Shown here one piece after another: positions 1 to 64,000 of a stretch of 64,000 nt of DNA. Location: assembly GCF_003852535.1 (NCBI RefSeq), contig NZ_QAJP01000007.1, forward strand, positions 124,001-188,000. The letters run 5' to 3'. Below the pieces are notes generated by a model, which did not search any database, was not told where the DNA came from, and was given only the letters and a program-made list of their open reading frames with translations. The stretch comes from Herminiimonas sp. KBW02 (lineage in GTDB: Bacteria; Pseudomonadota; Gammaproteobacteria; Burkholderiales; Burkholderiaceae_D). Made by a program: the position numbers and the translations under genes. Numbering within the stretch: position 1 is the first letter of the stretch; each line of letters starts with the position of its first letter.

Positions 1-1568
1 CTATGGTTGGTATCGCCAACGGTCACTCGACGATCACACCATGTAACTCCGGCCTGCAAAAGCTGGCTGACATCGCCATCAAGACCGTCAAGGACTCGGG
101 TGGCAACCCGCAAGTATTCGGCACACCGACGATTTCCGACGGTATGTCCATGGGTACCGAAGGCATGAAGTACTCGCTGATTTCGCGCGAAGTCATCGCC
201 GACTGTATCGAAACAGCTGTTAACGGCCAATGGATGGACGGCGTGCTGGTCATCGGTGGTTGCGACAAGAATATGCCAGGCGGCATGATCGCGATGCTGC
301 GCACCAACGTACCAAGTATTTATGTATACGGCGGCACCATCAAACCAGGCCACTGGAAAGGTAAAGACCTGACCATCGTTTCCGCGTTTGAAGCTGTCGG
401 TGAATTCACCGCTGGTCGCATGTCGCAAGAAGACTTCGACGGTATCGAACGCAATGCCTGCCCATCGGCTGGTTCCTGCGGCGGTATGTACACTGCCAAC
501 ACCATGTCGTCGGCATTTGAAGCACTGGGCCTGGCCTTGCCATACTCGTCGACCATGGCTAACCCTGACGATGAAAAAGTCGGCTCCGCTGCAGAATCCG
601 CACGCGTGCTGATCGAAGCCATCAAGAAAGACCTGAAGCCACGCGATATCGTGACCCGCAAGGCAATCGAAAATGCAGTTGCGGTCATCATGGCTACCGG
701 CGGTTCGACCAATGCGGTCTTGCACTTCCTCGCGATTGCACACGCTGCTGAAGTTGAATGGACCATCGACGACTTCGAACGTATGCGCAAGAAAGTACCT
801 GTCATCTGCGATCTGAAACCATCGGGTCAATACGTGGCTACTGATTTGCACAAGGCTGGTGGCATTCCACAAGTCATGAAAGTCTTGCTGGATGCTGGCT
901 TGCTGCACGGTGATTGCATGACCATCACTGGTCAGACCGTAGCGGAAGCGCTGGCGAACATACCATCGGTACCGAGCGCAGAGCAAAAGGTCATCCATCC
1001 GATCAAGGATGCGCTGTACGAACAAGGCCATCTGGCTATCCTGAAAGGCAATCTGTCGCCTGAAGGTTGCGTAGCAAAAATCACCGGCCTGAAAAATCCT
1101 GTGATCACCGGTCCTGCACGCGTATTCGACGACGAGTACTCGGCGATGGATGCGATCATGGCGAAGAAAATCGTCGCTGGCGACGTACTGGTCTTGCGTT
1201 ACCTCGGCCCTAAAGGCGGTCCTGGTATGCCTGAGATGCTGGCACCGACCTCGGCGCTGGTTGGTCAGGGCCTGGGCGAGTCCGTCGGCTTGATTACCGA
1301 TGGTCGTTTCTCTGGCGGTACCTGGGGCATGGTGGTTGGTCACGTGTCGCCGGAAGCTTTCGTGGGTGGCCTGATTGGTCTGGTAGAAGAGGGTGATTCG
1401 GTCACCATCGATGCACACAATCTGCTGATCCAGTTGAACGTACCGGAAGAAGAAATCGCACGTCGTCGCGCGAACTGGAAGCAACCTGCGCCACGTTACA
1501 CACGCGGTGTCTTGTCGAAGTTCGCTGCTCTGGCTTCGACCGCCAGCAAAGGCGCAGTCACTGGCTGA
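1..1568 (+). CDS. ilvD: Dihydroxy-acid dehydratase (5' end outside window)
   Basis: IlvD dehydrates 2,3-dihydroxy-3-methylbutanoate and its 3-methylpentanoate homologue to the 2-keto acids that precede valine, leucine and isoleucine; it is a cytosolic Fe-S enzyme. The visible 521 residues match the family throughout. Seen: [10 protein letters not shown] around residue 85 and [15 protein letters not shown] around 153 (the cysteines expected to bind the cluster), and [14 protein letters not shown] near the C-terminus. The first visible Met is an internal one; family members are about 555-560 residues, so roughly 35-40 N-terminal residues lie upstream of the window. The gene ends in a strong terminator, so it is the last gene of its transcript. 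Identification is very secure. Confidence 0.97.
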
Positions 1569-1588
1569 TAGTTGCTTGCTGTACGCGT

Positions 1589-1617
1589 AAAAAAGCCGGC
1601 TGATGCCGGCTTTTTTT
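1589..1617 (+). terminator. Rho-independent terminator of ilvD
   Basis: Hairpin AAAAGCCGGC-TGAT-GCCGGC followed by seven T, starting about 20 bases after the ilvD stop codon. Confidence 0.9.
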
Positions 1618-1649
1618 ATGTGTGTATGGAATTGCGGTTTTTGTTTCCT

Positions 1650-1672
1650 TTATCCACATTTTCTGTGGATAA
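1650..1672. promoter_or_regulatory. Two inverted consensus DnaA boxes
   Basis: TTATCCACA (1650-1658) and TGTGGATAA (1664-1672) are two perfect copies of the strong DnaA box, facing each other with a TTTTC spacer. They lie between the ilvD terminator and the 3' end of the GGDEF gene. No dnaA, dnaN or AT-rich unwinding region is nearby, so an origin is unlikely. A DnaA-titrating or regulatory site, or a chance hairpin, are the alternatives. Confidence 0.5.
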
Positions 1673-1769
1673 CTCTGGGGGAAACTCATGGTCGCAATGC
1701 GCATAGCCTTGCTGCTATTGGCATCGATATAAATTGCCTATCCGCTGATGCTTTTGCGCAATAGGAAAG

Positions 1770-3149
1770 TCAGTCGGCAAACACGAATTTATTTTTGCCG
1801 AGCTGCTTGGCCCGGTACATCGCCGCGTCGGCACGCTGCATGAGCTCTTCATGCCCGAATCCGGGCTGATACATGGCGACGCCTATGCTGGCTGAGACCA
1901 CGACTTGTTTGCCGTCGATTTCTACTGCTTCCTGAGCGGCTTTGATCATGCGTGCCAGGATTCTTTCGCATTCCTCTATCGTATGCAGTTCGTTCAGGAC
2001 GACGACGAATTCGTCGCCGCCAAAGCGTGCCAGCATATCGCTCGCACGCATGCAGTTGTGCAGGCGCAGCGACATTTGTTGCAGCAGATAATCACCGGTG
2101 GCATGACCGAGGCTATCGTTGACTTCCTTGAAGCCGTCAAGGTCGATGAAGCAGACGGCGACCTGGTGCTCGCCATTCGCGGCACTTGCAATAGCTTGTT
2201 TCAGATGGCTTTCCAGCAGGCGACGATTCGGCAGGCCGGTCAAGGCATCGTACTGCGCGATGCTTTGTAATTCCTTGCGGCTGCGGATGACGCCAGCCAG
2301 GATATAAGCGAACCAGCCCATGCAAAGACTGCTGATGAGAATGATGACGGTTGCAATGAGCAGGCGTGTGCCGTTTTGCCAGTCGTCCTTTTTGCTGACT
2401 TCCAGGGTCCATTCTTCATTGCCGACCTTCACCTCGCGTGTATAGATGCGACCTTGCATGGGTTTGCGCGAAGCTGCAATCAGTTCAACTCTGGCTGTCT
2501 GCGGATTTCTGCCGCTCAGGCGATAGGCGTAGCCACGGCTTTCCATATTTTCCAGGCGCGCTTCGCTGAAGGCATCAGGAAACTTCAGGGTCACCATGGT
2601 ATAGCCCCAGAAATAAGTTTTACCTTCTGCCGTTTTCAGAAACACAGGGAGCTTGCCGATGGCTCCCATAGGCCCTTGCAGTAAACGGATAGGGCCGTAG
2701 AACTCGACGATATTCTGATTCATGGCTGGTATCAGTGTGGCGCGGTCCAGCCCTGCCAGGATGTCTTGACCGTTAACGCAGGAGTTGCTGGCAGCCGGTT
2801 CGATTTGCTGCACCACGCCCTCAGGTGCCAGGGCCAGGGCATACGCGCCTTTATACATACTCAGCATGTATTTCGAAAGACGCGAGAATTCAGCGACGCG
2901 GCCTTTACCCTGATGCACCATGACCGCCAGCGCATTGGCAGCGGACAGCGCATGGTCGAATTGACGGGTAATCGCGGTGGCATAACTGGAGACCAGTTGA
3001 TTCGCACGCGCCATCTCGATCTCGCGCCGGTTGGATTCGGTCTTGAAGTAAATCCAGCCACCGACCATAGCGGTCAGCAGGAATACGATGATGGGAAGTC
3101 GCCAGCCATGGCGAGTAGGGTGCGCGGGAAACATTAAAGGTAGGCGCAT
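1770..3149 (-). CDS. Membrane diguanylate cyclase with CHASE-like sensor
   Basis: A 459-residue inner-membrane signalling protein predicted to make cyclic di-GMP from GTP. A first membrane segment (about residues 18-36) and a second (263-285) bracket a periplasmic region of about 225 residues that resembles a CHASE sensor. A complete GGDEF domain follows, with the active-site GGDEF at 377-381 and an RxxD inhibitory site (R368-D371) five residues upstream, so feedback inhibition by c-di-GMP is expected. There is no EAL domain. The start is an ATG with a GAGG ribosome-binding site seven bases upstream. The ligand cannot be read from the sequence. It is monocistronic on the minus strand. Confidence 0.9.
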   Translation of the reverse strand: MRLPLMFPAHPTRHGWRLPIIVFLLTAMVGGWIYFKTESNRREIEMARANQLVSSYATAITRQFDHALSAANALAVMVHQGKGRVAEFSRLSKYMLSMYKGAYALALAPEGVVQQIEPAASNSCVNGQDILAGLDRATLIPAMNQNIVEFYGPIRLLQGPMGAIGKLPVFLKTAEGKTYFWGYTMVTLKFPDAFSEARLENMESRGYAYRLSGRNPQTARVELIAASRKPMQGRIYTREVKVGNEEWTLEVSKKDDWQNGTRLLIATVIILISSLCMGWFAYILAGVIRSRKELQSIAQYDALTGLPNRRLLESHLKQAIASAANGEHQVAVCFIDLDGFKEVNDSLGHATGDYLLQQMSLRLHNCMRASDMLARFGGDEFVVVLNELHTIEECERILARMIKAAQEAVEIDGKQVVVSASIGVAMYQPGFGHEELMQRADAAMYRAKQLGKNKFVFAD

Positions 3150-3323
3150 GATGTGGCCTCACTTTAAAATTTATTGAGCAGGCTTTGCTGTTCCTAGTAG
3201 AACCGCTCTGCCGGACAGGGTCAAGGATGTGCGAGTTTTGTTTAGAAATGTTTACTCGATGTAGGACTAGAGCTGGTGTAGGAAAAGTCTGGTCGATGAG
3301 GGCAGCGAGCGATCAGTTGGCGG

Positions 3324-3539
3324 CTATTTGAAGGTTTTCTTCACGCGTTCCTGGCGCGCTTTTTCCAATTGCTCGTGTGCTTTGCGCTTGTCGAGGCCGA
3401 GCATGCGTTCGATGAACTCAAACCAGATAAAGGCCAGCGCGAACAAGCCCGCGATCCACCACCATGACAGGTCTGCGAGTGGACCGACTTCAAAGTATTT
3501 CAAAACGGTCAACAGTACGATCGCGATGATGAGTATCAT
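3324..3539 (-). CDS. Small Trp-rich membrane protein
   Basis: A 71-residue protein with a start at MILIIAIV, chosen because AGGGAG lies just upstream; an earlier in-frame start has no ribosome-binding site. It has two hydrophobic helices with a WWW run between them, ending in a basic, Lys/Arg/Glu-rich tail (KRKAHEQLEKARQERVKK). This matches the small Trp-rich protein family (TIGR04438) common in Burkholderiales, whose function is unknown. The tail should sit in the cytoplasm. The gene is alone between the GGDEF gene and the divergent cytochrome gene. Confidence 0.8.
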   Translation of the reverse strand: MILIIAIVLLTVLKYFEVGPLADLSWWWIAGLFALAFIWFEFIERMLGLDKRKAHEQLEKARQERVKKTFK

Positions 3540-3697
3540 GAATTCTCCCTTACGCCGGAGCATATTGTGAAAAAGAGTAACGGTCAATTGCAGGCGTCAA
3601 CTTGCGTGTTAGCTTGACGTTATAGCAGTATGGGTGTGCGCTATCGCGATGCGCAAAACACGGTAGAATGGCGGCGATCAATCTTGTGGAGAAAAGC

Positions 3698-4006
3698 ATG
3701 AAACGTACTTTGTTGCTTGGTTTGGTTCTGGCTGCAGGCGTGTCGAATGTCGCGCTGGCGAATGCTGATTTGGCGAAGGCAAAGAATTGTATGGCTTGCC
3801 ACTCGGTGACCAACAAGGTGGTGGGTCCTTCCTTTAAAGACATCGCAGCAAAGTATTCTGGCCAAAAAGGCGCAGAAGATAAACTTGTGCAAAAGGTATT
3901 GAAGGGCGGTAGCGGCACCTGGGGTGCTGTGCCTATGCCGGCTAATGCTCAGGTTAGTGAGGCTGAGGCCCGGACGCTGGTTTCTTGGATTATGACTTTG
4001 AAGTAA
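3698..4006 (+). CDS. Periplasmic monohaem cytochrome c (c-551/c-552 type)
   Basis: A 102-residue class I cytochrome c. A Sec signal peptide of about 22 residues (cleavage near ALA-NAD) is followed immediately by the haem-binding motif CMACH; the Met in VPMPAN near residue 82 is the likely second axial ligand. Length and layout fit small soluble electron carriers of the c-551/c-552 type, which shuttle electrons in the periplasm to terminal oxidases or peroxidases. The ATG at 3698 was chosen because GTGGAGA precedes it at normal spacing and the signal peptide begins there. A terminator follows, so it is monocistronic. The redox partner is not evident from its neighbours. Confidence 0.9.
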   Translation: MKRTLLLGLVLAAGVSNVALANADLAKAKNCMACHSVTNKVVGPSFKDIAAKYSGQKGAEDKLVQKVLKGGSGTWGAVPMPANAQVSEAEARTLVSWIMTLK

Positions 4007-4025
4007 TCGAGGTTGGTTGGATATG

Positions 4026-4052
4026 AAAAGCACGCTATATGCGTGCTTTTTT
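4026..4052 (+). terminator. Terminator of cytochrome c gene
   Basis: Hairpin AAAGCACGC-TATAT-GCGTGCTTT followed by a T run about 20 bases after the stop codon. Confidence 0.88.
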
Positions 4053-4084
4053 ATTATTTGGTTTGTGTTTCATGTTACTTATAC

Positions 4085-4153
4085 TTTTCTCTCTTCGTGG
4101 AGAAGTGCGTTGCCGGGCCACTCCCGGCAACGCACCTCTCTACGGAGAGAAAA
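4085..4153. repeat. 69-bp imperfect palindrome
   Basis: Perfect 13-bp inner arms GTGCGTTGCCGGG (4105-4117) and its complement (4123-4135) surround a 5-base loop. Outer arms (TTTTCTCTC... and ...GAGAGAAAA) extend the pairing with a few mismatches to about 32 bp per side. It sits in the 440-bp gene-free stretch 4007-4448, just after the cytochrome terminator, and is too long for an ordinary terminator. It may be a small dispersed palindromic element. The rest of that stretch up to 4350 shows nothing I can name. Confidence 0.6.
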
Positions 4154-4357
4154 CCGAATTAGCAACATCAACACAAAACCAGACAAGCACATAATCGCCC
4201 CCATTAAGTGCACCCCCTCTCCATTTCGGCGCACATTCTTGCCTGCCGCACATTTGATTACAGCTGTTTGTATCCGCTTTACCACACCCAATTTACCCCT
4301 TCCCCATAGAGGGAAGCCCCTCTCGCTTTCCGATTGGCACGCTTGTTGCTGAACATA

Positions 4358-4415
4358 ATTCAAGCTACTTGAATAAATAAGTTTTTATTGTTACTGTCAT
4401 TCAAGCAACTTGAAT
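4358..4415 (+). promoter_or_regulatory. Promoter and two 17-bp operators of the liv-amidase operon
   Basis: ATTCAAGCTACTTGAAT (4358-4374) and ATTCAAGCAACTTGAAT (4399-4415) are near-identical palindromes with 7-bp arms, 41 bp apart (about four helical turns). Between and overlapping them is a plausible sigma-70 promoter: TTGAAT (4369-4374), 17 bp, TACTGT (4392-4397). The first palindrome overlaps the -35 element and the second covers the start region, the layout of a repressor pair. The regulator is unknown; the flanking XRE-cupin gene is one candidate and a MarR-type protein elsewhere another. Confidence 0.65.
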
Positions 4416-4448
4416 TGTTCCCGTCGATCGTTTTCAAAGGAGATAAAA

Positions 4449-5624
4449 GTGAGCAAGACCAACACTGTATTAAAGGCGGCGGTTGTCTGTGCTGCTGTGG
4501 GCATGGGTTTATTGAGCATGACGGCATCGGCCAAGGATGTCGTGAAGATTGCATTTGTTGGGCCGTTGACTGGCGGTGTCTCCTCTATCGGTCTGGGCGG
4601 GCGTAATTCAGCCGACCTCGCAGTGCGCTTGCGCAATGCAGACCCGAAATCCAAGTACACCTATCAACTCGTGACGCAGGATGATGAGTGTCGTCCTAAC
4701 GTCGGCGTGCAGGTTGCTACCAAAGTTGCTGCTGATAAGAGCATCATTGCTGGCGTAACCCATTTCTGTTCCGCAGTGGCGATGGGTACGGTCGCTGTTT
4801 ATAATCGCTTCGGTTTGCCGGTCATCGTGTGGGGCGCAGTGCTGCCTGAGATCACATACGGCAATGACTTCAAGGAAGTCCATCGCGTCAATGGCACGAT
4901 GATTAACCAGAGCGAAGTGGCGGCCAAGTTCATGATCAGCAAGGGCTATAAGAAGTGGGCGATCATTCATGACACCACCGATTACGGCAAAGGCCATAAC
5001 AAGTATTTCTCCGAGTTCGTGAAGAAGAATGGCGGCTCCGTGCTGTCCACTTTTGGTGTGACTGCCGACCAGCAGGATTTCACCACCGAACTGACCAAGA
5101 TCCGCGAACTGAAACCTGATGTCGTCTACTTCGGTGGCCTGACACCGCTCGGCGTCCGTATCCGCACCCAGATGGAAAAACTCGGTATCAAGGCGCAGTT
5201 TGAAGGCACCTCCGGTATCAAGTCGGATGCATATATCCAGGGTGTAGGCGAGAAAGTGGCTGAAGGCTCCCTGTCCTTCATCGAAGGCGCACCTTGGGAA
5301 AAAATCCCGGGCGGCTTGTTCTTCACCGCCAAGTACCAGTTGCAAAAATACAGCGAACCACCTGAAGCCTACGGTCCATTCGCATACGCAGCTGCCAACC
5401 TGATCATGGATGCAGTTGAAAAAGTCGGCCCGGATCGCAAGAAGGTGCGTGATGTGCTGAACCAGACCAAGGACGCCGATACCCTGATCGGTAAAGTGAC
5501 GTTCGATGACCATCGCCAAAACATCGTGCCATTGGTAACCAAGTATGTGGTTGAAGATGGCAAGTGGGTGATTTGGGAAGACAGCAGCTATGCCACTGGC
5601 AAGCGCAAGTTGTCCGGGCTCTAA
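4449..5624 (+). CDS. Liv/amide-type ABC transporter substrate-binding protein
   Basis: A periplasmic binding protein of 391 residues (type I fold, Peripla_BP_6/LivK family). The signal peptide ends near ASA-KD and the mature protein begins VKIAFVGPLTG, as usual in this family. The start is a GTG with AAAGGAGA six bases upstream; a TTG at 4410 lies inside an operator and is rejected. It is the first gene of a seven-gene operon with its own permeases, ATPases and two hydrolases of C-N bonds. The ligand is therefore more likely an amide, ureide or N-carbamoyl compound than leucine. A hairpin downstream may keep its expression above that of the membrane genes. Confidence 0.88.
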   Translation: MSKTNTVLKAAVVCAAVGMGLLSMTASAKDVVKIAFVGPLTGGVSSIGLGGRNSADLAVRLRNADPKSKYTYQLVTQDDECRPNVGVQVATKVAADKSIIAGVTHFCSAVAMGTVAVYNRFGLPVIVWGAVLPEITYGNDFKEVHRVNGTMINQSEVAAKFMISKGYKKWAIIHDTTDYGKGHNKYFSEFVKKNGGSVLSTFGVTADQQDFTTELTKIRELKPDVVYFGGLTPLGVRIRTQMEKLGIKAQFEGTSGIKSDAYIQGVGEKVAEGSLSFIEGAPWEKIPGGLFFTAKYQLQKYSEPPEAYGPFAYAAANLIMDAVEKVGPDRKKVRDVLNQTKDADTLIGKVTFDDHRQNIVPLVTKYVVEDGKWVIWEDSSYATGKRKLSGL

Positions 5625-5656
5625 GCTCTAAGCAATCATAAGACAGGCATGAGAAC

Positions 5657-5685
5657 GCAGGCCCCGCCCCTGTGCGGGGACCTGC
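5657..5685 (+). promoter_or_regulatory. Intercistronic GC-rich hairpin
   Basis: GCAGG-CCCCGC paired with GCGGGG-ACCTGC around a 6-base loop, one bulged base, no T run. It lies in the 91-bp gap between the binding-protein and permease genes. Such hairpins often stabilise the upstream message of a binding protein against 3' exonucleases; that role is an inference. Confidence 0.55.
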
Positions 5686-5715
5686 TGCCTGAGAGAATTT
5701 GGAACGGAGCAAACG

Positions 5716-6645
5716 ATGAGTGAAATCGGTCAATATGTGTTTAACGGACTGATGCTGGGCATGATCTATGCCATGGTGGCGGTCGGTTTTACCTTGTTTT
5801 TTGGCGTACTGGACGTCATCAAGTTTTCGCATGGCGATACCTTGATGGTCGGTGCGTTCGCAGGCCTGACGGCTTCCACTGGTGTATTGATGCTGGATAT
5901 CAGTTCACCCTGGATACGTTTGCTGGCTGTCGTGATTAGTGCGGTGTGCGTGACCGGTTTGCTCGGTGCGGCGATCGCCAAATTCCTGATTCTTCCCTTG
6001 CATAAGGCACCGCCGCTGAATACTTTGCTGGCGACCCTGATGCTGGGTACGGTGATGCGTGAATCGGTGCGTCTGTTTTATCCGGACGGTTCGAATTCCA
6101 AACCTTTCCCTTCCTTGCTGCCTACCGGCTCGGTCGATATCGGTACGCTGGCGCTACGAGCGGATAACGTGATCCTGCTGATCAGCGGGCTGGCGATTAT
6201 CGCCGGCGTGCACTTCCTGATTACCCGCACCCGCCTCGGTATGGCGATCCGTGCGGTGGCGCAGGACGGTGAAACCGCACGCCTGATGGGTATTAATTTT
6301 GAAGCAGTGGTCTTGCTGACGTTTGCACTGGGCTCCGGCATGGCCGCGCTGGCTGGTGTGATGAACGGCCTGTACTACAACGAGATCAACTTCAACGTGG
6401 GCTTGTTGCTCGGCGTGATCGGCTTCTCGGCTGCGATTCTGGGCGGACTGGGCAATATCTACGGTGCGATTCTCGGCGGCTTCCTGTTCGCTGCATTGCA
6501 GGTACTGGGCAGCGCCTTGTTGCCAGCCCTGATACCGAATATCCCTAGCGCATACAAAGACGTCTTCGCCTTTGCTGTCGTCATTATTTTGATGGCGTGG
6601 AAACCAACCGGGCTGATTGCCGAAAAATCAAGCGAGCGAGTCTGA
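5716..6645 (+). CDS. Liv-type ABC transporter permease (LivH family)
   Basis: A 309-residue inner-membrane permease of the LivH/BPD_transp_2 family, one half of the channel of the importer encoded here. It opens QYVFNGLMLGMIYAMVAVGFTLFFGV, typical of LivH, and has about eight hydrophobic helices. RLGMAIRAVAQDGETARLMGI near residues 175-195 is the conserved cytoplasmic loop that contacts the ATPases. It starts after GGAACGGAGC and ends one base before the next gene. Partners are the permease at 6647 and ATPases at 7810 and 8631. Confidence 0.92.
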   Translation: MSEIGQYVFNGLMLGMIYAMVAVGFTLFFGVLDVIKFSHGDTLMVGAFAGLTASTGVLMLDISSPWIRLLAVVISAVCVTGLLGAAIAKFLILPLHKAPPLNTLLATLMLGTVMRESVRLFYPDGSNSKPFPSLLPTGSVDIGTLALRADNVILLISGLAIIAGVHFLITRTRLGMAIRAVAQDGETARLMGINFEAVVLLTFALGSGMAALAGVMNGLYYNEINFNVGLLLGVIGFSAAILGGLGNIYGAILGGFLFAALQVLGSALLPALIPNIPSAYKDVFAFAVVIILMAWKPTGLIAEKSSERV

Positions 6646-6646
6646 T

Positions 6647-7810
6647 ATGAGCGACATCAAATTGAAAACAAATTCAGCCAAGCTGGTATTGGCGCTGGCC
6701 ACCGTTCTGGTGACAGCATATATGTGGTTGTTCCTGCACGCAGAATCGCAGCTCGCCATCGGCGTCCTGATCGTGCTGGCGCTGGTGCTGGCTATCGTCG
6801 GCAAGAAAACCGGCACCACGCAAAAGGTAGAGCAGGCGGCTGCCAGCCGTCCCGGGCTGGCGCGTCTGTGGACCGTCATGGGCTTGCTGGCTCTGGTAGC
6901 AGCGTTCTATGACAGCCACTTCGTACTGATGATGATTTGCGCAGTCCTGTTGTATTCGACTGCATGCATGGGACTGACCTTGCAATTCGGCTTTGTCGGT
7001 GTGGCCAACTTTGCGGGTGCCGCTTTCTTCGGTATCGGTAGCTACACCACTGCGGTGCTGGCGACGCATACCGGCTTGCCGCAATTGGCCAATATAGCGA
7101 TCTCCGGTGTGGTTGCTGCCATCATCGGTTCGGTGCTGATCCTGCCGGTGCTGCGTACGCGTGGTCACTATGCGGCTTTGGTCACGATTGCATTCGGCAT
7201 CCTGTTCAAAACCTTTATTGAGGTCAATGACGTGCTCGGCGGTCCGCAAGGTTTGCAAGTGCCGGGCATGCAATTGTTCGGTCATGCCTTCAATGACGGC
7301 TTCAAACTGTTTGGTATCGAGTTCTCCTTCTATGTGTCCTACGTGCTGCTGAGTCTGGTGATCTGCGCTGGTGCTTTTGTACTGGTGAAAGCACTGGAAC
7401 GGTCTTGGGTAGGCTTGAGCATGGACGTGGTGCGTACCGATGAAACTGCTGCGGCCACTTTCGGTCTGCATATCGCACGCTGGAAGGTGATTGCATTCAC
7501 CATGGGTAATTTGTTCGCCGGTATCGCCGGTAGCGTGTACGGCATGATGGTGGGCTTCATCGCACCGAACAACTTTACCTTCTCCGATTCGCTGTTGCTG
7601 GTATCGATCGCCATCCTTGGCGGCCTCGGCAATCCGGTTGGTCTGATCCCTGCCGCCATCATCGTGCTGATGCTGCCGGAGAAGCTGCAGTTCATCCAGG
7701 AATATCGCGTCTTGCTGTACGCAGCATTGGTGATCGCGATCCTGCTGTTCCGTCCTGAAGGCTTGTTGCCACGCAAGACACGCCTGTTCTTTAGCAGAAA
7801 GGACGCCTAA
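6647..7810 (+). CDS. Liv-type ABC transporter permease (LivM family)
   Basis: The second permease, 387 residues, LivM family. The N-terminal 80 residues hold two extra hydrophobic segments, then the core GLTLQFGFVGVANFAGAAFFGIGSY, a family hallmark. The loop SWVGLSMDVVRTDETAAATFG corresponds to the ATPase-contact region. The ATG at 6647 was chosen because it lies one base after the livH stop and the protein begins naturally there; an in-frame start inside livH would add ten residues. Its stop overlaps the next start by one base (TAATG), showing translational coupling with the ATPase gene. Confidence 0.92.
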   Translation: MSDIKLKTNSAKLVLALATVLVTAYMWLFLHAESQLAIGVLIVLALVLAIVGKKTGTTQKVEQAAASRPGLARLWTVMGLLALVAAFYDSHFVLMMICAVLLYSTACMGLTLQFGFVGVANFAGAAFFGIGSYTTAVLATHTGLPQLANIAISGVVAAIIGSVLILPVLRTRGHYAALVTIAFGILFKTFIEVNDVLGGPQGLQVPGMQLFGHAFNDGFKLFGIEFSFYVSYVLLSLVICAGAFVLVKALERSWVGLSMDVVRTDETAAATFGLHIARWKVIAFTMGNLFAGIAGSVYGMMVGFIAPNNFTFSDSLLLVSIAILGGLGNPVGLIPAAIIVLMLPEKLQFIQEYRVLLYAALVIAILLFRPEGLLPRKTRLFFSRKDA

Positions 7811-8634
7811 TGAACGCCACAACCATGAATCACGTAGAGCGCCCTGCACATACTATCGGCGGCAAGCTGGTCGGTGTTACCGACCTGACGATGCGCTTCG
7901 GTGGTCTGACCGCGCTTGATCAGTTGAATATGCATATCAACGAAGGCGAAGTGCTGGGCTTACTCGGGCCTAACGGTTCCGGTAAGACCACCTTCTTCAA
8001 CGTGCTGACTGGCTTGTATAAAGCCAGCAGCGGTTCGATTATTTACAAAGGCCAGGAAGTCATCGGCCAGACACCGCAGGAGATTTATCGTAGCGGCGTG
8101 GCACGTACCTTCCAGCGTTCACGCCTGTCATTGCCATTGACGGTGTTCGACAACATCGTGATCGGCGATTACCAGCACATGAACCATGGCCTGTTCTTCA
8201 ATCTGTTCCAGCGCAAAGCCTTCCGTGCTGAATACGATTCCTATGTGAGCAAGGTAGAAGCGCTGCTGAATATTTTCAGCCCGCCTCTGGTGGCACGTAT
8301 GTTCGAGCCGGTCGGTACGTTCACCATGATCGATCGTCGCCGCATTGAAGTCTGTCGCGCTTTGCTGAGCCAGCCGCGCCTGCTGCTGCTGGATGAGCCT
8401 TCGGCGGGTATGACGCATGACGAAACCGAAGCCCTGATGGATGACATCCTGCAGGTACGCGGCAAGCTGGAAAACCTCACCATCGTGCTGATCGAACATG
8501 AAATGAATGTGATCGAGCGCATTACCGATCGCTGCATCGTATTCAACTACGGCAAGAAAATTGCCGAAGGCACTTACGCAGAAATCACCGCTGATCCTAA
8601 TGTGCAAACCGCTTACCTGGGAGAAGCCGAATGA
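7810..8634 (+). CDS. Liv-type ABC transporter ATPase (LivG family), atypical signature
   Basis: A 274-residue ABC ATPase of the LivG family with an N-terminal extension of about 17 residues. Walker [10 protein letters not shown], the Q-loop (ARTFQRSRL), Walker B LLLLDEP and the switch His in IEHEMNV are intact. The ABC signature is not: where relatives have LSYGQQRR or LSYANRRR, this protein reads TFTMIDRRR (residues 170-178), lacking the conserved Ser and Gly. The partner ATPase has a normal signature, so the pair may have one canonical and one degenerate ATP site. Start and stop overlap both neighbours, so it is clearly part of the operon. Confidence 0.9.
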
Positions 8635-9338
8635 GTAATCTGATCGTCAAAGGACTGACCACCGGCTACGACAAGGTCAATGTATTGCACGATGTCTCCA
8701 TCGAAGTCGCACCGGGCAAGATCACCTGCATCCTCGGCGCCAACGGCGCCGGCAAGAGTACGCTGATCCGCTCGATACTGGGTTTGACGCCGCCACGCCA
8801 GGGCGAAATCCTGTGGGGCGGCAAGAACCTCGCTGGTGAAAAAACCCACAACATCATCGCCAGTGGTATCTCGTGCATCCCGGAGGGCCGCAAGGTTTTC
8901 CCGCGCATGACAGTGGCAGAAAACCTCGCGCTCGGCGCTTTCCTTGAAAGCAGCAGCAATGTGGTGCGTGATCGACTGGCACGTGTGTATGAAATTTTCC
9001 CGCGCCTGAAGGAACGGGCTGCGCAACTGGCGGGCACCATGTCCGGTGGTGAGCAGGCGATGGTTTCGATAGGTCGCGGCCTGATGGCAGAACCGAAGTT
9101 GCTGGTGATCGATGAACCTTCACTCGGCTTGTCGCCGCTGTACGTGAAAGAAAACTTCAAGGTCATCAAGCAGATCAATGCACTTGGTATCACGGTCTTG
9201 CTGGTCGAGCAGAATGCACGCCAGACGCTGGCTATTTCGCACTACGGCTATGTGCTGTCGCAAGGTCGCGTGATGGCGCAGGGCACGGCGGAAGCGCTGG
9301 CCAGCAATGACGACGTGCGTTCGGCTTACTTCGGTTGA
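8631..9338 (+). CDS. Liv-type ABC transporter ATPase (LivF family)
   Basis: A 235-residue ABC ATPase of the LivF family. All motifs are canonical: Walker [10 protein letters not shown], signature MSGGEQ, Walker B LLVIDEP followed by SLGLSP, and a switch region LLVEQNAR (His replaced by Gln-Asn, as is normal in LivF). It overlaps the LivG gene by four bases (ATGA). With LivG it powers the permease pair. It is followed after 13 bases by the amidase gene, tying import to hydrolysis. Confidence 0.93.
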
Positions 9339-9351
9339 TTGGGAGCGCTGT

Positions 9352-10650
9352 ATGAAAGATTACGCCAGCGCATCGCTGAAGCAATTGGCTGCAAGCATTG
9401 CGCGACGTGAAGTATCGGTGGAGCAGGTGGCACGTGCCGGTATCACGCATATAGAGGAGTACGAACCTGCCGTGCACGCATGGCAGTACTTCGATCCGCA
9501 ACATGTGATCGAGCAGGCGCGCCTGCTCGATGCATTGCCGCATCAGGGTTTGCTGTACGGTTTGCCGATAGGTGTGAAGGACTTGATGGATACGGCAGAT
9601 ATGCCGACCACCTATGGCTCACCGATTTATGAAAATTACCGCCCATTGGTAGATGCAGCTTGTGTTGCTGCCAGCCGCAGCGCCGGTGCAGTACTGATGG
9701 GTAAAACCGTCACCACCGAGTTCGCGACTTTCCAGCCTGGGCCGACCCGCAATCCGCTTGGTGCAACTGATCACACGCCGGGTGGTTCATCCAGCGGCTC
9801 GGCTGCAGCAGTGGCGAGTGGCATGGTGCCGGCTGCCTTTGCGACACAAACCGCAGGCTCTATCGTGCGGCCTGCTGCGTATTGCGGCGTGGTCGGTTAC
9901 AAACCGACCTTCGGCACTTTGCCGCTGGCAGGAATCAAATCCTTGTCGCCCAGCCTGGATACGGTAGGCGTGCTGACGCGCAATGTGGCCGACGCCGCTT
10001 TCTTTATCGGTGCACTGGCGCGTCTGCCTCTTTCTGCGCTGTTGGCACCGGAAGCACAACCCCCACGTTTGCGCGTAGGCATCTGCCGTACACCGAACTG
10101 GGAGCGCGCCAGTGCGGCGACCCGTACCGCCATCGAGCAGGCAGCACGCTTGCTGGAACGTGGTGGCGCGGTACTCAGCGATATAGATTTGCCCGCACCT
10201 TGCGGTGGCCTGACGGATGCGCAGATACGCATCATGTCTTATGAAGCAGCGGCTGCGTTTGCACCGGAAGCGCGTACCCATGCGGATGGTTTCAGCAAGG
10301 CGTTTGCTGCTGTGCTGGCAGCAGGGCAGGCGATAGACGGCAGCAGCTATGTCGCGGCGCAAGCGCTGGCTGCTGCATCGCGCCAGATGGTGGCAGACGT
10401 ATTTGAACACGTCGATATCCTGCTCGCGCCGAGTACCGAAGGTGAAGCACCGGCCGGACTGGATGCAACCGGAGATCCGATTTTTAACCGCATGTGGTCG
10501 CTGCTCGGCAATCCTTGCGTGCATGTGCCGCAGGGCATGGGCCCGGGCGGTATGCCGATAGGCGTGACGCTGATCGGTCCGCGCTGGGCAGATGCCAGCA
10601 CGTTGGCCGCAGCCAATTTACTCGAAGGCACTTTTGCTTCGCTCAACTGA
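9352..10650 (+). CDS. Amidase (amidase-signature family)
   Basis: A cytosolic amidohydrolase of 432 residues that should cleave a carboxamide to acid plus ammonia. The Ser-cisSer-Lys triad is visible: Lys76 in GVKDLMDT, Ser146 in GGSSSGS and nucleophile Ser170 in TAGSIVRP; the 24-residue Ser-Ser spacing equals that of characterised members. The ATG at 9352 is chosen because it lies 13 bases after livF and begins the family's usual N-terminal helix. No GatB or GatC gene is near and the protein is short for GatA, so a tRNA amidotransferase role is unlikely. Its place in the Liv operon suggests it acts on the imported compound. Confidence 0.88.
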   Translation: MKDYASASLKQLAASIARREVSVEQVARAGITHIEEYEPAVHAWQYFDPQHVIEQARLLDALPHQGLLYGLPIGVKDLMDTADMPTTYGSPIYENYRPLVDAACVAASRSAGAVLMGKTVTTEFATFQPGPTRNPLGATDHTPGGSSSGSAAAVASGMVPAAFATQTAGSIVRPAAYCGVVGYKPTFGTLPLAGIKSLSPSLDTVGVLTRNVADAAFFIGALARLPLSALLAPEAQPPRLRVGICRTPNWERASAATRTAIEQAARLLERGGAVLSDIDLPAPCGGLTDAQIRIMSYEAAAAFAPEARTHADGFSKAFAAVLAAGQAIDGSSYVAAQALAAASRQMVADVFEHVDILLAPSTEGEAPAGLDATGDPIFNRMWSLLGNPCVHVPQGMGPGGMPIGVTLIGPRWADASTLAAANLLEGTFASLN

Positions 10651-10664
10651 AGGACAGGAATAGC

Positions 10665-11954
10665 ATGACTCAGCAAGCACAGGCGGCGACCAGCGCCGCA
10701 GAAAATGCACAGGACCACGTCAATAGCAATCGCCTGCAGGATGCGATCGCAGCACTCGCTGCCTTTGGCGGCCGCGACGACGGCGGTGTGGCACGCGAAA
10801 CATTGACGGCAATCGATCTGGAAGCGCGTCGTCACCTGATTACTTCGGCGCGCGCACTGGGTTGCGAAGTCGAGATCGATGATTGCGCCAATCTGTTTTT
10901 CCGTCGTCCCGGCACGACTGATTTGCCACCGGTACTGACCGGCAGTCATGCCGATACACAACCGGTAGGCGGCAAGCTGGATGGTGCGTACGGCGTACTG
11001 GCCGGACTCGAAGTGATCGCGGCCTTGAACGATGCCGGCATCCAGACACAACGTGCGATTGAAGTCGTGGCATGGACCAATGAAGAGGGCAGCCGCTTTG
11101 GCCCCGGCGCGATGGGTTCCAGCGCTTTCGTCGATCCGTCGCGTCTGGCGGCTTATCGTGAAGTGAAGGATGCTGACAATATTACTTTTGGTGCGGCAGT
11201 CGATACCGCATTGCAGGCGGCCGCCGATGTCAAACATCGTGGTTTGCGCCAGCCGATTGCATCCTGCGTCGAGCTGCATATTGAACAAGGCCCGGTGCTG
11301 GAACGCGCAAATGCGGCACTGGGTGTGGTGACTGGCATCCAGAGTGTGCGCTGGTATCGTGTTGACTGTGTGGGCATGGCGGGGCATGCCGGTACCACGC
11401 CTATGGATGAGCGCGCGGATGCGATGAAAGCGGCAGTCGCGCTGGCGCAACAGCTGTATACCTATGCCGCGGCAGAAGCGGCACATAATTTGCGCCTGAC
11501 GCTGGGACGCTGGCAGGTCGGGCCGAATTCGGTCAACACCATTCCCGGCAATGTGGAATTCACCATAGACGTGCGTTGCGTTGATGCTGCCGTATTGGAA
11601 CGTTTTGAGCAGTTCCTGACTCAGACAATTGCTGCCCATCAATGGCGCGGCAAGACAGGCTTCGAATGCTTCTTCTCGCGTCCGCCGACGATTTTCCCGC
11701 AAGACATGTTGAGCCTGATAGAAAAGGCATGTGTGCGGGCCGGTAGTCTGGCCAAGCGCGGCGAGCCGCAACACCTGACTTCAGGCGCCTTCCATGACGC
11801 CATGTATCTGGCGGAATATTGCCCGACCGCGATGATTTTTGTGCCAAGCAAGGGCGGAATCAGTCACAATGCCGCCGAGGAAACTGCGCCGGAAGATTTG
11901 TATCTGGGTGTGCAGGCACTGGCTTATACGGTAGTCGAGCTGGCAAATAGGTAA
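10665..11954 (+). CDS. M20-family Zn hydrolase (allantoate / N-carbamoyl amino acid amidohydrolase type)
   Basis: A 429-residue metal-dependent amidase of the HyuC/AllC/AmaB group of peptidase family M20. Visible metal and catalytic residues: His95 in SHADTQP, Asp107 in GGKLDGAYG, the Glu pair in TNEEGSRFG (140-141), HIEQGP, and the C-terminal GGISHNAAEE. Family members hydrolyse allantoate, ureidoglycine, N-carbamoyl-L-amino acids or beta-ureidopropionate, releasing ammonia and CO2. It begins 15 bases after the amidase gene with GGACAGGA upstream and is the last gene of the operon. Together the genes suggest scavenging of a ureide or amide as nitrogen source; the exact substrate cannot be told from the sequence. 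Confidence 0.87.
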   Translation: MTQQAQAATSAAENAQDHVNSNRLQDAIAALAAFGGRDDGGVARETLTAIDLEARRHLITSARALGCEVEIDDCANLFFRRPGTTDLPPVLTGSHADTQPVGGKLDGAYGVLAGLEVIAALNDAGIQTQRAIEVVAWTNEEGSRFGPGAMGSSAFVDPSRLAAYREVKDADNITFGAAVDTALQAAADVKHRGLRQPIASCVELHIEQGPVLERANAALGVVTGIQSVRWYRVDCVGMAGHAGTTPMDERADAMKAAVALAQQLYTYAAAEAAHNLRLTLGRWQVGPNSVNTIPGNVEFTIDVRCVDAAVLERFEQFLTQTIAAHQWRGKTGFECFFSRPPTIFPQDMLSLIEKACVRAGSLAKRGEPQHLTSGAFHDAMYLAEYCPTAMIFVPSKGGISHNAAEETAPEDLYLGVQALAYTVVELANR

Positions 11955-11970
11955 AAGACCTTAGTGTTTC

Positions 11971-11999
11971 GGGCTGCGGTATTCGATCGGCCCTTTTTT
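11971..11999 (+). terminator. Terminator of the liv-amidase operon
   Basis: GGGCTG paired with CGGCCC (one G-T pair) around a loop of 11 bases, followed by six T, 17 bases after the hydrolase stop. Confidence 0.7.
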
Positions 12000-12012
12000 A
12001 CGGATCAAGAAA

Positions 12013-12609
12013 TTGAAGAGCAAACGCAGTACTGCTGCCAGCGTTGAAGCTGTCGAAAAAAAAACCTCGGTATCCGGGCTAGGGGTGCGTTTGCGCCATA
12101 CTCGCCTGGTAGCGGGTTTGACCCTGATTCAACTGGCGAAGAAGGCAGAGTGTTCGGAGAGTCTGATTTCCAAGATAGAGCGCGGTTCGGCCACACCTTC
12201 ACTGGTGATGCTGCATAGGCTGGCAGTGGCATTGGATACCAATATTTCGACGCTGATGTCGGAAGAGATGCCGGTAGTTGGTCCGGTGTTGCGCGTCGGT
12301 GAACGGCCAGTCATCAAGACTGGCGGCATATCGCTGGAACGTCTGGTTTTGCCTACACGTGGCGGCTTGTTGCAGGCGAATATACATATCGTCGAGCCGG
12401 GTGCCGAGAGCGATGGCCAGATCGAGCATGTGGGCGAGGAAGTTGGCTACGTGCTGGAAGGTACGCTGGAGCTGCGCCTGGGTGACGACCGTTATCAGAT
12501 CACGACCGGTGACGTGTTTACCTTTGCCAGCAATGTCCCACATGGTTACAGCAATATCGGCAAGACAGTCGCCAAGGTCTTGTGGGTGAATTCGCCTGCC
12601 ACTTTTTAG
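12013..12609 (+). CDS. XRE-cupin transcriptional regulator
   Basis: A 198-residue regulator: a helix-turn-helix of the XRE type (about residues 24-79, GVRLRHTRLVAGLTLIQLAKK...SLISKIERG) joined to a C-terminal cupin (about 115-195, HVGEEVGYVLEGTLELRLGDD and PHGYSN). Cupin regulators of this form usually sense a small metabolite and control adjacent catabolic or transport genes. The start appears to be a TTG at 12013 with a weak GGA upstream; no ATG or GTG precedes the DNA-binding domain in frame. It follows the operon terminator by 14 bases, so it is probably transcribed on its own and may control the liv-amidase operon. Confidence 0.85.
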   Translation: MKSKRSTAASVEAVEKKTSVSGLGVRLRHTRLVAGLTLIQLAKKAECSESLISKIERGSATPSLVMLHRLAVALDTNISTLMSEEMPVVGPVLRVGERPVIKTGGISLERLVLPTRGGLLQANIHIVEPGAESDGQIEHVGEEVGYVLEGTLELRLGDDRYQITTGDVFTFASNVPHGYSNIGKTVAKVLWVNSPATF

Positions 12610-12630
12610 TGCATTACATTTGGCGGAATG

Positions 12631-12659
12631 AAAAAAAGCGCCTGAGAGGCGCTTTTTTT
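12631..12659. terminator. Bidirectional terminator
   Basis: AAAAAAGCGCCT-GAGA-GGCGCTTTTTTT between two convergent genes (XRE-cupin regulator and second binding protein). A and T runs on both sides allow use on either strand. Confidence 0.9.
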
Positions 12660-12675
12660 ATGGCCGGGCAGATAC

Positions 12676-13827
12676 TTACTTCACGACTGCCAGCTCCGTG
12701 CGTTTGCCGCCACGGTAGGTGTACAGCGTCAATGTGCCGTCCTTGATATCGCCTTTCGCATCGAACGCGATGGTGCCGGTCACGCCTGGATAGCTGATTT
12801 TTGTCAGCTCAGGCAGGTACTTGGCGGAGTCCCATGACTTGGCTTTTTGCATCGCATCGACCACTGCATAGGTCGCATCGTAGGCATAGGCTGCGGTGTA
12901 GACGACGTCGATGCCAAAGCGTTTTTTGTAGGCTGCGCGGAATTTATCCAGCCCTGCTTTACGTGCATCTTCCACGCCGCCAGCTTCTGCGCAGTAGACC
13001 TGATTCTCACCGAGGCCTGCGCCTGCCAGACCCGGCAGGGAGCCGGTACAAATACCATCACCACCCATGAATTTGGCGTTGATGCCCAGTTGTTTCATTT
13101 GTTGCAGCATAGGGCCGCCGACTGCATCCATGCCGCCAAAGAAAATGACGTCCGGTTTCTTCGCCTTGATCGCCGTCAGGATGGCGTTGAAGTCGGTTGC
13201 CTTGTTGTTCGTATATTGGCTGGCGACCACTGTGCCGCCGGCTGCCTTGACGCCTTTGGCAAATTCTTCTGCCACACCCTGGCCGTATGCGGTACGGTCA
13301 TCGATTACAGCAACGTTTTTGGCAGCCAGGGTTTTGACTGCGTACTGGCCCAGTACACGACCCAGTTGCGCATCATTGGCGACTACGCGGAAGGCTGTTT
13401 TAAAGCCTTGTTGTGTGTACTTCGGATTGGTGGAGGACGGCGAGATCTGGACGATACCGGCATTGGCATAGATGCGCGAAGCAGGGATGGTGGCGCCCGA
13501 ATTCAGGTGGCCGATGACGACGGCGACATTGGAGTCGACCAGCTTGGTCGCTGCGGCGGTAGCTTGCTTGGGATCGGCTGCATCGTCTTCCGGCATGTAT
13601 TGCAGTTTGACTTTCTTGCCGTTGATGACGACGCCCTTGGCATTGAGTTCTTCAACCGCCAGGCGTGCGCCGTTTTCATTGTCCTTGCCCATGTGTGCAT
13701 CGGTGCCGGTGACCGGACCGACGTGGCCGATTTTCACAATCTGTTCTTGCGCATAGGCGTTGCCAGCCAGTGCGAAGGCGACTGCGACTGCGCCTGCCAA
13801 AGGAATCATTTTTGTCTTGAACTGCAT
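12676..13827 (-). CDS. Branched-chain amino acid ABC transporter substrate-binding protein
   Basis: A second LivK-family periplasmic binding protein, 383 residues, with a clear signal peptide (AFALAGNAYA-QEQ) and the family opening IVKIGHVGPVTGTDAHMGKDNENGA. Unlike the protein at 4449 it has the classic features of leucine/isoleucine/valine binders, including GHLNSGATIPAS and DDRTAYGQGVAEEF. The ATG follows CAGGAGAA. It stands alone without permease or ATPase genes, so it probably feeds a transporter encoded elsewhere. It is divergent from an Lrp-type regulator 140 bp away, a likely controller. Confidence 0.9.
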   Translation of the reverse strand: MQFKTKMIPLAGAVAVAFALAGNAYAQEQIVKIGHVGPVTGTDAHMGKDNENGARLAVEELNAKGVVINGKKVKLQYMPEDDAADPKQATAAATKLVDSNVAVVIGHLNSGATIPASRIYANAGIVQISPSSTNPKYTQQGFKTAFRVVANDAQLGRVLGQYAVKTLAAKNVAVIDDRTAYGQGVAEEFAKGVKAAGGTVVASQYTNNKATDFNAILTAIKAKKPDVIFFGGMDAVGGPMLQQMKQLGINAKFMGGDGICTGSLPGLAGAGLGENQVYCAEAGGVEDARKAGLDKFRAAYKKRFGIDVVYTAAYAYDATYAVVDAMQKAKSWDSAKYLPELTKISYPGVTGTIAFDAKGDIKDGTLTLYTYRGGKRTELAVVK

Positions 13828-13967
13828 ATATTTTCTCCTGAGGATTGTAAAAATACAGAGTAGCTGCAACACTGGGCACGCTTGCCTTGCAAGACAATGA
13901 CCTTACAACATAAGAAAATGCGACGCAAAGTGTTTTTTGGTGCAATTTACGAGCTTCCCACTTTTAT

Positions 13968-14477
13968 ATGAGCAAACTTCATACCCTGGATAAAGTAGAC
14001 CGCAAGCTGCTGAATCTGCTGCAGAAGGATAACCAGACACCGACGCGCACGCTGGCCGACAAGGTGCATATCTCGCAGCCGACTTGTTTGCGTCGTATCC
14101 GTGACATGCGGGATGCCGGCATTATCAGTGCAGATGTGGCGATGATAGACCCGTTTGCACTGGGTTACGGCATGCTGGCTTTCCTGGAAGTATCGCTGGG
14201 CAACCAATCTGACGAACACATGCAAGAGTTTGAAGTGCGCATGGGCAAGGAAGCGGAAGTGATGCAGTGTTACTTCGTGTCCGGTGACTACGATTACTTC
14301 CTGGTGGTGCATGTGGTCGATATGGATGCGTATTACCAGTTCGTACGCCGTGCGATTTCGGGCTCGGGCAATGTGCGCCATTTCCAGTCGCGTTTCCCGA
14401 TGAAACGGGCGAAGTTTGACACTCGTATCGCCTTCGATGAAAAGTCGGCCGCGGTGCAGGTCAGGATAGAGAAGTAG
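13968..14477 (+). CDS. Lrp/AsnC-family transcriptional regulator
   Basis: A 169-residue protein with an N-terminal AsnC-type helix-turn-helix (LDKVDRKLLNLLQKDNQTPTR...SQPTCLRRIRDM, residues 7-48) and a C-terminal ligand-binding/oligomerisation domain (about 70-150, VMQCYFVSGDYDYFLVVHV). Such proteins assemble as octamers and sense amino acids. It lies between a divergent Liv binding-protein gene and a convergent D-amino acid dehydrogenase, and in other proteobacteria Lrp homologues control both kinds of gene, so both neighbours are plausible targets. There is no strong ribosome-binding site before the ATG. Confidence 0.92.
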   Translation: MSKLHTLDKVDRKLLNLLQKDNQTPTRTLADKVHISQPTCLRRIRDMRDAGIISADVAMIDPFALGYGMLAFLEVSLGNQSDEHMQEFEVRMGKEAEVMQCYFVSGDYDYFLVVHVVDMDAYYQFVRRAISGSGNVRHFQSRFPMKRAKFDTRIAFDEKSAAVQVRIEK

Positions 14478-14500
14478 CGCAAACCAGCCGTACAGCTAAT

Positions 14501-14537
14501 AAAAAACGCTGCATGTTTACACATGCAGCGTTTTTTT
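14501..14537. terminator. Bidirectional terminator between lrp and dadA
   Basis: AAAAAACGCTGCATGT paired with ACATGCAGCGTTTTTTT around a 3-5 base loop; usable from both convergent genes. Confidence 0.93.
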
Positions 14538-14567
14538 ATGGGACAGGCTATTTAAGCCCCGGCTGGA

Positions 14568-15884
14568 TTACGCAGGTTGCGTCACGCTGGTCACGATCCG
14601 TTTCGACGGACGGTAAGGCATGCCGGTGAATTTGAAGTCCAGATCGGGCTGCAGGCCGGAGACGATTTCTGCCAGTGCACGACCCGAACCGCAACCCATA
14701 GTCCAGCCGAGTGTGCCGTGGCCGGTATTGAGGTAGAGGTTGCTGTACTTGGTTTTGCCGATGTAAGGCACATTCGACGGCGTCAACGGACGCAAACCAG
14801 TCCAGTACACCGGATTTTCGTAGTCACATGCGTCCGGGAACAGCTCTTTGGTACGGCGCGTGATGGCTTCGCAACGTGCGGTGTTGAGATCACGGGTATA
14901 ACCATTCAACTCGCAAGTACCTGCGACCCGCAGACGGTCGCCGAGGCGCGATACCACTAATTTGTAGCCGTCGTCCGTCAGGGATACTGTCGGAGCGGCG
15001 GCTGGGTCGGTCACTTTGTAAGTGGCCGAATAACCTTTGCCTGGATAGATCATCAGGTCTATGCCGAGCGGCCTGACCAGTTCTGCCGAGAAACTGCCCA
15101 TCGCCATGACGTAAGCATCGGCATGCAGTACCTGATGACGCCCGTCAGGACCGATCACTTCGACGCCGGTGATTTTGGCGTTGGCACCGCTGCCTTCGGT
15201 CAGCAGGCGCGTGACGGAAGTGCTGTATCGGAAGTTGACGCCTGCTTCTGCCGCTTTGGCAGCCAGGCCGCTGGTGAATTTATAGACGTCGCCGGATTCA
15301 TCGGTGGCAGTAAAGTCACCGCCGACGATCTTGTTACGTATGCTGGCCAGTGCCGGTTCGATACGCACGACTTCGTCGGCGCTGATCGAATCACGCGGGC
15401 AGCCGAGGTCGCGCATCAGCTTGGCGGCTGGCAGCGAATCGTCGAATTCTTTTTGATCGGTATAGAAATGCAGGATGCCGCTGGTCAACTGGTCGTAGTT
15501 GATGCCGGTTTCTGCACGTACCGCCTGCAGGGTCTGGCGGCTGTATTCGCAGATGGCGACGATCTGACGGATGTTGTCGTTGGTGCGGGCCGGCGTACAT
15601 TCACGCAGGAAGTTCAGCGCCCATTTCCATTGCAGCCATTCCGGACGGAAGCGATATAGCAGCGGCGCATCTTCCTTGCCCAGCCATTTCAGCACTTTCA
15701 TCGGCGCTGCAGGATTGGCCCAGGGTTCAGCGTGCGAAACCGAAATCTGGCAGCCGTTGGCAAAACTGGTTTCTTGTGCGGCGCCGGGTTGGCGCTCGAT
15801 TACGGTGACCTCGTGGCCTTGTTTGTTCAAGAACCACGCAGAAGAGGTACCGATAATTCCAGAACCCAAAACGATAACTTTCAT
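14568..15884 (-). CDS. dadA: D-amino acid dehydrogenase, small subunit
   Basis: A 438-residue membrane-associated flavoprotein that oxidatively deaminates D-amino acids (mainly D-alanine), passing electrons to the respiratory chain. The N-terminus MKVIVLGSGIIGTSSAWFL is the FAD dinucleotide-binding fold. QETSFANGCQISVSHAEPWANP and the C-terminal GLRPLTPSNVPYIGKT and NTGHGTLGWTMGCGSG are DadA hallmarks. The ATG at 15884 is chosen for its GGAGAGA site; an upstream in-frame start adds six residues. No alanine racemase gene is beside it. The AT-rich upstream region 15885-16020 fits control by the adjacent Lrp-type regulator. Confidence 0.95.
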   Translation of the reverse strand: MKVIVLGSGIIGTSSAWFLNKQGHEVTVIERQPGAAQETSFANGCQISVSHAEPWANPAAPMKVLKWLGKEDAPLLYRFRPEWLQWKWALNFLRECTPARTNDNIRQIVAICEYSRQTLQAVRAETGINYDQLTSGILHFYTDQKEFDDSLPAAKLMRDLGCPRDSISADEVVRIEPALASIRNKIVGGDFTATDESGDVYKFTSGLAAKAAEAGVNFRYSTSVTRLLTEGSGANAKITGVEVIGPDGRHQVLHADAYVMAMGSFSAELVRPLGIDLMIYPGKGYSATYKVTDPAAAPTVSLTDDGYKLVVSRLGDRLRVAGTCELNGYTRDLNTARCEAITRRTKELFPDACDYENPVYWTGLRPLTPSNVPYIGKTKYSNLYLNTGHGTLGWTMGCGSGRALAEIVSGLQPDLDFKFTGMPYRPSKRIVTSVTQPA

Positions 15885-16023
15885 CTCTATCTCTCCAACC
15901 AATCAGGTGTTTGTCTAATGGCTAAATTGTAGAAAGTTATTTGTTTTTTAGGCGTTCATTATCGAGGCTTTAATTTATGTGAAAAAACAAAAGAAGTTGA
16001 TTTTTGTTTTAAAAACAAAGAAA

Positions 16024-16449
16024 TCAGAGATTATTTTGTTTATTCGAAAAATGAATTTTATCCACTTCTTGTGCCACGGCATCACTGATGGCGTCGGCCA
16101 GGGTTTGATGAAAATCCTGCCTGATGCCTTCAGCCGCCACCTGCATGACTTGCGCCAGGCTGTCCCGGATCCGCTGCTCCAGCACCGGCTCTATACGCTC
16201 CAGCAGTTGTGTAAGTACACGCTCACTGATCTTTTGCTCCATGCGCGTCCACTCTTCATCGAGCCAGCTGTCGATAGGTTGGTGTGCAGTGGGATCGACG
16301 GTTTTGCTGTCTGCAGCCAGCGCGGCGGCGTCAGCAGGCGCGGCGGCTATCGGTTCGCTCGGCGTTTCAATATTTACGGTACGGGCTGGAGTGGGGATGA
16401 CTTCGGTCAGGACCGGGATGCCGAAATCTTGCGATGAGGAGTTGCTCAT
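16024..16449 (-). CDS. DUF2486-like protein downstream of holC
   Basis: A 141-residue acidic, soluble protein of unknown function. It opens SNSSSQDFGIPVLTEVIP, followed by an Ala/Pro-rich low-complexity stretch (about 30-60) and a long helical C-terminal half with heptad-like spacing (residues 65-135), suggesting a coiled coil. The N-terminal IPVLTEV motif and its position directly after holC match the DUF2486 family of Burkholderiales. It overlaps holC by four bases (ATGA), so the two are co-translated. A link to the polymerase clamp loader is only suggested by that coupling. Confidence 0.7.
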   Translation of the reverse strand: MSNSSSQDFGIPVLTEVIPTPARTVNIETPSEPIAAAPADAAALAADSKTVDPTAHQPIDSWLDEEWTRMEQKISERVLTQLLERIEPVLEQRIRDSLAQVMQVAAEGIRQDFHQTLADAISDAVAQEVDKIHFSNKQNNL

Positions 16450-16871
16450 GTCGGTTCAGCCACGAAATGGGTGAGTGGGTAGCCGCGCTGCTTGTAGAAA
16501 CTGTAGCGCTCGCGTCCGGCCGATTTGTCGGCGTCTTCGGTGGAGATGACTTCAAACATGCGCTCGAAACGCGCAAAGTGGGTCGGCGAGGTATCGGACA
16601 GATTGATCAGGATTTGCGTATGCGGTGATTCCATCGCGCGGTCTGCAGTCAACAGTATCGGTGTTTGCGCTGCCAGCGCATCGTCCAGCATCACGTGCGG
16701 GAGGAAGTCCTGCTCGGAAAACGTCCATAGCAATTCATCCAGCTGCATCAGTTGCGCCCGATCCTGCGCCAGGATCACGATCTGGAAATTGGCATTGCGT
16801 GCCTTGCGTGCCAGGCGGCACGCATAGTTGATTTTATCGGGCACGTTGCTGTGAAAGTCGATACGGGTCAT
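16446..16871 (-). CDS. holC: DNA polymerase III chi subunit
   Basis: A 141-residue HolC protein. Chi links the clamp loader to single-stranded DNA-binding protein during replication. Family features seen: MTRIDFHSNVPDKINYACRLARKA at the N-terminus, the LWTFSEQDFLPH stretch (residues 49-60) and the terminal ERYSFYKQRGYPLTHF. Length is normal. It lies before a DUF2486-like gene that it overlaps and about 40 bases after the DUF4124/glutaredoxin gene on the same strand. No pepA gene, the usual neighbour, is present. Confidence 0.9.
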   Translation of the reverse strand: MTRIDFHSNVPDKINYACRLARKARNANFQIVILAQDRAQLMQLDELLWTFSEQDFLPHVMLDDALAAQTPILLTADRAMESPHTQILINLSDTSPTHFARFERMFEVISTEDADKSAGRERYSFYKQRGYPLTHFVAEPT

Positions 16872-16913
16872 AGGAGCTAAATAGTTGAAAACGGATGAGC
16901 TACAGGTCTGGCG

Positions 16914-17519
16914 TCAGAAGCGAAAGCCCGGTGGTGCATTACCGGCCGCAGGCAGGCTGTCGCTCGGCGCTTCTTTTGCCGGCGCGGCGCTGGTCTGGGG
17001 TTCGGCTACTTTCTTCGGTGCCGCTGCCTGCACCGGCGGATTGCGATAGCTGGCCGGTAGCAGGCTACTCTCCGGATAGCCGGCATTGCTCAGCAGGGTA
17101 TTCCAGGTTTCGGCTTCGAAGGCGGATAATTTGTTGCGGCCTACAGTGAGGAAAGGCAGTTGCTTGTCGCCGCCGACTTGCTGCAGGCGCGCGATGTCTT
17201 CATTGCTGTTGACGGTTTTTTCCGCATACGGAATGCCGCGTGTATTCAACAGGCTGCGCGCGCTGTCACAGGCATTGCATTTGTTGGTGGTATAGAGCGT
17301 GACAGGCTGCGCCTTCATGGCCTTGGTCAGCTCGAAGGGCAGGTTGGCGGTAACAGGCGCCGCGGTGATGGCTTTCTCTTCCACTTTTTTGACAGAAGAA
17401 GGCGGTGGCGTATCGCTATACGTCACTTTGCCGTCCTGGCCTACCCATTTATATAGCTGGGCATGCGCATTCACCGAAAACAGTAAAGAGAGCAGCAGCC
17501 AGGACCAGCGCTTATTCAT
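16914..17519 (-). CDS. Exported DUF4124 / glutaredoxin-like protein
   Basis: A 201-residue exported protein. A signal peptide ends at AHA-QLYKW; then comes a DUF4124 module (LYKWVGQDGKVTYSDTPPP, residues 22-40), and then a glutaredoxin-like domain (about 70-150) with CNAC in place of the usual CPYC and the cis-Pro loop QLPFLTVG. The C-terminal 50 residues are Ala/Pro-rich. The family is thought to be periplasmic and thiol-active, but the substrate is unknown. The ATG at 17519 was chosen because ACGGAGAA precedes it and the signal peptide begins there; a much longer open frame upstream overlaps prlC and lacks family character. Confidence 0.82.
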   Translation of the reverse strand: MNKRWSWLLLSLLFSVNAHAQLYKWVGQDGKVTYSDTPPPSSVKKVEEKAITAAPVTANLPFELTKAMKAQPVTLYTTNKCNACDSARSLLNTRGIPYAEKTVNSNEDIARLQQVGGDKQLPFLTVGRNKLSAFEAETWNTLLSNAGYPESSLLPASYRNPPVQAAAPKKVAEPQTSAAPAKEAPSDSLPAAGNAPPGFRF

Positions 17520-17559
17520 TTCATTTTCTCCGTAAGCTGGCTGCCCGCACTCATATCTG

Positions 17560-19635
17560 TCAGGCAGCCATCCCGCTGTGGCGCAGCAGGGCATCGATAG
17601 TCGGTTCACGTCCGCGGAAAGCCTTAAAGGAATCGATGGCCGGACGCGAGCCGCCCATCGCCAGGATTTCGCGCAGGAAGCGGGCACCGGTATCGCTGGA
17701 CAAGACATTGCCGCTGCTTTTGCTGGCTTCTTCAAATGCGCCATACGCATCGGCCGACAAGACTTCCGCCCATTTGTAGCTATAGTACCCGGCTGCGTAG
17801 CCGCCGGCGAATATATGCGAGAACGAATGCTGGAAGCGATTGAAGGCTGGCGGCGTCATGACAGAGACTTGTGCACGCACTTCATTGAGCACGTCCTGCA
17901 CGGTTTTGCTGCCGTCCGGATTGTAGTCGTAATGCAGGTGCATATCGAATAGCGAGAATTCCACCTGACGCAGGGTTTGCAGGCCGGACTGGAAGTTCTT
18001 GGCCGCGATCATTTTGTCGTACAGTGCGCGCGGCAGGCTGGCACCGGTGTCGGCGTGTGCCGTCATGTGCGACAACACGTCCCATTCCCAGCAGAAGTTT
18101 TCCATGAACTGCGATGGCAGTTCGACTGCATCCCATTCCACGCCGGAGATGCCGGACACGCCCAGCTCTTCAACACGCGTCAACATATGATGCAGGCCGT
18201 GGCCGAATTCGTGGAACAGCGTGATGACTTCATCGTGCGTGAACAGCGACGGCCTGGTCTGGCCATTGACGACGGCAGGCTCGGTGAAGTTGCAGGTGAG
18301 GTAGGCGATAGGCGTCTGTATGCCATCCTTGCCTTCAGCAATGCGACGGCGACCACGTGCATCATCCATCCATGCGCCGCCACGTTTGCCCTGGCGTGCA
18401 TACAGGTCGAGATAGAACTGGCCGACCAGCGCGCCGTCTTTTTCGATGCGGAAGAATTTCACGTCCGGATGCCAGACCGGTGCTGCGTCCGGTTTGATGG
18501 AAACCGAGAACAGGCTTTCGATGGTGCGGAACAAACCGGCCACGACTTGAGGCTCAGGGAAGTATTGCTTCACTTCCTGTTCCGAGAAAGCGTAGCGTTG
18601 TTCACGCAGTTTTTCCGAAGCGTAGGTGACGTCCCAGGCTTCCAGTTGATCGATGCCCAGTTCCTTCTTTGCGAAGCTGCGCAATTCAGCCAGGTCTTTC
18701 TCGGCGAATGGACGTGCGCGTTGAGCCAGGTCTTGCAGGAAGCTGATGACCTGGTCCGGCGTTTGCGCCATTTTGGATACCAGCGAGACTTCGGCGAAGT
18801 TTTTGTAGCCGAGCAGCTTGGCTTCTTCATCGCGCAGTTTCAGGATGTCGACGATGTTTTGCGTATTGTCCCAGGCTGGCTGGCCGCCGAGCTCGGACGC
18901 TTTGGTCGCATTGGCGCGATAAATCGTCGCACGCAGCTCGCGGTTGTCGGCGTACTGCAGCACCGGGAAGTAGGACGGGAAGTGCAGCGTGAATTTATAA
19001 CCCGGCTTCTCGTCCTTCTCGGCAGCGGCACGCGCCGCCTGCTTCGCATCATCCGGCAGGCCGGACAATTCCGCTTCGTTCTCTATATAGAGTGCGTATT
19101 CATTCGTGGCGTCGAGGATGTTTTCTGAAAACTTGGTCGTCAGCGCTGCGTGCTTTTCCTGGATTTCGGCAAAGCGTGGCTTGTCTTCTTCCGCCAGCTC
19201 GGCGCCGCCGAGGCGGAAATCACGTACCGCGTTTTCGATGATCTTCTTGCGTGCAGCCGAGAAGCCCGAGTAATCCGGACCCAGTTGCAGCGCCTTGTAT
19301 TTGGTGAACAGCGTCAGGTTTTGCGCCAGCGCGGTCCAGAATTCAGTGATCTTGGGCTGGTTCTCGTTGTAGGCGGCGCGCAGTTCAGGCGTATCGACGA
19401 CCGAATTCAGGTGACCGACTATGCCCCAGGCCCGGCTGAGTTTTTCCGTGACGTTTTCCAGTGGTTCGACGAAGTTTTCCCAGGTTACCTGGGCGCTCTG
19501 GCCTTCGAGTTCAATGACGACGGTGCGGCACTGGTCGAGCAGGCTATCGATGGCCGAGCCTATGTGCTCGGGTTTGATGGCTTCGAATTGTGGGAGATCG
19601 GAAAAATCCAGCAGCGGGTTCAGGGCAATATTCAT
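17560..19635 (-). CDS. prlC: Oligopeptidase A (M3 metallopeptidase)
   Basis: A 691-residue cytosolic zinc oligopeptidase that degrades short peptides, including cleaved signal peptides. The zinc motif HEFGHGLHH lies in the last third, with the downstream zinc-binding Glu region (GVEWDAVELPSQFMENFCWE). The N-terminus [25 protein letters not shown] is typical of OpdA/PrlC. Its ATG overlaps the folD stop by one base (TGATG), so the two are coupled. Length is as expected (about 680). The alternative names prlC and opdA refer to the same enzyme. Confidence 0.95.
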   Translation of the reverse strand: MNIALNPLLDFSDLPQFEAIKPEHIGSAIDSLLDQCRTVVIELEGQSAQVTWENFVEPLENVTEKLSRAWGIVGHLNSVVDTPELRAAYNENQPKITEFWTALAQNLTLFTKYKALQLGPDYSGFSAARKKIIENAVRDFRLGGAELAEEDKPRFAEIQEKHAALTTKFSENILDATNEYALYIENEAELSGLPDDAKQAARAAAEKDEKPGYKFTLHFPSYFPVLQYADNRELRATIYRANATKASELGGQPAWDNTQNIVDILKLRDEEAKLLGYKNFAEVSLVSKMAQTPDQVISFLQDLAQRARPFAEKDLAELRSFAKKELGIDQLEAWDVTYASEKLREQRYAFSEQEVKQYFPEPQVVAGLFRTIESLFSVSIKPDAAPVWHPDVKFFRIEKDGALVGQFYLDLYARQGKRGGAWMDDARGRRRIAEGKDGIQTPIAYLTCNFTEPAVVNGQTRPSLFTHDEVITLFHEFGHGLHHMLTRVEELGVSGISGVEWDAVELPSQFMENFCWEWDVLSHMTAHADTGASLPRALYDKMIAAKNFQSGLQTLRQVEFSLFDMHLHYDYNPDGSKTVQDVLNEVRAQVSVMTPPAFNRFQHSFSHIFAGGYAAGYYSYKWAEVLSADAYGAFEEASKSSGNVLSSDTGARFLREILAMGGSRPAIDSFKAFRGREPTIDALLRHSGMAA

Positions 19636-20486
19636 CAGTTGGTTTCTCTCTCTGCTGCTTCGATGGTGTTAACCAAAAGCATGGTGATAGTCATGGGGCC
19701 GACGCCGCCTGGCACCGGGGTAATGTAGCTGGCGACTTCCTTGGCGTTAGCGAAGTCGACGTCGCCGCACAGTTTGCCGTTATCGTCGCGGTTGATGCCA
19801 ACGTCGATCACGATGGCGCCCGGTTTGATCATCTCTGCCGTCAGTGTGTTGCGGCGGCCGGTAGCGGCAACGACCACATCAGCCTGACGTGTGTGATAAG
19901 CAAGATCCGCGGTGCCACTATGACAGATGGTGACGGTTGCGTTCGCTTGCAAGAGCAATAATGCCATGGGTTTGCCTACGGTATTGCTGCGACCGATGAC
20001 GACAGCATGCTTGCCAGCCAGTTTGGTGCCGGTGCTTTCGATCAGTTTCATGCAGCCATAAGGGGTACACGGGCGGAAGCCGGGCAGGCCGGTCAACAGC
20101 TCGCCAGCGCTCAATACCGAGTAACCATCGACGTCCTTGCGTGGGGAAATCGCTTCTATCACCTTGTTGGCATCGATATGCTTGGGCAAAGGCATTTGCA
20201 CCAGGATGCCGTGGATCTGCGGATCTGCATTCAGCGCTGCGATGCGCGCCAGCAGCGCCTCCTCGGTCATATCGGCGTCATATTTTTCAAGTAATGAATA
20301 CAGACCGTTGTCTTCGCAAGCCTTGACCTTGTTGCGCACATAGACCTGGGAGGCCGGATCGGCACCGACCAGGATCACGGCCAGGCCCGGTTGCTTGCCC
20401 TTGGCTGTCAGGGCAGCGGCGCGAACGGCGACGTCTTTGCGGAGTTGTTGAGAAAGCAAATTTCCATCAATGATTTGTGCGGTCAT
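19635..20486 (-). CDS. folD: Bifunctional methylene-THF dehydrogenase / methenyl-THF cyclohydrolase
   Basis: A 283-residue FolD. It interconverts 5,10-methylene-, 5,10-methenyl- and 10-formyl-tetrahydrofolate using NADP. Signature stretches: [14 protein letters not shown] (catalytic Lys, about residue 56), [26 protein letters not shown] and [15 protein letters not shown]. It is the first gene of the folD-prlC pair and is divergent from aceE across a 304-bp regulatory region. Length and motifs are normal. Confidence 0.97.
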
Positions 20487-20666
20487 GGGTTGAATATCGG
20501 TGATAGGGGGTGAATGAAGAGGTAAGTCCCAGATTATAAAGGCTTATCGGAACAACTCTGTAAGGTGCTTATGACGCAAGTTTACATGCTCTTAAAATGC
20601 CGTTAAAAGCCTGTAAAAATGCTGCTATGCCGCATAATTTCGCATTATGAGAAATGATATCGCCAT

Positions 20667-20695
20667 TTGAAAATAACAAAAACTGCTGTTAAACT
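20667..20695 (+). promoter_or_regulatory. Probable aceE promoter
   Basis: TTGAAA (20667-20672), 17-bp spacer, TAAACT (20690-20695), about 95 bp before the aceE start. It lies in the 304-bp folD-aceE gap, which is AT-rich. Besides this promoter and the palindrome at 20746 I see no gene there. Confidence 0.5.
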
Positions 20696-20745
20696 CAGCG
20701 CAAACTACACGACTATACGTGTTATCAGTTTTAAAAATGACGGAT

Positions 20746-20762
20746 CGTTCTTACAAAGAACG
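20746..20762. promoter_or_regulatory. 17-bp palindrome in the aceE leader
   Basis: CGTTCTT-ACA-AAGAACG: perfect 7-bp arms around a 3-bp centre, 28 bp before the aceE ATG and downstream of the predicted promoter. Its size fits a dimeric repressor site (GntR/PdhR-like control of pyruvate dehydrogenase is known in other bacteria, but this is not the E. coli PdhR sequence). Confidence 0.5.
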
Positions 20763-20790
20763 GTACTAAAGACAAATCAGGAGACAAATT

Positions 20791-23487
20791 ATGTCAGCCC
20801 AGCTCGACCAGATATTGGCGCAAGCCGCCAACGATCCCGATGTAATGGAAACGCAAGAGTGGCTTGATGCCCTCGAAGCGGTTATCGAAAACGAGGGCCC
20901 TGACCGCGCTCACTACCTGGTGGAGCGTCTGATCGATCTGTCCCGCCGTCGTGGCGCGCAAGTTCCGTTCTCCAGCACTACCGCATATGTCAACACCATC
21001 CCTGCTGACCTGGGCGACAACTCGCCGGGCAATCAGGAATACGAAGAGCGCCTGCGTTCATGGATGCGCTGGAATGCGATGGCGATGGTCGTCAAAGCCA
21101 ACCGCGTTGATGGCGACCTGGGTGGTCATATTTCCAGCTTCGCATCGCTCGCGAACATGCTGGGTACCGGTTTTAATCACTTCTGGCACGCACCGACCGA
21201 AGATCACGGTGGCGATCTGTTGTACATCCAGGGTCACTCGTCGCCTGGCGTTTATGCTCGCGCTTTCCTCGAAGGCCGCCTGAGCGAAGAACAATTGATC
21301 AACTTCCGTCGTGAAGTTGATGGCAAAGGCCTGTCTTCCTATCCGCATCCGAAGCTGATGCCGGACTTCTGGCAATTCCCTACCGTATCAATGGGCCTGG
21401 GCCCATTGATGGCGATTTATCAGGCGCGCTTCCTGAAGTATCTGCAAGCACGCGACATCGCAAAAACCGACAACCGTAAAGTCTGGGTATTCTGCGGCGA
21501 CGGCGAGATGGATGAAGTCGAATCGATGGGCGCTATCGGTGTAGCCGGTCGCGAACAACTCGACAACCTGGTCATGGTCGTCAACTGTAACCTGCAGCGT
21601 CTGGACGGCCCGGTACGCGGCAACGGCAAAATCATCCAGGAACTCGAAGGCGAATTCCGCGGTGCCGGCTGGAACGTCATCAAGATCATCTGGGGTTCCA
21701 ACTGGGACCCACTGCTGGCCAAAGACAAAGAAGGCATTCTGCAGCGCGTCATGATGGAAACGCTGGACGGCGAATACCAGAACTACAAAGCCAAGGATGG
21801 CGCTTACGTGCGCAAACACTTCTTCGGCAAGCATCCAAAATTGCTGGAAATGGTTTCGCGCATGTCGGACGACGACATCTGGCACCTGCTGCGCGGCGGT
21901 CATGATCCACACAAGGTCTACGCTGGCTTCAAGCAAGCGCAGGAACACAAAGGCCAACCTACCGTTCTGCTGGTCAAAACCGTCAAAGGTTATGGCATGG
22001 GCAAATCAGGTGAAGCGCGCAACACTGCGCATCAAACCAAAAAACTGGACGACGAAGCAGTCCGCGAAATGCGCGATCGTTTCAATCTGCCTATCGCTGA
22101 CGAACATCTGGCCGACATTCCATTCTTCAAACCGGCTGATGATGCGCCAGAGATGAAGTACCTGCACGAACGCCGTGCGGCACTGGGTGGCTACCTGCCA
22201 CAACGTCGTCAACAAGCGGACGAGAAGTTGCCGGTTCCTGAACTGGCTGCATTCAAGGCCGTGCTGGATGCGACTGCGGAAGGCCGTGAAATCTCGACCA
22301 CGCAAGCATACGTGCGCATCATTTCCATCCTGCTGCGCGATGCGAACCTGGGTCAACGCCTGGTACCTATCCTGGTGGATGAATCCCGTACCTTCGGTAT
22401 GGAAGGCTTGTTCCGTCAAATCGGTATTTACAACCGTGAAGGCCAGTTATACGAGCCAGTCGATAAAGACCAGGTCAGCTTCTACCGTGAAGACAAAGCC
22501 GGTCAGATCCTGCAGGAAGGTATTAACGAAGCAGGCGCGATGGCGTCGTGGATTGCTGCGGCGACCTCGTACTCGACCAACAACCGCATCATGGTGCCGT
22601 TCTACACCTTCTACTCGATGTTCGGTCTGCAACGTATCGGCGACCTGGCATGGGCAGCGGGCGACATGCGCGCACGCGGCTTCCTGCTCGGCGGTACCGC
22701 TGGTCGTACCACACTGAACGGTGAAGGCTTGCAACACGAAGACGGTCACAGCCACATCCTGGCGTCGACCATCCCGAACTGTATTCCTTACGATCCGACC
22801 TTCGCACACGAAGTCGCAGTCATCATGCATGACGGCCTGAAGCGCATGATCGAAAACCAGGAAGATGTGTTCTATTACATCACCCTGATGAACGAAAACT
22901 ATGCACAACCAGGCCTGAAACCAGGTCAGGAAGAGGGCATCCTCAAAGGTCTGTACCTGTTGCAGGAAGGCGCGAAAAAAGCGAAGAACCGCGTACAACT
23001 GATGGGCTCCGGCACCATCCTGCGCGAAGTTATCGCTGCTGCTGATTTGCTGAAAGACGACTGGGGTGTTACCGCCGATGTCTGGTCTGCTCCATCGTTC
23101 ACACTGCTGGCGCGCGATGGCCAGGACGTAGAGCGCTGGAACATGCTGCACCCGACCGACAAACCGCGTCAGGCGCACATCACTTCGTCGCTGCAAGACA
23201 CCGCTGGTCCTATCGTGGTTGCAACCGATTACATGCGCACCTTCGCAGAACAGGTTCGTGCGTTCGTACCGAAAGATCGTACCTACAAAGTGCTCGGTAC
23301 CGATGGCTTTGGCCGTTCCGACAGCCGCGCAAAACTGCGTGAGTTCTTCGAGGTCAACCGCTATTTCGTCACGGTTGCGGCGCTCAAGGCATTGGCAGAT
23401 GAAGGTGCGATTGCTACTTCCGTGGTTGCAGATGCGATCAAGAAGTACGGCATCAATCCAGAAAAAGTTAATCCGGTAACGCTGTAA
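20791..23487 (+). CDS. aceE: Pyruvate dehydrogenase E1 component (homodimeric type)
   Basis: An 898-residue thiamine-diphosphate enzyme that decarboxylates pyruvate and acetylates the lipoyl groups of E2. Motifs: the ThDP/Mg motif from GDGEMDE to NCNLQRLDGPVRGN (about residues 235-275), HGHSSPGVYARAFLEGRL early on, and ETLDGEYQ. Length agrees with the proteobacterial homodimeric E1 (about 890-900). The ATG follows CAGGAGACAAATT. It heads the operon aceE-aceF-bph-lpdA. Confidence 0.98.
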   Translation: MSAQLDQILAQAANDPDVMETQEWLDALEAVIENEGPDRAHYLVERLIDLSRRRGAQVPFSSTTAYVNTIPADLGDNSPGNQEYEERLRSWMRWNAMAMVVKANRVDGDLGGHISSFASLANMLGTGFNHFWHAPTEDHGGDLLYIQGHSSPGVYARAFLEGRLSEEQLINFRREVDGKGLSSYPHPKLMPDFWQFPTVSMGLGPLMAIYQARFLKYLQARDIAKTDNRKVWVFCGDGEMDEVESMGAIGVAGREQLDNLVMVVNCNLQRLDGPVRGNGKIIQELEGEFRGAGWNVIKIIWGSNWDPLLAKDKEGILQRVMMETLDGEYQNYKAKDGAYVRKHFFGKHPKLLEMVSRMSDDDIWHLLRGGHDPHKVYAGFKQAQEHKGQPTVLLVKTVKGYGMGKSGEARNTAHQTKKLDDEAVREMRDRFNLPIADEHLADIPFFKPADDAPEMKYLHERRAALGGYLPQRRQQADEKLPVPELAAFKAVLDATAEGREISTTQAYVRIISILLRDANLGQRLVPILVDESRTFGMEGLFRQIGIYNREGQLYEPVDKDQVSFYREDKAGQILQEGINEAGAMASWIAAATSYSTNNRIMVPFYTFYSMFGLQRIGDLAWAAGDMRARGFLLGGTAGRTTLNGEGLQHEDGHSHILASTIPNCIPYDPTFAHEVAVIMHDGLKRMIENQEDVFYYITLMNENYAQPGLKPGQEEGILKGLYLLQEGAKKAKNRVQLMGSGTILREVIAAADLLKDDWGVTADVWSAPSFTLLARDGQDVERWNMLHPTDKPRQAHITSSLQDTAGPIVVATDYMRTFAEQVRAFVPKDRTYKVLGTDGFGRSDSRAKLREFFEVNRYFVTVAALKALADEGAIATSVVADAIKKYGINPEKVNPVTL

Positions 23488-23509
23488 TCTACATACAAAA
23501 ATCCTTCCT

Positions 23510-23569
23510 CATCACTGAGGCGACGGGGATGCAAATGGATTCACCATTTGCTTCCCCGCTGTCGTGATG
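23510..23569 (+). promoter_or_regulatory. Long hairpin between aceE and aceF
   Basis: GGGGATGCAAATGG (23525-23538) pairs with its near-complement (23544-23557, one mismatch) around ATTCA, and the outer CATCAC pairs with GTGATG. The 111-bp aceE-aceF gap is largely this 60-base stem-loop. There is no T run, so it is more likely an RNA stability or processing element than a terminator. Confidence 0.6.
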
Positions 23570-23598
23570 GTGGACACGCAAACAAGCGGAGATAAAAG

Positions 23599-24972
23599 AT
23601 GAGCATGGTCGAAGTCAAAGTCCCGGATATCGGCGACTTCAAGGAAGTCGAAGTCATTGAACTGCTGGTCAAGGCGGGCGATACGATCAAGGTCGATCAG
23701 TCCCTGATCACGGTTGAGTCCGACAAAGCCAGTATGGAAATTCCATCCAGCCACGCTGGCGTAGTCAAAGAAGTCAAAGTCAAACTCGGTGACAAGATCG
23801 CGGAAGGCGCGCTGGTCTTGTTGCTGGAAGAATCCGGCGCTGCAGCTGCGCCGGCACCGGCAGCAGAACCGGCGAAAGCCGAAGCACCTGCAGCTGCTGC
23901 TCCGGTAGCGGCTCCTGTACCGGCTCCTGTACCGGCTCCGGCTCCGGTCGCCGCACCTGCGCCTGCGCCAGAACCTGTTGCAGCTCCGGCACCAGCGCCA
24001 GCAGCACCTGTTGCGGCCGCGCCTGCCACTGCTGCCAACAGCAAGGCACATGCATCACCATCGATACGCAAGTTCGCACGCGAACTCGGCGTGGATCTCG
24101 GCAAGGTTGCCGGTTCCGGTCCGAAAGGGCGTATCACGCAGGAAGACGTACAGAACTATGTGAAGGGCGTGATCGCTGCCGGTCCGGTTACGGCTGCCGC
24201 TGCTGCACCAGTAAAAGCTGGCGGCGGTGCAGGTCTGGATCTGCTGCCATGGCCATCGCTGGACTTCAGCAAGTTTGGTACCACGACCTTGCAACCATTG
24301 TCGCGCATCAAGAAAATCAGCGGCCCGAATCTGCATCGCAACTGGGTCATGATTCCGCACGTCACGCAATACGACGAAGCCGACGTCACCGAACTGGAAG
24401 AACTGCGCAAATCGAGCAATACCGCATTGGCTAAATCCGGCGTCAAACTGACGATGCTGGCATTTGTCATCAAGGCTTGCGTTGCCGCGCTGAAGAAATA
24501 CCCTGAGTTCAATTCCTCGCTCGACGCAGCGGGTGAAAACCTGATTCTCAAGCAGTACTACAACATCGGCTTCGCTGCCGATACGCCGCAAGGTCTGGTG
24601 GTTCCTGTCGTCAAGGGCGTGGATCAAAAATCAGTTACGCAAATCGCACAGGAAATGGGCGAGTTGTCGGCACAGGCGCGCGAAGGCAAGCTGAAACCTG
24701 CAGACATGCAAGGCGCGACCTTCACGATCTCGTCGTTGGGCGGCATCGGTGGTACTTACTTCACACCGCTGATTAATGCACCGGAAGTTGCGATCATCGG
24801 CTTGTCGAAAACTTCGATGAAACCAGTCTGGGACGGCAAGCAATTCGTACCGCGTCTGATCATGCCATTGTCGCTGTCCTACGATCACCGCGTGATCGAC
24901 GGCGCGCAGGGTGCACGCTTCGTGACTTACCTGAGCGAAGTACTGAACGATCTGCGCAAGTCCCTGCTGTAA
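23599..24972 (+). CDS. aceF: Pyruvate dehydrogenase E2, dihydrolipoyl acetyltransferase
   Basis: A 457-residue E2 core protein that transfers the acetyl group from lipoamide to CoA. One N-terminal lipoyl domain (residues 3-76, lipoyl Lys43 in ESDKASME), a long Ala/Pro linker (about 82-150) made of repeated AP and APAPVP units, a peripheral-subunit-binding domain (about 152-190, SPSIRKFARELGVDLGKVAGSG), and the catalytic domain with His430 and Asp434 in SYDHRVIDG. There is only one lipoyl domain, against three in E. coli, but lpdA downstream carries another that is almost identical. The start is preceded by AAGCGGAGA. Confidence 0.97.
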   Translation: MSMVEVKVPDIGDFKEVEVIELLVKAGDTIKVDQSLITVESDKASMEIPSSHAGVVKEVKVKLGDKIAEGALVLLLEESGAAAAPAPAAEPAKAEAPAAAAPVAAPVPAPVPAPAPVAAPAPAPEPVAAPAPAPAAPVAAAPATAANSKAHASPSIRKFARELGVDLGKVAGSGPKGRITQEDVQNYVKGVIAAGPVTAAAAAPVKAGGGAGLDLLPWPSLDFSKFGTTTLQPLSRIKKISGPNLHRNWVMIPHVTQYDEADVTELEELRKSSNTALAKSGVKLTMLAFVIKACVAALKKYPEFNSSLDAAGENLILKQYYNIGFAADTPQGLVVPVVKGVDQKSVTQIAQEMGELSAQAREGKLKPADMQGATFTISSLGGIGGTYFTPLINAPEVAIIGLSKTSMKPVWDGKQFVPRLIMPLSLSYDHRVIDGAQGARFVTYLSEVLNDLRKSLL

Positions 24973-24988
24973 TCGACTGAGTGCCAGC

Positions 24989-25558
24989 ATGACTACCTGC
25001 GTCGTCGTCAAAAAAAACCGGGAAATCGCGATTGCCTGCGATTCCCTGGTGACCTTTGGCGACACGCGTTTGTCGCATGCGTACGAAGAGAACAACAAGA
25101 TGTTTCAGATCGGCGCGTCCTACGTCACGCTGGCAGGTACCGCAGCGCACTTCCCGGTCATGCGTAAGCTGCTGACAGGCATGGGCGAAGACTGCAAGCT
25201 GAACAGCCGCGATGAAGTATTCGATACGTTCACCAAAGCGCACCAGATTCTGAAGGATCAATACTTCCTCAACACCAAGGAAGAGGAAGACGATCCCTAC
25301 GAGTCCTCGCAAATTGCGACGCTGGTAGCCAATCCTTACGGCATCTTCGGTATTTATTCGTATCGTGAAGTATTCAGTTTTGATCGCTTCTGGGGCATAG
25401 GCAGCGGTCGCAATTTCGCACTCGGTGCGATGTATGCAGCGTATGACGGCCCGGCCACTGCACGCGAAATTGCAGAAATCGGCGTGCATGCAGGTGCCGA
25501 GTTCGACAAGAGTACGGCAGGACCGTTTCAGATCCTCAGCTTTCCCATGCAGGGATAA
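24989..25558 (+). CDS. Proteasome-like Ntn hydrolase (betaproteobacterial proteasome homologue type)
   Basis: A 189-residue protein of the proteasome beta/HslV fold. After Met removal Thr2 would be the N-terminal nucleophile (TTCVVVKKNREIAIACDS, compare HslV TTIVSVRRNGQVVIGGDG). Asp18 falls at proteasome position 17, Lys37 in NKMFQIG fits the catalytic Lys, and Ser139 (GSGRNFALGAMYAA) and Asp173/Thr176 fit the remaining catalytic residues. No propeptide is present. It is shorter than Anbu and differs from HslV; from memory it best fits the BPH group of betaproteobacteria. No HslU or other unfoldase is adjacent. It lies 16 bases after aceF and 83 before lpdA, so it is co-transcribed with pyruvate dehydrogenase. 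The substrate is unknown. Confidence 0.75.
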   Translation: MTTCVVVKKNREIAIACDSLVTFGDTRLSHAYEENNKMFQIGASYVTLAGTAAHFPVMRKLLTGMGEDCKLNSRDEVFDTFTKAHQILKDQYFLNTKEEEDDPYESSQIATLVANPYGIFGIYSYREVFSFDRFWGIGSGRNFALGAMYAAYDGPATAREIAEIGVHAGAEFDKSTAGPFQILSFPMQG

Positions 25559-25641
25559 TGTTTCAGGGTTACTAAAAAATATCAATCCGGACGCGACGCA
25601 CCAGGCGCAGCGGGCAGGATAAAAAATACGGAGCTAAAGCG

Positions 25642-27423
25642 ATGAGCATGATTGAAGTGAAAGTCCCCGATATCGGCGATTTCAAGGAAGTTGAAATTAT
25701 TGAATTGCTGGTCAATGTGGGCGATACGATCAAGATCGATCAATCGCTGATCACGGTTGAGTCCGATAAAGCCAGCATGGAAATTCCATCCAGCCATGCA
25801 GGCGTCATCAAGGAATTGAAAGTCAAACTGGGCGACAAGGTTGCAGAAGGTTCCTTGCTGCTGGTACTCGAAGTAGCGGCGGATGTGGCTGCGCCTGTGG
25901 CCGCTCCGGCTGCTGCACCAGCGCCGGTTCAGGCCGCGGCACCTGCAGCAGCTCCGGCACCTACACCGGCACCAGCGGCTGCCAGCTTCGGCGGCAGTGC
26001 AGATATCGAATGCGACATGATGGTCCTCGGCGCAGGCCCTGGCGGTTACTCTGCTGCATTCCGTTCTGCCGATCTGGGTATGTCTACCGTGCTGGTTGAG
26101 CGTTACTCGACACTGGGCGGTGTCTGCCTCAACGTTGGTTGCATCCCGTCCAAAGCCTTGTTGCACGTCGCAGCAGTCATCGATGAAACAGCATCGATGG
26201 CGGCGCACGGTGTCACTTTCGGCAAACCGCAGATCGATATCGACAAACTGCGCGGCTACAAAGAACAAGTCATCGGCAAAATGACTACCGGTCTGGCCGG
26301 TATGGCGAAAGCACGCAAAGTCAATGTCGTGCAAGGCGTAGGCCAGTTCGTCGGTCCACACCATATCGAAGTGACTGCAGCTGACGGCAGCAAAAAAACC
26401 ATCCAGTTCAAGCAAGCGATCATCGCTGCCGGCTCTTCGGTCGTGAACCTGCCGTTCGTACCGCAGGATCCACGCATCGTAGACTCGACTGGCGCGCTCG
26501 AACTGCGCAGCGTACCTAAACGCATGCTGGTCATCGGCGGCGGCATCATCGGCCTGGAAATGGCAACTGTCTACTCCACATTGGGTGCACGCATAGACGT
26601 GGTCGAAATGATGGACGGCCTGATGCAAGGTGCGGACCGCGACATGGTCAAGGTCTGGCAAAAATTCAACGAGAAGCGCTTCGACAAAATCATGTTGAAG
26701 ACCAAAACCGTTGCCGTCGAAGCGTTGAAAGAAGGCATCAAAGTTTCGTTTGAAGCAGCCGAAGCAGGCGTGACCGCACCAGAACCGCAGCTCTACGACA
26801 TGGTGCTGGTCGCAGTAGGCCGCAGCCCGAACGGCAAGAAAATCGCCGCCGACAAGGCCGGCGTTGCAGTGACGGATCGCGGCTTCATCGAAGTCGATGC
26901 GCAAATGCGTACCAATGTGCCGCACATCTTTGCAATCGGCGATCTGGTTGGCCAACCTATGCTGGCACACAAAGCAGTGCACGAAGCACACGTTGCCGCT
27001 GAAGCGGCCGCTGGTGAAAAAGCCTACTTCGACGCCCGCGTCATTCCTTCGGTGGCCTACACCGATCCGGAAGTGGCATGGGTCGGCATCACCGAAGACG
27101 AAGCCAAGGCCAAAGGCATCAAGCTGGAAAAAGGTCACTTCCCTTGGGCAGCATCGGGTCGTGCGGTTGCTAACGGTCGTGACGAAGGCTTCACCAAGCT
27201 GTTGTTCGATGCTGAAACCCATCGCATCGTCGGTGGCGGCATCGTCGGTACCCACGCTGGCGACATGATCGGTGAAATCGCGCTGGCCATCGAAATGGGT
27301 GCAGATGCAGTTGATATCGGCAAAACCATCCACCCACATCCAACCCTGGGTGAGTCGATCGGTATGGCGGCGGAAGTGTATAAAGGTGTTTGTACCGACC
27401 TGCCACCGGCACGCAAGAAATAA
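25642..27423 (+). CDS. lpdA: Dihydrolipoyl dehydrogenase (E3) with N-terminal lipoyl domain
   Basis: A 593-residue flavoprotein that reoxidises dihydrolipoamide with NAD. Residues 3-76 are a lipoyl domain (Lys43) nearly identical to that of the aceF product, joined by an Ala/Pro linker (about 80-115) to a standard E3: FAD motif [11 protein letters not shown] (130-140), redox disulphide Cys162/Cys167 in [12 protein letters not shown] fold [10 protein letters not shown], and the C-terminal His566-Glu571 pair in HPHPTLGES. Lipoyl-bearing E3 enzymes are known in betaproteobacteria. The start is preceded by ACGGAGCTAAAGCG. It ends the operon at a terminator. Confidence 0.97.
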
Positions 27424-27442
27424 GCTGCTGTCAGGCATAAAC

Positions 27443-27471
27443 AAAAAGCGACGCTATGCGTCGCTTTTTTA
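27443..27471 (+). terminator. Terminator of the pyruvate dehydrogenase operon
   Basis: AAAAAGCGACGC-TAT-GCGTCGCTTTTTT, 20 bases after lpdA. Confidence 0.93.
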
Positions 27472-27541
27472 TTCGCTATTTTTTATAGTCGCCAACTGTG
27501 CCATCGCCCTACATCAGGAGCAGTAAACATCAGGAGCATGC

Positions 27542-28090
27542 GTGAACGTATCAAATGAACAGAACAATGCAGCAGGACAGATAGTCGATCTGCTGGCCGC
27601 ACGCCTCGGTAAAAATCGCGCGATCCATCCGGAAACAGTGATCGCAGTCGCTGCCCGTTTATCCGGCAGTCTGCTCCTGCGCTCATTTAATTTTGATCTG
27701 GCCAAGCTGGAGCCGGGCGCTATCGTGCTGTCGGCAGAGGCCAATGAGCAAGGCCCTGAATTATTAGGTCTCCTATCTTCTGCGTTGAGCAGCAGAGGCA
27801 TCCTTCTGGATAAGGAAAAGCTGGGTGGCGATCAGTCCTTGCGGGGCGAAGAGCCGCATCTTTCTTTTGCAGAGTCTCTCGTGTTGACGCAAGACGACGC
27901 GCTGCAGATCGCGCAAGAAAACAAGTTGTCGCTGGAGCAGGCGGCACAGGCTGCGACCTTGGCAGCTGCTTTTATCGTTGCGGAGTGCAGTGGAGCGATA
28001 GGTGCCGAGACGGCGTTGAATGTCGCAGTCTATGGTTTGATAGAAGGGACAAAGACAGTACCGCCACGTCTGGAGCAGGCAGCTACCTGA
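27542..28090 (+). CDS. Uncharacterised 182-residue protein
   Basis: I do not recognise this protein. The start is a GTG with CAGGAG five bases upstream; the surrounding text ACATCAGGAGCA is repeated in tandem at 27511-27522 and 27528-27538, giving two possible ribosome-binding sites. No signal peptide or membrane segment is visible. The sequence is Ala/Leu-rich and largely helical (for example QAAQAATLAAAFIVAE, residues 137-152), with several LLS and SALSS patches. It follows the pdh terminator and is convergent with a DUF3297 gene. Codon use is like its neighbours, so it is probably a genuine gene. Confidence 0.6.
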   Translation: MNVSNEQNNAAGQIVDLLAARLGKNRAIHPETVIAVAARLSGSLLLRSFNFDLAKLEPGAIVLSAEANEQGPELLGLLSSALSSRGILLDKEKLGGDQSLRGEEPHLSFAESLVLTQDDALQIAQENKLSLEQAAQAATLAAAFIVAECSGAIGAETALNVAVYGLIEGTKTVPPRLEQAAT

Positions 28091-28143
28091 AGTTTGATTA
28101 GCCGAAAGCAAACACTCCGCTTTCGGCCTAAGTGGACTGAGTC

Positions 28144-28392
28144 TTACTTGTAAAAAGCCTCTACCTTGCCTTTTACCTTAATCAGCAAAGGATTCCCTTT
28201 GCGATCCAGCGACTTACCGGCAGGGACTTTAATCCATCCTTCGCTGATGCAGTATTCGTTCACATCAAAACGCTCTTTGTCGTTAAATTTGATGCCGATA
28301 TCGTGTTCAAAAATCGCAGCGACGTGGTGTGGGCTACGAGGATCGACCGAGAGTTGATCCGGGAGGGCTGGGCGTTGTGTAGTATCGTTCAT
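28144..28392 (-). CDS. DUF3297 family protein
   Basis: An 82-residue small cytosolic protein of the DUF3297 family, recognised by LPDQLSVDPRSPHH, the GIKFNDKERFDVNEYCISEGWIKV core and LDRKGNPLLIKVKG. The function is unknown. The ATG at 28392 is chosen; the longer form would begin at a TTG. There is no clear ribosome-binding site. It is convergent with the unknown gene at 27542. Confidence 0.85.
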   Translation of the reverse strand: MNDTTQRPALPDQLSVDPRSPHHVAAIFEHDIGIKFNDKERFDVNEYCISEGWIKVPAGKSLDRKGNPLLIKVKGKVEAFYK

Positions 28393-28568
28393 GGCGACAA
28401 TTATCAACTACTGGAATGCGCAAAACAAGTTTTTGATAGTTTTTGCCAGATATTAAACACCTGTTATCGCCTTTGCTTTACTTGGGATAGCCTGCGCCAG
28501 CATCCTCGTGTCCACGTCTCATTGTTGCGGCTGGAGCCGCACAGCACATATTTTTCTCTTGGCAAAAC

Positions 28569-28631
28569 CAAAACTTGAGGTCACAATTTAGCCACGGTAA
28601 TTCTTTACCCGGGCTCCCGGCCCAAGTTTTG
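28569..28631. repeat. Inverted repeat in the 340-bp gap before the 219-residue gene
   Basis: CAAAACTTG (28569-28577) and CAAGTTTTG (28623-28631) are 9-bp perfect complements 45 bp apart, with CCGGG-CTC-CCGG between them. The gap 28393-28732 otherwise holds no gene or recognisable promoter. The repeat may be part of a leader structure; evidence is limited to the pairing. Confidence 0.35.
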
Positions 28632-28732
28632 AGCGGCTTAAATGGGTATTGCTAACATCATCACACCACACCTCGCATGGTTAATCTGCGGTGGTCGCTA
28701 AACGCTCAACGACTGCCCAATATAGGATAACC

Positions 28733-29392
28733 ATGAATAAATTCTCACAGTGGGTCGGCCTCGCCCATAAAGTTCTATCCACATCTCATCCCAAACTGAA
28801 ACTTAGTCACGCTCGCGAATGTATGGCTGCGTGGCTAGGACATCGTACTTATGCATCGCTATGTACCCATGATCTGAATGTGTTGAACGGTTCATGCAAG
28901 TACGTGATTATCGATTCGCAGGGTGCAATTGATCGCGCGCATGGAATTGGTTTTGATGTGACCGGGGACCAGTGGCGCGAAGTCGAAATGACTTTAAGTC
29001 CCAGCGGCATAAGCGGTGGTTTATGGCTGATCGATATGCATACGATGGGTTCAGCCGCTCGTCTGACGTTCGAAGATGAGCATCATGAAGATGTTGTTGC
29101 GATTTGGCAGGCCATCGGTATGGCAGATGGGCGGCGCACTTTATCAACAGATCCTCACGTGGCTGAAAATGAAATTCCTGAAGAGTTGAGATACACCGTA
29201 CAGGGAGAGATTCGTGCCTTTAATGAAGGGGAGTCACTCGCAGTGCCAGTGGACGCGCAAGTGCTGTTTAAACGTTTGGGGTTGCGGCTTTACGGAGAAG
29301 GTGAACTGCTTTCTGTCAGGCAAACAGGCATTCCCTGCGTGTATGAGCCGGATGAGGAGGTATTTGAGTTCTATTACATGTCTGAAGACTGA
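28733..29392 (+). CDS. Uncharacterised 219-residue protein
   Basis: I cannot assign a function. The ATG at 28733 follows TAGGATAACC. The N-terminal 45 residues form two predicted helices with the pattern KLSHARECMAAWLGHRTYASL, which resembles a short helical motif (LxHxxxxxxxAxxxGyxsyxxL) found at the front of several uncharacterised bacterial proteins, including some glyoxalase-superfamily members. The remainder is acidic, alpha/beta in character, and ends EFYYMSED. No signal peptide is seen. The gene is monocistronic with its own terminator and is somewhat AT-richer than its surroundings, a mild hint of transfer. Confidence 0.6.
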   Translation: MNKFSQWVGLAHKVLSTSHPKLKLSHARECMAAWLGHRTYASLCTHDLNVLNGSCKYVIIDSQGAIDRAHGIGFDVTGDQWREVEMTLSPSGISGGLWLIDMHTMGSAARLTFEDEHHEDVVAIWQAIGMADGRRTLSTDPHVAENEIPEELRYTVQGEIRAFNEGESLAVPVDAQVLFKRLGLRLYGEGELLSVRQTGIPCVYEPDEEVFEFYYMSED

Positions 29393-29412
29393 CAGGAGCA
29401 TCAACCTGAATC

Positions 29413-29439
29413 AAAAAGCCCGGTGTCCCGGGCTTTTTT
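29413..29439. terminator. Terminator after the 219-residue gene
   Basis: AAAAAGCCCGG-TGT-CCCGGGCTTTTTT; it also lies at the 3' end of the convergent SGNH hydrolase gene and could serve both strands. Confidence 0.9.
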
Positions 29440-29468
29440 AATACTATTGAAAACAGAAGATAGTCTGC

Positions 29469-30107
29469 TTAGTTAAACCACCACCCAGACCAGTCCTGCA
29501 CCAGCCCGGCCAGACGGTCATATCCCTGCTGACGCGGATGCGCAAAGTCATTCGCTATCGCTTCTTTCAGCCAGTGCTCATCTTTACGCAGCACTTCAAA
29601 TACAGACAGATAAGGCACGTTTAAACCTGCCGCGATGTCGGCAAACTGCTGATCCAGTTGTGCAACACGGCGGTTATGCGGTGCATCCGGCATCGGTGGT
29701 GGCCCTATCATCAGTGTTTTGTAGCGTGCTGTCGCTGTGCTCAGGATGGACTGGCAGTTGGCCAGGCTTTCCTGTTCCGGTACACGCAGGCTGCCTTCGT
29801 AGATCGAAGTATCGTTGACGCCGAAGGAAAACACGACCAGTTGCCCGCAGTCTGCAGGCAGACGTGCTGCGCATTCACTTTCCCAGCGCGCTGCGATGTC
29901 GCGGCTGGTGTCTCGGCGTATGCCGAGGTTGTAATGGGTGATGTTGTTGCCACGTGCTACGGCAGTCTGTATCAGGCGACCAGCCCAACCCAGGCAGAGC
30001 TGGTCGCTGGTGCCTTGTACGAAGGAGTCACCGACAAAGCAGATGCGATGATCGGTGCCGGCGTTTGGCTTGTAGTCGCTCACGTTGGGTGGCCGAAGAA
30101 TAGTCAA
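29469..30107 (-). CDS. SGNH/GDSL-type esterase
   Basis: A 212-residue hydrolase of the SGNH superfamily. All four blocks are present: block I FVGDSFVQG (Ser nucleophile near residue 28), Gly block NLGIRRDTS, Asn block FGVNDTS, and the catalytic Asp-x-x-His NDFAHP near the C-terminus. There is no signal peptide, so it is probably cytosolic. The apparent start is a TTG overlapping the TGA stop of the NlpC/P60 gene by four bases (TTGA), so it would be translated by coupling; a GTG eight codons in is the alternative. It is the last gene of an argD-nlpC-SGNH run. The substrate is not predictable. Confidence 0.85.
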   Translation of the reverse strand: MTILRPPNVSDYKPNAGTDHRICFVGDSFVQGTSDQLCLGWAGRLIQTAVARGNNITHYNLGIRRDTSRDIAARWESECAARLPADCGQLVVFSFGVNDTSIYEGSLRVPEQESLANCQSILSTATARYKTLMIGPPPMPDAPHNRRVAQLDQQFADIAAGLNVPYLSVFEVLRKDEHWLKEAIANDFAHPRQQGYDRLAGLVQDWSGWWFN

Positions 30108-30634
30108 TCGAAGTAAGTACGCGCCATTTCAAAGCGGGGCGCGAAGTAGACATTGTCCATGCGCTCTATGCGTACTTTGCCTTTGCTGGAAGGCGCGTGG
30201 ATGAAACGGCCGTCGCCTATGTAGACGCCTACATGCGAAAACGGACGGTTCAGCGTGTTGAAGAAGACCAGGTCGCCGGGGCGCAAGGTGCGCGGATCGA
30301 TTTCCTTGCCGCGCCGTGCGATGTCTGCGGCACTGCCGCTGACATTCATGTCGAGTGCCTGGCGATAGATGTAAGAGACCATGCCGCTGCAGTCGAGGCC
30401 GGCTTCCGGGTTCTTGCCGCCGAACTGGTAACCAGTGTCTATCATGCCCATCGCATAGAGCGCGATTTCGTTGCCTTTTTCGCTGACGGGTTGTGGTTCG
30501 TACAGGATGGCGTGCGCGCTCGGACGTTTGACAGGTGTGGATGTGCCGCAGGCAGCGAGCAGCGCTGCTGCCAGCAGCGCGAGCAACAGCCCGCGCATGC
30601 CGGAGATCGTGAGGCGTATGCCGCTTAGCATCAT
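30104..30634 (-). CDS. NlpC/P60-family lipoprotein endopeptidase
   Basis: A 176-residue envelope protein. The signal peptide ends in a lipobox LLAAC-G (Cys29), so it is a predicted lipoprotein. The NlpC/P60 domain has catalytic Cys82 in DCSGMV, His134 in FSHVGVYIG and His146 in FIHAP. These enzymes cut peptide stems in peptidoglycan (typically the D-Glu to diaminopimelate bond). Five bases separate it from argD and it overlaps the SGNH gene, so the three share a transcript. The first of two adjacent ATGs was taken as start. Confidence 0.9.
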   Translation of the reverse strand: MMLSGIRLTISGMRGLLLALLAAALLAACGTSTPVKRPSAHAILYEPQPVSEKGNEIALYAMGMIDTGYQFGGKNPEAGLDCSGMVSYIYRQALDMNVSGSAADIARRGKEIDPRTLRPGDLVFFNTLNRPFSHVGVYIGDGRFIHAPSSKGKVRIERMDNVYFAPRFEMARTYFD

Positions 30635-30639
30635 TGTGC

Positions 30640-31842
30640 TTAGCGTTTGAGTTCGCTCAATACGCCAGACAACATGTCTATCATCTGGTCCAGCTCTTCA
30701 TACGTGACGTTCAGTGCAGGCATGAAGCGTAGCAGGTCAGGGCGCGGCGAGTTCAGCAACAAGCCGACCGGTTCCAGGTCGCGCGCTTTTTCCACGATTT
30801 GCGGACCAATGTCCGAACCCAGTTTCAATGCACGCAACAAGCCATCGCCACGTTCACCGGCCAGTCCGTGCTTCTCGGTGAGTTTGAGCAAGGCTGCGCT
30901 GAGGTAAGCGCCTTTGTCTTTGACTGACTGCAGGAAGCCTGGCGCCAGCAATGCCTGCGCCACAGCGTTGCCGACAGCTGTCATCAACGGGTTGCCGTTG
31001 TAGGTACCGCCCTGGTCACCTGGTTCGAAGCAGGCGATTTCTTCACGGCACAACATCGCTGCCAGCGGTACGCCGCCGCCTATGCCTTTACCCAGCGTCA
31101 TGATGTCTGGCGTGATGCCGGACAGTTGATAGCCGAACAGTTCGCCGGTACGGCCCATGCCGGTTTGTACTTCATCGACGATCAGCAAGACGCCGTGTTC
31201 TTTGGTCAATGCGCGCAGGCCCTGCATGAATTCGCGTGTGGCCGGGATGACGCCGCCTTCACCTTGTACCGGTTCCAGCATCACGGCGATGGTTTTGTCG
31301 GTGATGAGTTTCTTGACGCTGTCGAGGTCGTTCAGGGTGGCTTTGAAGAAGCCAGGTACTTGCGGTGCATAGATGGTGTCCCAGCCCGCTTTGCCGCTGG
31401 CCGACATGGTGGCCAGTGTGCGACCGTGGAAGCTATGGTCGAAGGTGATGATTTCGTAGCGGTTTTCGCCAGCTGCGTTTTTGTTCAGTTTGCCCCATTT
31501 GCGCGCCAGTTTGACCGCACTTTCATTGGCTTCAGCACCGCTGTTGGCGAAGAAGACGCGATCGAAGCACGAGTTCTCCGTCAGCAATGCTGCCAGTGCG
31601 ATCGACGGTTCGTTGTAGAAGGCCGGCGATGGATTGATGAGTTTTTTCGCCTGAGCATTCAGGGCTTCCTGTATGCATAGTGGCGAGTGGCCGAGGCAGT
31701 TGACCGCCCAGCCTTGCAGGTAGTCGAGATAGCGTTTGCCCTTATGGTCCGTCAGCCACATGCCGTCGCCTTCGGTGAAGACCAGTTCAGGACGATTGGT
31801 GATGTAGAGCAGAGAATTGACGGGGTACTGGCTGAATTCCAT
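30640..31842 (-). CDS. argD: Acetylornithine transaminase
   Basis: A 400-residue class III aminotransferase of the ArgD group, PLP-dependent, making N-acetylornithine in arginine synthesis (many also act on succinyl-diaminopimelate). Features: [44 protein letters not shown], and the PLP Lys in [14 protein letters not shown]. The ATG at 31842 has AGGAG eight bases upstream; an in-frame start 17 codons further up lacks a site. Close paralogues act on other omega-amines, but no competing context is present. Confidence 0.88.
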
Positions 31843-31895
31843 TTCGGCTACTCCTGAGCGCAAATAATTGAAAAAATGTCTGGTACGGAACAACT

Positions 31896-31926
31896 AAAAA
31901 AAAAGCCACAGGATTTGCCTGTGGCT
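31896..31926 (-). terminator. Terminator on the minus strand upstream of argD
   Basis: Read on the minus strand: AGCCACAGGCAAATCCTGTGGCT followed by nine T. It closes the transcript of the ferredoxin-reductase gene at 32100 and separates it from argD. Confidence 0.88.
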
Positions 31927-32027
31927 GAGTGATCGGCTTACGCTTACACGCACGGCATCCAAGGCTGGGGCAGCTGGTTACGGCGTCGCAAGAGTTTGGC
32001 GGTCATATTCATGTGAAGAATATTATG

Positions 32028-32052
32028 ACGTTTTGCGCAGTGCGTCAAAACG
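32028..32052. promoter_or_regulatory. Inverted repeat upstream of argD
   Basis: ACGTTTTG and CAAAACGT (8 bp, perfect) flank a short GC-rich centre CGCAGTGCGT. It lies between the ferredoxin-reductase gene and the argD terminator, about 190 bp before the argD start; it could be an operator or an RNA hairpin. Confidence 0.4.
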
Positions 32053-32099
32053 TTTTTCGCCTTGCTCTCTCGACGTAGTTAAACAAGCAAGCCGGGCGC

Positions 32100-33128
32100 T
32101 TAACCCTGCGCCAGATCAGCTTCCGAGGTGAAAGCGTCGGCGTAGAACTCATCTTCCGGCAATTTGCAGCTGATGCTGAATTCGCTTTGCGCTGCTTCTA
32201 CCATCAGCGGCGCACCACAGGCATAGACCTGATAATTCGACAGGTCGGGCAAATCTTCCATCACGGCCTTGTGCACAAAGCCGGTACGACCCTGCCACTG
32301 GTCGTCGTCGGTGGCGTGCGAGATTACCGGAACATAATTGAAGTGCGGTATCTCGCGTGCCCATTCTTCACACAGTGCGTGCATGTACAAATCCTTCGGA
32401 CGGCGCCCGCCCCAGTACAGTGTCATCGGGCGTTCACTCTTGTCATGCAGTGCTTGCTCGACGATGGCCTTGATAGGTGCAAAGCCGGTGCCGGACGCCA
32501 GCAGGACCATCGGCTTTTTCGAATCTTCACGCAGGAAGAAAGTTCCTTGCGGACCTTCGAAGCGAAGGATGTCGCGTTCCTTCAGCGTGGTGAAGACGTG
32601 ATCGGTAAACAAGCCGCCCGGCATGTGGCGGATGTGCAGCGTCAGGTGTTCACCCAGATGCGGCGCATTGCCCAGACTGTAGCTGCGGCGCTTGCCGTCT
32701 TTCAGCAGGAATTCGATGTATTGGCCGGCGCGGTATTGCAGGCGTTCACTGGCAGGCAATTGCAAGGCGATCAGCATGACGTCGTCGCCCAGCTTTTCTA
32801 CTTTGGCGACGCGCACTGGCAGTTTTTTGATCGGGAATTCACCTAAGCCCAATACTTCGCGTGCTTCGATCACGACATCGCTATTCGGACGCGCGCAGCA
32901 GAATAATGAGAAACCGATTTCTTCGTCGGCTGCCGACAGCGCGCGTGCCTGATGCGGGCCGTGTGTGACCGAGCCGGACAGAACCATGCCCTTGCAACTG
33001 CTGCAAGCGCCGTTTTTGCAGCCGTAGGGCAGGCCGACATTGGCGCGGATCGCTGCATTCAATATGGTTTCATCCGCATCGCAGCTAAATTGGCGACCGC
33101 TAGGCTTAACAGTTACTTGGAACGTCAT
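32100..33128 (-). CDS. 2Fe-2S ferredoxin-NAD(P)H reductase (CDP-6-deoxy-glucoseen reductase-like)
   Basis: A 342-residue soluble electron-transfer protein. Residues 1-90 are a plant-type ferredoxin domain with cluster ligands Cys37, Cys42 and Cys45 in CKNGACSSC and a fourth Cys at 77 or 78. Then comes an FAD domain (RRSYSLGNAP, about residue 150) and an NAD domain (LLASGTGFAPIK and YACGAPLMVEAA). This layout is that of AscD/DdhD-type reductases and of oxygenase reductases. No sugar-nucleotide dehydratase or oxygenase gene is near, so the partner is unknown. Its start codon lies only 12 bp from the divergent gene at 33141. Confidence 0.88.
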   Translation of the reverse strand: MTFQVTVKPSGRQFSCDADETILNAAIRANVGLPYGCKNGACSSCKGMVLSGSVTHGPHQARALSAADEEIGFSLFCCARPNSDVVIEAREVLGLGEFPIKKLPVRVAKVEKLGDDVMLIALQLPASERLQYRAGQYIEFLLKDGKRRSYSLGNAPHLGEHLTLHIRHMPGGLFTDHVFTTLKERDILRFEGPQGTFFLREDSKKPMVLLASGTGFAPIKAIVEQALHDKSERPMTLYWGGRRPKDLYMHALCEEWAREIPHFNYVPVISHATDDDQWQGRTGFVHKAVMEDLPDLSNYQVYACGAPLMVEAAQSEFSISCKLPEDEFYADAFTSEADLAQG

Positions 33129-33133
33129 ACAAT
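33106..33133 (+). promoter_or_regulatory. Promoter giving a leaderless transcript
   Basis: TTAACA (33106-33111), 16-bp spacer, TACAAT (33128-33133): five of six matches to each consensus element. Seven bases separate the -10 from the ATG at 33141, so transcription should begin at or next to the start codon. No Shine-Dalgarno sequence is present, consistent with leaderless translation. Confidence 0.6.
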
Positions 33134-33140
33134 CTCAATC

Positions 33141-34043
33141 ATGAAAATAAAATCTGCAAACAAACACTTCGGCAAACCACGCCTGCTGATACTCGGATGC
33201 GGTGATGTAGGCATGCGTCTGCTGCCGCTGTTACGCGACCGTTTCCGCATTTTTGCCGTCACTACGCAGGTATCCAGACAGGAAGAGTTGCGTGCCGCTG
33301 GCGCGATTCCGATTATTGCCAGCCTGGACGAACCGCTTACGCTGGCCCGTTTGGCAAGATTGGCATCGACTATCATCCATCTGGCGCCGCCGCCTTCGGA
33401 CGGCAAGCTGGATAAGCGCACGCGCAATCTGACCGCCATTTTACCCGACCACGCGACTCTGGTTTATGTCAGCACCTCCGGCGTGTATGGCGATTGCGGT
33501 GGGGAGTGGATCGATGAGACACGTGCTGTCCGTCCGCATAATTTGCGCGCCCGGCGCCGGGTGGATGCCGAGCAGGTGCTGCGTGCGTGGGCTCGGCGTG
33601 CCCGGGCGCGCCTGAGCATCTTGCGGGTGCCCGGTATTTACGCTGATGACAGGTTGCCGGTCGAGCGTTTGCAAAAGGGCTTGCCAGCCTTGCTGGAGGC
33701 CGAGGATGTCTATACCAACCATATCCACGCTGACGATCTGGCCAGGATGATTGCGTTGGCATTATTCCGCGGGCAGCCTGGTCGTGTTTATCACGCGGTG
33801 GACGATACCGACCTCAGGATGGGGGATTACTTCGATGCTGTGGCCGACGCGCTGCAGTTGCCGCGTCCGCCACGCCTGCCGCGTGCGGAACTGGAGAAGC
33901 AGGTGTCGCCCATGATGTTGTCATTCATGTCCGAGTCGCGCCGCTTGTCGAATCAGCGTATTAAGGCCGAGCTGGGCTTCAGGCTGCGTTATGCCAGAGT
34001 AGGCGATGCGCTGGCCAGGCTGAAGGGGCAAGGCGGGCAGTAA
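33141..34043 (+). CDS. NAD-dependent epimerase/dehydratase-like protein
   Basis: A 300-residue Rossmann-fold protein of the extended short-chain dehydrogenase group. The nucleotide motif GCGDVG (about residues 19-24), LVYVSTSGVYGDCGG (catalytic Ser and YG region) and NHIHADDLARMIALAL are typical; the middle is very Arg-rich (PHNLRARRRVDAEQVLRAWARRARARLS). The usual YxxxK Tyr-Lys pair is not evident, so it may bind rather than convert a sugar nucleotide. The ATG at 33141 is the only sensible start and has no ribosome-binding site. It is divergent from the ferredoxin reductase and ends at a terminator. Confidence 0.8.
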   Translation: MKIKSANKHFGKPRLLILGCGDVGMRLLPLLRDRFRIFAVTTQVSRQEELRAAGAIPIIASLDEPLTLARLARLASTIIHLAPPPSDGKLDKRTRNLTAILPDHATLVYVSTSGVYGDCGGEWIDETRAVRPHNLRARRRVDAEQVLRAWARRARARLSILRVPGIYADDRLPVERLQKGLPALLEAEDVYTNHIHADDLARMIALALFRGQPGRVYHAVDDTDLRMGDYFDAVADALQLPRPPRLPRAELEKQVSPMMLSFMSESRRLSNQRIKAELGFRLRYARVGDALARLKGQGGQ

Positions 34044-34068
34044 TGAGGTTTCGTGAAGATAGTGTTAA

Positions 34069-34098
34069 TAAAAAAATGGCGTTTTACGCCATTTTTTA
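34069..34098 (+). terminator. Terminator of the epimerase-like gene
   Basis: AAAAAATGGCG-TTTTA-CGCCATTTTTT, 26 bases after the stop. The following stretch to 34380 in the 483-bp gap shows no gene. Confidence 0.92.
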
Positions 34099-34385
34099 TG
34101 CCTTTTTCGGTGCATGCTTCACTTCATGCATTTCCACGAGTTTCAAAATGCCCAAATCGGGTGCTTCTGGCGCTATTTTTTACTCTTTCCTCTGAAAAAT
34201 CCCCATTACAGCGCAGTTAAGTTGTCAAAAGGCATGGTTTAACTTCAGTTTTTCTCCGCCTAATAATTTAATTGTTCGGTTTTTCCGTATATAAATCATG
34301 TGAAATTCGATTTCCAAGAATGTTAGGATTCCGTTAAAGTCTGCCCATCTGCTAAATGCAGCGATCAACAAGGGATTTAAGGGAG

Positions 34386-34457
34386 ATGGCCGATGTAGAA
34401 GCACCGGCGCCGATTACCAGCAAAGGGATTGGCTTTAACGATAAAAAATTGCCGTAA
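34386..34457 (+). CDS. Possible 23-residue leader peptide upstream of terC
   Basis: A short open frame, ATG GCC GAT GTA ... TTG CCG TAA, encoding 23 residues (begins MADVEAPAPITSKGIG, ends NDKKLP). AAGGGA lies 10 bases upstream and a second GGGAG abuts the ATG. It ends 69 bp before terC and overlaps most of a possible folded leader (34391-34496), so ribosome movement could alter that structure. No homologue is known to me; coding potential rests only on the start site, reading frame and position. Confidence 0.35.
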   Translation: MADVEAPAPITSKGIGFNDKKLP

Positions 34458-34496
34458 CGAGATCTGCGCTCGACACCCCCTGAGGCTGATACATCG
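34391..34496 (+). ncRNA. Possible structured 5' leader of terC
   Basis: CGATGTA (34391-34397) can pair with TACATCG (34490-34496), enclosing a GCCGAT/ATTGGC stem (34409-34414 with 34428-34433) and a CGAG/CTCG stem (34458-34472). TerC-family genes are often preceded by the manganese riboswitch yybP-ykoY, but its conserved GGGGAGUAG and ACAUAC elements are not found here. It may be another leader or a diverged one. Confidence 0.35.
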
Positions 34497-34526
34497 TTCG
34501 TCACTAACCAACTATCTGAGACTAAT

Positions 34527-35300
34527 ATGGAATTCTTACAAGTATTTACGACGCCGGAAGCATGGATTGCACTGGCAACGCTGGCGATGCTGGAAATCGT
34601 GCTCGGCGTCGATAACATCATTTTCATTTCGGTCCTGGTAGACCGACTGCCTAAGCATCAACAACAAAAGGGCCGCATCATCGGTCTGGGCCTGGCGATG
34701 GGTACACGTATCCTCTTGTTGCTGAGTCTGTCGTGGATGATGGGACTGGTCGAGCCGATCTTTACCGCATTCGGTCAAGGCTTCTCCGGACGTGATCTGA
34801 TCCTGTTCTTCGGTGGCCTGTTCCTCTTGTACAAGGCTTCGTCCGAGATCAAGGAACTGATGAACGCTCACGAAGAAGAGGAAGCGCAAGCTACCGTGAA
34901 GAAAGCCAGCTTCGCCATGACCCTGGCGCAGATCGCTGTGATCGACATCGTGTTCTCGCTGGATTCGGTCATTACCGCAGTCGGTATGGTCAGCCAGGTT
35001 GAAATCATGATCGTCGCTATCGTGATCGCAGTCGGTGTGATGATGTTCTCGGCGAAAGCAATTGGCGATTTCGTCAACGAGTACCCAAGCATCAAGATGC
35101 TGGCACTCTGCTTCCTGGTCATCGTCGGTGCGGTACTGGTGGCTGAGAGCTTCGAGATTCATATCCCGAAAGGCTACATCTACGGTGCAATGGGCTTCTC
35201 GCTGATTGTTGAACTGTTCAACATCCGCATGCGTCGCAACCATCACATGGCTGCATGTGATGCACCGGAGTCGGTACAGCCACACGGCATCACAGCTTAA
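34527..35300 (+). CDS. TerC-family membrane protein (probable Mn exporter)
   Basis: A 257-residue inner-membrane protein with seven or eight hydrophobic helices. TerC-family hallmarks: EIVLGVDNIIFISVLVDRLP (residues 23-42, with the conserved Asp-Asn) and the internally repeated IDIVFSLDSVITAVGM (about 139-154). A charged cytoplasmic loop HEEEEAQATVKK separates the halves. Related proteins (Alx, YkoY/MeeY, MeeF) export Mn(II), some of them feeding exoenzymes. The start has only a weak GAGAC site, so leader-dependent control is plausible. It ends at a terminator. Confidence 0.88.
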   Translation: MEFLQVFTTPEAWIALATLAMLEIVLGVDNIIFISVLVDRLPKHQQQKGRIIGLGLAMGTRILLLLSLSWMMGLVEPIFTAFGQGFSGRDLILFFGGLFLLYKASSEIKELMNAHEEEEAQATVKKASFAMTLAQIAVIDIVFSLDSVITAVGMVSQVEIMIVAIVIAVGVMMFSAKAIGDFVNEYPSIKMLALCFLVIVGAVLVAESFEIHIPKGYIYGAMGFSLIVELFNIRMRRNHHMAACDAPESVQPHGITA

Positions 35301-35356
35301 TGACGTAAAGTGATGCGGCACTCCGGTGCTGCATCACTGATCAGATGGCTGAAATG

Positions 35357-35386
35357 AAAAAGGAACCCTGTCGGGTTCCTTTTTTT
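35357..35386. terminator. Terminator between terC and the alpha/beta hydrolase
   Basis: AAAAAGGAACCC-TGTC-GGGTTCCTTTTTTT; placed between convergent genes. Confidence 0.92.
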
Positions 35387-35413
35387 ATGGGTGGCGTTTG
35401 TGGGCGATATCGC

Positions 35414-36205
35414 TTACTTGTTCAGCATCCAGTCCGACATCTTGCCGACCACTTCATTATCAAGTCCGTTGTAGCCGTGATGCGCCGCCGCGTTGCAGGC
35501 ATTACCGATGTTTTCACCGCCGGTAAAGCTCAGCAATTGCTTGCGTGGCGCATCTGTCAGTTTGTTCATGAGCTTGGGTATCAAGGTGTAGGGGCAGAGG
35601 CGGCAGCCATCCTGTTCATGGTGCACGATGAGTACCGGTATCTGTAGTTTTTCCAGCGGCATGGAGAGGACTGAAGCGCCTTCACTATCGATCAGGATGC
35701 TGGAACTGAGTGCGATGCCGTCCGGCCCGTCCGGTGGTGCAAGCTGGGTGGCGATGTAGGCGGCGGATTGCGTACCCCGGCTGGTGCCGGCCAGCCATAC
35801 CGGGGTTTTGGTTTGACTACGTACCCATGTGATGGCCGCCTTGATGTCGGTCACATGCTCAGGGGTTTCGCGAAATTCGCGCAGGAAAGGCGGTGACAGG
35901 CGATCTGACGGCGCATCGGTGAGCACGACCAGGAAACCCTGATCGACGAAGAGTTGCCGTGCGCGGACCAGGAAATTATCCTTGCCCCAATTGATCTTGC
36001 CATCCGGACTGATTTGCAAACCACCATGTCCACCTGCCAGCAGGATGACGGCAGCTTTCGGTTGGGCCGGGGAGAGCACCAGCATGCGCTGGATGACGCC
36101 GGGCCGGCTGGTGAGGTCGACTACTTTGGGGGCGGTCTGTGCCTGCGCAAGTTGCAGGCTGCAAGCGAGGATCAGGCCCAGGCTGGTTTTCATCAAATGC
36201 TTCAT
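35414..36205 (-). CDS. Secreted alpha/beta hydrolase
   Basis: A 263-residue exported hydrolase. A signal peptide (MKTSLGLILACSLQLAQAQ) is followed by an alpha/beta hydrolase core: oxyanion region LLAGGHGGL, nucleophile elbow GTSRGT (Ser near residue 145), acid region LIVHHEQDGC and catalytic His within AAHHGYNG. The esterase substrate is unknown. The ATG at 36205 has GGGAG five bases upstream; four extra residues are possible. It is separated from the GspE-like gene by about 50 bp. Confidence 0.82.
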   Translation of the reverse strand: MKHLMKTSLGLILACSLQLAQAQTAPKVVDLTSRPGVIQRMLVLSPAQPKAAVILLAGGHGGLQISPDGKINWGKDNFLVRARQLFVDQGFLVVLTDAPSDRLSPPFLREFRETPEHVTDIKAAITWVRSQTKTPVWLAGTSRGTQSAAYIATQLAPPDGPDGIALSSSILIDSEGASVLSMPLEKLQIPVLIVHHEQDGCRLCPYTLIPKLMNKLTDAPRKQLLSFTGGENIGNACNAAAHHGYNGLDNEVVGKMSDWMLNK

Positions 36206-36254
36206 GTCTGCTCCCAATGGAAATGATGAAAGGCCGGGCTGTATCTGCGTTGCT

Positions 36255-38069
36255 TCAGGTCAGTGCTGCGGTGACTTTCAATACTTCTTCGGCGGTGGTC
36301 GTGCCTTCGATGATTTTTAAGGCACCAGCCAGGCGCAAAGGTTTCATGCCATCGCTAATACTTTGTTGTTTCAGGGCATGGATATCGGTCTCTGCCTGGA
36401 TCATCTTGGAGAAGGTTTGCGTGACCGTCAGCAATTCGTACAAACCGGTACGGCCGCGATAACCGGTCTGGCGACATTCCGGACAACCGACCGGGCGATA
36501 GATGACGGCTGGTTTCGCCAGGTCGGAACCTTCACTCAGGCTGGCCCAGATTTCATCCAGCATTTCACCATCAGCTGATTTGCAATGACCGCACAAGGTA
36601 CGCGTCAGGCGTTGCGCCATGATGCCTATCAGTGTCGATTCCAGCAGGTAGTAAGGCACGCCCAGTTCCAGCAAGCGCATGACGGCGGACGGAGCGTCAT
36701 TCGTGTGCAGGGTGGAGAGCACCAGATGGCCTGTGAGGGCGGCCTGGATTGCCATTTCTGCGGTTTCCAGATCGCGGATCTCACCGATCATGATGATGTC
36801 AGGATCCTGTCGCATCAGCGAACGTACGCCGTCCGCAAACGACAGGTCGATGCCGTGCTGGACCTGCATTTGATTGAATGATCCTTCGACCATCTCGATA
36901 GGGTCTTCAACGGTACAGACATTCACTTCACTGGTCGCCAGCGCCTTGAGCGTGGTGTAGAGCGTAGTGGTCTTGCCGGAGCCGGTCGGACCGGTGACGA
37001 GGATGATGCCGTGCGGACGCGTGGTCAGCTTGTCCCAACGCTGTGCATCATCGGGCGGGAAGCCGAGTTCCGGCAACGATTTGACCACGACATCCGGATC
37101 GAAAATACGCATGACCAGCTTTTCGCCAAAGGCGGTCGGCATGGTGGATAAACGCAGCTCGATTTCCTGGCCGTCGTTGGTGCGTGTTTTGATGCGGCCA
37201 TCTTGCGGCCGGCGTTTTTCGATCACGTCCATCCGGCCCAGCAGTTTGATGCGCGCCGTCATCGCAATCATGACGGTAGGCGGTACCTGGTAGACCTGGT
37301 GCAGCACGCCATCGATACGGAAACGGATCGCACATAAATCGCGCTTGGGTTCGAGATGGATGTCGGAAGCCCGTTGTTCAAATGCGTATTGCCACAGCCA
37401 GTCTACGATGTTGATGATGTGCTGGTCATTCGCATCGACTTGTTTGTGATTGCCGAGTTCGACCAGTTGCTCGAAGTTGTTGCGCAGCGTGAGGTCCTGG
37501 CCGTTCAGCTTCTTCGCGCCCTTGATCGATTTGGCGAGCGCAAAGAATTGCGTCGTGTATTGCGCGATGTCGAGCGGATTGGCGATCACCAGTTTGACGT
37601 TGCGGCGCGTGATCTTGGCGATCTCGGCTTCCCACTCGGTGTTGAATGGTTCCGTGGTGGCGACTATTAGTTCACTCGGTGTGAGTTCAACCGGCAGGAT
37701 GTGGAAGCGGGTCGCGTACGAGGCCGACATCACATCCGCCACGCGGGTGAAATCGATCTTCAGTGGGTCGATGCGGAAGAACGGCAGTTTGACTTTGCCT
37801 GCCAGCCATTCGGCCAGCCAGTCCAGTGTGACCGGGCGATGTGGTTCGTTGGCAGAGAGAATTTTGCACTGTGCGACGGCCACCAGCGGGTGCATCGCTA
37901 TCGATGCATTCTTGAATATGCCCTGCGCCTGGTTATAGAAGACTTTGACGCCTTCCTTGGTGACGATGCCATCGGCCAGCAGCCAGGTGAAAATCTGCTG
38001 TAAATCCAGTTTCCTGGGACTAGCCGGAGCGGTGGCCTTGGTGGTGGCAGTAGATGCAGCAGTTGGCAT
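36255..38069 (-). CDS. GspE/PilB-family secretion ATPase, orphan
   Basis: A 604-residue AAA-type traffic ATPase of the type II secretion/type IV pilus family. An N-terminal MshEN/GspE-N-like domain (about 20-190) precedes the motor domain: Asp box region, Walker A GPTGSGKTT (about 370), Walker B IIMIGEIRD, His box STLHTND, and a C-terminal zinc motif of two CxxC pairs (CGHC, CPEC). All are intact, so it should hydrolyse ATP and drive assembly of a pilus or pseudopilus. No other secretion or pilus gene lies nearby; partners must be elsewhere. Confidence 0.9.
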   Translation of the reverse strand: MPTAASTATTKATAPASPRKLDLQQIFTWLLADGIVTKEGVKVFYNQAQGIFKNASIAMHPLVAVAQCKILSANEPHRPVTLDWLAEWLAGKVKLPFFRIDPLKIDFTRVADVMSASYATRFHILPVELTPSELIVATTEPFNTEWEAEIAKITRRNVKLVIANPLDIAQYTTQFFALAKSIKGAKKLNGQDLTLRNNFEQLVELGNHKQVDANDQHIINIVDWLWQYAFEQRASDIHLEPKRDLCAIRFRIDGVLHQVYQVPPTVMIAMTARIKLLGRMDVIEKRRPQDGRIKTRTNDGQEIELRLSTMPTAFGEKLVMRIFDPDVVVKSLPELGFPPDDAQRWDKLTTRPHGIILVTGPTGSGKTTTLYTTLKALATSEVNVCTVEDPIEMVEGSFNQMQVQHGIDLSFADGVRSLMRQDPDIIMIGEIRDLETAEMAIQAALTGHLVLSTLHTNDAPSAVMRLLELGVPYYLLESTLIGIMAQRLTRTLCGHCKSADGEMLDEIWASLSEGSDLAKPAVIYRPVGCPECRQTGYRGRTGLYELLTVTQTFSKMIQAETDIHALKQQSISDGMKPLRLAGALKIIEGTTTAEEVLKVTAALT

Positions 38070-38124
38070 GACCGTGACCCGTAAGATGGAACAGTGGGAT
38101 TGATGTTAACACAGGGCAAGTCAA

Positions 38125-38955
38125 TTATTGCTGTGCCTGCCATGCCTTGATGCCATTTACCCACGATTTGGCCGGGAGTTTGGTAGCGGCGGTGATCTGG
38201 GCTGCGCGCTCATAGAGTGCGGCGATATCCAATTCAGGTTTGCGGTTGAAAGCGATCGCAATGACGTTGCCTTCATGTACTTCCGGCAACGAGATAATGG
38301 TGTCGAACGCAAAGTGCATGGCGCTCAGGTTGCGCGCATAGCTTGGATGGTCGCCAAACAGGTTGACCGTCATGATGCCGTCCGGCGTCAGGCAGGCGGC
38401 GCATGCCTGGTAAAACTCGGGTGTGTCCAGCACCGGGCCGCGCGCAGTGGCGTCGTACAGGTCAACCTGCAGCGCATCGATGCGGCCGAGGTTGGCCGGG
38501 TCATTGACGTATTCCAGCGCATCCATCTCGATCACGGTCAGGCGTTCGTCATTCGGCGGCAGCTTGAACATGGAGGCACAGATAGCGATGACCGACGGAT
38601 TCAGATCGACCGCGGTGACGCGCGCTTCCGGAAAACGCTTGTAGCTGAATTTGGTCAATGCGCCTGTGCCCAGGCCCAGTTGCACGATGTGCTGCGGTTT
38701 GTCATTGAACAGCATCCACGCCATCATTTGCTGCGCGTATTCCAGTTCTATCCAGTCGGGTTTGCTGATACGCATCGCGCCCTGTACCCATTCGGTACCG
38801 AAGTGCAGGTAGCGGATGCCGAATTGCTCGGACAGCGTGACTGGTGCGAATTTGACCTTGCGCACGGGTTTGGCTTTGGCCGCTGGTGGTGCTTTCTTGC
38901 CCGGGCCGCTTTTCAGGTTGGCATCGGCTTCTATGGATTTACGTTTGATCAGCAT
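38125..38955 (-). CDS. Spermidine synthase-like methyltransferase-fold protein
   Basis: A 276-residue protein with a Lys/Pro-rich N-terminal tail (about 1-38) and a Rossmann fold like spermidine synthase: VQLGLGTGALTKFSYKRFP (93-112), VTAVDLNPSVIAICA, and VDLYDATARGPVLDTPEFY, where the enzyme family has its catalytic D-x-x-D region. Polyamine-binding residues are not obviously conserved, so it may be a non-polyamine relative. There is a weak ribosome-binding site. It lies between the GspE-like ATPase and a DNA glycosylase on the same strand. Confidence 0.75.
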   Translation of the reverse strand: MLIKRKSIEADANLKSGPGKKAPPAAKAKPVRKVKFAPVTLSEQFGIRYLHFGTEWVQGAMRISKPDWIELEYAQQMMAWMLFNDKPQHIVQLGLGTGALTKFSYKRFPEARVTAVDLNPSVIAICASMFKLPPNDERLTVIEMDALEYVNDPANLGRIDALQVDLYDATARGPVLDTPEFYQACAACLTPDGIMTVNLFGDHPSYARNLSAMHFAFDTIISLPEVHEGNVIAIAFNRKPELDIAALYERAAQITAATKLPAKSWVNGIKAWQAQQ

Positions 38956-38979
38956 GAATTCTTTAGTGGGATTTTTTAC

Positions 38980-39477
38980 TTACAGCATGATACCGCGCCA
39001 GACCGTCAGTTTCTGCTCAAATGTCATCAGGGCATAGGCAGGAGAGGAGGAGGGCAGCACCAGGGTATCAAAACCGGCTGCGGCGAATATGCTTTCCTGC
39101 TTGCCGGAGGTCTTGCCATTAAAGCAAACACGACGCAGTCCTGGGCACTCCTGTTTCAGCATGGCGAAGTCATTATGCCGGGCCTGACGGATGGCGCTGT
39201 CCAGGCTGCCTTCACGTGCACAGACGTCTATGACATCCCATATACCTATGCGATGCGTTTGCAATCTGAGCAGGCGTTCTGCGTAGGGCAAGCCGGCCAG
39301 GTCTGCACCGATCACGGCGCCAGTCAGCTTCCAGAACTGGTTGCGCGGGTGCGCATAGTATTGCTGTGCATCCAATGACGCTACACCCGGGAAACTGCCG
39401 AGAATCAGGATTTCGGTATGCTGGTCGATAACGGGCGGAAAGCCGGTCAGGAGTGGGGGTAGTCGCGTGGCGGGCAT
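38980..39477 (-). CDS. DNA-deoxyinosine (hypoxanthine) glycosylase, UDG superfamily
   Basis: A 165-residue glycosylase related to the Mug/uracil-DNA glycosylase superfamily. Motif 1 reads LILGSFPGVASLDAQQYYAHPRNQFW (residues 24-49), as in the hypoxanthine-DNA glycosylase group, and motif 2 is LPSSSPAYAL near residue 140. It should remove deaminated adenine (hypoxanthine) from DNA as the first step of base excision repair. Length is normal. The GSFPG variant rather than GINPG or GQDPY separates it from Mug and Ung. Confidence 0.82.
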   Translation of the reverse strand: MPATRLPPLLTGFPPVIDQHTEILILGSFPGVASLDAQQYYAHPRNQFWKLTGAVIGADLAGLPYAERLLRLQTHRIGIWDVIDVCAREGSLDSAIRQARHNDFAMLKQECPGLRRVCFNGKTSGKQESIFAAAGFDTLVLPSSSPAYALMTFEQKLTVWRGIML

Positions 39478-39543
39478 GCTGGTATTTTAATGCAGGTCGT
39501 GTCATGGTACGACATGGACTGCCGAACTATCAGGAGAGACTGA

Positions 39544-40293
39544 ATGACTAAAAAAATAATGATCGTGACCGGTGGTAGCCGCGGCATAGGGGCGGAGATC
39601 GCAACCCTGGGTGCGGCCGATGGTTACGCGGTATGTATCAGCTATGTGAAGAATAAGGGTGCAGCCGACGCGGTCGTTGCCGCCATCCGTGAAGCAGGCG
39701 GCACCGCTATTGCAGTCGCTGCGGATATGGCGGTGGAAGCGGATATCCTGCGCCTGTTCGCAACTGTGGATCAAGAATTGGGCACCCTGACGGCGCTGGT
39801 CAACAATGCCGGCATCCTGGAAACACAGATGCGCGTGGATCAGATGGATGTGGCACGCATGCAGCGTATCTTCAACACCAATATCGTTGGTACCTTTGTT
39901 TGCGCGAGAGAGGCGGTCAAGCGCATGTCTACCAAATATGGTGGCGCAGGCGGCGCCATCGTGAATATCTCATCGGTGGCAGCGCGTGCCGGCGGGCCCG
40001 GCGAGTATGTCGACTATGCTGCTTCCAAGGGTGCGGTGGATACCCTGACTATCGGTCTGGCGAAAGAAGTAGCGACCGAGGGCATACGCGTCAATGCAGT
40101 GCGGCCTGGCGTGATCTACACCGAGATACATGCCAGCGGTGGTGAACCCGGACGCGTGGATCGCGTCAAAGGTAACGTGCCCATGCAACGCGGTGGCGAA
40201 GCTCGGGAAGTGGCACAGGCTGCGATCTGGTTGTTGTCGGAACATGCGTCCTACACAACGGGTAGTTTTCTGGATGTGACCGGCGGGAGATAG
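39544..40293 (+). CDS. SDR-family oxidoreductase
   Basis: A 249-residue classical short-chain dehydrogenase. NAD(P) motif TGGSRGIG (9-16), NNAGIL (about 93), catalytic Ser in VNISSVAARAG (about 144), YAASK (Tyr and Lys) and the RPGVIYTEI loop are all present. It resembles the YgfF-like subgroup of glucose 1-dehydrogenase-like enzymes. The substrate is unknown. The ATG follows TCAGGAGAG. It appears monocistronic. Confidence 0.9.
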   Translation: MTKKIMIVTGGSRGIGAEIATLGAADGYAVCISYVKNKGAADAVVAAIREAGGTAIAVAADMAVEADILRLFATVDQELGTLTALVNNAGILETQMRVDQMDVARMQRIFNTNIVGTFVCAREAVKRMSTKYGGAGGAIVNISSVAARAGGPGEYVDYAASKGAVDTLTIGLAKEVATEGIRVNAVRPGVIYTEIHASGGEPGRVDRVKGNVPMQRGGEAREVAQAAIWLLSEHASYTTGSFLDVTGGR

Positions 40294-40398
40294 CTCACTC
40301 TGTCAATGCTAAAGTAACTGACATCTTTCTTCATGCAGTAGTCGGTAATACCGTGCCATAAGCGGCAACATGCCATAGACCTTTAAACAGGAGAAAAA

Positions 40399-40875
40399 AT
40401 GAAAGCAACTTGGATAACTTCATTCTTTGCATTGATGCTGGCTTTGCCGCTGGCACATGCGGCCGATAACATGAAAGCCTTTCCGGTTGCGGAAAAGGGC
40501 ATGACGCGTCATGTGCTGCAACTGCCTGCGCAAAGCGATGAGTCGGCTTACAAGGTTGAACTGATTGTGGGCAAGGAGGTGGCGACCGATGAGCGTAATC
40601 GTTACTTCTTTGGTGGCGTGATCGAAGAAAAGAATATCGAAGGCTGGGGTTATACGCGCTATGTCGTGCCCAAGCTGGGGCCGATGGCCGGCACTATGAT
40701 GGCGATTGATCCGAATGCGCCCAAAGTGACGCGCTTTATATCCCTCAGTGGCGGCCCTTATCTGATCCGGTATAACAGCCGCCTGCCGGTGGTGGTCTAT
40801 GTGCCGCAAGGCGTGGAAGTGCGCTATAAAATCTGGCGCGCAGGGGACGAAGTGAAGAAGATAGAGCAAGGGTAA
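40399..40875 (+). CDS. eco: Ecotin-like serine protease inhibitor lacking cysteines
   Basis: A 158-residue periplasmic inhibitor of trypsin-fold serine proteases. The signal peptide ends near AHA-AD. The mature part aligns with ecotin throughout (EKGMTRHVLQLPAQSDESAYKVEL, EGWGYTRYVV, RYNSRLPVVVYVPQ). The reactive loop GTMM (99-101 for T-M-M) is conserved with Met at P1. Unlike E. coli ecotin, where a disulphide braces that loop, this protein has no cysteine at all. Ecotin usually protects the cell from host or predator proteases. The start follows CAGGAGAAAA. Confidence 0.9.
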   Translation: MKATWITSFFALMLALPLAHAADNMKAFPVAEKGMTRHVLQLPAQSDESAYKVELIVGKEVATDERNRYFFGGVIEEKNIEGWGYTRYVVPKLGPMAGTMMAIDPNAPKVTRFISLSGGPYLIRYNSRLPVVVYVPQGVEVRYKIWRAGDEVKKIEQG

Positions 40876-40922
40876 GTAAAATACGCCATTCTTCCTTACC
40901 CAATTAAAACAATAAGAAACTT

Positions 40923-41504
40923 ATGAATTATTTGAAAATAACAGCATCGCTTTTTTTTCTCAGCTCGATTGCCGGATGTGTCATTTTGAATGGGCCGAAG
41001 AATGAGGCCGCATTTTCAGAACAGACCGATTTGAAAGAATTGGAGGGGTGTTATGAGAATCGGGGTGATGGAGGGAAAGCGAACTCCTACAGATACCTTG
41101 CCAGTTATATTTTTAATCCGATCAAACCAGATGTCAGGCAAGCGCACTATATACGTGTGACATCGATGGGGGAACGTTCGATTAAAGTAAGTGCAGAATC
41201 TCAGGGAAAAGTCTTGCAGGAACAAGTGTTTGTGGAAGGGCGGGATTTTAATTTTGAATCAGGAAAAATAAGAATCCGCAGTGATGGGGGTGCTACTGCA
41301 CCGACGCAGTCTGGAAGCGTTTTTCTCGGTGTAGCGCAAGGTTCCACCTATCTCGGTATTGATAAGAATGGAGATGGGAAATTGCAGGATTCAGGCACCA
41401 TGCTTGGTACGGTTTTTCTGGTGGTGCCGATTGCCGGACATGTAAATGAATCGTTCCGATTCAAGAAAACACCTGAGCTATGTAAAACAGCCCTGAGTCC
41501 TTGA
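40923..41504 (+). CDS. Uncharacterised lipoprotein, 193 residues
   Basis: A predicted lipoprotein: lipobox SSIAGC (Cys19). The rest is unrecognised, rich in Gly and Ser, with an LKELEGCYENRGDGGK segment (residues 38-53) as found in some outer-membrane lipoproteins, and a hydrophobic TMLGTVFLVVPIAG stretch (about 158-171). The coding sequence is AT-richer than its neighbours, suggesting later acquisition. There is no clear ribosome-binding site (AAGAAA). It follows the ecotin gene by 47 bp and ends at its own terminator. Confidence 0.65.
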   Translation: MNYLKITASLFFLSSIAGCVILNGPKNEAAFSEQTDLKELEGCYENRGDGGKANSYRYLASYIFNPIKPDVRQAHYIRVTSMGERSIKVSAESQGKVLQEQVFVEGRDFNFESGKIRIRSDGGATAPTQSGSVFLGVAQGSTYLGIDKNGDGKLQDSGTMLGTVFLVVPIAGHVNESFRFKKTPELCKTALSP

Positions 41505-41556
41505 TTGCTGAAATCCTCGCGGGACGAGAACGAATGATCAGCTTGCCTGAAGAATA

Positions 41557-41595
41557 AAACATGCCGACTTTTAGTTTGAGTTGGCATGTTTTTTA
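41557..41595 (+). terminator. Terminator of the 193-residue lipoprotein gene
   Basis: AACATGCC pairs with GGCATGTT around a loop of about 18 bases, followed by TTTT. Confidence 0.75.
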
Positions 41596-41618
41596 TTGGG
41601 CACTCAATGCATCAAGCT

Positions 41619-42125
41619 TCAGTCAACACTTTGCAGCCGCTTCTGTATCTGAATATAGATCACGGTCTGCAGCAGGGCGACGATGCTACCTGCCATCACT
41701 TCGGATACGCGCAGGAAGGCCAAGTGTAATTCTTCATCCATACCGCCGCCGGAAAAAGCGGCAGACATCAGGATGACAACTGTCACCGGGCCGAGTCGCC
41801 AGTTGCTCGGATAGTTTTGCCACAACATGGCGACGATGACGGCCAGTGTCATTGCTATCAGCATCGCAAAGAAGCTGGTGCCGAACAGCACCAGCGACAG
41901 ACAAGCGATGATGCAACCGGAAATGGTATTGACCAGACGTGCCTTAAAGTTGGCCTTTGCCACGGTCATATCCGGCTCGGTCACGATGATGAGGGAAATC
42001 ATCGCCCAGTAAGGCTCTTGCAAGCCAAGTGCGCGTAGCCCGTACCATAGGATCACAGATCCGGAGAGGATCTTGATGATGTAGACCAGCGCGTTTTTCC
42101 TGGGGCTGATGAAGTTGAATTCCAT
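41619..42125 (-). CDS. FUSC-like inner-membrane protein (short form)
   Basis: A 168-residue membrane protein with about five hydrophobic segments. It resembles the membrane half of FUSC/aromatic-acid-exporter proteins: an N-terminal helix, the YWAMISLIIVTEPDMTVAKANFKARLVNTISG segment (38-70) and two further helices. Full-length relatives carry a second half or a cytoplasmic domain, so this is a short or half-size version. Export of organic acids is possible but unproven. It stands alone on the minus strand. Confidence 0.65.
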   Translation of the reverse strand: MEFNFISPRKNALVYIIKILSGSVILWYGLRALGLQEPYWAMISLIIVTEPDMTVAKANFKARLVNTISGCIIACLSLVLFGTSFFAMLIAMTLAVIVAMLWQNYPSNWRLGPVTVVILMSAAFSGGGMDEELHLAFLRVSEVMAGSIVALLQTVIYIQIQKRLQSVD

Positions 42126-42165
42126 GGTCTGTATCAGACCTGCGAGCGGCCCGGCAGTTCAGGCA

Positions 42166-42555
42166 TTACTGCGTCAGTTTGTTTTTGGCTTTTTGCAGTT
42201 CGGTTTCGGCTTCCTGCAGTTTCTTTTGCTGCTTGGCGATTTTTTGGGTTTTGCCACTGGCCTGGGCTTTTTCCAGTTCCGCTTTGCGTTCGGCTACATT
42301 GTTTTCTTTTTTCTTGATGTCGGCTTCGCGTTCCTTACGCAGACCTTCATCGGTGCAGTGATCGACGATTTGTTTGAGCGCGATGTTCAGTTTCTTTTCT
42401 TGCGCCTTGTTGCCATGTGCGCGTGCGTGCTCGATCTGGGTTTCTACTTCCTGTCGTTTGGCGGCGCAGCCGGTCAAGGGCTCGGCGGCGTGTGCTGTGG
42501 TGATGACGGTTGCCAACAGCAGGCCGGACAAACAGCTGGTCGTGATGATCTTCAT
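42166..42555 (-). CDS. DUF1090 family periplasmic protein
   Basis: A 129-residue exported protein with a signal peptide ending AHA-AEP and a long, highly charged coiled coil (about residues 30-128, KKLNIALKQIVDHCTDEGLRKERE...). This matches DUF1090 (E. coli YqjC-like), which has a conserved Cys near each end of the first helix (CAAKRQEVE and DHCTDEGL). The function is unknown. AAGGAG precedes the ATG at 42555; a longer upstream frame is not supported. Confidence 0.82.
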   Translation of the reverse strand: MKIITTSCLSGLLLATVITTAHAAEPLTGCAAKRQEVETQIEHARAHGNKAQEKKLNIALKQIVDHCTDEGLRKEREADIKKKENNVAERKAELEKAQASGKTQKIAKQQKKLQEAETELQKAKNKLTQ

Positions 42556-42640
42556 TACGCAACTCCTTGCTAGGTGGGAAGTCGCTTCACTGTATAGGAA
42601 CAAGGTAAGAACAGGCAACACAAATAGCGCGCCAGAAATG

Positions 42641-42669
42641 ACTACGGCGACCGTGATGGTCGCCGTAGT
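42641..42669. repeat. Perfect 12-bp hairpin downstream of the csgG-like gene
   Basis: ACTACGGCGACC-GTGAT-GGTCGCCGTAGT. A second hairpin (GGCAAG...CTTGCC) lies between it and the stop codon of the CsgG-like gene. Neither has a T run, so termination is possible but not certain. Confidence 0.5.
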
Positions 42670-42714
42670 GTGAGGACTGGCAAGTTTTGATGCTTGCCGG
42701 TACAGCCTCAGTGA

Positions 42715-43605
42715 TTACTGTGCAGCTGGTTTAGCTGCTGCTTTGGCTGGCGCTTTTTTCTTTTTAGGTGCTGGCTGGCCATCGTCATCCTGCACTTTGA
42801 GCTGACCGCCGGTACCCAGGCCACCTTTGACGGTTTGTTGACGGTAGTTTTTCACAGCGCGCACCACGTTGTTATACGAGTCGGTGAAAGCGGCGACGAT
42901 GACTTTACCTTCAGCTGTGTTGGAGTAACCACCCATGCTGCCACTTGCGCTGGAGCCGAACAGTTGGCCCATTGCACCGAAGTCCATGCTTTTTGCGCTG
43001 CCTTCGGCTGCTGCAATTTGTACGCTTGAGCGATTGTCGACCACGCTCAGCAGTGTGCTGGCTTCCTTGCTGTTGACGTTAGCTGCCAGGCCTGCGACCG
43101 CACTACCCAGACCGCCACCCAGCAAGCCGGCTACGCTGCCGCCCATGCCGCCGGCATTGTTGTTGCTGAAGGTGATCGATGGCACCAGGCCATAGTCGGC
43201 GGAAACCATTTTGCCTTTGCCGAAATTCGATTTTTTGCGCAGCTCACCGGATTGTTCCAGCGCACGTTCGCCCATGATGGCATTCATGCCGCGGCCGCGT
43301 TCAACCACGACGAAGCAGTTTGATTGTTGTACCAGCAGTTTGAGGACAGGGACGGTCGAACCGAGTTTGTATTGGCCGGTCAGGACGCCATACCAAGGCG
43401 CGCTGGTATCTTCGATGATCGCGATAGTACCCAGAGGAGCATCGCAACGTTCCAGCGTAGCGTTGGCATTTTGTGCATTGGCACCACCGGCGGAACCGGT
43501 CGCTGCTGTTTTAGCACCGCTGTTACCCATATCCATGGTGGAGCATGCACTCAGCAGAACGCCGGTCAGACAGAGCGGCAAGATACGCATTAAACGTTTC
43601 GACAT
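42715..43605 (-). CDS. CsgG/HfaB-like outer-membrane lipoprotein
   Basis: A 296-residue predicted lipoprotein (lipobox LLSAC, Cys21). The middle (about 50-200) matches the CsgG/HfaB fold: IAIIEDTSAPWYG, QSNCFVVVERGRGMNAIMGERALEQSGELRK, and a Gly-rich insert where CsgG makes its pore loops. The C-terminus is a Lys/Ala/Pro tail (KKKKAPAKAAAKP) unlike CsgG. In other bacteria such proteins secrete curli subunits or anchor holdfast. No csgA, csgB, csgE or csgF gene is here, so a curli role is not supported. The 290-bp region 43606-43895 upstream is AT-rich and holds no other gene. Confidence 0.75.
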   Translation of the reverse strand: MSKRLMRILPLCLTGVLLSACSTMDMGNSGAKTAATGSAGGANAQNANATLERCDAPLGTIAIIEDTSAPWYGVLTGQYKLGSTVPVLKLLVQQSNCFVVVERGRGMNAIMGERALEQSGELRKKSNFGKGKMVSADYGLVPSITFSNNNAGGMGGSVAGLLGGGLGSAVAGLAANVNSKEASTLLSVVDNRSSVQIAAAEGSAKSMDFGAMGQLFGSSASGSMGGYSNTAEGKVIVAAFTDSYNNVVRAVKNYRQQTVKGGLGTGGQLKVQDDDGQPAPKKKKAPAKAAAKPAAQ

Positions 43606-43839
43606 TTCTTTCTTCCCCTAATTAATTAATCAATAAGCAAATCAAACAAATTAAATAAGCAAAAATCTAATTCTTATAACTAATCCCCGGTATATCGGAG
43701 TTGCGAATGTGAAATATTACGCGATTTTTTTGTGAAAATTGCTCTGGAGACATGGAAAAGTCTCGTATAGCCAGATATTTACCTCTCTAACAAGACTCCT
43801 CTTGCGGGATGATCGAACGGAAATTTCGCTGTGGAAATG

Positions 43840-43870
43840 AAAAAGCCGCGTGAGATACACGCGGCTTTTC
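43840..43870 (-). terminator. Terminator of htpG
   Basis: AAAAGCCGCGTG-AGAT-ACACGCGGCTTTT; on the minus strand it directly follows htpG. Confidence 0.85.
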
Positions 43871-43895
43871 AGGTGTTTGCAGGCTGCAGCTTGCT

Positions 43896-45812
43896 TTACT
43901 TGCTGGCCAGTCCCAGCAGCATTTCATTCAGGCGCTTCACGAAGCCAGCCGGATCGTTGAGGTTGCCACCTTCAGCCAGCAAAGCCTGGTCGAACAGGAT
44001 ATTTGACCAATCGTCGAATTTGGTTTCTTCGTATTTCAGGCGTTGCACCAGCGGGTGGTCAGGATTGATTTCCAGCGTTGGCTTGGCGTCCGGCGCATCT
44101 TGTCCTGCCGCTTTCAGCATGCGCATCAGGTTGCCGGACAATTCGTTTTCGCCTGCAACCAGGCAGGCTGGTGAATCGGTCAGGCGGAAGGTGATGCGCA
44201 CTTCCTTGGCTTTGTCTGCCAATGCAGCTTGCATCTTCGCGACCAGATCCTTGTACTGATCTTCGGTTTCCTGGTGCTGCTTCTTCTCTGCTTCGTCTTC
44301 CAGCTGGCCGAGGTCGAGGTCACCTTTGGCGACTGATGACAATTCCTTGCCGTCGAATTCTTCGAGGAAGGACAGCATCCATTCATCGACGCGGTCTGTC
44401 AGCAACAGGACTTCGATACCTTTCTTGCGGAAGATTTCCAGGTGCGGGCTGTTCTTCGCTGCGTTGTAGGATTCGCCAGTCGCGTAGTAAATCTTGCTTT
44501 GACCTTCCTTCATGCGCGCTACGTAGTCGGCGAAGGAAACGGTTTGCGCATCGCTATCGTTATGTGTGGATGCAAAGCGCAGCAGTTTGGCGATGCGTTC
44601 CTTGTTCGCTGCATCTTCGCCTATGCCTTCTTTCAATACCTGGCCGAAAGCATTCCAGAAAGTGACGTATTTATCCTTGTCCGCTTGCTCATCGCTGTTG
44701 GCCAGTTCTTCCAGCATGGACAGAACGCGCTTGGTCGAGCCTTCACGTATGACTTTGACGTCACGCGACTCTTGCAGAATTTCACGCGATACGTTGAGTG
44801 GCAAATCAGCCGAGTCGATTACGCCTTTGACGAAGCGCAGGTAGACCGGCATCAGTTGTTCGGCGTCGTCCATGATGAAGACGCGTTTGACGTAGAGCTT
44901 GATACCGCCACGCTTGTTGCGGTCCCACAGGTCGAATGGCGCCTGGGTAGGGATGTAGAGTAATTGTGTGTATTCGCTGCGGCCTTCGACGCGATTATGC
45001 GTATAGGTCAGCGGCTCGCCGAAGTCATGCGATACGTGTTTGTAGAACTCGGTGTATTGCTCCGGCGTGATTTCGTTTTTGCTGCGTGCCCACAAGGCGC
45101 TGGCCTGGTTAATGGTTTCCCATTCGTCGCGCACGACGGTTTCTTTTTTCTCTTCGTCCCATTCTTCTTTCTGCATCATGATAGGCAGCGAGATGTGGTC
45201 CGAGTATTTACGGATGATGGATTTCAGTTTCCATGACGAGAGGAATTCATCTTCACCTTCGCGCAGGTGCAGGATGATGTCAGTGCCGCGATTTGGCTTG
45301 TCGATTGCTTCTACCGTGAAGTCGCCTGCGCCTTCCGATTCCCAGCGCACGCCTGTGCTGGCATCAGTGCCGGCGCGACGTGTTTCAACCGTGATACGGT
45401 CAGCGATGATGAAGCCGGAGTAGAAGCCGACGCCGAACTGACCGATCAGGGCCGCGTCTTTTTGCTGGTCGCCGGACAGTTTAGAGAAGAATTCCTTGGT
45501 GCCGGATTTGGCGATGGTGCCCAGATGCTCAACCGCGTCGTCGCGGTTCATGCCGATACCGTTGTCCGAAATGGTGATGGTGCGTGCTTCCTTGTCGAAG
45601 CTGACTTTGATTTTCAGGTCGGGGTCGTTTTCAAACAAGGCGCCGTTGTTGATGGCTTCAAAGCGCAATTTGTCTGCAGCATCGGAAGCATTCGAGATCA
45701 GTTCGCGCAGGAAGATTTCCTTGTTCGAGTACAAGGAATGGATCATCAGTTGCAGCAGTTGTTTGACTTCAGCCTGGAAACCCAGGGTTTGTTTTTGTTC
45801 TGAAACAGCCAT
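43896..45812 (-). CDS. htpG: Chaperone HtpG (Hsp90)
   Basis: A 638-residue cytosolic Hsp90. The N-terminal GHKL ATPase motifs [15 protein letters not shown] and [23 protein letters not shown], and [17 protein letters not shown], are intact; the middle and C-terminal dimerisation domains follow. Length is normal. The ATG at 45812 is used because GAGGT precedes it. A near-perfect sigma-32 promoter lies 130-160 bp upstream, so it is heat-shock induced. It probably acts with DnaK in protein refolding. Confidence 0.98.
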
Positions 45813-45943
45813 TTTTACCTCAAGAATCAAAGAATTAGGGGAATTGCGCTTGAAAGCCTGTCAGTGCGGCAGTGTTTTGCAAGCCGCTATGATGTTGCCT
45901 CGTTGCGGGCAGGTCAATCCGGACTTTCAAAAGCCTGGGCAGC

Positions 45944-45971
45944 AAATGGGGCTGTCAGCCCCGATTTCAAG
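45944..45971 (-). promoter_or_regulatory. Sigma-32 heat-shock promoter of htpG
   Basis: On the minus strand: CTTGAAA, 13-bp spacer, CCCCATTT, matching the heat-shock consensus at every position that matters. The -35 element contains the TGA stop of the upstream MocR-type gene. The spacer also forms a hairpin with the -10 (GGGGCTG-A-CAGCCCC). Confidence 0.85.
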
Positions 45972-47433
45972 CCTTGCCCAGCTCACGTTCCAGGAAGCGC
46001 AGGATGCCCGGATCGGCCATGGCGGCGACGTTGAAGCGCATATTGGTGGACGGCAGCTGGTGCGGTGAAAACAGGCTGCCGGGTGCCAGCAGGTAACCTT
46101 GCTCCATCGCTTTCTCGGTCAGGATGTTGGCATCGCAGCCTATGTCGGTCCAGGCAAACATCCCGGCCGGAGTGTGGAAATGGACCTTGATGCCTATGCG
46201 TTCCATCTGCCGTATGGTCTTGTCGCGTACCGCGGTTAACTTGGTGCGCAGCCGGTCCGCATGCTTGCGGTAATGTCCTTCGGACAGGATGCGATACACC
46301 ACGCGCTCGGTGATTTCGGTTGTCGTTAATGCAGTCAGCATCTTGCGATCGGCCAGTTGTCGCGCGATCTCCGGCGACGTGGCGATGAAGCCGACACGCA
46401 GGTTGGCGGCCAGTGTTTTGGAAAAGCCACCGAGATAAATCACACGATTTAACTGATCCAGCGCAGCGATGCGGGTCGCGGCCTGGACTGCGGTGCCGGG
46501 ATGCATATCGCAGTAGATATCGTCTTCCACGATCATGAAGTCGTATTGTTCCGCGATCCTGAGTACCTGAAAGGCCTTGGCCGCTGATAGCGAAGTCGAG
46601 GTCGGATTGTGCAGGATGGAGTTGATGATGAACAGCTTGGGGCGGTGCAGTGCTGCCAGCTCGGCCAGTTGCACGATATCCGGGCCGTCCGCCAGACGTG
46701 GAATGCCGACCACCTTGGCACCCAGTGCAGCGAAAGAACCAAACATCAGGAACCAGCCCGGGTCATCGACAAAGATGGTGTCGCCCGGTTGTATGTAATG
46801 GCGCGCCACCAGATCCAGCCCTTGCGTCACGCCGGCGGTGGTGACGAATTGCTCCGGCGTCGCGGCGATTTCCAGCTCCGCCATTTTCAATTGCAGTTGC
46901 TGGCGCAGCGGCAGGAAGCCTTGCGGGATGCCATATTGCAGCAGCAGGCTGGGGTTTTGCCGACTGACTGCGCGCAAGGCATTCGCGACCAGGTCGCCAT
47001 CCAGCCATTCGTTCGGCAGCAAGCCTACACCTGGCATTTTTTGCGGTGGCAATTGACGGAACATATTGCGCACCAGCCAGACGACATCGACTGGTTGTGG
47101 TGTTGAGGACGGAGTGCCTTGCGCGCGCGGTGTCAGCATGGGGGAGCGATCACGGACGTAAAAACCGGAGCCGCGTCGTGATTCCAGCAAGCCGCCGGCG
47201 ACCAGGCGATCGTAGGCTTCGACTACAGTAAAGCGTGAGACCTGATGCTGATCCGAGAACTGGCGTATCGATGGCATGCGTGCACCGGTGCGCAGGATTT
47301 TGTCGTCGATGCGGCTGGTGATGAGCTGCACGATTTGCTCTATCAGCGAGCTGCCGGACGTGCGTGACAGGAGTGGGCGCTGTGCTTCGGCGTTAGCGGC
47401 AGAGGCCGACTGTGATTTGGCTGTATTGGTCAT
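45967..47433 (-). CDS. MocR-type regulator (GntR HTH fused to aminotransferase-like domain)
   Basis: A 488-residue PLP-dependent transcription factor. The N-terminal GntR winged helix (about 28-98, SLIEQIVQLITSRIDDKI and MPSIRQFSDQHQVSRFTVVEAYDRL) is fused to a class I aminotransferase fold with the PLP Lys in GGFSKTLAANLRVG (about residue 340). Such proteins sense amino acids or pyridoxal phosphate. The divergent gene is a LysE-type exporter, the classic target arrangement. Direct repeats GTACTG-GTACTG and a palindrome lie in the 130-bp gap. It ends inside the htpG promoter. Confidence 0.9.
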   Translation of the reverse strand: MTNTAKSQSASAANAEAQRPLLSRTSGSSLIEQIVQLITSRIDDKILRTGARMPSIRQFSDQHQVSRFTVVEAYDRLVAGGLLESRRGSGFYVRDRSPMLTPRAQGTPSSTPQPVDVVWLVRNMFRQLPPQKMPGVGLLPNEWLDGDLVANALRAVSRQNPSLLLQYGIPQGFLPLRQQLQLKMAELEIAATPEQFVTTAGVTQGLDLVARHYIQPGDTIFVDDPGWFLMFGSFAALGAKVVGIPRLADGPDIVQLAELAALHRPKLFIINSILHNPTSTSLSAAKAFQVLRIAEQYDFMIVEDDIYCDMHPGTAVQAATRIAALDQLNRVIYLGGFSKTLAANLRVGFIATSPEIARQLADRKMLTALTTTEITERVVYRILSEGHYRKHADRLRTKLTAVRDKTIRQMERIGIKVHFHTPAGMFAWTDIGCDANILTEKAMEQGYLLAPGSLFSPHQLPSTNMRFNVAAMADPGILRFLERELGKA

Positions 47434-47525
47434 TTTGCCATGACAGTGAGTAAATTAATTCCTTAAGTGTACTGGTACTGTATTGGTTTTGTCGATTACG
47501 ATGTTTTCCTGAAAAATCGGTAATC

Positions 47526-47542
47526 AACACTTGTTAAGTGTT
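47526..47542. promoter_or_regulatory. 17-bp palindrome between mocR and lysE-like genes
   Basis: AACACTT-GTT-AAGTGTT with perfect 7-bp arms, 21 bp before the exporter start. The half-site TTAAGTGT recurs at 47463-47470, next to the MocR start. A shared operator for auto- and cross-regulation is likely. Confidence 0.5.
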
Positions 47543-47563
47543 TTGCCATACCCGTGGAAGACT

Positions 47564-48154
47564 ATGGAATCCCTGCTGCCTCTGTCACTGTTCGCCTTCG
47601 TATCGTCGATTACGCCGGGGCCGAATAACATCATGCTGACTTCATCCGGCATACGCTTTGGTTTTGTGCGTTCGCTGCCGCATATGTTTGGTGTGGTGTT
47701 TGGTTTCAGTGTGATCCTCGCACTGTGCGCGGCAGGTATCGGCAGCCTCATCGTCGCGATGCCGACTTTGCATATCGTCTTGAAAACGATAGGTTCGACT
47801 TATCTGGTCTACCTGGCCTGGCAGTTGCGCAGCATGGCGTTCACGCAGGAAGTGGATGTTGATGTGCGACCTATGTCTTTCATTGGTGCTTCGCTGTTCC
47901 AGTTTGCCAATCCGAAAGCCTGGGTGATGGCAGTGACTGGTGCTTCTGCTTTTTTGCCGCCGATGCAACCGGTGTGGCTGGCGATCACCGTGTATTGCGT
48001 CATTTTCGGCATCATCAATTTTCCGTGCATCAGCATCTGGGCCGGCACCGGCGCAGTGCTGCGACGTTATCTGACGCAGGCTAAATGGCGCCGCGTGTTT
48101 TGTGCCGTCATGATCATCCTCACCCTGTACTCTGCCTTAGCAATCTGGTTATGA
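47564..48154 (+). CDS. LysE/RhtB-family amino acid exporter
   Basis: A 196-residue inner-membrane exporter with about six helices. The LysE signature SSITPGPNNIMLTSSGIRFGF (residues 14-34) is present, and FANPKAWVMAVTGASAF around residue 115 is the second conserved block. It exports an amino acid or related compound; which one is not clear. It is divergent from a MocR regulator and overlaps or directly precedes an EamA-type transporter gene, so the two may form an operon. GGAAG precedes the ATG at 47564. Confidence 0.88.
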   Translation: MESLLPLSLFAFVSSITPGPNNIMLTSSGIRFGFVRSLPHMFGVVFGFSVILALCAAGIGSLIVAMPTLHIVLKTIGSTYLVYLAWQLRSMAFTQEVDVDVRPMSFIGASLFQFANPKAWVMAVTGASAFLPPMQPVWLAITVYCVIFGIINFPCISIWAGTGAVLRRYLTQAKWRRVFCAVMIILTLYSALAIWL

Positions 48155-48189
48155 ATATTCAATCAAAAATAATGACAAGGTCATCTGTA

Positions 48190-49065
48190 ATGACACAAGA
48201 AACCAAAGGTATGTTGCTGGGCGCTATCGGCGTTGCGATGTTCAGCCTGACTTTGCCGTTTACCCGTATTGCCGTTGCTGAACTGCATCCTGTATTCGTT
48301 GCACTCGGGCGTGCCGTAGTGGCAGCGGCATGCTCGGCTGTGTTGTTGTGGTGGAGCGGTGCAGTACGTCCGACCAAAGCGCAGATGAAATCCTTGTTCA
48401 TCACAGCGCTGGGCGTGGTGGTCGGCTTTCCGGTGTTTTCATCGATCGCGATGCACTATGTGCCGGCGTCACATGGCGCCATCATTCTCGGCATCCTGCC
48501 GCTGGCGACTGCATTGTTCGGTGCCTTGCGTTTTGGTGAGCGGCCTTCACCCGGTTTCTGGATCGCGGCGGTGATCGGCAGTGCGCTGGTAGTCGGCTTC
48601 GCTTTGCAGCAGGGCGGCGGTGAGTTGCACATTGCCGACCTCGCATTGTTTATAGCGGTGCTGGCAGCGGCCATGGGTTATGCCGAAGGCGGACGTTTGT
48701 CGCAAACCATGGGCGGCCAGCAAGTGATTTCATGGGCGCTGGTGTTGTCGATGCCGGTGGTCTTGCCGGTTACGGTGTGGCTGGGCTGGAAGCACGGCGT
48801 GACCGCGTCGCCTGCAGCCTGGGTAGGTTTTGCCTATGTGTCGCTGTTTTCGATGTTTATCGGTTTCTTCTTTTGGTACAAGGGTCTGGCACTGGGCGGT
48901 ATCGCACGGGTCGGACAGGTGCAACTGATACAACCGTTCCTGACCTTGCTGGGCGCGGCTGTAATCCTCGGTGAATTGCTGGAACTGCGTACCTTTTTGT
49001 TTGCACTTGCCATTATTGCTGTGGTGGCAATAGGAAGAAAGATGCCGATCCGACGACTAAGTTGA
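48190..49065 (+). CDS. EamA/DMT-family transporter
   Basis: A 291-residue inner-membrane transporter with ten helices in two EamA repeats (the first begins MLLGAIGVAMFSLTLPFTR, the second near ALFIAVLAAAMGYAEGG). It is probably an exporter of metabolites or amino acids. The start at 48190 has AAGG nine bases upstream and gives the usual N-terminus; an ATG at 48151 that overlaps the LysE-gene stop (ATGA) is an alternative adding 13 residues. Functionally it fits the amino-acid export theme of its neighbours. Confidence 0.85.
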   Translation: MTQETKGMLLGAIGVAMFSLTLPFTRIAVAELHPVFVALGRAVVAAACSAVLLWWSGAVRPTKAQMKSLFITALGVVVGFPVFSSIAMHYVPASHGAIILGILPLATALFGALRFGERPSPGFWIAAVIGSALVVGFALQQGGGELHIADLALFIAVLAAAMGYAEGGRLSQTMGGQQVISWALVLSMPVVLPVTVWLGWKHGVTASPAAWVGFAYVSLFSMFIGFFFWYKGLALGGIARVGQVQLIQPFLTLLGAAVILGELLELRTFLFALAIIAVVAIGRKMPIRRLS

Positions 49066-49116
49066 TGTCAATTGCTATGAGAATTCAGTTTTAGCTGTGA
49101 TTTTGTGACGATAGTT

Positions 49117-49194
49117 CGGAAGGAAAGCCGCGGATTTGAGATAATCGCTGGATTCCTTCCGTGAGCCAGATCACTGCGATGGCAATTTGCCATC
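49117..49194. promoter_or_regulatory. Inverted repeat and palindrome upstream of the RidA gene
   Basis: CGGAAGGAA (49117-49125) and TTCCTTCCG (49153-49161) are perfect 9-bp complements 27 bases apart. GATGGCAA-T-TTGCCATC (49178-49194) is a perfect 17-bp palindrome. Both lie in the 200-bp gap before the RidA gene; the second looks like a dimer operator and the first could form an RNA stem-loop. Confidence 0.5.
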
Positions 49195-49267
49195 AATGCA
49201 GCCACGGACTTCTGTTCATTGCCATTCCTGCTTTGCACGGAGTGGCATCAATTTTTTTGGAGTACTT

Positions 49268-49726
49268 ATGTCTGTTTACGACAAGCTGAAAGCCTTGAAC
49301 ATCGAATTGCCAGCTGTCGCGGCGCCAGTCGCAGCCTACGTCATGCACGCGCAAACGGGTAACACGGTTTTCCTGTCCGGCCATATCGCAAAAAAAGACG
49401 GCAAGCCATGGGTAGGCCAATTGGGTAAGAACATCACGACCGACGAAGCCAAGCTGGCAGCACGCGGCGTGGCGATCGACCTGATCGCCACCTTGCAGGC
49501 AGCATGCGGCGGCGACCTGAATCGTGTCAAACGCATTGTCAAAATCATGGGCCTGGTGAACTCCACCGGTGATTACACCGAGCAGCACCTGGTCACCAAC
49601 GGCGCATCCGAATTGCTGGCTGAAGTATTCGGCCCGCAAGGCCTGCATGCCCGTTCCGCATTTGGCGTAGCGCAAATCCCGCTCGGCGCATGCGTCGAAA
49701 TCGAATTGATCGCTGAAGTGATCTAA
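49268..49726 (+). CDS. RidA family protein (YjgF/YER057c/UK114)
   Basis: A 152-residue cytosolic RidA-superfamily protein of the longer, Atu1372-like subgroup. Features include VFLSGHIAKKDGKPWVGQLGKN, a C-terminal HARSAFGVAQIPLGACVEIELIAEV with the Arg (in ARSA) that binds carboxylates in active RidA, and Glu147. RidA enzymes hydrolyse reactive enamine/imine products of PLP enzymes. It lies 58 bp before an aminotransferase gene that could be the source of such intermediates. The ATG has GGAG six bases upstream. Confidence 0.88.
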   Translation: MSVYDKLKALNIELPAVAAPVAAYVMHAQTGNTVFLSGHIAKKDGKPWVGQLGKNITTDEAKLAARGVAIDLIATLQAACGGDLNRVKRIVKIMGLVNSTGDYTEQHLVTNGASELLAEVFGPQGLHARSAFGVAQIPLGACVEIELIAEVI

Positions 49727-49734
49727 GTAGTACC

Positions 49735-49758
49735 CATGCCCCGGAATACCGGGGCATG
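49735..49758 (+). repeat. Perfect hairpin between the RidA and aminotransferase genes
   Basis: CATGCCCCGG-AATA-CCGGGGCATG, 10-bp stem, no T run. An intercistronic RNA stability element is the simplest reading. Confidence 0.5.
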
Positions 49759-49784
49759 AGCCTTGTATATACCGTGAAGTAATC

Positions 49785-50978
49785 ATGAAAATCGAACATC
49801 CAACGCCGATCAACTGGCAATTCGCCAAACGTGCAGAACAACTGCAAAGCTCGGTCATCCGCGAAATCCTGAAAATCACGATGCGCCCGGACATCATCTC
49901 CTTTGCCGGCGGTTTGCCGTCACCGGCAACCTTCCCGGTCGAGCACATGAAAGCGGCGTTCGATAAGGTGTTGTCACAGCAGGGCAAGATTGCGCTGCAA
50001 TACGGACCGAGCGATGGTTATGCACCGTTGCGTGAATGGATCGCGAATTCGCTGTCGATCCCGGGTTCGGTGATTACGCCGGATCAGGTCTTGATGGTAT
50101 CCGGTTCGCAGCAGGCGCTGGATTTACTCGGCAAAGTATTGATCGAAGAAAACAGCAAAGTGCTGGTCGAAACCCCGAGCTACCTCGGGGCCTTGCAAGC
50201 GTTCTCCGTGTACCAGCCGCAATTTGTCTCGGTTCCTACCGATGACTACGGTTTGTTGCCGGAAGCAGTCGATGGCATCGCCGACGGTGCACGCCTGCTG
50301 TACGCCTTGCCTAACTTCCACAATCCGACCGGACGCACCATGTCGGTGGAACGTCGGATGGCATTGGTGGAAACCTGTGCGCGCCATGGCTTGCCGCTGA
50401 TCGAAGATGATCCGTACGGTGCACTCAGCTATCGCGCTGATCCGTTGCCGAAGATGCTGACCATGAATCCGAGCGGCGTGATTTACATGGGTTCGTTCTC
50501 CAAGGTACTGACACCGGGCATACGCCTTGGTTACGTCGTCGGCCCGACACCATTGATCCGCAAACTGGAGCAGGCGAAACAGGCAGCTGATCTGCATACT
50601 TCACAACTGATACAAATGGTGGTGTACGAAGCCATCAAGGATGGCTTCCTCGCTGAACACATCCCATCGATACGCACTTTGTACGCGAACCAGTGTCAGG
50701 TGATGCTGGATGCCCTGGCTGAATTTGCGCCGGAAGGCGTGAAGTGGAACAAGCCGGAAGGTGGCATGTTTATCTGGGTCACGTTGCCTAAGCATATTGA
50801 TTGCATGCAGTTGCTGGAAGAGGCGATTGCGCAGAAAGTGGCATTCGTACCGGGCGCGCCTTTCTATGCGAATGAGCCGGAGAAGAATACTTTGCGTCTG
50901 AGCTTTGTGACTGTGCCGCCGGAGAAGATACGTGAAGGCGTGGCTACTTTGGCTAAGTTGATAGCCGCGAAGATTTGA
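49785..50978 (+). CDS. PLP-dependent aminotransferase (class I/II, 2-aminoadipate transaminase-like)
   Basis: A 397-residue fold-type I aminotransferase related to LysN and MocR catalytic domains. ISFAGGLPSPATFP near residue 38, GPSDGYAPLREWIA, and PNFHNPTGRTMS are family marks; the PLP Lys lies in GSFSKVLTPGIRLG (about residue 236). It probably transaminates an amino acid to its 2-keto acid. There is no DNA-binding domain. Paired with a RidA protein upstream, it may form a small amino-acid catabolism unit. It ends at a terminator. Confidence 0.88.
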   Translation: MKIEHPTPINWQFAKRAEQLQSSVIREILKITMRPDIISFAGGLPSPATFPVEHMKAAFDKVLSQQGKIALQYGPSDGYAPLREWIANSLSIPGSVITPDQVLMVSGSQQALDLLGKVLIEENSKVLVETPSYLGALQAFSVYQPQFVSVPTDDYGLLPEAVDGIADGARLLYALPNFHNPTGRTMSVERRMALVETCARHGLPLIEDDPYGALSYRADPLPKMLTMNPSGVIYMGSFSKVLTPGIRLGYVVGPTPLIRKLEQAKQAADLHTSQLIQMVVYEAIKDGFLAEHIPSIRTLYANQCQVMLDALAEFAPEGVKWNKPEGGMFIWVTLPKHIDCMQLLEEAIAQKVAFVPGAPFYANEPEKNTLRLSFVTVPPEKIREGVATLAKLIAAKI

Positions 50979-50995
50979 TTTGTTGCTTGGCATTT

Positions 50996-51026
50996 AAAAA
51001 GCCGCTCTATATAGAGCGGCTTTTTT
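50996..51026 (+). terminator. Terminator of the RidA-aminotransferase unit
   Basis: AAAAAGCCGCTCTAT paired with ATAGAGCGGCTTTTTT, 17 bases after the stop. Confidence 0.93.
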
Positions 51027-51192
51027 ATTGTTTGTTAGCACAGTCGACCTGGCACTACGTGGGCTACCGCTTGTCGTGCGTTCTTTCGCTGATTCCTGGC
51101 TTTCACCTTACTTTGAGACATGTGATTTCGATAATAAGATAATTGTCTTGACAAAAAAATCCATAGATATAATCTTCCGCAAGCATGTGCGA

Positions 51193-51225
51193 TTGTATAC
51201 ATGATTTGATATTCTTGTATGCAAG
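51193..51225. promoter_or_regulatory. Two GntR-like operator boxes upstream of the Bug gene
   Basis: TTGTATACATG (51193-51203) and CTTGTATGCAAG (51214-51225) share TTGTAT and are 22 bp apart, two helical turns. They resemble the TTGTATACAA site of FadR/VanR-type GntR regulators. TTGTC-TT-GACAA, another palindrome, lies 45 bp upstream (51143-51154). No GntR gene adjoins. Confidence 0.45.
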
Positions 51226-51266
51226 TGACTTCTTAATATAAAAAATACAATTTTGGAGACAAGATC

Positions 51267-52232
51267 ATGAAACTTAGAATCCCCCTTTTGTTGGTCGCCG
51301 GACTTTGCTTATCTGTCAGTGCGTTTGCGCAGTCCTGGCCTACCAGGCCGGTGACCTTAATCGTACCGTTCCCTCCGGGTGGCGGAACCGATGCCTTTGC
51401 CCGTCCGCTGGCGGCGCAACTGACCAAACAGCTCGGCAAGACGGTCATCATCGATAATCGTGGGGGTGCAGGTGGCACGCTTGGTGCAGGGGTCGCAGCG
51501 AAGTCCCCGCCTGATGGATACACATTTTTCATAGGCGCAGCGCATCATGCAATTGCACCGGCGCTGTATCCCAAGCTCGCTTACGATCTGCAAAAAGATT
51601 TCATCCCGATTACCGTGATAGCCACGCCACCACAGGTAATCGTGGTCAACACACAGCGCGTTCCGGTGCAGGATCTGAAAGGCTTGCTGGATTACGTAAG
51701 AAAGAACCCAGGTAAGCTGAACTTCGGCTCGGCCGGTAACGGTACCTCGCATCATTTGGCGGGTGAGCTGTTTAAGATCCAGACCAAGACCTTCATTACC
51801 CATATTCCATACCGTGGCGCAGGTCCGGCGCTACAGGACTTGATCGGCGGGCAGCTCGATATGATGTTTGACGGACTCGGTTCATCGGCCAGCCATGTGA
51901 AGAGCGGCCGCATCAAGGCACTTGCCGTTGCATCGGCCAAGCGCGCACCGGGCTTTCCTGACGTTCCTACAGCTGCAGAAGCCGGTGTACCTGGCTATGA
52001 AGTATCTACCTGGTATGGTCTGTGGGCAATCAAGGGCACTCCACCAGAGGTGGTCGAGCGTATGACGGAAGAAGTCAAGAAAGCGCTGGCATCACCGGAA
52101 ATCCAGCATAACTGGACGAGTGCAGGCTCGGATATTCCGAACATGTCACAGGCGGAATTCACTACGATGATCGCGTCCGAAATAGCGCGCTGGGGTGCGG
52201 TGGTCAAGAGCTCCGGCGTCAAGCTGGAATAG
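51267..52232 (+). CDS. Tripartite tricarboxylate transporter substrate-binding protein (Bug/TctC family)
   Basis: A 321-residue periplasmic binding protein. The signal peptide ends SAFA-QSWPTRPV; the mature protein has the Bug hallmarks WPTRPVTLIVPFPPGGGTD (24-42), GAGGTLGAGVAAKSPPDGYT and HIPYRGAGPALQDLIGGQLDMMFD. It should bind a carboxylate-type compound for a TctAB transporter, but no such membrane genes are adjacent, a common situation for Bug proteins in this group. The ATG follows TTGGAGACAAGATC. Confidence 0.92.
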   Translation: MKLRIPLLLVAGLCLSVSAFAQSWPTRPVTLIVPFPPGGGTDAFARPLAAQLTKQLGKTVIIDNRGGAGGTLGAGVAAKSPPDGYTFFIGAAHHAIAPALYPKLAYDLQKDFIPITVIATPPQVIVVNTQRVPVQDLKGLLDYVRKNPGKLNFGSAGNGTSHHLAGELFKIQTKTFITHIPYRGAGPALQDLIGGQLDMMFDGLGSSASHVKSGRIKALAVASAKRAPGFPDVPTAAEAGVPGYEVSTWYGLWAIKGTPPEVVERMTEEVKKALASPEIQHNWTSAGSDIPNMSQAEFTTMIASEIARWGAVVKSSGVKLE

Positions 52233-52239
52233 ATGAGTA

Positions 52240-52267
52240 AAACAGCCGCCACTTGGCGGCTGTTTTC
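52240..52267 (+). terminator. Terminator of the Bug gene
   Basis: AAAACAGCCGCC-ACTT-GGCGGCTGTTTT, 12-bp perfect stem, a few bases after the stop. Confidence 0.85.
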
Positions 52268-52268
52268 T

Positions 52269-52310
52269 TATATGGATAAGCTCGCTTTGGGTCGGAGGCA
52301 GACGTCCGCT
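52269..52310 (+). repeat. Direct repeat copy A flanking the metal efflux cluster
   Basis: Begins TATATGGAT and contains TTTGGGTCGGAGGCAGACGT. Compare copy B at 59841-59880 in the same orientation. The shared core is TGGGTCGRARGCAGACRT. About 30 of 40 positions agree, allowing a 2-base gap. The metal cluster 52423-59750 lies exactly between the two copies. Confidence 0.6.
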
Positions 52311-52370
52311 ATCAAAAGCGGATAGTGGAGTCTTATAAATAAAAAACTCTACAAGTACGTACTAGCCAAA

Positions 52371-52401
52371 AGAAAAAACCGCCTTTCGGCGGTTAGTTTT
52401 T
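52371..52401 (-). terminator. Terminator of the metal efflux operon
   Basis: AACCGCC-TTTC-GGCGGTT; on the minus strand the stem is followed by TTTTTTCTTTT, just after the DUF3147-like gene that ends the operon. Confidence 0.85.
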
Positions 52402-52422
52402 TTCAAAGAACCGTGTCATCTT

Positions 52423-52773
52423 TCAAAGCAACTCAATCCCGAATCGACGGAGTGTTATTGCAAATAGCGCGAAACACGCAGTAGTGATGACCGCACATGC
52501 TAGTAGTGCTGACCAGAATCCCAGTTTGCCCAGTAGGTATGGAAACGCCAAAAACATTGGCAGCGTGGGAATCACGTACCAGAATGTGTAAAACGCATGA
52601 TTGGCGATTTTCTCTGCCGGCTGCTTCTCCACATACAGCCAGATGAGCGTAAGTAGAGTAATTAACGGAAGCGCGGCGATAAAGCCACCGAGCTTGTCAC
52701 TCCGCTTCGCAAATTCAGAAACAAGTACGACCATGCCAGCCGTCAGCAAGTATTTAGTGATAATCCAGGCCAT
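52423..52773 (-). CDS. DUF3147-like small membrane protein
   Basis: A 116-residue inner-membrane protein with four hydrophobic segments, resembling DUF3147 (WIITKYLLTAGMVVLVSEFAKRSDKLGGFIAALPL at the N-terminus). The function is unknown. It is the last gene of the minus-strand metal efflux cluster, 65 bp after the HGDKPKHGG-protein gene, and it starts after CGGAGG. It may assist the efflux system or just travel with it. Confidence 0.7.
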   Translation of the reverse strand: MAWIITKYLLTAGMVVLVSEFAKRSDKLGGFIAALPLITLLTLIWLYVEKQPAEKIANHAFYTFWYVIPTLPMFLAFPYLLGKLGFWSALLACAVITTACFALFAITLRRFGIELL

Positions 52774-52838
52774 ATAACCTCCGACTCATCGAATTTTGAT
52801 GTTGAGCCGATGTATGTGTCACATCGGCTAAATCGGCA

Positions 52839-53213
52839 TCACTTCAGAGAAAAGCGAACGTTTGCCGTGCTCTTGTCCGCGAAGGTAATTGAGGCAACGA
52901 CTTTCGAGCCTTTCTTCAGTTTTGCATCGCCTTTCGATATCAGCATATTGTACGGGGCTGGCTCGAGAGCAACTTCAGTCTTTTCCGTTCCGTTAAGCAC
53001 AGTAAGTTTTGCCACAGCGCCAGCAGTTGAGACTTCCTGGCCATGGTCCTCAACATACAGTGTCGCTTGGCCTTCTTTGTTCACTAACTCAAATGCCAAA
53101 TCGCTAGCCGAGCTTGTGATGCCACCATGTTTTGGCTTGTCGCCATGTGCCAGTACAGCGCCGGAAGCCGCAATTGCAAATGTCATGACTACGTAGCTCA
53201 ACAGTTTTTTCAT
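52839..53213 (-). CDS. Periplasmic accessory protein of metal efflux cluster
   Basis: A 124-residue exported protein (signal peptide ending VLA-HGD). The mature N-terminus HGDKPKHGG carries two His residues that could bind metal; the remainder is a beta-rich domain (residues 35-124). I recognise it only as a type of protein often found next to CzcA-like pumps; no function is established. GGAGAATCTAA precedes the ATG. It lies 57 bp after the czcA-like gene and is co-transcribed with it. Confidence 0.7.
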   Translation of the reverse strand: MKKLLSYVVMTFAIAASGAVLAHGDKPKHGGITSSASDLAFELVNKEGQATLYVEDHGQEVSTAGAVAKLTVLNGTEKTEVALEPAPYNMLISKGDAKLKKGSKVVASITFADKSTANVRFSLK

Positions 53214-53270
53214 TTAGATTCTCCAAAGGAGCAGCAGCTTGAAATGGGCGCTGCTGCATAAAGCCCATAT

Positions 53271-56200
53271 CTAGTACGCTTCGCTATCCTCTTGCGCTAG
53301 TAATGCCTCTAAAGGCTTACGCCCTGCCAGCCAAAACACTACCGGGGTAATCAAGGTATCCAATATCGTCGCACTGACCAGTCCACCAAAGATGACTACG
53401 GCGACTGGATGCAAAATTTCCTTGCCCGGAGCATCTGCCGCCAACAACAGCGGGATAAGCGCAAACGCAGCGACCAGTGCAGTCATCAACACCGGTGTCA
53501 ATCGTTCCAGAGAACCGCGCACAATCATCGGGATACCGAATACCTCGTTTTCAAACTTGCATAGGTTGATGTAATGGCTGACCTTGAGGATGCTGTTTCT
53601 GGTCGAAATACCGGCCAAGGTGATGAAGCCGACCATGGATGCCACTGATAACGACACGCCTGCAATCCACATTGCGACGACGCTGCCAATAAGTGCAAGC
53701 GGAATATTCCCCATGACGATGAGCGCAAGGATGCTGGACTTGTAGCGCGTGTATAGAACCAGAAAAATCAACGCGAGTGATACAAACGACAGTCCCACGA
53801 TAAGCTTCATCGCTTGCTCTTGTGCCTGGAATTGCCCCTCAATGCTGATGAAGTAGCTGTCAGGAAGCTTGGTTTCTGAGACAGCTTTGCGAACATCCGC
53901 AATCACGCGAGACATGTCCGAACCATCGGTATTGGCATATACGACGATGCGCCGGCGACTGTTTTCTCGGCCAATCTGGTTCGGCCCATCGCCTTCTTCA
54001 ATAGAAGCCACTGCAGACAATGGAATACGTCCGCTTGGACTATCTAGCATGACACGAGACAAATCCTGCGGGGTACGGCCATCGTCTTTCAAACGCACCA
54101 CAAGGTCGAAGCGGCGCGGGCCGTCGACAACCTGCGTAATGCGTTCTCCCTCAGACAGCGTTTGCATCGCACTCAAGACCTGGCCTGGCGTTAAACCGTA
54201 TTGCGCTGCTTTTCGATAGTCCAGCCGTATCTTGATTTGAGGGATGAGCACCTGTCGTTCGACAGACAAATCCACCAGTCCTTCGACAGTCGACAGTCGC
54301 ACACGTAAGGTCTCAGCCAATCCCCGGAGCGAATCCAGGTCATCACCATAAATTTTGAGTGCAACTTGTGCACGAACGCCTGACAACAGATGGTCCAGTC
54401 GATGCGATATCGGCTGCCCAATAGCAACCGATGCAGGAATGACTGCTAATTTACTGCGAATGTCACGCAGTACTTCATCGCGGTCGCGTTCCGACGGTTT
54501 CAGATCTACGTCGATTTCAGAAGAGTGAACGCCTTCGGCATGCTCATCCATTTCGGCCCGACCAGTCCGGCGTCCCACCTTGAGAACCTCTGGTACGCTT
54601 CTGATGAGCGTCTCTGCCAGCGCGCCCATACGATTCGATTCGGCAAGCGAGGTGCCTGGTGCGAAGGTCATTCCCATGACTAGGGAGCCTTCATTGAAGG
54701 CGGGTAGGAAAGAGCGCGGGAACAATGGCACAGTAGCCGCCGCAACTACTACGGTGACTACCGCCGTGATGACAATTGCCTTCGCACGCGGGAACGACCA
54801 TGCAAGTAAGCGCGTGTCCCACTCTTTGAGTTTACGGACCAGCGGGCTATCGCGGTGCGCGAGTTGCTTCATGCTAGGTAACCAGTAATGTGCAAGTACA
54901 GGTGTAACAGTCATCGAGACGAACATCGAGGCCAGAATCGACGCAATGTAGGCTATGCCCAGAGGAGCGAACAGTTTTCCTTCGATGCCCGGCAATGCAA
55001 ACAACGGCACAAAGACCAGGACCACGATGGCCGTGGCATAGACAATCCCTGAACGCACCTCTACTGATGCACGCCAGATGACTTCCAGTGTCGATTGCGT
55101 ACTGCCTTCGGCTGCACGCTGTTTAAGGCGACGAAGGATGTTTTCAATATCAACCACTGCATCATCAACGAGCTCGCCAATCGCAATTGCCAAGCCACCC
55201 AGCGTCATCACATTGATAGACTGTCCCAGCATCTTGAACACGACGGCTGTGACAGCCAATGACAGCGGAATAGCAATCAACGAGATTGCTGTCGTACGAA
55301 CATTGAGCAAGAAGGCAAACAGAATGATGGCAACTAGGATGGCGCCATCCCGTAGTGCTTCCGTCACGTTATTGATGGAGGCATTGATGAAGTTGGCTTG
55401 CCTGAACAAGACCTCTGGTGAGGATAGCCCAGAAGGAAGGCCTTGCTGCAATTCGGCCAATGCTTTTTCAATCTCGCCGGTAAGCTTGACGGTATCGGCC
55501 GCTGGCTGCTTCTGCACGCTGACAATGACAGCTGGCTTACCGTTCATCCCTGCGTCACCACGTTTGAATGCCGGTGCATGGCGTACAGTTGCAACTTGTT
55601 CCAACAGAATTGGGCTGCCATTGCGGAACACGACTGCCAGTCCTCGCAAGTCATCCAGCCGTATGGTTCTGCCTAGGTTGCGAATCAAATACTCGCGACT
55701 GTTCAGGTCGATAAAGCCACCACTCGTATTGGCTGCAAAACCACGCACCGCTTCTTTGACCTGGTCGAGAGAGATATTGAATTGCGCCATACGAGCGGTA
55801 TCCGGTTCGACACGTAATTGACGAACCTCTCCGCCAATCGGAATGACTTGAGAGACACCAGGAATGGAGAGTAAGCGTGGTCGAAGTACGAAATCTGCGT
55901 ACTCGCGCGCCTGCATTGGGCTTGCCTTGGTAACGTCGATAGGTAAGGCAACTAGCATAATTTCACCCATGATGGATGAGACCGGACCCATGATGGGTGT
56001 TATGTCCGCTGGCAGTTGCTCTTTGACCAGTGCTAACCTTTCAGAAACGAGCTGGCGATTGCGGTAGACGTCGGTACCCCAGTCAAACTCCGCATAAACA
56101 ATTGACAGGCCAACACCAGATACCGAGCGTACCCGTGTGACACCTGGCATGCCGTTCAATGCAGTTTCCAATGGAAAGGACACCAGCTGCTCCACTTCTT

Positions 56201-56375
56201 CTGGTGCCATGCCTCCAGCTTCGGTCAACACGGTGACAAGTGGCTTGTTCAGGTCAGGAAAAACGTCGACAGGTGTTCGCATGGCCGTCATCGCGCCATA
56301 GACCAGCAGGATGAACGCCGCAGCGAGAACAAGTACACGGTTGTGGAGGCTGAACCTCACTATCCAATTAAACAT
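53271..56375 (-). CDS. CzcA/CusA-family heavy-metal RND efflux pump
   Basis: A 1034-residue inner-membrane proton-driven pump, the central part of a tripartite metal exporter. Two large periplasmic loops and twelve helices are evident; [12 protein letters not shown] begins helix 1. The helix 4 motif reads [20 protein letters not shown] (residues 393-412), with acidic residues at 401, 404, 405, 409 and 411. That differs from the Zn/Co/Cd-type DFG...DGA motif and from the Cu/Ag-type GAMVDAAVVMIEN, so the metal cannot be assigned. Ten bases separate it from the adaptor gene. Confidence 0.93.
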
Positions 56376-56385
56376 GGCTCATCCT

Positions 56386-57504
56386 TTATCGAATCTGATT
56401 GATGAGCGCCGCACCGGATACGACCACGCGGTTCTCGGGTGCCAGCCCTTTGGTCGCAACAATGGTGGTCGCATCGAGAGTCTGATATTGGATGGGCATG
56501 GCAATGAATCGCTCGCTGCCGGCTTTTATCCAAACGACCGGCTCATTGTTTGCGTTGCGGACCACGGCTTCCGCAGGCAAGGAGATGCCGTCTACCTTGT
56601 CTTTCAATTGAACAGTCACTGTTACAGGTAGTCCAGCCGCTAGCGCAGATGAGGCCGTACTGGCTCTGAAACTCAACGGTAAGGCACCATCACGCAGAGC
56701 GCGGCCGAAACCAATGAGAGATAGCTTCACGTCAGGAAAACCATTGAGGCTGGCACCGGTCACCTGGCTAGCCAGTTTTATATCGGCCGTTGTCGCTTCA
56801 ATGACCATACGGTTTGCGTCAACGATGTCGAACAGCACGTCACGTGCCTCCACAATCTGACCACTCAACACGCTTGCCGAGGCGATGTTCCCGGAGGCTG
56901 ATGCCGTAATCGCCTCCATACCGGCAATACTTCCGGAAATTGCCTTCTCACGGCCCTTGAGGCTGATAAGCTCAGCACGTGCGGCCTGCAATTCCTTTAA
57001 CGGCACCGAACCTTCCAATGCTTCCAGGCGCTGAATACGTTGCTCAGCCAGCGTCGTGCTGGCGCGAATCTCGGCTAATTGCGCTTGTTGGTTACCGCGG
57101 TCAATAGCTGTTGCGACCGGATGTAAGTACGCAAGGATTTCTCCCTTTTTAACTTTCTGCCCGATGGCAGGCAGACCAGATTTAGCCGCTTCGATGCGCC
57201 CAGCAAAGGAAGCCTGAACACGACCGCCTGCGTTGGGGTCAATTCCCACTCGGCCGTTTAACTCAACGGTGTGTGCATGTTCGCCAGTTACAACCATGAC
57301 GGTTCGAATGGCCAAGCGACGTTGCACCTGCTTGGAGATGTTGACGCTGCCATCTGGGAGACGAGCCAGGCCAGAAGAGCTACCAGAAGCTGGCGCGTCA
57401 AGGTGTTCGCCGTTCGGCCCATGGGAACCTGGTGCTGCATCGGTATTTGAGGCGTAAGCACTTAAAGCAAGCAGTGATGTACAAATGAAAAATTTGATAG
57501 ACAT
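56386..57504 (-). CDS. Periplasmic adaptor of metal RND efflux (CzcB/CusB-like)
   Basis: A 372-residue membrane-fusion protein. After the signal peptide comes APGSHGPNGEHLDAP (residues 24-38), a His-bearing motif also found in the neighbouring protein at 57507. Then follow a lipoyl-like hairpin region (GRIEAAKSGLPAIGQKVKKGEILAYL, 127-152), a coiled-coil hairpin (about 160-220), and beta-barrel domains. It bridges pump and outer-membrane channel. The ATG at 57504 is chosen because the signal peptide begins there and the upstream gene ends two bases before; the longer frame would run into that gene. Confidence 0.88.
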   Translation of the reverse strand: MSIKFFICTSLLALSAYASNTDAAPGSHGPNGEHLDAPASGSSSGLARLPDGSVNISKQVQRRLAIRTVMVVTGEHAHTVELNGRVGIDPNAGGRVQASFAGRIEAAKSGLPAIGQKVKKGEILAYLHPVATAIDRGNQQAQLAEIRASTTLAEQRIQRLEALEGSVPLKELQAARAELISLKGREKAISGSIAGMEAITASASGNIASASVLSGQIVEARDVLFDIVDANRMVIEATTADIKLASQVTGASLNGFPDVKLSLIGFGRALRDGALPLSFRASTASSALAAGLPVTVTVQLKDKVDGISLPAEAVVRNANNEPVVWIKAGSERFIAMPIQYQTLDATTIVATKGLAPENRVVVSGAALINQIR

Positions 57505-57506
57505 GA

Positions 57507-58076
57507 TTATTTCTCTTTGTGGGAGCGACGGCGAATTAACGCAACTACAGCCAGCAACAGCAGCGTGGCAATCAAAAGTCCTGCTAAGAGCCATCCTGTG
57601 ATGAAGCTCTTATGCTCATGAGAATGCTCATCGGCGTGGCTGTCCCCGACTACTTCCAACGTTGCCTCAAGGAGGTCGGTCTCTTCTCCGACCGAAAATG
57701 TGAACAACAGCGCGTGCTTGCCGGGTATGCGTAATGCTGCAAGCAACTCGGGCGTATCGATTGCATAGTCGCCATGGTCCGCGTGGAAGGTCGCCGTCGC
57801 TGTTTGGCCTGCATACTCGACCTCGAGTTTTCCGTTGAGGACGGGCTCGTTTGTTTCATACCTGTCTATGAGAATGGAGAGTTCGTCTTCTTTCACATAG
57901 CCGACAAGTTCGAATGCCTCGGTGAATGTGTCGATTCTTGGGCCGGTACCGCCCACGAGTCGTGCAGTTCCTCCAGGCGCATCAAGGTGTTCACCGTTTG
58001 GGCCATGACTACCAGGGGCTGCAATCGCGGTCGACCAGGTAAACAAACAAATGGCGAATGTGCTGAGTATCTTCAT
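57507..58076 (-). CDS. Membrane-anchored accessory protein of metal efflux cluster
   Basis: A 189-residue protein: signal peptide, then APGSHGPNGEHLDAP (residues 20-34), identical over 15 residues to the motif in the adaptor, a beta-rich periplasmic domain (40-140), a His-rich stretch DSHADEHSHEHKS (145-157), one membrane segment (160-182) and the basic tail RRRSHKEK. It may deliver metal to the pump or sense it. The ATGA overlap with the czcC-like gene and a two-base gap to the adaptor show tight coupling. I know no name for it. Confidence 0.75.
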   Translation of the reverse strand: MKILSTFAICLFTWSTAIAAPGSHGPNGEHLDAPGGTARLVGGTGPRIDTFTEAFELVGYVKEDELSILIDRYETNEPVLNGKLEVEYAGQTATATFHADHGDYAIDTPELLAALRIPGKHALLFTFSVGEETDLLEATLEVVGDSHADEHSHEHKSFITGWLLAGLLIATLLLLAVVALIRRRSHKEK

Positions 58077-59293
58077 GGGATGATTCCTAATGCTTGATTG
58101 AGGCGAGCGTGGGATAAGCCAACAACAACGTGCTGTTGTCTTTCAGCCATTTCGGCTTCGTGCAACGAAGTACGCGAGCGCAGCAGTTCAAACAAACTGC
58201 GTTCTCCTAGTCGGAAGGCTTTTTCGATGTGCCGGGTATGTTCTTTGGCTAGTTCGTTACGCCGAATCGCTGCTGTAAGGCTTTGCTCCGAAGCTTGCAA
58301 CTGCTGCCGTGCGAGCGCGATATCCGAACCCAACACGCTTTCCGTTCTTGCAACCTCGGCGGTTGCCGTTTCAAGCTCAGTAATGGCAGCAGTTTCCAGG
58401 GGGCGATTGCGAGAACGTGTTCCGATTGGAATTTGCAATGCAATACCAATAGTGCGACTGCTTTCTTGCATCGCACGACCTTGGTCGTGGCGCATCAACA
58501 GTCCTACGGTAGGCGGGTCGCTACGCACCGTTGAAACAACCTTCATAGCGGCTTGTGCGCGTTCCAGTGAAGTGCGAGCCGCCTGCATTCTGGGATGAAG
58601 CTCAGGAACGGATGCCGGAGTCCTTTCTACAACCAGTGAGGGAATATCCAGTAAACCGGTCAGATTTTTGAAGCGTGCCAGCTCAGCCTGTTCACGGTTA
58701 AAAAAGGCTACAACGCGACCTTCCGCTGCTAACGCTTCTTGCTGAGCGAGAAGCTCGTCAGTCCGTGCAAGGTCGCCGGCCTTGACGCGTTTGCCAACGT
58801 CCTTTGCCAACGCTTCGAGATAGCGCTGGTGCCCCTTTGCTTCTTCAAGTGCTTGGCGTGCACTTGCGACGCTCCACAGGAGCTCCCGAACCTCTCCAGC
58901 CACCGTGAGACGTGAATCGGCAATCTGACCTTCGAGCGCGTTGGCGCTGCTGTCCGCCAATGTTTGACGAACAGCTCTTTGTTCCGGAAGCCAGATTGGC
59001 GCCGCCATCGAGACTTCGCTTTCTCGAACGCCAGTCTGCTCATGCCAACGGTCACTACGTTGCATCAGTCCAATGGATGGCGAACCCGCAATCCAGCTTC
59101 TGGAGGCTTCTTGACCAGCTGATGCTTCGTCTCGCTTGGCTTCGAGAGCACGAGCCTGCGGCAATCTCTGCCAGGCACCCTCTATGGCCGTTTTTAAGTC
59201 AACCTGATTGGACTGCGCGTATCCAATAGGGGATATCAGGGCAATCAAAGCCCAAACGCCAAAATGGCGTATTAAAAAATTACGTATGCACAT
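58073..59293 (-). CDS. Outer-membrane efflux channel (CzcC/TolC family)
   Basis: A 406-residue outer-membrane factor with signal peptide (GYA-QSNQVDL) and two OEP repeats of alpha-helical coiled coil (about 30-200 and 215-400). It forms the exit duct for the metal efflux pump. Length and layout match CzcC-type proteins. The ATG at 59293 has CGGAGA upstream; a start 16 codons further up is not supported. It is the second gene of the operon. Confidence 0.88.
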   Translation of the reverse strand: MCIRNFLIRHFGVWALIALISPIGYAQSNQVDLKTAIEGAWQRLPQARALEAKRDEASAGQEASRSWIAGSPSIGLMQRSDRWHEQTGVRESEVSMAAPIWLPEQRAVRQTLADSSANALEGQIADSRLTVAGEVRELLWSVASARQALEEAKGHQRYLEALAKDVGKRVKAGDLARTDELLAQQEALAAEGRVVAFFNREQAELARFKNLTGLLDIPSLVVERTPASVPELHPRMQAARTSLERAQAAMKVVSTVRSDPPTVGLLMRHDQGRAMQESSRTIGIALQIPIGTRSRNRPLETAAITELETATAEVARTESVLGSDIALARQQLQASEQSLTAAIRRNELAKEHTRHIEKAFRLGERSLFELLRSRTSLHEAEMAERQQHVVVGLSHARLNQALGIIP

Positions 59294-59396
59294 GCTATCT
59301 CCGTTCGGTAAGCAGAAAAGACTGGCCGAAGGCGACTGCATTCCACATGCTCAATGCATGTGGGCTAGTAGCTAAATGTGCAGAAACCCTCGGCGA

Positions 59397-59750
59397 TTAA
59401 CCGATGGAGGCGGGAGGTCGCTGCGGACGCTCCAGATGAGGATGGGGAATGTAGTCCCGCATTTCCAGGGAAGACTCGAGGGGAACAGCGAAAGACAACT
59501 GTAAAGCAAAGTCCAGTAACAGCGCTACGGGGGTATGCGCACAAGCATTGTCGGACAGATGTTGGGTCGACTCGCCAGAATCATCGTAGTGAGCAACACC
59601 ATCTTCGCTGTGGTGGTGATTGATGCCGTGCAAATGCTCGATTTCATGCTGGATATCGAATCCATGGTTGACCTGCGCAGGTGCGCTTTGCAAAGCAAAA
59701 CTTTGCAAAGGAAGCAGCATCAACAGGAAAACACAGATAAGGCGACGCAT
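59397..59750 (-). CDS. CzcI-like His-rich periplasmic protein
   Basis: A 117-residue exported protein. It starts MRRLICVFLLMLLPLQSFA, as CzcI does, then has a His-rich region (HGFDIQHEIEHLHGINHHHSEDG, about 29-51), a single mature Cys in DNACAHTP, and a Pro/Arg-rich end (HLERPQRPP). CzcI-type proteins are thought to regulate or assist Czc-type efflux. It is the first gene of the metal cluster, downstream of a MerR-like promoter. Assignment by layout and position rather than full alignment. Confidence 0.65.
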   Translation of the reverse strand: MRRLICVFLLMLLPLQSFALQSAPAQVNHGFDIQHEIEHLHGINHHHSEDGVAHYDDSGESTQHLSDNACAHTPVALLLDFALQLSFAVPLESSLEMRDYIPHPHLERPQRPPASIG

Positions 59751-59777
59751 GATTACACCATGAGATTGATGCGCTGA

Positions 59778-59809
59778 ATTATAGCAACATACTCCGTAGT
59801 GTATGCGAA
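59778..59809 (-). promoter_or_regulatory. Promoter of the metal efflux cluster, MerR-like layout
   Basis: On the minus strand: TTCGCA, 20-bp spacer, TATAAT (perfect -10), with the imperfect palindrome CATAC-ACTACGGA-GTATG (59788-59805) filling the spacer. A stretched 19-20-bp spacer holding the operator is typical of promoters controlled by MerR-family metal sensors. No such regulator is encoded in the cluster. Confidence 0.5.
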
Positions 59810-59840
59810 AGCGAATCTTAAACCCTATCCTTTTGAGGGG

Positions 59841-59880
59841 TATATGGATGTCTGCTATGGGTCGAAAGCAGACATTCTCT
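59841..59880 (+). repeat. Direct repeat copy B flanking the metal efflux cluster
   Basis: Begins TATATGGAT and contains ATGGGTCGAAAGCAGACAT; related to copy A at 52269-52310, same orientation. It also forms an internal hairpin (ATGTCTGC...GCAGACAT). It lies just outside the promoter of the cluster. Confidence 0.6.
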
Positions 59881-59934
59881 GTTAGTTAGCTCGTGATTGA
59901 GTGGCAGTGTTGGCGTTCTTGATGTTCATATAAA

Positions 59935-59970
59935 TAAAAAAGGGCAGACATTTATATGTCTGCCCTTTTT
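59935..59970. terminator. Terminator next to the MFS gene
   Basis: AAAAAAGGGCAGACA-TTTATA-TGTCTGCCCTTTTT; read on the minus strand it ends the MFS transporter transcript. The rest of 59751-60001 holds the metal-cluster promoter and repeat copy B. Confidence 0.9.
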
Positions 59971-60001
59971 ACTTATGGCGCATTAAGCGCCAGGCTTAAA
60001 G

Positions 60002-61345
60002 CTAGTTCCTGATTTCCAGCGCCCTGTTCAGGCTCAGTGCTGCCAGCGAACCAACTGCGCCGGAGAGCAGGTAGAGGCTGACGTAACCGAGGCCGAAGTG
60101 TGCCGACAGGCCCAATGCGACCAGCGGTGCGAATGCAGCACCGACCAGCCATGCCAGATCCGAGGTGAGGGCAGCGCCGGTGTAGCGGTATTTGGCATGG
60201 AAGTTCGCCGATACCGCACCAGCAGCCTGACCATACGACAAACCGAGCAGCGCGAAGCCGATCAGGATGAAGAGGTCTTCACCGCGGGTACCGCCATTGA
60301 GCAGCATAGGAACGAAGCCGCTGAAGATCGCGATCAGGCACGCCAGGGTGCCGAGCGTGGTACGACGTCCGAAGCGATCCGCTACCACGCCGGAGATGAC
60401 GATACCGACCGCTGCCAGCGCCGCGCCCATCATTTGTACGTGCAGGAAGGCACTGATGGAGCGATCCGAGTAGAGGCTGATCCACGACAACGGGAATACT
60501 GTCACCAGATGGAACAATGCATAGCTGGCCAATGCTGCCAATGCGCCGATGATCAGGTTGCGGCCTTGCTTTTGTACGATTTCAGTCGCGCTGACCGGTT
60601 CCAGTTCTTGTTCATCCAGCAGGTGCGAGTATTCAGGTGTAGACACCAGACGCAGACGGGCGAACAGCGCCACCACGTTGATCGCAAACGCTACATAGAA
60701 CGGATAGCGCCAGCCCCAGTCGAGGAAGTCGGCACGCGACAGCTCGGACAAGAGGTAGGAGAACAGTCCGGCAGCAATTGCGAAACCAACCGGTGCACCG
60801 AGCTGACCCAGCATCGCATACCAGCCGCGACGGTTTTGCGGTGCGTTCAGCGCCAGCAGTGAAGGCAAACCGTCCCATGAGCCGCCCAGCGCTATGCCTT
60901 GGCCTATGCGCAACAGCGACAGAGCCAGGATGGCGCTGGCACCCAGTTGCGCATAATTTGGCAGGAAGGCAATACCGGCCGTGGAGAAGCCGAGCAGGAA
61001 GAGCGCAAGCGTTAGTTTGGCTTCGCGGCTAAACCGGCGTTGGATTGCCATAAAGATAACAGTCCCTATCGGTCGTGCCAGGAAGGCGAAGGCAAACACG
61101 GTAAATGAATACAGCGTAGCTTCTAGGGGTTGTGCAAATGGAAAGAAAACAGCTGGGAATACCAACACCGAAGCGATGGCGTACACAAAGAAGTCGAAAT
61201 ACTCTGATGCGCGACCAATAACAACGCCAATGGCAATTTCCCCCGGGGCAATGTGACCGCCGCGGGTGTTGATCAGTCTAGGACCATTACCAGGCGAGGC
61301 AAGTTTGGAGTCATCTGGAAGTACGGTGTCATACGTGTTAGCCAT
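60002..61345 (-). CDS. MFS transporter (metabolite:H+ symporter type)
   Basis: A 447-residue inner-membrane transporter with twelve helices. GRASEYFDFFVYAIASVLVFPAVFFP in helix 1 and the loop FARPIGTVIF...RRFSREAKL (between helices 2 and 3) are typical of the MHS family (citrate, alpha-ketoglutarate, shikimate and proline/betaine transporters). The N-terminus carries a 35-residue polar extension. The ATG at 61345 follows GGAGACA. It is divergent from cyoA; the substrate is not predictable. Confidence 0.85.
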   Translation of the reverse strand: MANTYDTVLPDDSKLASPGNGPRLINTRGGHIAPGEIAIGVVIGRASEYFDFFVYAIASVLVFPAVFFPFAQPLEATLYSFTVFAFAFLARPIGTVIFMAIQRRFSREAKLTLALFLLGFSTAGIAFLPNYAQLGASAILALSLLRIGQGIALGGSWDGLPSLLALNAPQNRRGWYAMLGQLGAPVGFAIAAGLFSYLLSELSRADFLDWGWRYPFYVAFAINVVALFARLRLVSTPEYSHLLDEQELEPVSATEIVQKQGRNLIIGALAALASYALFHLVTVFPLSWISLYSDRSISAFLHVQMMGAALAAVGIVISGVVADRFGRRTTLGTLACLIAIFSGFVPMLLNGGTRGEDLFILIGFALLGLSYGQAAGAVSANFHAKYRYTGAALTSDLAWLVGAAFAPLVALGLSAHFGLGYVSLYLLSGAVGSLAALSLNRALEIRN

Positions 61346-61398
61346 AATTATGTCTCCAATCATGTTGAACACCGCGCTGACGCCGTCCCACACCACAA

Positions 61399-61421
61399 GT
61401 CCCTTACCCGTAGGGTGGGAC
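61399..61421. promoter_or_regulatory. Inverted repeat between MFS and cyoA genes
   Basis: GTCCC-TT-ACCC-GTA-GGGT-GGGAC: two nested perfect arms with a 2-base bulge, 72 bp before cyoA and 54 bp before the divergent MFS gene. A shared operator is possible. Confidence 0.45.
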
Positions 61422-61493
61422 AAAACGTCCAATCGGCAACGCGCGCTGTTTGTATTACATTATCACGATCTCCCAACCTCCGTAATGCATTGA

Positions 61494-62510
61494 ATGACTT
61501 CTTTGATAACTCGTCGCGGATTAATGCTGTTACCACTCACATTGCTGGCCGGATGTGACTGGGTAGTATTAAATCCATCAGGTGACATTGCCGCTCAGCA
61601 GGGACAACTAATCGTTGTTTCCACGCTACTTATGTTGTTGATTATTGTTCCTGTCATCGCCCTGACGATTTTATTCGCCTGGCGCTACCGCAAGAGCAAC
61701 ACCGAAGCTAAATACGACCCAGACTGGGATCATTCTACACAACTCGAATTGGTGATCTGGGGCGCTCCGCTGCTGATCATTATCGCATTGGGCCTGATCA
61801 CCTGGATTAGCACCCACAAGCTGGATCCATATCGTCCGCTCGACCGCCTGGATGCCAACCGTCCGATTTCGGCTGCGGCTGAACCGCTGACGATTGAAGT
61901 TGTGGCGCTGGACTGGAAGTGGTTGTTCATCTATCCGGAACAAGGTATTGCAACTATTAATGAGTTGGCGACACCTGTAGACGTGCCTATCCGCTTCAAG
62001 ATCACGGCATCGACAGTCATGAACTCGTTCTACATTCCTGCACTGGCTGGCCAGATCTACGCGATGCCAGGCATGGAAACCCAACTGAACGCGGTTATTA
62101 ATAAGCCAGGTACGTTTGACGGCTTCTCGGCTAACTTCAGCGGTCCGGGTTTCTCGCACATGCGCTTTAAGTATCACGGCATGGATGTGGCTGACTTTGA
62201 TCAATGGGTAAAAGACGCGAAGAAAAACGGCCAGACTCTGGATCGTGCGGTCTACACCGAACTCGAACAGCCTAGCGAACGTGAGCCGGTGCGTCACTTC
62301 GGTAAAGTTGCGCCGGATCTGTATCACGCTGTCCTGAATCGTTGCGTTGCTGAAGGTACCGTCTGCATGAACAAAATCATGCACGACGATATGAACCGCA
62401 TGAAGGTTCAGGCGGCAGCGAAGAATTTCCTCCGAGACGACAAAACAGCCCTTGCTGAAATCGACGCAGCGGTATGTACTCCGTCCACCAATTTATTGAA
62501 GAGTAACTAA
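61494..62510 (+). CDS. cyoA: Cytochrome bo ubiquinol oxidase subunit II
   Basis: A 338-residue subunit II of the quinol oxidase. The lipobox LLAGC (Cys20) indicates lipid modification after signal peptide cleavage. Two membrane helices (about 40-60 and 85-105) are followed by a periplasmic cupredoxin domain (about 130-250); the copper-binding Cys/His set of cytochrome c oxidases is absent, as expected for a quinol oxidase. [32 protein letters not shown] is the subunit II signature. The stop overlaps the cyoB start by one base. Confidence 0.95.
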
Positions 62511-64000
62511 TGCAAGACCATACTGATCTGACGAAGCTTATCTTCGGCCGTCTGAGCTGGGACGCGATTCCGTTTCACGATCCTATCCTGCTGGGAACCT
62601 TTGCGATGGTGGTTCTTGGCGGCATCGCTGTGCTGGGCGGACTTACCTACTTCCGTCTGTGGGGTACTTTGTGGCGTGACTGGATCACCAGTATCGATCA
62701 CAAGAAAATCGGCATCATGTACATGATCCTCGGTTTGATCATGCTGATGCGCGGCTTTGCCGATGCATTGATGATGCGCGCCCAGCAAGCGATTGCTTTC
62801 GGCGACAATCCAGGTTTCCTGCCACCACATCACTACGACCAGATTTTCACCGCGCACGGCGTGATCATGATTTTCTTCGTGGCGATGCCATTGGTTACCG
62901 GCCTGATGAACTACGTCGTGCCGCTGCAAATCGGTGCGCGTGACGTTGCTTTCCCGTTCCTGAATAACTTCAGCTTCTGGATGACCACCTTCGGTGCTGT
63001 CCTGGTGATGGCTTCGTTGTTCGTTGGTGAATTCGCAAAAACCGGCTGGCTGGCATATCCGCCGCTGTCGGGTATTTTGGCGAGTCCGGATGTCGGGGTT
63101 GATTACTACATCTGGTCATTACAGATTGCCGGTGTCGGCACGCTGCTGTCAGGTGTCAACCTGATCGTCACCATCGTCAAGATGCGTGCGCCTGGCATGG
63201 ACATGATGAAGATGCCAGTGTTCAGCTGGACCGCTTTGTGTACCAACGTTCTGATCGTTGCTGCGTTCCCAGTACTGACCGCAGTACTGGCGATGTTGTC
63301 GCTGGATCGTATCTTTGGCACCAACTTCTTCACGAACGATCTGGGCGGCAACGCGATGATGTATGTCAACCTGATCTGGATCTGGGGACATCCTGAAGTC
63401 TACATTCTGATCCTGCCATTGTTTGGCGTGTTCTCGGAAGTGGTATCGACCTTCTCGGCCAAGCGTCTGTTCGGTTACACCTCGATGGTGTACGCGACCG
63501 TGGTTATTACCATCCTGTCTTACCTGGTGTGGCTGCATCACTTCTTCACCATGGGTTCAGGGGCCAGCGTCAACTCGTTCTTCGGTATCACCACGATGAT
63601 TATCTCGATCCCTACCGGCGCGAAGATTTTCAACTGGTTGTTCACGATGTATCGCGGTCGTATCCGTTTCGAACTGCCTATGATGTGGACCATCGGCTTC
63701 ATGATCACTTTCGTGATTGGCGGTATGACCGGCGTCTTGCTGGCAGTACCACCAGCTGACTTCGTATTGCATAACAGCCTGTTCCTGATCGCTCACTTCC
63801 ATAACGTGATTATCGGTGGTGTGTTGTTCGGCCTGTTTGCAGGTATCAACTACTGGTTCCCGAAAGCATTCGGCTACAAGCTGGACGTGTTCTGGGGTAA
63901 ATGCTCGTTCTGGTTCTGGATCGTCGGTTTCTGGATGGCCTTCATGCCGTTGTACGTACTCGGCCTGATGGGTGTCACCCGTCGTATGAGCCAGTTCCAG
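62510..64000 (+). CDS. cyoB: Cytochrome bo ubiquinol oxidase subunit I (3' end outside window)
   Basis: The first 497 residues of the catalytic subunit (about 660-670 in full), with no stop inside the window. It opens [25 protein letters not shown]. Haem and copper ligands seen: low-spin haem His in FTAHGVIM, CuB His and cross-linked Tyr in WGHPEVY, the CuB His pair in WLHHFF, and haem o3 and haem b His in AHFHNV. It reduces O2 to water and pumps protons. It starts at the ATG overlapping the cyoA stop (TAATG). Confidence 0.97.

Follow-up and report, generated by a model that had tools for sequence, protein, structure and literature searches.

The window (the whole 64,000-nucleotide stretch of Herminiimonas sp. 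KBW02 DNA analysed) carries a pyruvate dehydrogenase (PDH) operon with a complete open reading frame in the gap between aceF and lpdA. The genes and features at the locus were:

20791..23487, + strand: aceE, pyruvate dehydrogenase E1, homodimeric type (Pfam and NCBIfam)
23599..24972, + strand: aceF, pyruvate dehydrogenase E2 with one lipoyl domain, E3-binding domain and acyltransferase (Pfam and NCBIfam)
24989..25558, + strand: bph, betaproteobacterial proteasome homologue (BPH), 189 aa, ATG start (ORF, PDB and Pfam matches, residue alignment, AlphaFold fold)
25268..25312, + strand: acidic pore loop of bph, codons of residues 94-108, LNTKEEEDDPYESSQ
25642..27423, + strand: lpdA, dihydrolipoyl dehydrogenase E3 with an N-terminal lipoyl domain (Pfam and NCBIfam)

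The 189-aa frame, its spacing of 16 bp from the aceF stop (24972) and 83 bp to the lpdA start (25642), and the residues Thr2, Asp18, Lys37, Ser139 and Asp173 in its translation were all found as the original prediction had described them. Gly50 is present as well. The Thr directly follows the Met and a propeptide is absent. The operon has no ATPase gene among the window neighbours checked, in line with the predicted lack of an ATPase partner. aceE, aceF and lpdA each scored above the cut-off of a curated NCBIfam model, and residues 94-108 were assigned as the pore loop by their correspondence to the loop of the Cupriavidus metallidurans BPH (Cm-BPH) in Fuchs et al. (2017; PMC5777263, drawn on here in part). 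Promoter and terminator scans of the aceF-bph-lpdA region gave counts close to those of shuffled sequences (5 against 4.6 on average, and 8 against 7.8), and the sole plus-strand site from the aceE start to the lpdA end was a terminator-like site inside aceF. Directly 3' of lpdA lies a 182-aa ORF (27542-28090, + strand), unmatched in Pfam and NCBIfam at the thresholds applied, which among 79 loci was seen in Herminiimonas contaminans only. Upstream of aceE, on the opposite strand (17560-20486), an oligopeptidase A-like gene, which stays under its model's curated cut-off, and folD form a divergent arrangement common to many relatives.

The assignment to BPH was borne out by sequence and by fold. 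The closest solved structures in a phmmer search were the BPHs of C. metallidurans (5ovu; E 1.1e-82) and Thiobacillus denitrificans (5ovs; E 2.3e-35), with HslV next at 0.024, and the protein matched PF00227 at 8.6e-7, above the Pfam cut-off. An AlphaFold model of the monomer, built with 30 sequences in the alignment, had a mean pLDDT of 86.4 and a pTM of 0.86 and was least confident in blocks 21-30 and 91-110, of which the second contains the pore loop. The predicted Ntn-hydrolase fold was likewise recovered, the first six fold matches of the model being chains of the two solved BPHs (TM-score 0.91 to 5ovs_A) followed by HslV. Judged from sequence and predicted structure, the window gene is thus a BPH, nearer to the solved BPHs than to HslV, Anbu or the proteasome, and its sequence matches are beyond chance. 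Cm-BPH (5ovu) has 66% identity to it in the fold alignment and shares its active-site residues, acidic pore loop, lack of a propeptide and PDH operon; the two differ only in species, with no functional difference seen. The T. denitrificans protein (Td-BPH; 5ovs, 5ovt) is alike in fold, active-site residues and acidic loop but has only 36% identity, and its gene lies in an argG operon.

Two other members of the proteasome-like family (PF00227) were rejected as identities for the window gene. HslV shares the proteasome beta fold and the Thr1/Asp/Lys chemistry with BPH (TM-scores of 0.60-0.73, normalised by query length, among the HslV matches listed) but works with HslU. The two HslV models scored 22.7 and 22.3 bits, far under their cut-offs (137 and 157.75), hslU does not adjoin bph, and a separate hslV-hslU pair lies elsewhere in the same genome. 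No Anbu chain was found among the seven phmmer structure matches, and Anbu is encoded by a gene of its own in this genome. The genome (G000) therefore encodes three proteasome-family proteins, HslV with HslU (L080), Anbu (L082) and the BPH of the window; the Anbu gene, whose best Anbu match was 4.1e-91, adjoins transglutaminase-like and Alpha-E genes.

The position of bph had been put forward as a striking feature, but it was already published for C. metallidurans, where the gene for Cm-BPH (Rmet_1198) sits in the PDH operon (Fuchs et al., 2017; PMC5777263). The passages of that paper drawn on here place BPH in three kinds of operon (argininosuccinate synthase, pyruvate dehydrogenase and Hsp33), credit these settings to Valas and Bourne (2008), and name arginine genes alone for the first of these. 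Beyond the work of Fuchs et al., no other report on BPH, or on a proteasome homologue together with PDH, was identified among the open-access matches examined (PMC6213913 and PMC8138137 not included). The protein and its place in the operon are known, and what is new here is the evolutionary history of bph.

The same passages (PMC5777263) describe solved structures of Cm-BPH and Td-BPH as stacked seven-membered double rings with active sites facing an inner cavity, both proteins being tetradecameric in solution. Met removal exposing Thr1 was demonstrated for Cm-BPH, and the N-terminal Thr of both proteins was modified by epoxomicin and that of Cm-BPH by MG132 as well; as there described, neither protein cleaved any of the peptides tried or casein, and SDS was without effect. 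No interacting unfoldase is known for BPH according to the part of Fuchs et al. (2021; PMC8665760) used here, which also describes the family member connectase as a specific protein ligase, a monomer without the first two helices. A reactive nucleophile that fails to proteolyse many substrates, in a family that includes connectase, could be that of an N-terminal-nucleophile enzyme other than a protease, such as a specific ligase or an amidohydrolase. We regard this as quite unlikely, since the active sites of BPHs lie inside closed double rings and, in the published structures, peptide-like proteasome inhibitors bound in a manner consistent with productive binding (PMC5777263), while the helices that connectase lacks (PMC8665760) are presumably those predicted in our model at residues 54-64 and 74-92.

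The active site was compared across 155 BPH rows, each starting at query residue 1 and at least 165 aa long (five of 160 rows were dropped, four with an incomplete start and one duplicate of the window). The window residue was kept at Thr2 in 148, Asp18 in 153, Lys37 in 155, Gly50 in 155, Ser139 in 150 and Asp173 in 153. The nucleophile was Thr in all 83 PDH-setting rows; Ser replaced it in seven of the 155, none in the PDH setting, three of these coming from the window's own order (L096, L121, L130) and four from other origins (L071, L074, L075, L077). Net acidity of the loop (residues 94-107) averaged 4.92 in the 83 PDH-setting rows and 4.7-5.8 across the four main classes, single rows of the class 'other' going down to 0. 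With a PDH-specific residue defined as one present in at least 95% of PDH rows and in fewer than 30% of 44 other Thr-type rows (the hslO and 'other' classes), the only such residue was Tyr125 (81 of 83 rows). Because Tyr125 alone separates the PDH rows, there is no case for a retooling of BPH in this setting.

A PDH setting was defined as the catalytic part of aceF or lpdA no more than 1500 bp away on the same strand. A scan of genome contigs placed 72 of 79 loci in this setting, a share that over-represents the PDH clade because the scan finds close relatives; the best locus for bph in the genome collection was that of H. contaminans, with 99% identity over the protein. Across the order of the window host, a BPH match was found in 152 of 399 genomes, the window's own included, and 79 loci were hand-picked from 78 of the other 151, mostly one per genus. 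In this survey 26 loci lay beside hslO, 22 beside argG, 14 in a PDH setting and 17 elsewhere, although some of the last may be cut contexts as a few loci are at contig ends (e.g., L100, L141, L145). The surveys overlap (L084 and L028 are one record, as are L154 and L062), so that the total of 87 PDH loci, including the window, counts at least two of them twice.

The gene order is conserved in relatives, and this check did not refute the original prediction. Among 83 PDH rows whose bph start is complete, 81 had a measured aceF upstream and 81 a measured lpdA downstream; aceF and bph overlapped by 4 bp in 8 of the 81 measured cases, and the bph-lpdA gap was 20 bp at the median (range -10 to 192). 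The overlaps and short gaps are as one operon would show them. The number of lipoyl domains varied among the loci, with two in lpdA in L002-L005, L007-L009 and L012 and two in aceF instead in L010, L013, L015 and L079.

Outside the PDH setting, Pfam identified representatives of the neighbouring genes as HSP33, argininosuccinate synthase, ornithine carbamoyltransferase, DUF520, CinA and a class-III aminotransferase, the last taken as argD. DUF520 is the domain of a gene that we take to be yajQ, and it came after bph, in the same orientation, in 21 of 22 loci of the argG type (within L083-L161, e.g., L095, L099, L101). A further neighbour matched the Hsp15 NCBIfam model (4.9e-32) with 110.8 bits against a curated cut-off of 148 and is named only hslR-like for that reason; seven tree rows labelled 'other' lie within 1500 bp of it. 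No AAA+ gene was found among the 10 identified recurrent neighbour clusters of bph outside the PDH setting.

A tree was built from 137 BPH rows and the genome's own HslV, leaving out 18 of the 155 rows, all of PDH setting and mostly Pandoraea (L033, L034, L036-L044, L046-L050, L052, L053). The 65 PDH-setting rows formed one branch (support 99/97) nested among rows of other settings, and the PDH setting required a single change, in 98% of 200 bootstrap trees. Neither a midpoint root nor the long HslV branch fixed the oldest setting. As the sequences place it, the PDH setting of bph arose once, by what would be an ancestral entry of the gene into the aceF-lpdA gap, and within the PDH clade it was retained in every tree row that keeps bph. 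This suggests that BPH operon neighbourhoods are a few old relocations passed on by descent, in which case the PDH neighbourhood is one event and weak evidence on function.

bph is far from universal. Within the host family, 48 of 116 genomes had a BPH match, two of them split. Of the 68 family genomes lacking a BPH match, 14 were searched for aceF, along with four bph-bearing genomes (two intact, two split). In 12 of the 14, lpdA came after aceF at a distance of 13-177 bp between the aligned ends, with bph missing; G400 and G403 had no clear aceF-lpdA pair. On an E2 tree of 71 rows, whose 57 bph-bearing rows were hand-chosen, the absent label required eight changes, at least five of them forced by well-supported branches. 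Absence was only loosely clustered, as 2 of 500 label shuffles needed as few changes. Since the BPH tree gives the PDH setting one origin only, we read the changes as losses. Their number is approximate, as the tree is one of E2 and not of species, and changes may be gains, losses or operon transfer. The clearest case is G416, a 100% complete genome of the same genus that is sister to the window and H. contaminans and lacks bph; its aceF end and lpdA leader align closely with those of the window and the bph stretch is absent. bph therefore appears to have been lost repeatedly, including from a same-genus genome with aceF-lpdA kept. In the two split cases (L175 in G488, L176 in G474) bph runs across two frames in the aceF-lpdA gap, likely as a copy in decay; the G488 genome is small (about 1.7 Mb), and in G474, fragmented and 68% complete, the split is possibly an assembly error. 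In a comparison made to look for a trade-off between BPH and HslV, 114 of the 116 family genomes matched PF00227, almost always with a best score like that of the window genome's own HslV; PF00227 is too weak for counts of BPH and Anbu co-occurrence. In G434 bph was present and the only PF00227 match was 6.2e-6, so HslV may be absent there.

Where it is kept, bph is under strong purifying selection by its codon substitutions. Its dN/dS against the window (NG86) was 0.028 for L001, 0.069 for L002, 0.049 for L003, 0.073 for L005, 0.078 for L007 and 0.084 for L011, rough values as the dS of bph exceeded 1 for four of the six relatives, and was lower than that of aceF (0.033-0.163) for all six. 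Values in this range indicate a gene doing something in the genomes that keep it. That bph might be a functionless passenger of the operon, as its scattered absence and the two split frames could suggest, is very improbable given this selection and the conservation of all six active-site positions, each in at least 148 of the 155 rows.

Taking the roughly 66% identity to Cm-BPH and the conserved residues together, Met removal in the window BPH would expose Thr1, which, aided by Lys36 and Asp17, would attack peptide bonds. The long, acidic loop at the pore may serve in place of an ATPase gate and would admit only chains that are small or unfolded. bph is predicted to be co-expressed with PDH, probably as part of one operon. 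We think it fairly probable that an ordinary, intact BPH entered the gap once and has a general, dispensable role that is not PDH-specific; this role would most likely be the disposal of peptides or damaged proteins, common to all BPH clades. Cleavage and the general role are what we infer, since Cm-BPH and Td-BPH were inert on peptides and casein as published (PMC5777263).

The original prediction had offered trimming or turnover of PDH subunits or lipoyl domains as a function, and the PDH-clade BPH could accordingly be a peptidase dedicated to quality control or processing of the complex, with damaged subunits or the Ala/Pro-rich linkers that join lipoyl domains as its targets. A single entry of the gene into the operon, its retention in all 65 PDH tree rows, the conserved flanking by aceF and lpdA with occasional overlap, and the strong purifying selection would all fit. 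However, in the published account, pull-downs with tagged BPH from mid-log C. metallidurans extract, with or without crosslinker, yielded no PDH subunits and no HslU (PMC5777263), most of the examined BPH-less genomes retain adjacent aceF and lpdA, only one residue is specific to the clade, and other BPH clades, in which nearly the same residues occur, lie beside hslO, hslR-like or argG genes. The trimming role is thus unsupported, and we consider a dedicated peptidase unlikely. As several close relatives lack bph, its product is probably an optional, accessory peptidase rather than a dedicated PDH part.

A general accessory peptidase, the gene for which would once have come to lie in a well-expressed operon, fits better, as bph is selected, is absent in relatives that keep the operon and is near-unchanged between settings, and the negative pull-down (PMC5777263) points the same way. 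Two observations count against the general role. Incubation with BPH left the carbonylation patterns of extracts unchanged and Cm-BPH was unable to replace missing proteases in E. coli, in the passages of PMC5777263 drawn on here, which speaks against general stress disposal; and a setting kept wherever the PDH clade keeps bph is also expected under a specific link. It is conceivable, but decidedly unlikely, that BPH became a PDH-coupled peptidase acting only on a rare damaged or mis-lipoylated form of E2 or E3, too transient for mid-log pull-downs, and was shed where such damage is handled otherwise. The close pair of the window genome and G416, with and without bph in an otherwise similar operon, would offer an easy comparison.
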